Source: a virus. From it: DNA of 23,215 nucleotides. The notes below the pieces were generated by a model. It had not been told where the DNA came from. It saw only the letters and a program-made list of their open reading frames with translations, and made no database searches. Every line of letters starts with the position of its first letter. Position 1 is the stretch's first letter. Location: positions 1 through 23,215 of IMG/VR virus record IMGVR_UViG_3300044627_002345. One strand, given 5' to 3'. Positions 1-23,215 of the stretch are shown one piece after another. The translations under genes were made by a program, and so were the position numbers.

Positions 1-584
1 GTAAGCTGATCATTAAAGAGTTTCCAATGGGTAAAGCAACGCCTAATACTGTAGAAACACACATTCAAAAGTGTAGAGATCTAGGTCACGCTCCTGACTT
101 GGTTATTATTGACTACGTTGACTTATTAAAGAGCAAAACAAGGTCGATAGATCCTAAGGACGCCATTGATGATGTATACACAGCAATCAAAGGAATGGCA
201 AGAGAGCTAAAGGTTCCAGTATGGACAGTATCTCAAGTGAATAGAATGGGAGCCAAAGACGATGTAATTGAAGGGGACAAGGCTGCTGGTTCTTATAATA
301 AAATGATGATTGCGGACTTTGCAATGTCTTTATCAAGAAAGAGACAGGACAAAGTAAACGGCACAGGTAGAATGCACGTAATGAAAAATAGATACGGAGC
401 AGACGGTATGACTTACGCTGCCAAAGTAAACACTAACTGTGGAAGAATAGAAATTAATAAAGATGAGATAAGCGAAGACGATCTAACTTTTGACAACGGT
501 CAGAAGCCCGCATTCAACGGATCAGGGTTTTCTACTGATGAGAAAAAGTATTTGGCTAAGAAAATGTTTGAGATGAACATATAA
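1..584 (+). CDS. Replicative DNA helicase, DnaB/T4 gp41 type (C-terminal part, 5' truncated)
   Basis: The frame is open to the window edge (first full codon at position 3), so this is the C-terminal part of a longer gene; the in-frame ATG at 27 is internal because conserved-looking sequence (KEFP.G.AT) precedes it. The fragment shows RecA-fold features of hexameric replicative helicases: a Walker B strand (LVIIDYVDLL), the SQVNR motif of DnaB proteins, and a KNRYG segment matching the arginine-finger region of DnaB (KNRxG). The P-loop lies upstream of the window. The expected role is 5'-3' unwinding at the phage replication fork with ATP hydrolysis. It fits with the polymerase downstream. Which family (gp41 or bacterial-type DnaB) cannot be settled from the C-terminus alone. 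Confidence 0.85.
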   Translation, partial: KLIIKEFPMGKATPNTVETHIQKCRDLGHAPDLVIIDYVDLLKSKTRSIDPKDAIDDVYTAIKGMARELKVPVWTVSQVNRMGAKDDVIEGDKAAGSYNKMMIADFAMSLSRKRQDKVNGTGRMHVMKNRYGADGMTYAAKVNTNCGRIEINKDEISEDDLTFDNGQKPAFNGSGFSTDEKKYLAKKMFEMNI

Positions 585-601
585 ATTTATCTCAAAAAGG
601 C

Positions 602-609
602 CATATTTA
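602..609 (+). promoter_or_regulatory. CATATTTA box, possible promoter -7 element
   Basis: An AT-rich octamer resembling the Bacteroidetes -7 consensus TAnnTTTG lies 19 nt before the ATG at 629. The same box recurs in front of many genes here. No clear -33 TTTG is visible, so the call is tentative. Confidence 0.3.
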
Positions 610-628
610 TTAGTACAAAACGCACTTT

Positions 629-847
629 ATGAACTTTTTAATCAACTTATTCAAGAGATCGAAAAAAGGAGACAACTTCAGAACTCCTGCTACTGTTAAC
701 AAGTATAACGATCAAATAGCTCAATTGAATACTATTTCTCCTAATCAGTATGACAAAATCAATGTTAATACGATTAATAGAACTTCTAAAACAGAAAGTG
801 CGCTAACGCAAACAAAAGCGAATACAATAGTACCAGGATCTAGGTAG
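629..847 (+). CDS. Small hypothetical protein, 72 aa
   Basis: This short gene follows the helicase after a 44-nt gap that carries a promoter-like CATATTTA box. The product starts with a hydrophobic and basic stretch (MNFLINLFKRSKK) followed by a polar region rich in Asn, Thr, Gln and Ser with no hydrophobic core, suggesting a flexible or partly disordered protein. The start has no Shine-Dalgarno site but an AT-rich upstream region, as is usual here. I recognise no family. Its place between helicase and reductase genes suggests a replication-region accessory gene, but nothing in the sequence shows a function. Confidence 0.55.
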   Translation: MNFLINLFKRSKKGDNFRTPATVNKYNDQIAQLNTISPNQYDKINVNTINRTSKTESALTQTKANTIVPGSR

Positions 848-968
848 TATTTAGCGAACATCAAGAATCTTATTATAAAGGTTATGACGAAAGTCTAAAG
901 GCATAAAACTATGCTCAAAGGCTAAACTGGGCTTAATTATTTAATAAAACATAAAAAAAACAAGCGAA
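848..968 (+). other. 121-bp leader before nrdJ with small hairpins, no gene seen
   Basis: No reading frame is supported. Two small hairpins follow each other: GAC-GAAA-GTC near 883-892 (a GNRA-type loop) and GCATA-AAAC-TATGC near 900-913. AAAGGC occurs twice around the second hairpin. An A-rich run directly before the ATG at 969 fits Bacteroidetes-style translation initiation. I see no cobalamin-riboswitch B12 box. Confidence 0.35.
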
Positions 969-3018
<2,050 letters not shown>

Positions 3019-3225
3019 ATGGTTTTAGAAATAACAAACGAACATATCTATATAGGAATAATTGTGGTGCTAGCAGGAATACAAATTTTACAGTGGAGAA
3101 AGGTTGATATGCTAGAAAGAGTAATGAGTCAGATCATAGACGATATTAAAGTATTGGGTATGGCTGCTGATATGAAATTTATTAGTTTAGAAAAAAAGAT
3201 AGAAGATGAAAAATCAAGAAAGTAA
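3019..3225 (+). CDS. Small membrane-anchored protein, 68 aa
   Basis: The ATG directly follows the stop codon of the preceding gene (TAA-ATG), so the two are probably co-translated. Residues about 9-26 form one hydrophobic helix (IYIGIIVVLAGIQIL), followed by a basic WRK and a charged, probably helical or coiled tail (residues 28-68) rich in Lys, Glu and Asp. This fits a single-pass membrane protein with a cytoplasmic tail. No family is recognised. Its last 20 nt overlap the next small gene in another frame. Confidence 0.6.
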   Translation: MVLEITNEHIYIGIIVVLAGIQILQWRKVDMLERVMSQIIDDIKVLGMAADMKFISLEKKIEDEKSRK

Positions 3226-3376
3226 AGGATTAGGCGATACTATTGCTAAGATCACTCACTTCTTTAAAATAGATGTATTAGTTGAAAGAATTTTTAAAGC
3301 TTTTGGAAAGGACTGCGGATGTAAGAGAAGACAGAAAAAGCTAAACGAATTAGTTCCTTACAAAAAGAAAAAATAA
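3206..3376 (+). CDS. Small basic protein with CGC motif, 56 aa
   Basis: A short gene starting at ATG 3206 inside the end of the preceding gene and stopping at TAA 3374-3376, six nt before the next ATG. The protein opens with KNQESKGLGDTIAKITHFF and has a moderately hydrophobic amphipathic middle (IDVLVERIFKAFG), then a DCGCKRRQKK segment with two cysteines in a basic setting and a lysine-rich end. The codons match the neighbours, and without it there would be an unusual gap of about 150 nt in a packed region, which supports it being real. It could be a small nucleic-acid-binding protein; the function is unknown. Confidence 0.6.
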   Translation: MKNQESKGLGDTIAKITHFFKIDVLVERIFKAFGKDCGCKRRQKKLNELVPYKKKK

Positions 3377-3382
3377 TAAGTT

Positions 3383-4405
3383 ATGAAATTAGACAAGTTT
3401 CAAGAACTCAAGGTTAAATTAGAAATACTTAAGCTTGAGAAGAATTTTTTTGCATTAGACAGAGTGTTGTACTACTTCTCTTTCTTGGGCAATATTTTTT
3501 TGGTGTACTTCGGTTACTTTTTTATTAAGAGCATCGTAGATACACTACCTCAATTATTTCCATATCAATCAGTATTTTTAGCTGTATTCATTGCGCTATT
3601 TTTAACTGGATACGAATTAACAAAAAGATTCGCTGTAGAACAGTTATCGGTGTACTTTATACAAGTCAGAAAGTTTTTTACTTGGAACGGAATAGTCGGA
3701 TCTTTGTGTGTAGCCTTACTAATTGCAGGATCTTTTTACCTATCTTTAAATGGAGCACATAGATTAGTTGACTCTTCTGAGAAAATCACTGCAACAATAG
3801 ATCAAAGTATTAGCGTTAAAGCAGACTCAATATCTAAATACTACGACACAGAAATTGCTTATTATAGAGCTCAACCTGCAAGAACTAGATCTGATAGAAA
3901 ATACAGAGATTCTGTAGTTAATGCGTTACAGCAAACAAAAGATCAGAAACTATTAGCTGTAGAAAACAAGACCACAGACAAGTCACAATCCACACTAGAA
4001 AAAAATAAAGAGAACGACACTGCATTTGTATTCATGACGTTTTTCTTAGAGTTCATAATAGTTCTTGGTGTGGCTTTTAACGCTGTATATACTTTAGGAT
4101 CTTACGAAGAAACTAAAAGACTCCTGTCAACGCCCAAGTACAAACAGGCAGAACTTAATCTTATTCTTTTAAAACTATACTACCAAAACGGAAAGAAGCA
4201 ACCAGGAGATCCTGTGCTGTCTTTAAGTAAGATGTTATCATTGGTAAAGAACCAAAAAGTTAATTGTGCTCAAGCCGACGTAAGAAACTTCGTGGTATAT
4301 TGTGCTGAATTGGACATTATCAAAGAAGTACGCGCAAGAAGAAAAGAGTACCAAGTAGATTACACTACAGCTAAGTCGTTGATAGAGAACGAGTTAGTAC
4401 TTTAA
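3383..4405 (+). CDS. Four-helix membrane protein of unknown function, 340 aa
   Basis: Four hydrophobic segments are visible at about residues 29-50, 60-78, 102-122 and 214-238. Between the third and fourth lies a polar region of about 90 residues (125-213) rich in Lys, Asp, Ser and Thr that looks helical or coiled and probably sits on one face of the membrane. The C-terminal 100 residues are soluble and contain a Lys/Arg-rich end (KEVRARRKEY); they could form a small winged-helix-like domain but I cannot show this. It starts just after the preceding small gene with AAGTTATG context and no SD site. It may anchor phage machinery to the inner membrane; that is inference. I do not recognise the family. 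Confidence 0.65.
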   Translation: MKLDKFQELKVKLEILKLEKNFFALDRVLYYFSFLGNIFLVYFGYFFIKSIVDTLPQLFPYQSVFLAVFIALFLTGYELTKRFAVEQLSVYFIQVRKFFTWNGIVGSLCVALLIAGSFYLSLNGAHRLVDSSEKITATIDQSISVKADSISKYYDTEIAYYRAQPARTRSDRKYRDSVVNALQQTKDQKLLAVENKTTDKSQSTLEKNKENDTAFVFMTFFLEFIIVLGVAFNAVYTLGSYEETKRLLSTPKYKQAELNLILLKLYYQNGKKQPGDPVLSLSKMLSLVKNQKVNCAQADVRNFVVYCAELDIIKEVRARRKEYQVDYTTAKSLIENELVL

Positions 4406-4436
4406 TTTTACATTTTTCCAGATTCCCTAAATTGTG

Positions 4437-4444
4437 TATATTTG
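4437..4444 (+). promoter_or_regulatory. TATATTTG box, match to Bacteroidetes -7 element
   Basis: The octamer fits TAnnTTTG exactly and ends 3 nt before the polymerase ATG at 4448. If used as a -7 element, transcription would start at or near the ATG, giving a leaderless mRNA. A T-rich stretch near 4411-4418 is the only candidate -33 region. Confidence 0.45.
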
Positions 4445-4447
4445 AGT

Positions 4448-6757
4448 ATGCAAGAAAAAAGTTATGTATTAGTCGATACTTTCGACAAACTAAAAGACAT
4501 GGTAAATCATGTCAAAGACAAAGAGATTATTGCTTTCGATACCGAGACCAACTCTTTGAACACAAGACAAGGAACCATCATTGGTTTCTCAGTATCAGCA
4601 GAAATCGGTAAAGGCTATTATATGCCTACGGCGGTTTACGACAAAGAAAACAATTCTTTAGTAGACGCTATAATCGATGGTAAAAATTGTCAAGATCTGG
4701 CAAAACAATTCATATCAAAGTTAGTTGGCAAAAAACTAATAATGCACAACGCATCTTTCGACTGTAGATTTGTTAAGTGCTTTTACGGTATAGATTTATT
4801 GCCTAGTCTTTATGTAGATACCATTCTATTGGTACATACGGTAAACGAAGAAGGCGCAGGTTTCGCTTTCGCTAGTCCATTCGGTCTAAAAAGCATTGCG
4901 CAATCCATTCAAAAAGAATTAGGTCTTGATGTAACTAAAGAGGCAAACGAAGAGCAGATCGAATTGAAAACTTCTATCAAAGAAAATGGCGGATCTATTA
5001 CAAGAGAAAGCTACGAGATTTGGAAGGCCGACATAAACATACTTGCTAAATACGCAGCTGCAGATACTGACTTAACATTAAGAGTGTATCATCATTTTAT
5101 TAAAGAGCTTTACGATCAAGGTCTTGAGAAGTTCTTTTTTGAAGATGAGGTTATGCCGCTTTATAGAGAAGTTACAATTCCTATGGAAGAAGTTGGTGTT
5201 AAGCTTGATATAGAAACTATGAAGAAGGCTGATCTAGACATTACCGAAGAGATGAAGAAAAGATCTCACGCAGTAATTTCAGAATTGCTACAAGATAATA
5301 GAGTAAAGCTTTGGATATTAAATAAAGCAAAAGAAACTTACCCAGCAAATAGTAAAGGCGCATTCGCTCAAATGGTTGTAGAAGAGTGTCAATTGCCTTT
5401 ACCTAAATCAGAAAAGACGGGCAAATACAATATTACAAAATCAGAAGTAGCAAGATTACCAGAATCAGCCGCTAAACAATTCTTACTAAACGGTGCAGAT
5501 GTATTAGACGAAGACTTTTCTAACAAAATTAGTATGAAGATGTGGAGAGAAACCAACGACGGTAACTTCTTTAACATTCAGTCTAAAGATCAATTGGGTG
5601 AAATTGCATTCAACGTTCTTGGATTTAAACCATTGTCAAACACAACAAAAGGTAAACCTCAGTTCGATGACGATATGATTCAAGCAATCGCCGAAACTCA
5701 GGAGTGGGCAAAAAATCTAAGAATATATAATAAGCTACTTAAGATCAAGTCTACTTACATAGATCGTTTCTTAAATGCAAGCGAGAATGGAATTTATTAC
5801 TTCTACTACAAACAACATGGTACAGTATCAGGTCGTTATGGATCAGATGCACAACAGTTACCGAGACCGAAAGAAGAAGGCGATGACGATCCAGTAATTA
5901 TCGAATACACAAACTTAGTAAGAGCATTCTTTATTCCAAAAGAAGGCAATATATTTGTAGACTGTGACTATGAGTCTTTGGAGCCTCACGTATTCGCTCA
6001 CGTTTCTGGTGACGATGGTCTTAAGGATATCTTTAGAAACAACTGGGATTTCTATTCCACTATTGCTATCAAAACAGAAGGTCTTAACCAATATTCTGGA
6101 GACAAGAAAGCGGATAACTTTTTAAGAAAGCATGCGCCTAAGAAAAGAAACACAGCAAAAGCATACGCATTAGGTATTCCTTACGGTATGGGCGCTTATG
6201 CTCTTGGAAAGAATATTAACGTTACAACCAAAGAAGCGGATAAATTAGTTAAAGGTTATCTAAGTGGATTTCCAGAACTTGATAAGTGGATGAAGAGATC
6301 AGAAATGGAAGCTAAGACACTAGGCTATGTTAAAACTCAAGTAGGTCGAGTAAGACACTTACCGAAAGTAAAAGCTATCTACGAAAATATAGGTGATAAT
6401 TTACTAGACTGGAATTTCAAAAGAAAACTAGAGTACGAATTTGGTAAAGATCAAGTAAAGAATCTAAGTAGAGACTTTATCAATGGTCTAAACAACGCTA
6501 AAAACGTACAGATCCAGGGACTATCTGCGTCTATCGTAAACAGAGCTGCAATGGAAATCAATAGAGAATTTAAGAAGAGAGGAATAAACGGCTGGGTGTG
6601 CGCCCAAATACATGACCAGATCGTTTGCGAAGTGCCTAAAGAACACGCTGAAGAAGCCGCTAAGATTGTACAAGACAAAATGGAAAACACTACAAAGTTA
6701 AGTATTGCATTAAAAGCACCACCAGCAATTGCTCACAACTTACGAGATGGTCACTAA
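4448..6757 (+). CDS. polA: DNA polymerase I family (PolA) with 3'-5' exonuclease, no 5'-3' exonuclease
   Basis: Family A replicative polymerase of 769 aa. The proofreading exonuclease domain (about 1-220) keeps its acidic residues: DTE (D31, E33), NASFD (D105) and YAAAD (Y202, D206). The polymerase domain shows TVSGR (459-463), motif A with D507-Y508 followed by ESLE, motif B around R567, K571, Y579, and motif C HDQ (H722, D723, Q724). The residue matching E. coli Phe762 is Leu575 (K571+4), a change seen in many viral PolA proteins, and the usual HDE of motif C reads HDQ. No 5' nuclease domain is present, as in T7-like polymerases. A TTG two codons upstream is in frame, but ATG 4448 is the better start. 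It follows a clear TATATTTG promoter-like box. It probably copies the phage genome with the helicase. Confidence 0.95.
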   Translation: MQEKSYVLVDTFDKLKDMVNHVKDKEIIAFDTETNSLNTRQGTIIGFSVSAEIGKGYYMPTAVYDKENNSLVDAIIDGKNCQDLAKQFISKLVGKKLIMHNASFDCRFVKCFYGIDLLPSLYVDTILLVHTVNEEGAGFAFASPFGLKSIAQSIQKELGLDVTKEANEEQIELKTSIKENGGSITRESYEIWKADINILAKYAAADTDLTLRVYHHFIKELYDQGLEKFFFEDEVMPLYREVTIPMEEVGVKLDIETMKKADLDITEEMKKRSHAVISELLQDNRVKLWILNKAKETYPANSKGAFAQMVVEECQLPLPKSEKTGKYNITKSEVARLPESAAKQFLLNGADVLDEDFSNKISMKMWRETNDGNFFNIQSKDQLGEIAFNVLGFKPLSNTTKGKPQFDDDMIQAIAETQEWAKNLRIYNKLLKIKSTYIDRFLNASENGIYYFYYKQHGTVSGRYGSDAQQLPRPKEEGDDDPVIIEYTNLVRAFFIPKEGNIFVDCDYESLEPHVFAHVSGDDGLKDIFRNNWDFYSTIAIKTEGLNQYSGDKKADNFLRKHAPKKRNTAKAYALGIPYGMGAYALGKNINVTTKEADKLVKGYLSGFPELDKWMKRSEMEAKTLGYVKTQVGRVRHLPKVKAIYENIGDNLLDWNFKRKLEYEFGKDQVKNLSRDFINGLNNAKNVQIQGLSASIVNRAAMEINREFKKRGINGWVCAQIHDQIVCEVPKEHAEEAAKIVQDKMENTTKLSIALKAPPAIAHNLRDGH

Positions 6758-6790
6758 AAACTAAAATTTTATTATCATTCAAAAATGGTG

Positions 6791-6798
6791 TATATTTA
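6791..6798 (+). promoter_or_regulatory. TATATTTA box upstream of hsp20
   Basis: The recurring promoter-like octamer lies about 80 nt before the hsp20 start, with a T-rich stretch near 6766 upstream. It would give the chaperone cassette its own promoter and a leader of roughly 70 nt holding the repeat and SD site noted separately. Confidence 0.4.
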
Positions 6799-6804
6799 TA
6801 GAAA

Positions 6805-6852
6805 ATGAGGACCGGTAGGCCTTTAGTTACGAATGTTAAATTTAATAATTAA
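6805..6852 (+). other. Possible 15-codon leader ORF before hsp20
   Basis: ATG at 6805 opens a 15-codon frame (MRTGRPLVTNVKFNN) ending at TAA 6850-6852, between the promoter-like box and the hsp20 SD site. It covers the left inverted repeat. No conservation can be judged from one sequence, so it may be chance. Confidence 0.2.
6808..6822 (+). repeat. Left inverted repeat flanking hsp20
   Basis: AGGACCGGTAGGCCT here matches, in reverse complement, 7327-7340 just after hsp20, with a perfect 10-bp core (CGGTAGGCCT at 6813-6822). It is GC-rich against an AT-rich background. TTAGTTA follows both copies in direct orientation. Confidence 0.6.
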
Positions 6853-6864
6853 CCTAAAACACAC

Positions 6865-6872
6865 AGGAGGTG
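6865..6872 (+). promoter_or_regulatory. Strong Shine-Dalgarno site for hsp20
   Basis: AGGAGGTG, a near-complete anti-SD complement, ends 4 nt before the ATG at 6877 (6 nt from the end of GGAGG). Almost no other gene in the window has such a site, which makes it stand out in a Bacteroidetes-type setting. Confidence 0.75.
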
Positions 6873-6876
6873 TACA

Positions 6877-7317
6877 ATGACAAGATTAGCACATTGGGGA
6901 GTCGACCCATTTGATCTTCTATGGAAGAATCTATTCGACCAAAATTCTAACTTCTCAACAATCGCAGAGAAGATTTCTTATCCACTAGACATTTACGAAA
7001 AACAAGACGGTATCGTATTCGAACTTGCAGCAGTAGGTTTGGACTACGAAGATATCGATATCGAAGTGCAAGGTGATGTTCTTCGCATTAAATATGCAAA
7101 ATCAAAAGAGGAAGAATCGGTAACAAATTATATCCACAAAGGAATCGCAAGAAGATCTTTCGATTTGGCTTGGAAAATTGCTTCCAAGTTCGATCTAACT
7201 TCTTTAGAAGCTACCATCGATAAAGGACTTTTAAAAATTGAAATTCCATTATCAGACGAAAGTTTACCAAAGAAAATTCAAATCAAACCAAAGACGTTAC
7301 TTCAAGTTAACGCCTAA
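6877..7317 (+). CDS. hsp20: Small heat-shock protein, Hsp20/alpha-crystallin family
   Basis: A 146-aa holdase-type chaperone that would bind unfolding proteins in the cytoplasm without ATP. The alpha-crystallin domain spans about residues 35-125 (YPLDIYEKQDGIVFEL to GLLKIEIPL), with the family's G-x-L motif at 117-119 (GLL) and the C-terminal I-x-I tail motif (IQI, 134-136) that links oligomers. The short N-terminus with DPFDLLW is typical of phage and bacterial Hsp20. It leads a cassette of hsp20, a small gene, groES and groEL. It is the only gene here with a strong SD, and it is bracketed by inverted repeats, so its expression is probably controlled separately from the downstream genes. Confidence 0.93.
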   Translation: MTRLAHWGVDPFDLLWKNLFDQNSNFSTIAEKISYPLDIYEKQDGIVFELAAVGLDYEDIDIEVQGDVLRIKYAKSKEEESVTNYIHKGIARRSFDLAWKIASKFDLTSLEATIDKGLLKIEIPLSDESLPKKIQIKPKTLLQVNA

Positions 7318-7326
7318 TTAAAAAAG

Positions 7327-7340
7327 AGGCCTACCGACCT
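7327..7340 (+). repeat. Right inverted repeat flanking hsp20
   Basis: AGGCCTACCGACCT is the reverse-complement partner of 6808-6822 (10-bp perfect core AGGCCTACCG). It starts 10 nt after the hsp20 stop and ends 5 nt before the next ATG at 7346. In an hsp20 transcript the two copies could pair. Confidence 0.6.
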
Positions 7341-7345
7341 TAGTT

Positions 7346-7546
7346 ATGTTTAGTATTTGCAAAAATTTCATCAAAGTCAATCAAGACCTATTTCAAGTGC
7401 TTAGACAGTACACTGAAGATAGAGTCAACAACCCAGAAGTTAATGTGGAAAACATTAAGCAATGGTTAGGTGCTGACACCACATTTAAAAAAGATGGAAT
7501 GTTATATTTTTGTATTAAAATTGAAGAACCTGAAATAATAAATTAA
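7346..7546 (+). CDS. Hypothetical protein between hsp20 and groES, 66 aa
   Basis: A short soluble protein with a mixed helix and strand pattern: an amphipathic N-terminal half (FIKVNQDLFQVLRQYTEDRV) and a strand-like end (GMLYFCIKIEEPEI). No signal peptide or membrane segment is seen. It starts right after the right inverted repeat and stops 3 nt before groES, so it is very probably transcribed and translated with the chaperonin genes. The family is not recognised. A role as a chaperone adaptor or cochaperone is only suggested by its neighbours. Confidence 0.55.
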   Translation: MFSICKNFIKVNQDLFQVLRQYTEDRVNNPEVNVENIKQWLGADTTFKKDGMLYFCIKIEEPEIIN

Positions 7547-7549
7547 AAA

Positions 7550-7843
7550 ATGAGTAAATTAAATCCACTCAACGGTTTTCTAGTATTGAAACCAGTTGAA
7601 GAACAAGAACAAACCTACGGAAACATTGTAATTCCAGACTTAGGTAAAGAGCGTCCTGAAATGGGCGAAGTAGTAGCTACAAGCGAAACTTACAATTGGC
7701 ACACTGACACTTACGTTAAATCTACTGTAGAAGTAGGACAGAAAGTTTTGATTCCTAAAATGGGATCTATGAAAATCACCATCGAAGGTGAAGATTATTT
7801 CATCGCAAAAGACACAGAAATCTTAGCTGTATTAAAAGACTAA
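7550..7843 (+). CDS. groES: Co-chaperonin GroES (Cpn10)
   Basis: At 97 aa this has the normal length for GroES, the heptameric lid of the GroEL chamber. The start NPLNGFLVLKPVEEQEQT corresponds to the usual P-L-x-D-R-V-x-V-x-P region; NGF replaces the usual DRV. The mobile loop that contacts GroEL reads YGNIVIPD (canonical GGIVLPD), and the end shows KVLIPKMG, IEGEDYFIAKDTEILAVL, matching the GroES roof and C-terminal strand. It sits 2 nt before groEL, the usual operon order. Two A-rich bases runs rather than an SD precede the ATG. A full GroES next to GroEL indicates a complete phage-borne chaperonin. Confidence 0.93.
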   Translation: MSKLNPLNGFLVLKPVEEQEQTYGNIVIPDLGKERPEMGEVVATSETYNWHTDTYVKSTVEVGQKVLIPKMGSMKITIEGEDYFIAKDTEILAVLKD

Positions 7844-7845
7844 TT

Positions 7846-9471
7846 ATGAGTACAACAAAAAATATAAACGGAACAGAACTTAAAGAAAAGTTACTTTCTG
7901 GTATCGAGAAATTAAATCTAGCGGTATCTTCTACATTAGGACCAGGCGGTAGAACGGTTTTAATTAGAGAACAAAACGGTGAAGTTAAAGTAACCAAAGA
8001 CGGCGTAACAGTAGCTAAAGCATTCCATAAATTGGAAGACGATGTTGAAGACTTAGGCGCACAATTAGTAAAGCAAGTTAGTATTAAATCTGCAGTTGAA
8101 GCTGGAGACGGTACAACTACTTCTACTTTATTGGCGACAGAAATCGTAAAAGAAGGTTTAAAAGTTATTCGTCAAGGCTCTAACGCAGTAGAGATCAAAA
8201 ACTCTATTGATAAAACTGTTAAGCAGGTTATTGAAAATATTAAGAAGGTTGCTATCGATATTGATTCAGAAGAGCAAGTAAAGCAAGTAGCAACTATCTC
8301 AGGTAATAACGATCCAGAAGTTGGTAACTTAATCGCTACAGCTATTGAAAAAGTAGGTCGTGAAGGTGTAGTTACAATCGAAGAGTCTAAATCTGGAGAA
8401 ACTAGTTTAGAAGTAGTTGAAGGTATGCAATTCGATAGAGGTTATAAATCTCCTTATTTCGTTACTAACAACACAACGATGCAAGCAGTATTAGAAGATC
8501 CTTACATTTTCTTATACGACGGTAGAATCTCTTCAGCACAAGAATTATTGCAAGTTTTAACTAAAGCAAACTCTGAGAACAAGCCATTGTTAATTGTAGC
8601 AGAAGATATTGGAGAAGAAGCATTAGCAACTTTGATTGTTAACAAGATGAGAGGCATCGTTCAAGTGTGCGCAGTTAAAGCACCAGACTTTGCAGAGAGA
8701 AAAACTTTAATTTTAGAAGACATTGCTATCTTAACAGGTGGATCGGTTGCTTCTAAAGACAAAGGTCATAAGTTAGATAAATTAACTGGAGCTCAAGTAA
8801 ACGATTTCTTAGGTAGAGCTAGATTAGTAACAGTATCTAAAGACGAAACTACTATCATCGATGGTAAAGGCGTAGAAACTGTAATTGAAGCAAGAGCTGA
8901 AGAGATCAAAGAGCAAATTGAAAAATCTACTTCGTTCTACGAGAAAGAGAAATTACAAGAGAGATTAGGTAAATTAGTTGGAGGTGTTGCAATCATCAAC
9001 GTAGGCGGTAATTCAGATATTGAAATTAGAGAAAAGAAAGACAGAGTAGAAGACGCTTTATACGCAACCAAAGCAGCATTAGCAGATGGTATCGTACCAG
9101 GCGGAGGTTCAGCTCTATTCAATGCTTCTTTACAACATTACGCGCAAGATTCTGTTAACGATGCGATTGCTCAAGAGATTGTTCAGAAAGCTATTCAAAT
9201 GCCTTTCAAGAAGATTTTAGAAAATGCAGGAATTCAAGACTGGTACAATAAGATTCCTAAAGAAGGTCAAGTGTACGATGCTAAGAATCATGTTATTGTA
9301 GACGCATTAGAAGCAGGTATCATTGATCCAGCTAAAGTGGTTATCACAGCTCTTAGAAACGCGGCTTCTGTAGCAGGCACAATTTTAACTACTGAATCAG
9401 TTGTATTCGAAAAGAAAGAAAAAGACGAGAAAGCTGCTGATCCTATGATGGGAATGGGTATGGGAATGTAA
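7846..9471 (+). CDS. groEL: Chaperonin GroEL (Cpn60)
   Basis: A 541-aa group I chaperonin close to the bacterial length (~548). Nucleotide-site motifs are intact: STLGPGG (29-35), KDGVTVAK (51-58, D52 as in E. coli), GDGTTT (87-92) and KKDRVEDALYATKAA with the Asp matching catalytic D398, followed by GIVPGGG. The C-terminus ends in a GMGMGM tail like the bacterial GGM repeat, which projects into the folding chamber. It is thus a full-length, probably active ATPase, unlike the divergent GroEL relatives of some jumbo phages. Together with GroES it would fold abundant phage proteins such as capsid or replication enzymes; the substrates are not known. A perfect hairpin follows the stop codon. Confidence 0.96.
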   Translation: MSTTKNINGTELKEKLLSGIEKLNLAVSSTLGPGGRTVLIREQNGEVKVTKDGVTVAKAFHKLEDDVEDLGAQLVKQVSIKSAVEAGDGTTTSTLLATEIVKEGLKVIRQGSNAVEIKNSIDKTVKQVIENIKKVAIDIDSEEQVKQVATISGNNDPEVGNLIATAIEKVGREGVVTIEESKSGETSLEVVEGMQFDRGYKSPYFVTNNTTMQAVLEDPYIFLYDGRISSAQELLQVLTKANSENKPLLIVAEDIGEEALATLIVNKMRGIVQVCAVKAPDFAERKTLILEDIAILTGGSVASKDKGHKLDKLTGAQVNDFLGRARLVTVSKDETTIIDGKGVETVIEARAEEIKEQIEKSTSFYEKEKLQERLGKLVGGVAIINVGGNSDIEIREKKDRVEDALYATKAALADGIVPGGGSALFNASLQHYAQDSVNDAIAQEIVQKAIQMPFKKILENAGIQDWYNKIPKEGQVYDAKNHVIVDALEAGIIDPAKVVITALRNAASVAGTILTTESVVFEKKEKDEKAADPMMGMGMGM

Positions 9472-9482
9472 AAATACGATAT

Positions 9483-9508
9483 GGGGGAGATTAAGTTCTC
9501 CCCCTCTA
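9483..9508 (+). terminator. Terminator hairpin after groEL
   Basis: GGGGGAGA (9483-9490), a 6-nt loop and TCTCCCCC (9497-9504) form a perfect 8-bp GC-rich stem 11 nt after the groEL stop, followed by TCTATAT rather than a pure U run. It should end or strongly reduce chaperone-operon transcription. Confidence 0.75.
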
Positions 9509-9511
9509 TAT

Positions 9512-9519
9512 CATATTTA
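9512..9519 (+). promoter_or_regulatory. CATATTTA box after groEL terminator
   Basis: Promoter-like octamer between the groEL hairpin and the ATG at 9532 (12 nt downstream). Because a terminator lies just upstream, the next gene needs its own promoter, which makes this box a good candidate. Confidence 0.4.
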
Positions 9520-9531
9520 TTAATAAAATTT

Positions 9532-10053
9532 ATGGTAAAATTAATACATTTACTAAAAGAAATAGGAGATAAATTATTAACGCCTTATACGTATACTAGA
9601 AAAACTACAAAAAGTAGACACCTAGTAGATAGCATTAAAAGCGTATTTAATTGGGTAACTGAGAATAACGTTAAATACGTAGCTTTTATAGATAAATCTA
9701 AAAACGAAGATAATAAATCTTGGAGATATAGAGTGGATTTTGGTATAGGAACAGCAAATAATCCAAATTTTAATGTATCAAACAAAGATACAAAAACAGG
9801 TAATATTTTTAGAATCATGGCAACTATGACAGATCTAATAAAAAAAGAAATTGACATAGACGCAAAAGAAAACAGGCCTATAAAATACATAGACGTATCT
9901 CCAACTGGAGAACAAAAAGCCAAAGATAATAGAAGACTTCATTTATACGCTGAATATATAAAAAAAAATATGCCTCCGGGATCTAAAGTAACAATAACAG
10001 GCGTGAAAATAAAAATTACGCTTCCTAAAACACCAAATAATCAGCCTTCTTAA
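9532..10053 (+). CDS. Hypothetical protein, 173 aa
   Basis: A basic, soluble protein with no signal peptide. The middle has strand-like stretches (KYVAFID, WRYRVDFGIGT) and a later segment PIKYIDVSPTGEQKAKDNRRLHLYAEYIKKNMP that looks helical, with a lysine-rich end. I choose ATG 9532 because the same frame extended to ATG 9481 would run through the groEL terminator and promoter-like box, coding an unlikely 17-residue extension. A clear intrinsic terminator overlaps the last codons, so this looks like a single-gene transcription unit. I recognise no family and assign no function. Confidence 0.65.
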   Translation: MVKLIHLLKEIGDKLLTPYTYTRKTTKSRHLVDSIKSVFNWVTENNVKYVAFIDKSKNEDNKSWRYRVDFGIGTANNPNFNVSNKDTKTGNIFRIMATMTDLIKKEIDIDAKENRPIKYIDVSPTGEQKAKDNRRLHLYAEYIKKNMPPGSKVTITGVKIKITLPKTPNNQPS

Positions 10054-10067
10054 TTGAGGGCTTTTTT
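10043..10067 (+). terminator. Intrinsic terminator
   Basis: AGCCTTC (10043-10049), loop TTAATT, and GAGGGCT (10056-10062) form a 7-bp stem with one G-U pair, directly followed by a T run to 10067. The stem begins inside the last codons of the preceding gene. Confidence 0.85.
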
Positions 10068-10110
10068 ATGCAACTTAAAAGATAAATTTCTTAAGAAGTC
10101 AAAAAATTGT

Positions 10111-10118
10111 TATATTTA
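10111..10118 (+). promoter_or_regulatory. TATATTTA box
   Basis: Promoter-like octamer 20 nt before the ATG at 10139 and 43 nt after the preceding terminator. The 10-bp palindrome TTCTTAAGAA (10087-10096) lies where upstream promoter contacts or an operator could be. Confidence 0.4.
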
Positions 10119-10138
10119 ATTAATTAAAAAATAAAGTT

Positions 10139-11074
10139 ATGCAAGTAGGACTGGTATCAATGATGGGAAATGTAGGCGCTACTTTGAATAGTCAAGGCGG
10201 TGGATACGGACTCATCCAAACAAAAATGTTATGGGACAACCATCCTCACGATACTGTAGACGTAAATCCTCCACCATCAACGTGGGGGAATTACGATCTA
10301 CTTTATATTTGTGAAGGAGTTAATTTCGTAGCAGGATCTTTTAATGTTCCTGGTGGACCTCAACCACTTCATACTGAAAAAATGAAAGCTATCGCGGATT
10401 TTAAGGGCGAGCTTAGATATTCCAACAGTGTATTTGACTTCAGTAAGTTCAATCAAAGACTAAAGATCGAAGCCACTTTTCCAGAAACAAATAGAATCGC
10501 TTTTTACAATACTTTTTTAGCTCACGGTTTAGAAAGTAGAAAAGGTGTCATCGGAGATTCTCACGCTTTATCTGTGTGGAAACCTGAACACTCTTTAGAT
10601 TTTACAGCTGGTAGAACTTTACATGGATTTTTAAGAAGAGAAACAGTAGAAGAAATCAATAGTAGATTCGACGAAGTTACTTTATACTTTGGTAATATTG
10701 ATTTGCGTTTCCATTTAATGAGACAAGAAAATCCACAACAAGCAACAGCAGACCTATTTAATCGTTACGTAGACTTCGCTAAACAATTAAAGAAAGCAAC
10801 ATTAGTAGAATTATTACCAGTAGAACATGAATCAAGAAAAATTCCTGGAACTGGTTTATATAAGAAACAACCTTTCTTTGGCACAAGATCAGAAAGAATG
10901 CAATTAAGAGAAATCGCTAACGAGATCATCAACAATTCAGGATTAGAAGTAATTCAATGGCCAACAGAGTGGATAGACGAAGATGGTACTAAGATGCTAG
11001 ATATTTTAGAAATGAAACAATCAGTGCATTTGAGACCTAAGCACTATCCGTATCTTACAGAAATCACAAAATAA
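10139..11074 (+). CDS. SGNH/GDSL-hydrolase-like protein, 311 aa
   Basis: The protein resembles the SGNH/GDSL esterase fold: a GVIGDSH segment (GDSH at 139-142, candidate nucleophile S141), a strand followed by YFGNIDLRFHL (N186 in the block III position), and a C-terminal SVHL (H297) where the catalytic His of block V would be. The Asp normally three residues before that His is Gln294 here, so the acid is missing or placed elsewhere. The first 135 residues look like a separate region opening with GLVSMMGNVGATLNSQGGGYG. There is no signal peptide, so it should be cytoplasmic or virion-bound. It could act on acyl or acetyl esters, or be a non-catalytic relative. It starts a three-gene run with a lipoprotein and a PLP-like protein. 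Confidence 0.5.
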   Translation: MQVGLVSMMGNVGATLNSQGGGYGLIQTKMLWDNHPHDTVDVNPPPSTWGNYDLLYICEGVNFVAGSFNVPGGPQPLHTEKMKAIADFKGELRYSNSVFDFSKFNQRLKIEATFPETNRIAFYNTFLAHGLESRKGVIGDSHALSVWKPEHSLDFTAGRTLHGFLRRETVEEINSRFDEVTLYFGNIDLRFHLMRQENPQQATADLFNRYVDFAKQLKKATLVELLPVEHESRKIPGTGLYKKQPFFGTRSERMQLREIANEIINNSGLEVIQWPTEWIDEDGTKMLDILEMKQSVHLRPKHYPYLTEITK

Positions 11075-11092
11075 TTATTATAAATAAAAAAC

Positions 11093-11782
11093 ATGAAAAA
11101 AATCACATTCGTAGTAGTCGCTTTACTAGCAGTATTAACTGGTTGTAAAACAACAGAAGTGGAACAAGAAGTTAAATTAGACAAAATAGTACAAGTTCAC
11201 CAAGGCGCTTTTGCATTTTGCGGCGCATCAGCAGCAGTTCCAACTGGTAAAACAATTATTGTTCAAGGCATAGAATATCAAGAAGGATGTGCGGTATGTC
11301 CAGTATTAACTGGTCCATCTATTTCTAATTTAGCGATGCATGGCTTTAGTGGAACTTACGGAAAGTTTAACGTAGGACAAAATCCTCAAACTCCAGATGG
11401 CACTAACAATACAGTATGGTCTTTCTTCTGGTATTACGATTCAACAACTACAGTACCGCAATTTGATCCAGCATCTAAAGAGTGGAAATTATTACCACCC
11501 GTAAATCGTTCGTTTGTTATCAACTTAGATTCTCCAAGCACAAGTGAAAGTAATATGTTTGCAATGCCCGGCGTTATCTTCGACACAACATCCGATGGTA
11601 TCGTTTTAGCAAAAGTATACGGACCACTTAACGAAGCAGCAGTTCCATTACGTAAAGCCGTTCCAGTTGAATCAGGAATGACATCTGTAACAGCAGCTAA
11701 AGAAGGATTCCCTTACCCAGTAGGAACACCTATTCCTATTAGTAATTTAAGTAAGGAACTTCAAAAAACTAAAAAATACTAA
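11093..11782 (+). CDS. Predicted lipoprotein, 229 aa
   Basis: A classic lipoprotein signal is present: MKK, a hydrophobic stretch (ITFVVVALLAVL) and the lipobox LTGC with C18 as the lipid-modified residue. After C18 comes KTTEVEQE, an acidic stretch that could act as a surface-export signal of the kind described in Bacteroidetes, though the match is loose. The mature part has cysteines at C43, C66 and C69 and is rich in Gly, Thr, Ser and Pro with strand-like segments. It would sit in the host outer membrane facing either side. Lipoproteins carried by phages, such as T5 Llp, can block receptors against superinfection; that role here is inference. The family is not recognised. Confidence 0.7.
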   Translation: MKKITFVVVALLAVLTGCKTTEVEQEVKLDKIVQVHQGAFAFCGASAAVPTGKTIIVQGIEYQEGCAVCPVLTGPSISNLAMHGFSGTYGKFNVGQNPQTPDGTNNTVWSFFWYYDSTTTVPQFDPASKEWKLLPPVNRSFVINLDSPSTSESNMFAMPGVIFDTTSDGIVLAKVYGPLNEAAVPLRKAVPVESGMTSVTAAKEGFPYPVGTPIPISNLSKELQKTKKY

Positions 11783-11785
11783 TTA

Positions 11786-12673
11786 ATGTTTTTAAACAAA
11801 GCAACAGATGAATCTAATTTAGACATGTCAGATGGTAGAGACTTAAACTACTATCTTGACATGACTAAAGATTACAAACACGATTTTACATTTAAAGTAA
11901 AAGACGTAGAAGGCTTTAAAGTTGTCGATGATGGAGAATTCCAATTCGGAACTAAAGCAAAAATGGCAGACTTCTTCATATCTCAAGTAAAAGAAGATGC
12001 GATGGTTTATGTTGCACCAAGAACAGGTTACGCTCCTTATTCTTTGTGTCATTTAGCAAAGAAGTACAATAAAAAATTGTATCTAGTTATGCCAGCTTCT
12101 AAAGAGGCATCAGAGCACCAGTTAACAGCAATAGAAAATGGTGGAATTCCAATGTTTACTAGAATACCTGCAATGCCAACAGCAAATATTTGGGCAAAGC
12201 AATTCGCAGAAAAAATTGGAGGAAAGTATTTACCTTTTGGATTAAAGCACGAAATGGTGGTTGCTGGTGGAGTTAGAGTATTTTACGATAACTTCAAAGA
12301 CACCGATATTGAAACCATGTGGAGTGTATTCTCTACTGGAGTTTTATCTCGCACTTTACAGATCGCGCTACCAAAAACTAAATTCAATGCTGTGGCCGTG
12401 GCAAGAAACATTCAAGAAGGAGAACTTGGTAGAGCTAAATTCTACACTCACGACAGAGCGTTCTTAAAACCTTCAAGGATACAGACTCCTTTTGATTCTA
12501 TACAAACATACGATGCAAAAGGTTGGGAACTCCTAAAGCAACATGGGCAGCAAGGGGATTGGTTTTGGAACGTAGCAGGAAATATGCCTAAACCTACAAT
12601 AAAACCTAGTGACATCGATTCAAGTCGCGAGTGGGGAGACTTTAAAGATTTTGAAAAGCACTACAAAGATTAG
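11786..12673 (+). CDS. Protein resembling fold-type II PLP enzymes (ACC deaminase/tryptophan synthase beta-like)
   Basis: The order of segments resembles the ACC-deaminase branch of fold-type II PLP enzymes: FGTKAKMADFF (53-64; K57 at the place of the PLP lysine in GNKxRK), a strand and loop MVYVAPRTGYAPYSLCHLAKK, a strand KKLYLVMPA, then GGKYLPFGLKHE and a later FSTGVLSRTLQIAL segment matching the phosphate-binding GTG loop region. The length of 295 aa is near the family norm (~330). No signal peptide is present. It begins 3 nt after the lipoprotein gene. A substrate cannot be named. PLP enzymes occur in phage DNA hypermodification pathways, and a dCMP hydroxymethylase-like gene lies nearby, but the link is speculative. 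It may also be a non-catalytic relative. Confidence 0.45.
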   Translation: MFLNKATDESNLDMSDGRDLNYYLDMTKDYKHDFTFKVKDVEGFKVVDDGEFQFGTKAKMADFFISQVKEDAMVYVAPRTGYAPYSLCHLAKKYNKKLYLVMPASKEASEHQLTAIENGGIPMFTRIPAMPTANIWAKQFAEKIGGKYLPFGLKHEMVVAGGVRVFYDNFKDTDIETMWSVFSTGVLSRTLQIALPKTKFNAVAVARNIQEGELGRAKFYTHDRAFLKPSRIQTPFDSIQTYDAKGWELLKQHGQQGDWFWNVAGNMPKPTIKPSDIDSSREWGDFKDFEKHYKD

Positions 12674-12697
12674 CTTTATTATTAGCCCTTTATTTCT

Positions 12698-12705
12698 TAT
12701 ATTTA
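12698..12705 (+). promoter_or_regulatory. TATATTTA box at the head of the nucleotide block
   Basis: The octamer ends 4 nt before the ATG at 12710. Used as a -7 element it would place the transcript start at about the start codon, giving a leaderless mRNA for the nucleotide-metabolism operon. Confidence 0.4.
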
Positions 12706-12709
12706 CTTC

Positions 12710-13015
12710 ATGAATATACTACTTAAAGCAAACGAAATCGTATTCGAAAGAAACGAAGAAAAGGAGCGTATGTATGGCCCTTTTCAAGAAGGCATGCAAG
12801 AAGCAGCCAAGATTGCATCTTTATTATCAAGAAAGGAGATCACTACAGTTGATATGTACAATTGTATGTTAGCCCTAAAGTTATCAAGAGCATCTTATAA
12901 TTACAAAGAAGACAATTATTTAGATTTAGTTGCGTATATTGCATCACTAAACGACTATCAAAACAATGTACAGAATGAACATTCAAAAGACAAGAAACGT
13001 AAAAACACCAAGTAG
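12710..13015 (+). CDS. DUF6378-like phage protein, 101 aa
   Basis: A small helical protein with the pattern ERMYGPF...AAKIASLL...ITTVDMYNCMLALKLSRASYN...DNYLDLVAYIASL, which I recognise as the phage/prophage family DUF6378. The conserved YG, D-x-x-x-x-M-x-x-x-K-x-S/A-R and D-x-x-x-Y elements are all visible. The helical layout with acidic positions recalls MazG-like pyrophosphatases, but that relation is not shown here. The end (HSKDKKRKNTK) is basic and overlaps the start of the dUTPase gene by 41 nt, so the two are probably translationally coupled. A role in nucleotide metabolism is suggested by its neighbours only. Confidence 0.65.
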   Translation: MNILLKANEIVFERNEEKERMYGPFQEGMQEAAKIASLLSRKEITTVDMYNCMLALKLSRASYNYKEDNYLDLVAYIASLNDYQNNVQNEHSKDKKRKNTK

Positions 13016-13403
13016 AGGAACTGGCTTATCAGCAGGTTTAGACTTCTACGTACCAGAAGATTTTCAAGAAACTACTATCCACACAGGAGAATCAGTTTTA
13101 ATTCCTTCAGGTATTAGAGCGCACGTTCCATCAGGTTATGCGTTAATTGCATTTAATAAATCAGGTGTAGCTACTAAGCAAAGCCTTTCAGTAGGAGCAT
13201 GCGTAGTAGACGAAGACTACGAAGGAGAAATTCACTTACATTTAATCAATGTAGGAAGATCACATACAACCATTAAACCAGGACAAAAGCTAACTCAGTT
13301 TATTTTAATTCCTGTAAGTTATATGGACGTACACGTATTAGAAGAATTGCCAGATAGAAACACTGAGCGTGGAGCTGGTGGATTTGGATCAACAGGGTTA
13401 TAA
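12975..13403 (+). CDS. dut: Deoxyuridine 5'-triphosphate nucleotidohydrolase (trimeric dUTPase)
   Basis: All five dUTPase motifs are in order in this 142-aa protein: I SAGLDFY (19-25, D23), II NKSGVA (61-66), III GACVVDEDYEGE (74-85, with D79 and D81), IV KPGQKLTQFIL (101-111) and V RGAGGFGSTGL (132-142), which forms the glycine-rich lid. It hydrolyses dUTP to dUMP and pyrophosphate, keeping uracil out of DNA and supplying dUMP. Motif II has Asn-Lys where Pro-Arg is common. I choose ATG 12975 because the MNIQKTRN start matches the usual first strand; ATG 12966 would add three residues. The gene begins inside the preceding gene. It stands with dCMP deaminase and the hydroxymethylase-like gene in one block. 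Confidence 0.93.
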   Translation: MNIQKTRNVKTPSRGTGLSAGLDFYVPEDFQETTIHTGESVLIPSGIRAHVPSGYALIAFNKSGVATKQSLSVGACVVDEDYEGEIHLHLINVGRSHTTIKPGQKLTQFILIPVSYMDVHVLEELPDRNTERGAGGFGSTGL

Positions 13404-13412
13404 AAAAATGAT

Positions 13413-13991
13413 ATGAAAAATTTAATAGTTATAGGTCATCCCAATAAAAAAAGTTTCTGCTACAATGGTATCATGAAAACTATCAAAGAAACTTTAAAAT
13501 CTAATAAAGAGGAAGTGTGCGTAATTGATCTCTATAAAGACAATATAACGTTTGATTTCCCAAAAGATAAAGTTCAAAGATATAAAGACCTTATTACATG
13601 GGCTGATAGAATTTATTTTATATCTCCTGTTTGGTGGTTCAGATGCACGCCTGCATTAGAATCGTTCTTCGATCAAATATTCACGCCTGGTTTTGCATAT
13701 AATTTTAAACCGATAACAAGAGTTTATGGTATACCAAAACCTTTATTAGGTGACAAAAAAGTTAGAACGTATTTAACTCATGGTGCTCCAGCATTACCCG
13801 TATTAATTTTATACTTTAATTCAGTTAAATTAAGATTAGTTATGGGTGTTTATTCTTTTGTATTCGGTTGGTTCAAAACAAAAACAAGACAGTTTTGGAG
13901 TGTGCCTTTTATTTCTCAAAATGAAAGATTAGTATATTTGGAAAAAGTAAAAGAGGACATTAAAAAAGACTTAACGTTTTTTACAAAATAA
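13413..13991 (+). CDS. NAD(P)H-dependent flavin oxidoreductase, flavodoxin-like fold (NQO/KefF-type)
   Basis: The 192-aa protein fits the flavodoxin_2 family of FMN/FAD quinone reductases: an N-terminal strand and loop LIVIGHPNKKSFCYN (flavin phosphate site), then FISPVWWFRCTPALESFFDQIFTPGFAYNF (about 68-97), close to the family's P-x-Y/W-W-x-x-P-A-x-L-K-x-x-D-x-V-x-x-x-G-F-A-Y pattern, and a later strand with THGAP. The expected reaction is two-electron reduction of quinones or related acceptors by NAD(P)H in the cytoplasm. Its residence between dUTPase and dCMP deaminase is odd; it could serve redox balance during infection or a base-modification step, but neither is shown. It ends 3 nt before the next gene. 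Confidence 0.75.
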   Translation: MKNLIVIGHPNKKSFCYNGIMKTIKETLKSNKEEVCVIDLYKDNITFDFPKDKVQRYKDLITWADRIYFISPVWWFRCTPALESFFDQIFTPGFAYNFKPITRVYGIPKPLLGDKKVRTYLTHGAPALPVLILYFNSVKLRLVMGVYSFVFGWFKTKTRQFWSVPFISQNERLVYLEKVKEDIKKDLTFFTK

Positions 13992-13994
13992 TAG

Positions 13995-14405
13995 ATGAAT
14001 AAACAACAAAAGTTAGATAAAACATTTATCAACATCGCAAAAGAAATAGGTTCTTTGTCATACTGCACCAGATCAAAAGTCGGTGCAGTATTGGTGAAGG
14101 ACGGTAATGTAATAAGTTTTGGGTATAATGGCACACCAGCTGGAATGGACAATGGTTGCGAAGAAAATAATGTTACCAAAGACGAAGTTATTCACGCGGA
14201 AATGAATGCCATATTGAAAGCTGCCAAAAGCGGTAACGCCGTCGACGGTAGCACCCTATACTTAAGTTTATCTCCGTGTAAAAATTGTTGTAAATTAATA
14301 GTTCAATCAGGTATTAAACGTGTAGTATACTTAGAAGAATACAGAGATTTATCGCCTATTGAATTTTTATCTAAATTTATACAAGTAGAAAAATATGACA
14401 TATAA
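13995..14405 (+). CDS. Deoxycytidylate (dCMP) deaminase
   Basis: A 136-aa zinc deaminase converting dCMP to dUMP. The zinc site is complete: HAEMNA with H67 and proton-shuttling E69, and SPCKNCC with C95 and C98. The GYNGTPAGMDNGCEE segment (43-57) is typical of dCMP deaminases rather than cytidine or tRNA deaminases. The C-terminus overlaps the next gene by 11 nt, so synthesis of both enzymes is probably coupled. T4 likewise carries both a dCMP deaminase and a dCMP hydroxymethylase, so the two can coexist and divide the dCMP pool. Confidence 0.92.
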   Translation: MNKQQKLDKTFINIAKEIGSLSYCTRSKVGAVLVKDGNVISFGYNGTPAGMDNGCEENNVTKDEVIHAEMNAILKAAKSGNAVDGSTLYLSLSPCKNCCKLIVQSGIKRVVYLEEYRDLSPIEFLSKFIQVEKYDI

Positions 14406-15033
14406 AAACGCCACAGTCGCATTCGAATTACTATTCAGCGATATTAACGCCAACGGAGAATCATTCGCTGGTACTAAAGCCAAGTTCAACGTTTCATTTA
14501 CACTACAAGACGTAAGCAACAAAACTGTTACCACGCCTCAACGTAAGTTCAACGAAGACTACGCTGAATACGAATGGAATTGGTACCTTAAAGGCGATCG
14601 TGATGCTAGTGAAATAGCTGAACGCGCTAAGATATGGAAACAGATGATGGTTCCTGGTACTGCAGAAGTAAACTCTAACTATGGTTATTTTTGGAAACTA
14701 AATGATCAATTGCAAAGAGCAATCACAGAATTACGATTCAATCCAGAAAGTAGAAGAGCGATCGTAGTACATTATGATATCAACGAATTAGATAGATACA
14801 AGTATGATACTCCATGTAATGACGTACTTAATTTCTATATCAAAGACGGTAAATTAGAATTAACTGTATTCGCAAGATCTATAGACTTAGTATACGGTTT
14901 CTGTAACGATCAGTACACATTTGCTAAGCTTATGGAAATGGTAGCTTATCAGTTAGAAATTCCAGTAGGAGAAATGCATTGGATGGTAACCAACTTACAC
15001 ATCTATCCAAGACATTACGACATGTTAAAATAA
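14395..15033 (+). CDS. dCMP hydroxymethylase-like enzyme (T4 gp42 type, thymidylate synthase superfamily)
   Basis: The fold and motifs are those of thymidylate synthases: NSNYG (93-97), SRR (119-121), nucleophile C141 in TPC, RSIDLVYGF (161-169) and LHIYPRH (201-207). The residue that binds the pyrimidine ring is Asn in dUMP-specific synthases; here the aligned residue is D172 in GFCND, as in T4 dCMP hydroxymethylase (GFRND, D179). Other segments also follow gp42 from memory: IW-x-Q...GE/AEVNSNYG, NP-x-SRR-x-I and RS-x-D-x-V-x-GF. It should therefore transfer a one-carbon unit from methylene-tetrahydrofolate to dCMP. The length is 212 aa against 246 in T4. An unusual thymidylate synthase is the alternative. 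Confidence 0.8.
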   Translation: MTYKNATVAFELLFSDINANGESFAGTKAKFNVSFTLQDVSNKTVTTPQRKFNEDYAEYEWNWYLKGDRDASEIAERAKIWKQMMVPGTAEVNSNYGYFWKLNDQLQRAITELRFNPESRRAIVVHYDINELDRYKYDTPCNDVLNFYIKDGKLELTVFARSIDLVYGFCNDQYTFAKLMEMVAYQLEIPVGEMHWMVTNLHIYPRHYDMLK

Positions 15034-15038
15034 AAGTT

Positions 15039-15518
15039 ATGATAGCAACAAAATTATCAAGAGAGTTTTTAGAAGAGCAATTACTAAAGTTGACGCCAAA
15101 GAGATACAATCAATTTGTGTGGTGGAGAAGGTACGAAGTTAGACAGACCTTATCAGAAAAGTCTCCTTTGCATTCTAAAATAGTTAACGGTGATTACGAA
15201 CACTCTGATTATTACTATCAAGCGCAAATGGAAAATTATCTCTTAGAAGACAAGATCAAAGACATCAAGTACTTTGAAGATCAGTTAGAGCATAGAAGCT
15301 TATTCGGAGCCAGATGGAAGAGACTAATTGACGATTATGAAAAGGATGAGAAAGAAATAATAAGAAAGATGAAGAAGGACTTCAGAGCCACTTTTGGTAT
15401 AGCTGGTGATGAATTAGAGCTTATTATGGAAGACTTTGACGGTACGACTTTAGATTTATACACCCACGTAAAAGAGCTTACCAGAGAGCGCAGAATGAAA
15501 AACTTACAATTAATATGA
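15039..15518 (+). CDS. Hypothetical protein rich in charged and aromatic residues, 159 aa
   Basis: A soluble, mostly helical protein with many Glu, Lys, Arg, Tyr and Trp residues (e.g. FVWWRRYEVRQTL and a long charged helix about residues 68-120). No signal or membrane segment is seen. The ATG at 15039 is preferred over an in-frame ATG at 14979 that lies inside the upstream gene, because it follows that gene's stop by 5 nt and has the AAGTTATG context seen at other starts. It overlaps the next gene by 4 nt (ATGA). Family not recognised; probably a phage-specific protein acting with its downstream neighbour. Confidence 0.65.
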   Translation: MIATKLSREFLEEQLLKLTPKRYNQFVWWRRYEVRQTLSEKSPLHSKIVNGDYEHSDYYYQAQMENYLLEDKIKDIKYFEDQLEHRSLFGARWKRLIDDYEKDEKEIIRKMKKDFRATFGIAGDELELIMEDFDGTTLDLYTHVKELTRERRMKNLQLI

Positions 15519-16051
15519 AAATAGAATTCGCAGACAGTTTTTGGGAAAGCCTAAAAGCATTAAACAGAAGAGACAAGTGGTACAACAGACTTTGGAGAAC
15601 TGTTAGATACAAAATACCAAATTTTTTAAAGAATGTGTGGTACTTCAGATCAGAGCTTTACGATTTTGAATCTTGGGACTACAGATTCAATCTTAATCTA
15701 TTTCAAAAGTCTTTAGAAAGCACAGCCGATTATCTTGAAAACTATGGAATAGAAGATGACGAATCTCGCATGAAGAAGGTTGCTAAAATAAGAAGAGCAA
15801 TTGAGCTGCTTAAACACGATAAAGAAGCTAATTGGATAGAACAAGCAGAAGCTGAATTGGGTGAAATGAAAAATAACGGAGATCCAAGAGAGGATACACC
15901 TGAGGAATTTGCTCATAACAGAAAAATAATTAAAAGATCTCAAGAGCTTCAACAAAAAGAGTGGAAAGAATTGTGGAGAATTATCAAAGGCACCAGATAT
16001 AAAACTTACGAAGAGTGGGACGGTTCTGATATTCGTGGATGGTGGGATTAA
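15515..16051 (+). CDS. Hypothetical protein ending in SDIRGWWD, 178 aa
   Basis: A helical, Trp- and charge-rich soluble protein. Basic and aromatic helices at the start (RRDKWYNRLWRTVRYKIPNF, about 18-37) are followed by acidic helices and a conspicuous C-terminal YEEWDGSDIRGWWD. Its composition resembles the preceding gene's product, and the two overlap by ATGA, suggesting a co-translated pair that may form a complex. I have an impression of similar endings in phage proteins but can name no family. No catalytic motif is evident. Confidence 0.65.
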   Translation: MKIEFADSFWESLKALNRRDKWYNRLWRTVRYKIPNFLKNVWYFRSELYDFESWDYRFNLNLFQKSLESTADYLENYGIEDDESRMKKVAKIRRAIELLKHDKEANWIEQAEAELGEMKNNGDPREDTPEEFAHNRKIIKRSQELQQKEWKELWRIIKGTRYKTYEEWDGSDIRGWWD

Positions 16052-16062
16052 AATAAAAAAAT

Positions 16063-16320
16063 ATGCAATATATCAAACAAATTTTAACTGTGTTTAGCGT
16101 AGGATTAATTCTATTCACTATGTACACTCAGAACGATAAAATTACTGAGCTTAAAACTACAGTTGTAAAACAAGAAAAAGTTATTGACAGTTTACAAACA
16201 AAAGTATTTCAAGTGCAAACGTTGAACGGTCAATACGAACTAACGTTAGATCATTTAAAAGAAGTAAATCCAAAAGTTGCACAACAATTTCAAGATTATC
16301 TTTTAAGTGAAACAGAGTAG
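16063..16320 (+). CDS. Small membrane-anchored coiled-coil protein, 85 aa
   Basis: Residues about 5-22 (KQILTVFSVGLILFTMY) form a single hydrophobic helix, followed by a polar, probably coiled-coil region (NDKITELKTTVVKQEKVIDSLQTKVFQVQ) with heptad-like hydrophobic spacing. This is the layout of a type II anchored protein with an extracytoplasmic coiled coil, as in inner-membrane spanins, but no partner outer spanin or lysis gene is visible nearby, so I do not call it a spanin. It is the last gene before the long receptor leader. Confidence 0.6.
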   Translation: MQYIKQILTVFSVGLILFTMYTQNDKITELKTTVVKQEKVIDSLQTKVFQVQTLNGQYELTLDHLKEVNPKVAQQFQDYLLSETE

Positions 16321-16374
16321 ATTAACTTATTGTTAACGAAGTGTTAATATAATCCATAAAATATTTATCAAGGT

Positions 16375-16392
16375 AACGGAATTCTTTCCGTT
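16375..16392 (+). repeat. Perfect hairpin in receptor leader
   Basis: AACGGAA, loop TTCT, TTCCGTT: a 7-bp perfect stem starting about 8 nt after the promoter-like AATATTTA box. No U run follows, so it is not a terminator; it could stabilise the RNA 5' end or be part of a regulatory fold. Confidence 0.55.
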
Positions 16393-16488
16393 GTGTTACG
16401 ACAATATATGAATATACAATACAAAATAAATACGTATAATTCTCAATATCGATTGCAATTGCGATCTAACTTTTTATCAACATACAAG

Positions 16489-16520
16489 AACGCGGTGGTC
16501 CAAATGATCCCGCGTTTTTT
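16489..16520 (+). terminator. Terminator or attenuator before the receptor gene
   Basis: AACGCGG (16489-16495) pairs with CCGCGTT (16510-16516), with an inner GGTC/GATC extension across a single bulge and a CAAAT loop; a T run continues to 16520. It has all features of an intrinsic terminator, yet lies only 25 nt before the receptor ATG with no promoter between, which points to conditional readthrough. Confidence 0.8.
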
Positions 16521-16545
16521 ATTTTTTAACAAAAACAAAACAAAC

Positions 16546-19500
16546 ATGAAAAAAGCGATTTTATCGTTAGTTCTTTCTGCGTTTGCTTTGGTAGGATTCG
16601 GTCAAGTTACCTCATCCACCATTTCAGGCGTAGTCAAGAATGAAAAGCAGGAAGTGTTAGGTGGAACTACGGTTCACGCTGTTCACGTCCCAACAGGTAC
16701 TCAGTACAAGACAGTGACAAACAAAATGGGTGTGTACGTTTTACCTGCTGTAAGAGTAGGTGGTCCTTACACTATCCACGCAACTTTTGTAGGATACAAA
16801 ATGGGCGAAGTAAAAGAAGTTAGCACTCAATTAGGCGTTACTTCTAACGTAGATTTTTCTCTAATCGATGAGAAGACTGCTCTTAAAGAAGTAGTTGTAG
16901 TAGGAACCAGAAATAATCTTTTTTCTAAGGAAAAAACTGGAGCTGCTCAACAATTTTCTCGTAGAGAATTGCAATCTGTGCCAATCACAGGAGCTAGAAC
17001 TATCGATGGTATTACAAAGTATAATCCATTCGGTAACGGTAACTCATTCGGAGCACAAGATTCTCGTTTGAATAACTTCACTATTGACGGATCTCAATTT
17101 AATAACAACTTCGGTTTAGGATCTTCTGCTCAAGCGGGTGGTAGAACTGGAGCAAGCGCTATTTCATTGGATGCGATTGATCAATTACAAGTTAACGTTG
17201 CGCCTTTCGATATTCGTCAATCAGGATTTACTGGTGCAGGTATCAACGCTGTAACAAGATCAGGTACAAATGAAATTGAAGGATCAGTTTATCAAACGCA
17301 AAGAGACAATAGTTCTACTTACGTTGGTAACAATGCAAGAGGTACAAAAATTACTCCTGCTAAATTTGATGAAAAAGTGCAAGGTTTCCGTTTAGGCGCA
17401 CCAATTATTAAAAACAAATTATTTATTTTTGGTAACTATGAAGGTATTCAAAGAACTGAACCAGGCACAACTTGGACATCTACAGGTTCTCCATTACCAG
17501 GTTCACAAGTAAGTAGACCAACTTTCCAACAATTGACTGACCTTTCTAAATTTATGAAAGAGAAGTTTAATTATGAAACTGGTCCATTTGAAGGATATTC
17601 TAATACAAACACGTCTAATAAATTCTTAGTTCGTGTTGACTGGAATATTAACGCAAACAATAAATTGACTGCTCGTTATGTGTATCATAATTCTGAAGCG
17701 CAAATCAATATTTCAAATTCACAATCAGCCGGTTTCGGTAATAGAACACAGAACATCAATGCGATGAGTTTCCAAAATAGTGGTTATACTATTCAGGACA
17801 ACACTCGTTCAGCGGTATTGGAATTAAACTCTAAGATTTCAAATACGTTATACAATAACTTAATTGTATCGTATGATAAGCAAATTGAGAATAGAGGTTA
17901 TATGTCTCAAATGTTCCCAACGATTGACATCAAAGAAGGTTCAACTACGTTAACTTCTGTAGGATTCGATCCATTCACTCCAGGTAATAAGTTAGATTAT
18001 AATACTTTTAATGTAACTAACAATTTAACAAAATATGCTGGTAAGCATACTTTAGTTGGCGGTTTCAACTTTCAAAAGTATCAATCAAATAACTTATTCT
18101 TCCCTGCATCTAATGGTGTTTATATTTTCAATAGCTTAGCAGATTTCTACACCGCGGCTAATCAATCATTAGCAAATGGTGGTAAACCATCCGCATTTGC
18201 TCCAGCTCGTTTTCAGTTTAGATATTCTGCATTACCAGGAGCAATTGAACCAATGCAAACTTTAAAATCAAATAGATTAGACTTATACTTACAAGACGAG
18301 TACAATGCAACTAGAGATTTAAAATTGACTTTTGGTATTAGAGCAAACATTATTGATTTTGAAAATACTGCATTAGAAAATCCAGCAGTAACAGCAATGA
18401 CTTTTGCAAACGGTGAAAAATGGAATACGGGTGTAATGCCTAAGATGCAAGTATTATTTGAACCAAGATTAGGTTTCAACTACGACTTGAAAGGACAAAA
18501 GAAAACTCAATTTAGAGGTGGTACAGGTGTATTCACAGGTCGTCCTCCTTATGTATTCTTATCGAATCAAATCGGTAACAATGGAGTGTTAACTGGATTT
18601 ATTGACGTAAGCGGTACTGCAGCGGCACAATATGGTTTCACTGCTGACCCTAACAAGTACTTTATTCCATCGACTCCAACTTTGCCTTCAACATTTGATT
18701 TAGCATTAACAGATCCTAACTACAAATTTCCTCAAGTTTGGAAAACAAATTTGGCAATTGATCAAAAGTTACCATTCTTTGGATTAGTAGCAACAGCTGA
18801 ATATTTGTACAATAGAACATTGAATGCGGTTCATTACTACGAAGCTAACTTAAGAGCTCCAGTTGGAACTTTAGGCGGAGTGGATAACAGACCTCGTTTT
18901 GGTGGTACAGATGCTACAGTAAGAGTAAATAACAATGTGAGTAGAGCAGCAGTTCTTACAAGTAGAAACGGAGCTTATCACGAATCATTGACATTGAAAT
19001 TAGAGAAGCCTTATCAAAAAGGTTTATGGGGATCATTTGCTTGGACTACAGCTAACTCAAAAGACTTTATGAGTGCAGGTTCAATCGCTAGTGGTTCATG
19101 GCAGTCAGCGTTATCAGTTGCTGGTAACAACAATTTAGATTTGTCATTCGCAGACGCATTTGTTAAAAACAGATTCGTAGGTTTATTAGGTTACAGAATT
19201 GAATACGGTTCTAAATACGGCGGAGCTACTACAATCACTTTAGGTTACGTAGGTCAGCAAGGCAATCCATTCTCTTATATCGTAGCAGGCGACTTAAATG
19301 GTGATAGAGTAAATAATAATGATTTAATTTACGTTCCTAAAGAATGGAATGAAATTAGATTCGCGCCATTAACAGTTGGTACAAGAGTATATACAGAAGC
19401 AGAACAACAAGCTGCATTTTGGAATTTTGTAAACCAAGACGATTATTTAAAAACTCGTAATGGTAAATACGCAGAAAGAAATGGCGGTTTATTACCGTAC

Positions 19501-19824
19501 TTGCATAGATTTGACTTATCAGTAGCTCAAGACATTTTTGTTAAGATTGGTGGAAAGAGAAATGCTTTCCAAATCAGAGCAGATATCTTGAACTTTGGTA
19601 ATATGATTGATAATAAGTTTGGAGTATCTCAAAGAGCAACTGCTCCTCAAATCTTGAATTTTGTAAGCAGAGATGCTGTAACAAATGTTCCAACATTTAG
19701 ATTGGCAACTCAAAGATTGACTGATGGCTCTACTATTTTAGTAAGAGATTCTTATCAGTACAATTCATCAGTATTTGATGTATGGTCAGCACAATTAGGT
19801 ATTAGATACATTTTTGGTAGATAA
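16546..19824 (+). CDS. TonB-dependent outer-membrane receptor, Oar-like, with carboxypeptidase-regulatory-like domain
   Basis: The 1092-aa protein has a signal peptide (1-20, ending FGQ), a carboxypeptidase-regulatory-like domain (about 25-108; TISGVVKNEKQEVLGGTTV), a linker EVVVVGTR (115-122), a plug domain (about 130-250) and a long beta-barrel ending in LGIRYIFGR, an aromatic-rich BAM signal. DLNGDRVNNNDLIYVP near the end is typical of Oar-like receptors of Bacteroidetes. It would sit in the outer membrane and import or bind a large substrate using TonB energy; the ligand is unknown. I choose ATG 16546 because the frame extended to GTG 16393 crosses the terminator hairpin and lacks a signal peptide. 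The gene is bracketed by terminators. Codon choice looks like that of its neighbours, so a very recent transfer is not evident. Such a gene beside replication genes is highly unusual. Confidence 0.9.
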   Translation: MKKAILSLVLSAFALVGFGQVTSSTISGVVKNEKQEVLGGTTVHAVHVPTGTQYKTVTNKMGVYVLPAVRVGGPYTIHATFVGYKMGEVKEVSTQLGVTSNVDFSLIDEKTALKEVVVVGTRNNLFSKEKTGAAQQFSRRELQSVPITGARTIDGITKYNPFGNGNSFGAQDSRLNNFTIDGSQFNNNFGLGSSAQAGGRTGASAISLDAIDQLQVNVAPFDIRQSGFTGAGINAVTRSGTNEIEGSVYQTQRDNSSTYVGNNARGTKITPAKFDEKVQGFRLGAPIIKNKLFIFGNYEGIQRTEPGTTWTSTGSPLPGSQVSRPTFQQLTDLSKFMKEKFNYETGPFEGYSNTNTSNKFLVRVDWNINANNKLTARYVYHNSEAQINISNSQSAGFGNRTQNINAMSFQNSGYTIQDNTRSAVLELNSKISNTLYNNLIVSYDKQIENRGYMSQMFPTIDIKEGSTTLTSVGFDPFTPGNKLDYNTFNVTNNLTKYAGKHTLVGGFNFQKYQSNNLFFPASNGVYIFNSLADFYTAANQSLANGGKPSAFAPARFQFRYSALPGAIEPMQTLKSNRLDLYLQDEYNATRDLKLTFGIRANIIDFENTALENPAVTAMTFANGEKWNTGVMPKMQVLFEPRLGFNYDLKGQKKTQFRGGTGVFTGRPPYVFLSNQIGNNGVLTGFIDVSGTAAAQYGFTADPNKYFIPSTPTLPSTFDLALTDPNYKFPQVWKTNLAIDQKLPFFGLVATAEYLYNRTLNAVHYYEANLRAPVGTLGGVDNRPRFGGTDATVRVNNNVSRAAVLTSRNGAYHESLTLKLEKPYQKGLWGSFAWTTANSKDFMSAGSIASGSWQSALSVAGNNNLDLSFADAFVKNRFVGLLGYRIEYGSKYGGATTITLGYVGQQGNPFSYIVAGDLNGDRVNNNDLIYVPKEWNEIRFAPLTVGTRVYTEAEQQAAFWNFVNQDDYLKTRNGKYAERNGGLLPYLHRFDLSVAQDIFVKIGGKRNAFQIRADILNFGNMIDNKFGVSQRATAPQILNFVSRDAVTNVPTFRLATQRLTDGSTILVRDSYQYNSSVFDVWSAQLGIRYIFGR

Positions 19825-19848
19825 TAGCTTTAAAGCATAAATTTAAAG

Positions 19849-19877
19849 AGTGGAGGTCAAAAGCCTCCACTTTTTTT
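19849..19877 (+). terminator. Strong intrinsic terminator after the receptor gene
   Basis: AGTGGAGG (19849-19856), loop TCAAAAG, CCTCCACT (19864-19871): a perfect 8-bp stem followed by T residues to 19877. It lies 24 nt after the receptor stop. Confidence 0.92.
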
Positions 19878-19882
19878 GTGTC

Positions 19883-19890
19883 TATATTTA
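19883..19890 (+). promoter_or_regulatory. TATATTTA box before the secreted nuclease gene
   Basis: The box lies between the terminator T run (ends 19877) and the ATG at 19896. Only 18 nt separate terminator and start codon, so transcription of the next gene must begin here or read through; if this is the -7 element the mRNA is leaderless. Confidence 0.45.
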
Positions 19891-19895
19891 TATGC

Positions 19896-20531
19896 ATGAA
19901 ACAAACATTATTTTTTATCTGTTTACTATTCGCCTTAGCAGTAAACGGTCAGGACACGGTTAGAATTCACCATAAGGAGTTCACTACAGTTTACTCAAAA
20001 TCAAAGAAGTATCCAGTGCTTGTAGAGTGGTACGCGACTAAAGCAAAAATAGGATGCCCTACTCCATTAGCAAGAAAAGATCAATTCGCACCAGATCCTC
20101 AAATTAGAGCAGAATCGGATATAGCGAAAGATTATGTTGGTTCTGGAACAGATCGTGGCCACATGAGCCCTGCAGCTGATAATTTATGTTCAGGAGCAGA
20201 GGTACAGAAGGAATGTTTCTATTTTACTAATATGTCTCCCCAATATCACAGTTTAAACGCAGGAGATTGGAAATCACTTGAAACTTTGACTAGAAGTTTA
20301 GCAATGCAATACGATAGTGTACACGTATGGGCAGGTAATATAGGCGAAGCCAAAAAAATTGGTAGAGTTTCTGTTCCTACTATTTGTTGGAAAGTGATTT
20401 ACATTAAGAAGACTAAAGAGTACATGGCTTATATGTTTGACAATAATACAAGCAAGCCAGATGGCCTTAATAACAATAAGGTTACTTTGGAAGATATAGA
20501 GAAGTTAACTCACTTCAAATTTAAAGATTAA
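19896..20531 (+). CDS. Secreted DNA/RNA non-specific endonuclease (beta-beta-alpha-metal, NucA/Serratia type)
   Basis: A 211-aa protein with a signal peptide (MKQTLFFICLLFALAVNGQ, cleavage near residue 19) and the Endonuclease_NS motif DRGHMSPAADN (D86-R87-G88-H89; H89 is the general base). Downstream, FTNMSPQYHSLNAGDW supplies the magnesium-binding Asn (N121), followed by LE (E129), as in Serratia nuclease relatives. It would hydrolyse DNA and RNA in the periplasm or outside the cell. No immunity or inhibitor gene is obvious next to it, in keeping with export. ATG 19896 is chosen; a GTG at 19878 in frame abuts the terminator and would spoil the signal peptide. It could degrade incoming phage DNA or released host nucleic acid; the role is inference. 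Confidence 0.92.
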   Translation: MKQTLFFICLLFALAVNGQDTVRIHHKEFTTVYSKSKKYPVLVEWYATKAKIGCPTPLARKDQFAPDPQIRAESDIAKDYVGSGTDRGHMSPAADNLCSGAEVQKECFYFTNMSPQYHSLNAGDWKSLETLTRSLAMQYDSVHVWAGNIGEAKKIGRVSVPTICWKVIYIKKTKEYMAYMFDNNTSKPDGLNNNKVTLEDIEKLTHFKFKD

Positions 20532-20548
20532 AAATTCTGGAAAAAGGT

Positions 20549-20556
20549 TATATTAG
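20549..20556 (+). promoter_or_regulatory. TATATTAG box
   Basis: A variant of the recurring octamer ending 4 nt before the ATG at 20561, again predicting a leaderless or near-leaderless mRNA if functional. Confidence 0.3.
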
Positions 20557-20560
20557 TGAT

Positions 20561-20857
20561 ATGAAAAAGGAAGCAGAATTTCACATAGGAGATGGGCAAC
20601 ATTTGACCATGAAAACTACCTACACCGTTGAAATGAGAGATAAATTAAGATTAGTGACAGGAGAAGGTAAGGGAACAGATCTAGACATTAAGATTACCGC
20701 AGATTTTGAAAAGATACCAAAACAGTATCATTTATTATTCATGCAGATGATGTGTGTACGATATGGAGGTCTTGTAAACATTTATGATAACACTTCCCCT
20801 TTCGAAAAACCAAATACTTCAAAAAAGAAGTGGTATCAATTTTGGAAAAGTAATTAA
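20561..20857 (+). CDS. Hypothetical protein, 98 aa
   Basis: A small soluble protein with strand-like N-terminal segments (AEFHIGDGQHLTMKTTYTVEM, LRLVTGEG, DLDIKITADFEKI), a helix (PKQYHLLFMQMMCVRY) and a basic, aromatic tail KKKWYQFWKSN that could touch membrane or nucleic acid. No signal peptide. It lies between the secreted nuclease and thioredoxin, ending 11 nt before the latter, so it is probably co-transcribed with thioredoxin. Family not recognised. Confidence 0.6.
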   Translation: MKKEAEFHIGDGQHLTMKTTYTVEMRDKLRLVTGEGKGTDLDIKITADFEKIPKQYHLLFMQMMCVRYGGLVNIYDNTSPFEKPNTSKKKWYQFWKSN

Positions 20858-20868
20858 AAATTAACAAT

Positions 20869-21129
20869 ATGAAAAGAGTTTTATACTTCTCAACAGCATG
20901 GTGTGGGCCTTGTAAGATGTTCAAACCAGTAGTTCAACAGGTTTCCCAGGAGACAGGCATTCCAGTTACATATATAGACGCAGATCAAGATCAAGAGACT
21001 TCAAAAAAGTACAATATCAATTCTGTACCTACTATTGTAATTGTTGATGCTTCTGGCGGTATGTTATACAGAAACGCAGGCGTAATGCCAAAGGGACAAT
21101 TGTCGCAATTATTAAGAACAATAGGATAA
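20869..21129 (+). CDS. Thioredoxin
   Basis: A short (86 aa) cytoplasmic thioredoxin with the active site WCGPC (W11, C12, C15) and the cis-proline in NSVPTIV (P54), followed by the usual beta-hairpin (IVIVDASGGMLYRNAG) and C-terminal helix. It lacks the first strand and helix of the ~105-aa bacterial protein, as do T4-type and other minimal phage thioredoxins. It has no signal peptide, unlike the nuclease upstream. The likely client is the phage class II reductase, whose C-terminal CAGGAC pair needs a dithiol donor. As with T7, a polymerase processivity role is conceivable but this phage's polymerase shows no obvious thioredoxin-binding insert. Confidence 0.92.
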   Translation: MKRVLYFSTAWCGPCKMFKPVVQQVSQETGIPVTYIDADQDQETSKKYNINSVPTIVIVDASGGMLYRNAGVMPKGQLSQLLRTIG

Positions 21130-21134
21130 CACCA

Positions 21135-21142
21135 CATATTTA
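21135..21142 (+). promoter_or_regulatory. CATATTTA box after thioredoxin
   Basis: Promoter-like octamer located 5 nt before the long hairpin at 21148-21183. If active, the hairpin would form the very 5' end of the transcript. Confidence 0.35.
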
Positions 21143-21147
21143 TTCAC

Positions 21148-21183
21148 AAATGGTTTTGAAGCAGTTTCGCTTTAAAGCCATTT
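21148..21183 (+). promoter_or_regulatory. 15-bp hairpin abutting a start codon
   Basis: AAATGGTTTTGAAGC (21148-21162), loop AGTTTC, and GCTTTAAAGCCATTT (21169-21183) pair completely with two G-U wobbles. The ATG of the next gene begins 1 nt later, at 21185. It may act as a terminator for thioredoxin (short U run), as a 5' stabiliser, or as a block on translation. Confidence 0.75.
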
Positions 21184-21184
21184 T

Positions 21185-21670
21185 ATGCGATATACACTAC
21201 TACTATTATTATTAAGTCCGCTGTTTGTTCTATCCCAAGACGCAAATAGTAAAGTTTCGGTAAACACTGTTAAAAACAGCGTAAGAATGGGCCCAATGAC
21301 TGGGAATGCTAATCTTACGATGGGTGTTAAAAATATAATTCAAGAGGTTTTACAAGACAAAGGTTATTCACTAGTTAACAAAGAAGAAGCTGATCTTTTT
21401 GTTGAAGTGGAGATTGTATACATGGACCAGCAAAAAACTGCTACAAATGTATCCATATTCCACAAAGACGAAAATACTGTGGTTATTAGAATGCTTGGTA
21501 AGTTAATAAACAAATCCGGCAAAGTTGTTAAAAAGGAGTTGGTAACTGACGAATCCTCTGAAATATCCACATCAACATTATTGATTTCAGAGAATGGAGA
21601 GTTTAACTCAACCGTTATGAGGAACGCGCTAAAAAAGACATGCGTTCAGGTTGTGAATAAACTACTCTAA
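21185..21670 (+). CDS. Secreted protein of unknown function, 161 aa
   Basis: A signal peptide is clear (MRYTLLLLLLSPLFVLSQ, cleaved near residue 18). The mature protein has the pattern MTGNANLTMGVKNIIQEVLQDKGYSLVNKEEADLFVEVEIVYMDQ, a helix followed by a strand, reminiscent of periplasmic domains that assemble around outer-membrane systems (CsgG- or DUF4136-like); the resemblance is weak. A second strand pair (TVVIRMLGKLINKSGKVVKKELVTDES) and a C-terminal helix follow. It ends 3 nt before the next secreted protein gene, so the two likely form one unit. Its start codon is masked by the hairpin just upstream. Confidence 0.65.
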   Translation: MRYTLLLLLLSPLFVLSQDANSKVSVNTVKNSVRMGPMTGNANLTMGVKNIIQEVLQDKGYSLVNKEEADLFVEVEIVYMDQQKTATNVSIFHKDENTVVIRMLGKLINKSGKVVKKELVTDESSEISTSTLLISENGEFNSTVMRNALKKTCVQVVNKLL

Positions 21671-21673
21671 ACT

Positions 21674-23215
21674 ATGAAAAAAATCTTATTATTTTTGGGG
21701 GTATTATTACTATCCCTTTCTTCTTTTGCCCAAGTCAAATTTAGAGCGCTATCCTCTGTGGGCGGAGCTACTTTAGAAAGAGGCGGAACTTTCGAGTATG
21801 TCATTCAAGCGAATGGTAATGGTAACAATACTACTCGTCAAATTTTGGTTGATATGCAATACGATCAAGTAAACTTTGAGCTTGTATCAGTGAATCATAC
21901 AGGAACAGGCGGAAATGGTGGAGTGTTGCCTGCTGGATCTACAATTGGTCTGTCTTTCACAAACTATCCAAATTACACTTGGAATTCTGTAACCTCTGGT
22001 AATAGCGCTAACAACACAGCTAACGGTACAGCTAACTACCAATATGCTAGTTACACATTTAATGGAGCCGGAGGAGCTAACGCTATTTTAAGAACAACAT
22101 TAACCTGGTCTACTACGAGTGGTATGCCTTACACGGGATATGATAGGCTGATAGTATTTACGTTTAGATTAAAAGCTGCATCTACTGCATACACTTTCAA
22201 TCCTATTAAATTAAACTTCGTTGCAGGTTGGACTGGAGCAGGCACTCAAGACGCTACTTTAATGGAGTCTCCAACATCTACAGCAGTTACAATGAATCAA
22301 AACTTCGGTAAGTACGTAACAGCAAAAGTAGATCTAAACTCTAATCTATTTAATCTTTCAGCATTACGAGTTTCTTTTAGAGATACTGTGACAAATCAAG
22401 GTCAACTGTTTCCAGTTTTAGCAGACGGTACAGTAGATGTTAATCAATCTTTATTGACTGCAAATACAGTATATGATGTGGCTTTGATGCACAACATGGA
22501 TAAAATATTTGATATCTACAATGGAGCAATCACCATATCAGATTTCACAACAGCGCAAGCCGAGTTTACTTCTATGGGATTAACTCCAGGAAAAGGCGTA
22601 AATATAAACACAGGTCAAGCTTTATATGCCGCAGATATTAACAAGAATAACGCAATAGACGGAGGAGATTTACCTAGATTACTTGGACAGGTTGCAGGAA
22701 AAGATACACTAATGACTTTGCCTACAGGATATACAGCAGGTAGTGGAGGTTGGATGAGCTTACCAACTTGGAGAGCTGCGGATGCTTCTACTACATGGGG
22801 ACAAGTAGAATGGGCGTACGTAACTCCAAACAGCTACTCTAATGGAGTTAGCGCTTTACGTATTGATATGAGAGAGTTTCCAGCTGGAACTACTCCAAAT
22901 CAAATAAAGAGTATTCAGCTATTTGATATCTATACTGGACCTATTGAATATATGAGTGAAGATGCGGCTTGGGCATTATATAAAGTGCCATCTAATTTAT
23001 CTAAGGTTTCAAATGGCACTTCAACTTACTTAAGTTATATTAGACAAAATGACACTGATTTTAGTTTAAGAGCAGAGTTTGAATTTAATGCTTCTCCAAA
23101 TAATTCTTGGGGAGCGATTACAACCTCTAACTGGAATTCTATCACTAGACCTAGAACAATATTTAAAACCGGTACTTTAGGAGCAAACGCCATATTGGAT
23201 TTAAAATATCTTTTA
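21674..23215 (+). CDS. Large secreted protein with cohesin-like region and dockerin-like EF-hand (3' truncated)
   Basis: The frame is open from ATG 21674 to the window edge (514 codons) without a stop. A signal peptide (MKKILLFLGVLLLSLSSFAQ) is followed by a region (about 22-210) with cohesin-like or Ig-like strands (ILVDMQYDQVNFELVSV ... LIVFTFRLKAAS) rich in Asn, Thr, Gly and Ser. Residues 321-332 (DINKNNAIDGGD) match the calcium loop of a type I dockerin: D321, N323, N325, I328, D332, followed by LPRLLG. Only one such repeat is visible; dockerins usually have two. The rest (350-514) is again strand-rich. It is probably an extracellular or surface adhesin-like protein. Whether it is a virion part or a product displayed by the infected cell cannot be told. 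Confidence 0.7.
   Translation, partial: MKKILLFLGVLLLSLSSFAQVKFRALSSVGGATLERGGTFEYVIQANGNGNNTTRQILVDMQYDQVNFELVSVNHTGTGGNGGVLPAGSTIGLSFTNYPNYTWNSVTSGNSANNTANGTANYQYASYTFNGAGGANAILRTTLTWSTTSGMPYTGYDRLIVFTFRLKAASTAYTFNPIKLNFVAGWTGAGTQDATLMESPTSTAVTMNQNFGKYVTAKVDLNSNLFNLSALRVSFRDTVTNQGQLFPVLADGTVDVNQSLLTANTVYDVALMHNMDKIFDIYNGAITISDFTTAQAEFTSMGLTPGKGVNINTGQALYAADINKNNAIDGGDLPRLLGQVAGKDTLMTLPTGYTAGSGGWMSLPTWRAADASTTWGQVEWAYVTPNSYSNGVSALRIDMREFPAGTTPNQIKSIQLFDIYTGPIEYMSEDAAWALYKVPSNLSKVSNGTSTYLSYIRQNDTDFSLRAEFEFNASPNNSWGAITTSNWNSITRPRTIFKTGTLGANAILDLKYLL

Follow-up and report, generated by a model that had tools for sequence, protein, structure and literature searches.

The record under study is a 23-kb window (the whole 23,215-nucleotide stretch of viral DNA analyzed), and an open reading frame on its plus strand at 14395–15033 translates without a stop to 212 amino acids. 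Pfam matches, alignment, and conserved residues mark its product as a predicted dCMP hydroxymethylase, similar to T4 gp42 and with a thymidylate synthase (TS) fold. Its surroundings were compared across 80 IMG/VR loci that were fetched via the hydroxymethylase gene, with some of the contigs cut. The start of the gene is overlapped by 11 bp by a plus-strand gene for a 136-amino-acid dCMP deaminase (13995–14405; Pfam dCMP_cyt_deam_1, E = 3.9e-27, and MafB19-deam), which is present in 80/80 relatives. Further upstream on the same strand are genes for a dUTPase with canonical motifs (12966–13403; Pfam dUTPase, E = 1e-23; NCBIfam TIGR00576 above cut-off; 67/80 relatives) and for a DUF6378 protein predicted to form four helices (12710–13015; Pfam PF19905, E = 1.2e-12; model pLDDT 84; 78/80 relatives). 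A 159-amino-acid protein is encoded downstream of the hydroxymethylase (15039–15518, plus strand; 69/80 relatives). The gene between the dUTPase and the dCMP deaminase encodes a flavodoxin-like protein or NAD(P)H oxidoreductase (13413–13991, plus strand; Pfam Flavodoxin_2, E = 5.1e-23); it occupies this place in only 10/80 relatives and is therefore outside the core module.

Several smaller observations concern these neighbors. The last 50 bases of the DUF6378 gene also belong to the dUTPase reading frame as listed (12966–13015), whose real start may lie a few codons downstream. We considered DUF6378 as a possible dCTP pyrophosphatase; its predicted model gave no convincing fold match, and its sequence matched no solved structure. 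Farther out, the product of 10139–11074 carries SGNH-hydrolase-like motifs (GDSH, GNID, and VH), is found in 47/80 loci, and is related to the N-terminal part of a 795-amino-acid protein of Aeromonas T4-like phages. On the other side, 16393–19824 encodes an outer-membrane beta-barrel protein of 1143 amino acids with a carboxypeptidase-regulatory-like domain, shared by only 8/80 relatives.

The 14395–15033 product matches Pfam Thymidylat_synt (E = 1.8e-28) as well as PHROG thymidylate synthase families. We aligned it using MAFFT with T4 gp42, RB69, E. coli ThyA, SPO1 gp29, Pseudomonas phage Ab18, Bosavirus enzymes, and others. Identity is 27% to T4 gp42, 26.5% to SPO1 gp29, 25% to ThyA, and 29.6% to a Bosavirus enzyme, and in a phmmer search with the window protein bacterial thymidylate synthases ranked higher than T4 gp42. 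The C-terminal tail of ThyA is absent from the window protein: 8 residues follow its conserved tyrosine (Tyr204), compared with 28 in T4 gp42, 55 in E. coli ThyA, and 61 in the enzyme of Bosavirus DoCa10.

A first-pass annotation of this DNA had placed Asp172 at the base-selecting site, and the alignment bears this out. Asp172 aligns with E. coli Asn177 and T4 Asp179, and among 84 tblastn matches from the loci it is kept in 83, as are Asp138 (83/84) and Ser94 (83/84); Cys141 is kept in 84/84. The remaining hallmarks of the fold are also all present, namely the catalytic cysteine itself (Cys141), Glu60, Tyr96, the paired arginines Arg120/Arg121, and His202/Tyr204. In T4 gp42, cytosine is selected by Asp179 and water is activated by Asp145 with Ser94, a pair that separates hydroxymethylases from TS, and the D145N mutant yields no 5-hydroxymethyl-dCMP (5hm-dCMP) (PMC6400193). 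Hydroxymethylases are recognized by an acidic residue, Asp or Glu, placed three positions ahead of the catalytic Cys together with a Ser or Thr at the position of T4 S94 (PMC6400193). The window protein has Asp138, the counterpart of T4 D145, three residues ahead of Cys141 and Ser94 at the second position, which form a putative water-activating pair, in addition to an Asp at the T4 D179 site. In MilA, Ala176 and Lys133 are tied to ribose preference (PMC5175136); the window protein instead carries Ser162 and Arg121, as in deoxyribonucleotide enzymes, with MilA being outside the alignment and mapped via conserved motif positions. The annotation had also cited three surrounding motifs as gp42-like. 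Two of these stand, since NSNYG is identical to T4 and GFCND resembles T4 GFRND. The third, NPESRR, resembles T4 NPDSRR, but ThyA carries DPDSRR, and this motif therefore does not discriminate gp42 from ThyA.

We extended this comparison to a 12-residue active-site signature (window positions 60, 94, 96, 120, 121, 138, 141, 142, 162, 172, 202, and 204) in 104 aligned proteins and found that it splits by known chemistry. The pattern ESYRRDCNSDHY is identical in 78/104 proteins (the window protein and 77 relatives), and ESYRRDCTSDHY is found in T4 gp42, two Enterococcus phages, HHU4, and BF503P2 gene 42. With this single pattern in 78 proteins and D172 in 83/84 matches, Asp172 is neither a chance substitution nor a sequencing error. 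ThyA has Pro at 94, Leu at 138 (in the MAFFT alignment; the position is a gap in the 104-protein alignment), His at 142, and Asn at 172. The dUMP hydroxymethylases SPO1 gp29 and Ab18 have Ala or Gly at 94, Asp at 138, and Asn at 172, and the enzymes of Bosavirus and PaMx28 have Asn at 138, Pro at 142, and Asp at 172. Within the reference set, positions 94, 138, 142, and 172 thus sort the enzymes that make dTMP, 5hm-dUMP, 5hm-dCMP, and the 5-methyl-dCMP type of product.

The protein could still prove to act on dUMP, as either a thymidylate synthase or a dUMP hydroxymethylase, a reading that we regard as highly improbable. The neighboring genes encode two dUMP-producing enzymes, dCMP deaminase and dUTPase, and most relatives have no separate ThyA or ThyX on their available contigs (no ThyX scored above cut-off in the contigs of the window clade searched), so that dTMP would otherwise have to come from the host ThyA. 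T4, however, pairs a dCMP deaminase with gp42, and there too the deaminase and dUTPase yield dUMP for thymidylate synthesis. The residues also argue against this reading, as an Asn occupies the column of Asp172 in every ThyA and in both dUMP hydroxymethylases aligned. SPO1 gp29 shares with the window protein the Asp three residues before the catalytic Cys but differs in its Asn at the base-selecting site and its Ala at S94.

Furthermore, some relatives encode both kinds of enzyme. A second high-scoring TS domain occurs in three relatives (G003, G004, and G012), in one of which (G004) its Pfam score equals that of the first. In the other two, the second enzyme is a canonical ThyA, with the Asn, Leu, and His pattern and a C-terminal IKAPLSN, and lies alongside the gp42-like gene. 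Another relative (G018) has the gp42-like gene plus a ThyA-like fragment at the contig end. At least three relatives with the gp42-like gene therefore have a thymidylate synthase gene in addition (complete in two and cut at the contig end in another), and the two-gene relatives retain the Asp version next to the canonical Asn version. In a superfamily tree built with IQ-TREE, a check that the first-pass annotation had proposed, the window family did not fall inside ThyA, the placement named there as speaking against its claim. ThyA formed a clade of its own (100/99) that contained neither the window family nor the other modified-base enzymes, and an AU test rejected a grouping of the window family with ThyA (p = 0.012). 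Because several branches of this tree are very long, that of T4 gp42 among them, it does not tie the window family to T4 gp42 in particular. At the level of sequence, these comparisons establish the fold, the diagnostic residues, their conservation, and the separation from ThyA.

A different enzyme with Asp at the base-selecting site is the dCMP methylase of 5-methylcytosine phages of the Xp12 type, in which Asp selects dCMP and the transferred carbon is reduced to a methyl group. For this type we used three reference enzymes (two from Bosavirus and one from Pamexvirus PaMx28), with genus-mates in Bosavirus standing in for Xp12 and the methylase function of all three inferred from Xp12. Like the window locus, the Bosavirus enzymes have a dCMP deaminase nearby; the window protein is slightly more similar to one of them than to T4 gp42; and, in work cited by PMC8670742, the N-to-D change at the base-selecting site by itself converts a thymidylate synthase to a dCMP methylase. 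The three reference enzymes nonetheless have Asn in place of Asp138 and a Pro following the catalytic Cys, retain a long C-terminal tail, form their own clade in the tree, and are encoded near a dihydrofolate reductase (DHFR) gene. The window protein, with Asp138 and Ser94 and without the tail, is quite unlikely to be such a methylase.

Together, Asp172, Asp138, Ser94, the absence of the tail, the ThyA found in relatives, the tree, and the fact that the reference enzymes of other types each differ at a diagnostic residue indicate that 14395–15033 most likely encodes a dCMP hydroxymethylase. The synthesis of hydroxymethyl-dCMP that had been predicted from the base-selecting residue is thus supported by several active-site positions, by the tree, and by relatives with a separate ThyA. 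We consider it likely that the enzyme works like T4 gp42 and that its 5hm-dCMP is used in phage DNA, and we are more confident of the specificity alone than of the two combined. The phage DNA probably contains modified cytosine, as the annotation had proposed, and the activity of the enzyme is inferred from published T4 gp42 mutants and structures. The enzyme type is already known, and the window protein is another case of it. It shares with T4 gp42 (PDB 1b5e, 6a9b, and 6l18) the counterparts of Glu60, Ser94, Tyr96, Asp145, Cys148, and Asp179 (PMC6400193), the NSNYG motif, and the lack of a ThyA-type tail, and it differs in its low identity, in its length (212 compared with 246 amino acids), and in having Asn, where T4 has Thr, after the catalytic Cys.

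In the mechanism that we propose, Cys141 would attack C6 of dCMP while Asp172 recognizes the cytosine ring and protonates N3, and methylene-tetrahydrofolate, activated through Glu60, would give one carbon to C5. Water held by Asp138, Ser94, and Tyr96 would then add to the exocyclic methylene, replacing the hydride transfer of thymidylate synthase, and the products would be 5hm-dCMP and tetrahydrofolate. More tentatively, a nucleotide kinase, possibly that of the host, may phosphorylate 5hm-dCMP, which may then replace cytosine in phage DNA and so protect it against restriction, with the adjacent dCMP deaminase and dUTPase perhaps feeding dUMP to a thymidylate synthase. The final base could be either bare 5-hydroxymethylcytosine (5hmC) or a further elaborated form.

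The relatives searched gave no DHFR match; T4 and the Bosavirus with dCMP-methylase-type enzymes do have one. DHFR recycles the dihydrofolate that methylation produces, whereas a hydroxymethylase leaves tetrahydrofolate unoxidized, and its absence therefore counts toward a hydroxymethylase. This evidence is weak because G003, G012, and the 160-kb immuto record carry ThyA and are likewise without a detected DHFR.

The annotation had expected a kinase and a glycosyltransferase beyond the window, and in their T4-type forms neither was found in relatives of 136–183 kb. Neither a dNMP kinase of the T4 gp1 type nor a T4 beta-glucosyltransferase was found in the window, in G017, G018, G009, and G006 (contigs of 136–183 kb), or in shorter relatives, with the caveat that these records may be incomplete. 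The first of these relatives, G017 (174 kb), matches the window's first 13 kb at 90.8% identity and ends inside the dUTPase. No thymidylate kinase or AAA_28 kinase matched above cut-off in G006, G009, and the shorter relatives, and one sub-threshold AAA_28 match was seen in G016. A motif scan for small P-loop reading frames in the large contigs returned UvsX-like, PhoH-like, and a few unclassified proteins, none clearly a nucleotide kinase; G005 and G016 also have small P-loop reading frames. These searches covered known families, and unrecognized families or missing pieces could escape them. The rest of the pathway is therefore not detectably T4-like.

The lack of a recognizable 5hm-dCMP kinase in the large relatives would fit a scenario in which 5hm-dCMP is made but not put into DNA, for instance so as to deplete the dCMP pool or to disturb nucleotide-based host defence. 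Host kinases or unrecognized phage proteins could, however, phosphorylate 5hm-dCMP, and MetaGPA links Asp-type enzymes to contigs that were physically selected for cytosine-modified DNA (PMC8670742); we judge this scenario distinctly improbable. In that study, the TS proteins encoded on phage contigs with modified cytosine are marked by Asp at position 177 and are accompanied there by dCMP deaminase and MafB19-like deaminase domains (PMC8670742). The window locus matches this arrangement in its Asp at 177 and in the adjoining deaminase domains. It departs from it at the next step, as a carbamoyltransferase makes 5-carbamoyloxymethylcytosine in the MetaGPA system (PMC8670742) and we found such a gene in just two relatives from the window clade, among glycan genes.

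We rejected two candidates for a second step. The carbamoyltransferase, as in MetaGPA, is present in G006, G009, and BF503P2 and was not found in either G017 or G018; in the first two it sits among GlcNAc glycosyltransferase and FkbM-type genes and is probably glycan-related. Glycosyltransferases that relatives encode just downstream of the hydroxymethylase were considered as 5hmC-specific, but immuto has them too, with only ThyA in the 42 kb examined. Among other phages, the Enterococcus phage enzymes with matching residues are encoded near a T4-type beta-glucosyltransferase. Gene 42 of Bacteroides fragilis phage BF503P2, annotated as a deoxycytidylate 5-hydroxymethyltransferase, is 41% identical to the window protein, has the same diagnostic residues, and has a dut gene nearby. 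That locus (L002 14645–17921) differs in that it also encodes a carbamoyltransferase, a P-loop protein of the AAA_28 type, and another TS homologue, which is divergent and has Leu at the Glu60 position.

The predicted PLP fold-type II enzyme-like protein (11786–12673, plus strand; phrog_7093) is encoded just upstream of the hydroxymethylase in 74/80 loci. Its AlphaFold model (pLDDT 87) matches the folds of ACC deaminase, D-cysteine desulfhydrase, and threonine deaminase (Z about 21), and Lys57 is invariant in an alignment of 40 rows. Among 59 further loci fetched through the PLP-like gene, 43 carry the hydroxymethylase within 4 kb, and the remaining 16 contigs stop within 2.3 kb downstream of the PLP-like gene. 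The isolate immuto yielded no homologue of this gene. The association of the two genes raises a further reading, in which the hydroxymethylase performs the first step of an undescribed cytosine hypermodification and the PLP fold-type II enzyme attaches or processes an amino-acid-derived group on hydroxymethylcytosine, as nucleotide or in DNA. The PLP-like gene is a candidate for a further modification step; a likeness in fold by itself shows no function, and we consider the hypermodification reading unlikely. Erythrobacter phages carry a homologous PLP-like domain as an insertion in DNA-methylase proteins. In one of them, ZS04, the host protein appears to be a ParB/DNA-methylase; its Pfam matches cover PALP and N6_N4_Mtase only, and the ParB part is our reading of its N-terminus.

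The annotation had called the trait uncommon in phages of Bacteroidetes, which finds no support in that form, with the reservation that host identity is indirect: a scan of viral contigs gave at least 599 matching stretches, and Bacteroides fragilis phages carry the enzyme. The literature searched contained no papers on these B. fragilis phages or on hydroxymethylcytosine in flavobacterial phages. Bacteroidota are the likely hosts. The window DNA polymerase is closest to that of Flavobacterium phage immuto (55%), the window encodes the outer-membrane beta-barrel protein described above, and MAG contigs with relatives are labelled Saprospiraceae and Flavobacteriaceae, and also Aliivibrio, Halieaceae, Clostridia, and Verrucomicrobiales. 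The prediction of modified cytosine extends to a group of T4-like phages that is large, common in the environment, and probably infects Bacteroidota. A disguised cytosine would help these phages evade bacterial defences; if present, it would also influence which restriction and CRISPR systems are effective against them and would bias enzyme-based sequencing. By DNA polymerase, immuto is the nearest isolate, and it has genes for 7-deazaguanine DNA modification together with ThyA; these 7-deazaguanine genes were not detected in the window's relatives, which suggests that related phages disguise different bases.

Follow-up and report, generated by a model that had tools for sequence, protein, structure and literature searches.

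Terminator-based attenuators are the closest described systems to the locus considered here. Leader-peptide attenuators have been inferred in Flavobacterium psychrophilum (PMC9723704), and terminator-based attenuators share with the present locus a promoter and a transcribed leader, both predicted here, and an intrinsic terminator just ahead of the gene. The locus differs from them in several aspects: no leader peptide, ligand site or antiterminator was found for the window type, the stems are not conserved between groups, and the arrangement is phage-borne and stands before an outer-membrane receptor. A phage-borne TonB-dependent receptor of the SusC type is also carried by a marine megaphage, for which increased carbohydrate uptake was suggested (PMC9723777). 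The likeness lies in the phage-borne TonB-dependent receptor itself, and the comparison covers gene content; the window receptor is of the OMP_b-brl_4/CarboxypepD_reg type instead of the SusC type. Little was found in the literature on phage TonB receptors and on the promoters of Flavobacterium phage immuto.

The window, which is the whole stretch of DNA analysed, is the 23,215-base virus record IMGVR_UViG_3300044627_002345, and it encodes a DNA polymerase that shares 55% identity with the immuto enzyme. Homologues of its receptor are widespread among viral contigs, the longest of which measure up to 321 kb. The reading set out below, namely that the receptor lies behind an attenuator-like leader and is made by read-through, is given a little more than an even chance of being right.

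The leader and its terminator hairpin

The features of the locus are collected in Table 1. Ahead of the receptor lies a GC-rich stem-loop with a U tract directly behind it, which is the sequence signature of an intrinsic (Rho-independent) terminator. The hairpin has a folding energy of -16.9 kcal/mol (z -4.65), and none of 200 dinucleotide shuffles was equally stable, which confirms the claim of an earlier note on this DNA that a terminator hairpin with a U run sits just before the receptor ATG. Standard sigma-70 and simple terminator scans of the window were uninformative; the latter did not list this hairpin, probably because of its bulged stem. Within the A-rich stretch that follows, TTTTTWAAMNAAAA occurs mostly only at the receptor (17 phage contigs).

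Table 1. Features of the receptor locus, in window coordinates
Feature	Position	Strand	Basis or remark
Upstream gene, 85 aa	16063..16320	+	weak match, Rz-like spanin family phrog_739, E=1.6e-4
Putative phage promoter box ATATTTAT, predicted start 16373	16361..16368	+	enriched motif; kept in L014, L099, L101
Hairpin at the predicted 5' end of the leader RNA	16374..16393	+	stem with small changes in L014, L099, L101
Near-palindrome GATTGCAATTGCGATC	16451..16466	.	z -3.4, 3/200 shuffles
Intrinsic terminator hairpin	16489..16516	+	AACGCGG-U-GGUC-CAAAU-GAUC-CCGCGUU
U tract TTTTTTATTTTTT	16515..16527	+	first two T pair within the stem
Conserved A-rich stretch AACAAAAACAAAACAAAC, 18-nt gap up to ATG 16546	16528..16545	+	alignment
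TonB-dependent-receptor-like outer-membrane protein	16546..19824	+	OMP_b-brl_4 1.1e-52, CarboxypepD_reg 4.7e-14
Terminator after the receptor gene, GTGGAGG..CCTCCAC + T run	19850..19877	+	read in sequence, also detected by hairpin scans

The whole 225-nt leader also folds beyond chance (z -3.05, 0/200 shuffles). The 16-bp near-palindrome described earlier was found again, and it is unchanged in all four aligned window-type leaders, so that it offers no variation with which to test pairing. A second upstream hairpin, described earlier as perfect, does exist, but its eight pairs include one U-G, and its z of only -2.0 (8/200 shuffles) is weak evidence taken alone.

An Rfam search gave no gathering-level match in the window, and a plastid intron match was at chance level (E=0.8); no known riboswitch or RNA family was thus matched to the leader. 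No stable fold competing for the 5' arm of the terminator was found in the window leader, and a weak five-pair alternative appeared when the 3' arm was withheld. The proposal of a ligand-responsive leader consequently gained no support. Nor was any specific condition for receptor expression supported.

An open reading frame from 16408 stays open through the terminator hairpin and was considered as a leader peptide or an N-terminal extension of the receptor. Neither role is supported: its codon changes fall mainly at positions 1 and 2, with no third-position bias in the window group, and the receptor has a signal-peptide-like start (MKKAILSLVLSAFALVGFGQ) at 16546.

Conservation across phage receptors

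Homologous phage receptors of 47-94% identity provided 63 distinct leaders, and 48 of these have a hairpin with a U tract 24-50 nt before the ATG; as the leaders share ancestry, the counts are not independent events. The relatives, in which genes are simple ORF calls, hence keep the hairpin, and the reading in the earlier note passes the conservation check that it had set for itself. Its stem sequences are unrelated between groups, and the genes upstream differ too. The stem of group 1, the window type, is AACGCGG..CCGCGTT. Group 2 has GAGCGGGG..CTCCGCTC behind a nuclease-type gene, a label resting on position, as in immuto an annotated PD-(D/E)XK gene is followed, 31 nt ahead of the next gene, by the promoter box described below. 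The stem of group 3 (GGGTGG..CCACCC) follows an H1-like gene (PF07432, E=2e-4, just under the curated cut-off). In group 4 it is ATCCCG..CGGGAT, with a tmRNA gene upstream in five of the six loci checked.

Compensatory changes were found at seven stem positions (group 3, four; group 2, three), counted from hand-aligned stem arms because MAFFT misplaced some stems. The window type has one-sided changes only. The hairpin was absent in the cellular homologues examined, including four at 57-67% identity, which speaks against a host-derived leader. In leader L022 (about 5760-6000), a 39-codon ORF with no family match ends within the terminator hairpin before the receptor.

Putative promoter box and proposed transcription of the receptor

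T4-type late promoters consist of an AT-rich box, TATAAATA in T4, which lacks a conserved -35 element and is present in many copies. A similar box, ATATTTAT, was found de novo in the upstream regions of a 179-kb relative, a 118-kb relative and the window, with 54 occurrences against 4.4 expected. No -35 is conserved with it, and a purine lies 12 nt downstream in 96% of the sites, which suggests a start at +12. This 8-mer may be read as the phage promoter, and it would be of a late type by analogy only; it differs in sequence from the T4 box, and a Sigma70_r2 profile search for a phage sigma factor found none in four phages. For a large group of Bacteroidota phages, most of them uncultured, the box as defined here would point to start sites open to testing. 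Past the receptor terminator (window 19849-19896), another copy at 19884-19891 places the predicted start on the A of the ATG at 19896, so that the nuclease mRNA may be leaderless; the same box-to-ATG spacing recurs at other genes in the relatives.

The copy upstream of the receptor, which is only a moderate match (4.4 bits), had been missed earlier. It predicts an RNA of about 150 nt up to the hairpin and so agrees with the proposed leader RNA of about 140 nt, for which action as a separate RNA is a minor reading. In 12 hairpin leaders, the window included, such a box precedes the hairpin and no annotated gene separates the two. The distance from box to ATG is mostly below 60 nt in these phages; receptor leaders have a longer one, of 184-185 nt in the window type and of 110-125 nt in the other groups having a box.

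The gap between terminator and ATG was said to contain no promoter box, which holds against the modelled phage promoter: over the last 45 nt the highest score reached is 0.8 bits, under the shuffle median of 1.9. No recognisable promoter is present in the gap of 31 of the 48 hairpin leaders, the window among them. Ordinary terminator-plus-promoter gaps in these phages likewise have a hairpin and U tract 20-50 nt before the next ATG. Among the 378 genes called across two relatives and the window, 15 have a hairpin so placed (a frequency not strictly comparable with that of the leader survey, as the threshold was -9 kcal/mol here and -7 kcal/mol there). For nearly all of these 15 genes the gap contains the promoter box or else a sigma-A-like one, whereas the usual box is missing at the receptor. 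Both receptors on the list have no gap box (two and three mismatches to it), and the same is true of G011:9227; the window receptor was left out only because the simple gene caller began its frame at 16408. Among hairpin-less leaders, a close promoter was found in L154 (ATATTTAT at 34 nt), L136 and L195 (both CGTATATT) and L019 (TACCTTTG). By these criteria L109, L098/L149, L152/L175 and L204/L205 have neither hairpin nor close promoter, and weaker hairpins are present in L109, L098 and L152/L175.

These features suggest that polymerase would start from the box at 16361-16368 and transcribe a leader of about 150 nt up to the terminator at 16489-16527, where most transcripts would end, and read-through would yield the receptor mRNA. 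From the sequence we infer that the box is used, that transcription actually terminates, and that most receptor mRNA comes from read-through. Computation itself gives the terminator and its conservation, compensatory changes included, together with the box upstream and a gap lacking any recognisable promoter. Passage of transcription through the hairpin, as the earlier note proposed, is the most economical reading of these features, with a poor promoter in the U tract as the less likely alternative. The hairpin is beyond chance and is retained with unrelated stems behind different genes; other terminator-preceded genes have a gap promoter where the receptors do not, and several hairpin-less relatives have a close one. 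Counting against read-through are the moderate score of the window box, the lack of any antiterminator, ligand site or leader peptide for the window type, and the end of the group 3 gene 4-12 nt before the hairpin, as with an ordinary terminator. A T stretch containing TTTAT is also kept in L010, L098, L109 and L019, where the hairpin is weak or absent. A constant leak is as likely as a switch, since no stable alternative fold, RNA family or coding signal in the window-group leader ORF was found. If read-through is correct, a widespread phage-borne outer-membrane receptor would be restrained by a conserved terminator and not through the choice of promoter, in contrast to its neighbours with their simple promoters. 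This would then offer a way to ask why such receptors are carried by phages and at what point they are made.

The main rival takes the hairpin as an ordinary terminator of upstream transcription and the T-rich stretch (TTTTTTATTTTTTAAC) as a degenerate phage promoter, from which a short mRNA would start near AAC. Terminator-then-promoter order is common in these phages, and a start near AAC would yield a typical short 5' UTR. The T-rich stretch before AAC is retained even in leaders with a weak or missing hairpin; L154, which has no hairpin, carries a full ATATTTAT in register with it, and a TATTTAT core lies in the gap of about 15 hairpin leaders, nearly all from group 4. The window gap, however, scores at null level, departing from the box at two well-conserved positions and lacking a purine at +12, and the motif is lost altogether in L001, L002, L012 and L015. 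In L140, L148 and L191 the ATTTTTTAAC unit is separated from the U tract and has no TTTAT, and in L019 and L195 it lies downstream of another promoter-like box, like a 5' UTR element. In one group-4 phage, over 120 kb, the box takes the form VTATTTAT, and among 38 copies the receptor's alone has T first. The upstream box would moreover be left without a role. A promoter of its own within the U tract is considered rather unlikely for the receptor.

There is a small chance that the leader serves chiefly as a small RNA, about 150 nt long, with a target elsewhere; the terminator would then be its 3' end and receptor read-through incidental. The promoter box, the structured 5' end and the terminator would suit such an RNA, as would the approximately 60 nt ahead of the terminator, which are nearly invariant among window-type relatives; but leaders of different groups cannot be aligned, the promoter, the hairpin and the stretch before the ATG being all that recurs, and no Rfam family was matched. 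It is similarly improbable that the main role of the hairpin lies in stability or regulation of the receptor mRNA (by processing, protection of the 5' end or control of translation), with hardly any termination, for instance because late phage transcription passes it: a start at 16373 would place it in a long 5' UTR, right ahead of the conserved A-rich initiation region, yet the conserved U tract directly behind the stem is a termination signature, unlike a plain 5' UTR hairpin.

Group 4 leaders and further genes

In Flavobacterium johnsoniae, bS21 helps to hide the anti-Shine-Dalgarno, and it is chiefly in the absence of bS21 that Flavobacterium ribosomes use Shine-Dalgarno sites (PMC9976891). 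In Bacteroidetes phages, expression of the phage-encoded bS21 is late (PMC9723584). Group 4 is a distant subgroup of the leaders. Ten of its 16 distinct leaders have a GGAGA/GGGGA Shine-Dalgarno-like sequence before a short ORF, between the promoter-like TATACTTAT and the terminator, whereas such a motif was found at only 3 of 146 genes over 120 kb of one group-4 phage. These ORFs are often Tyr/Phe-rich and reach up to or through the terminator. The protein bS21 is encoded by five of ten receptor-carrying phages tested, two of which (L153 and L155) have group-4 leaders. A family of translation-sensing attenuators before Bacteroidota-phage receptors, whose leader would read ribosome composition and of which the window leader would be a version without a Shine-Dalgarno site, is nonetheless very improbable. 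The short ORFs are a lead only, because pairwise comparison shows changes unlike those of protein-coding sequence and because the leaders are themselves related, and the lead does not apply directly to the window.

The bS21-encoding contigs are G017, G018, G019, G020 and G021 (of L022, L097, L153, L151 and L155, respectively). Phage-borne tmRNA genes lie directly upstream of the receptor leader in L153, L158, L177, L189 and L206, and in L158 a tRNA-Glu stands between the tmRNA gene and the leader. In the window phage, Shine-Dalgarno sequences are rare (2 of 26 genes); the gene at 6877, a small heat-shock protein by the look of its sequence, has a perfect one, ACAGGAGGTGTACAATG (6858-6877). The protein encoded at 11786-12673 of the window matches a PHROG annotated as threonine dehydratase (E=2e-21), an unusual phage cargo.
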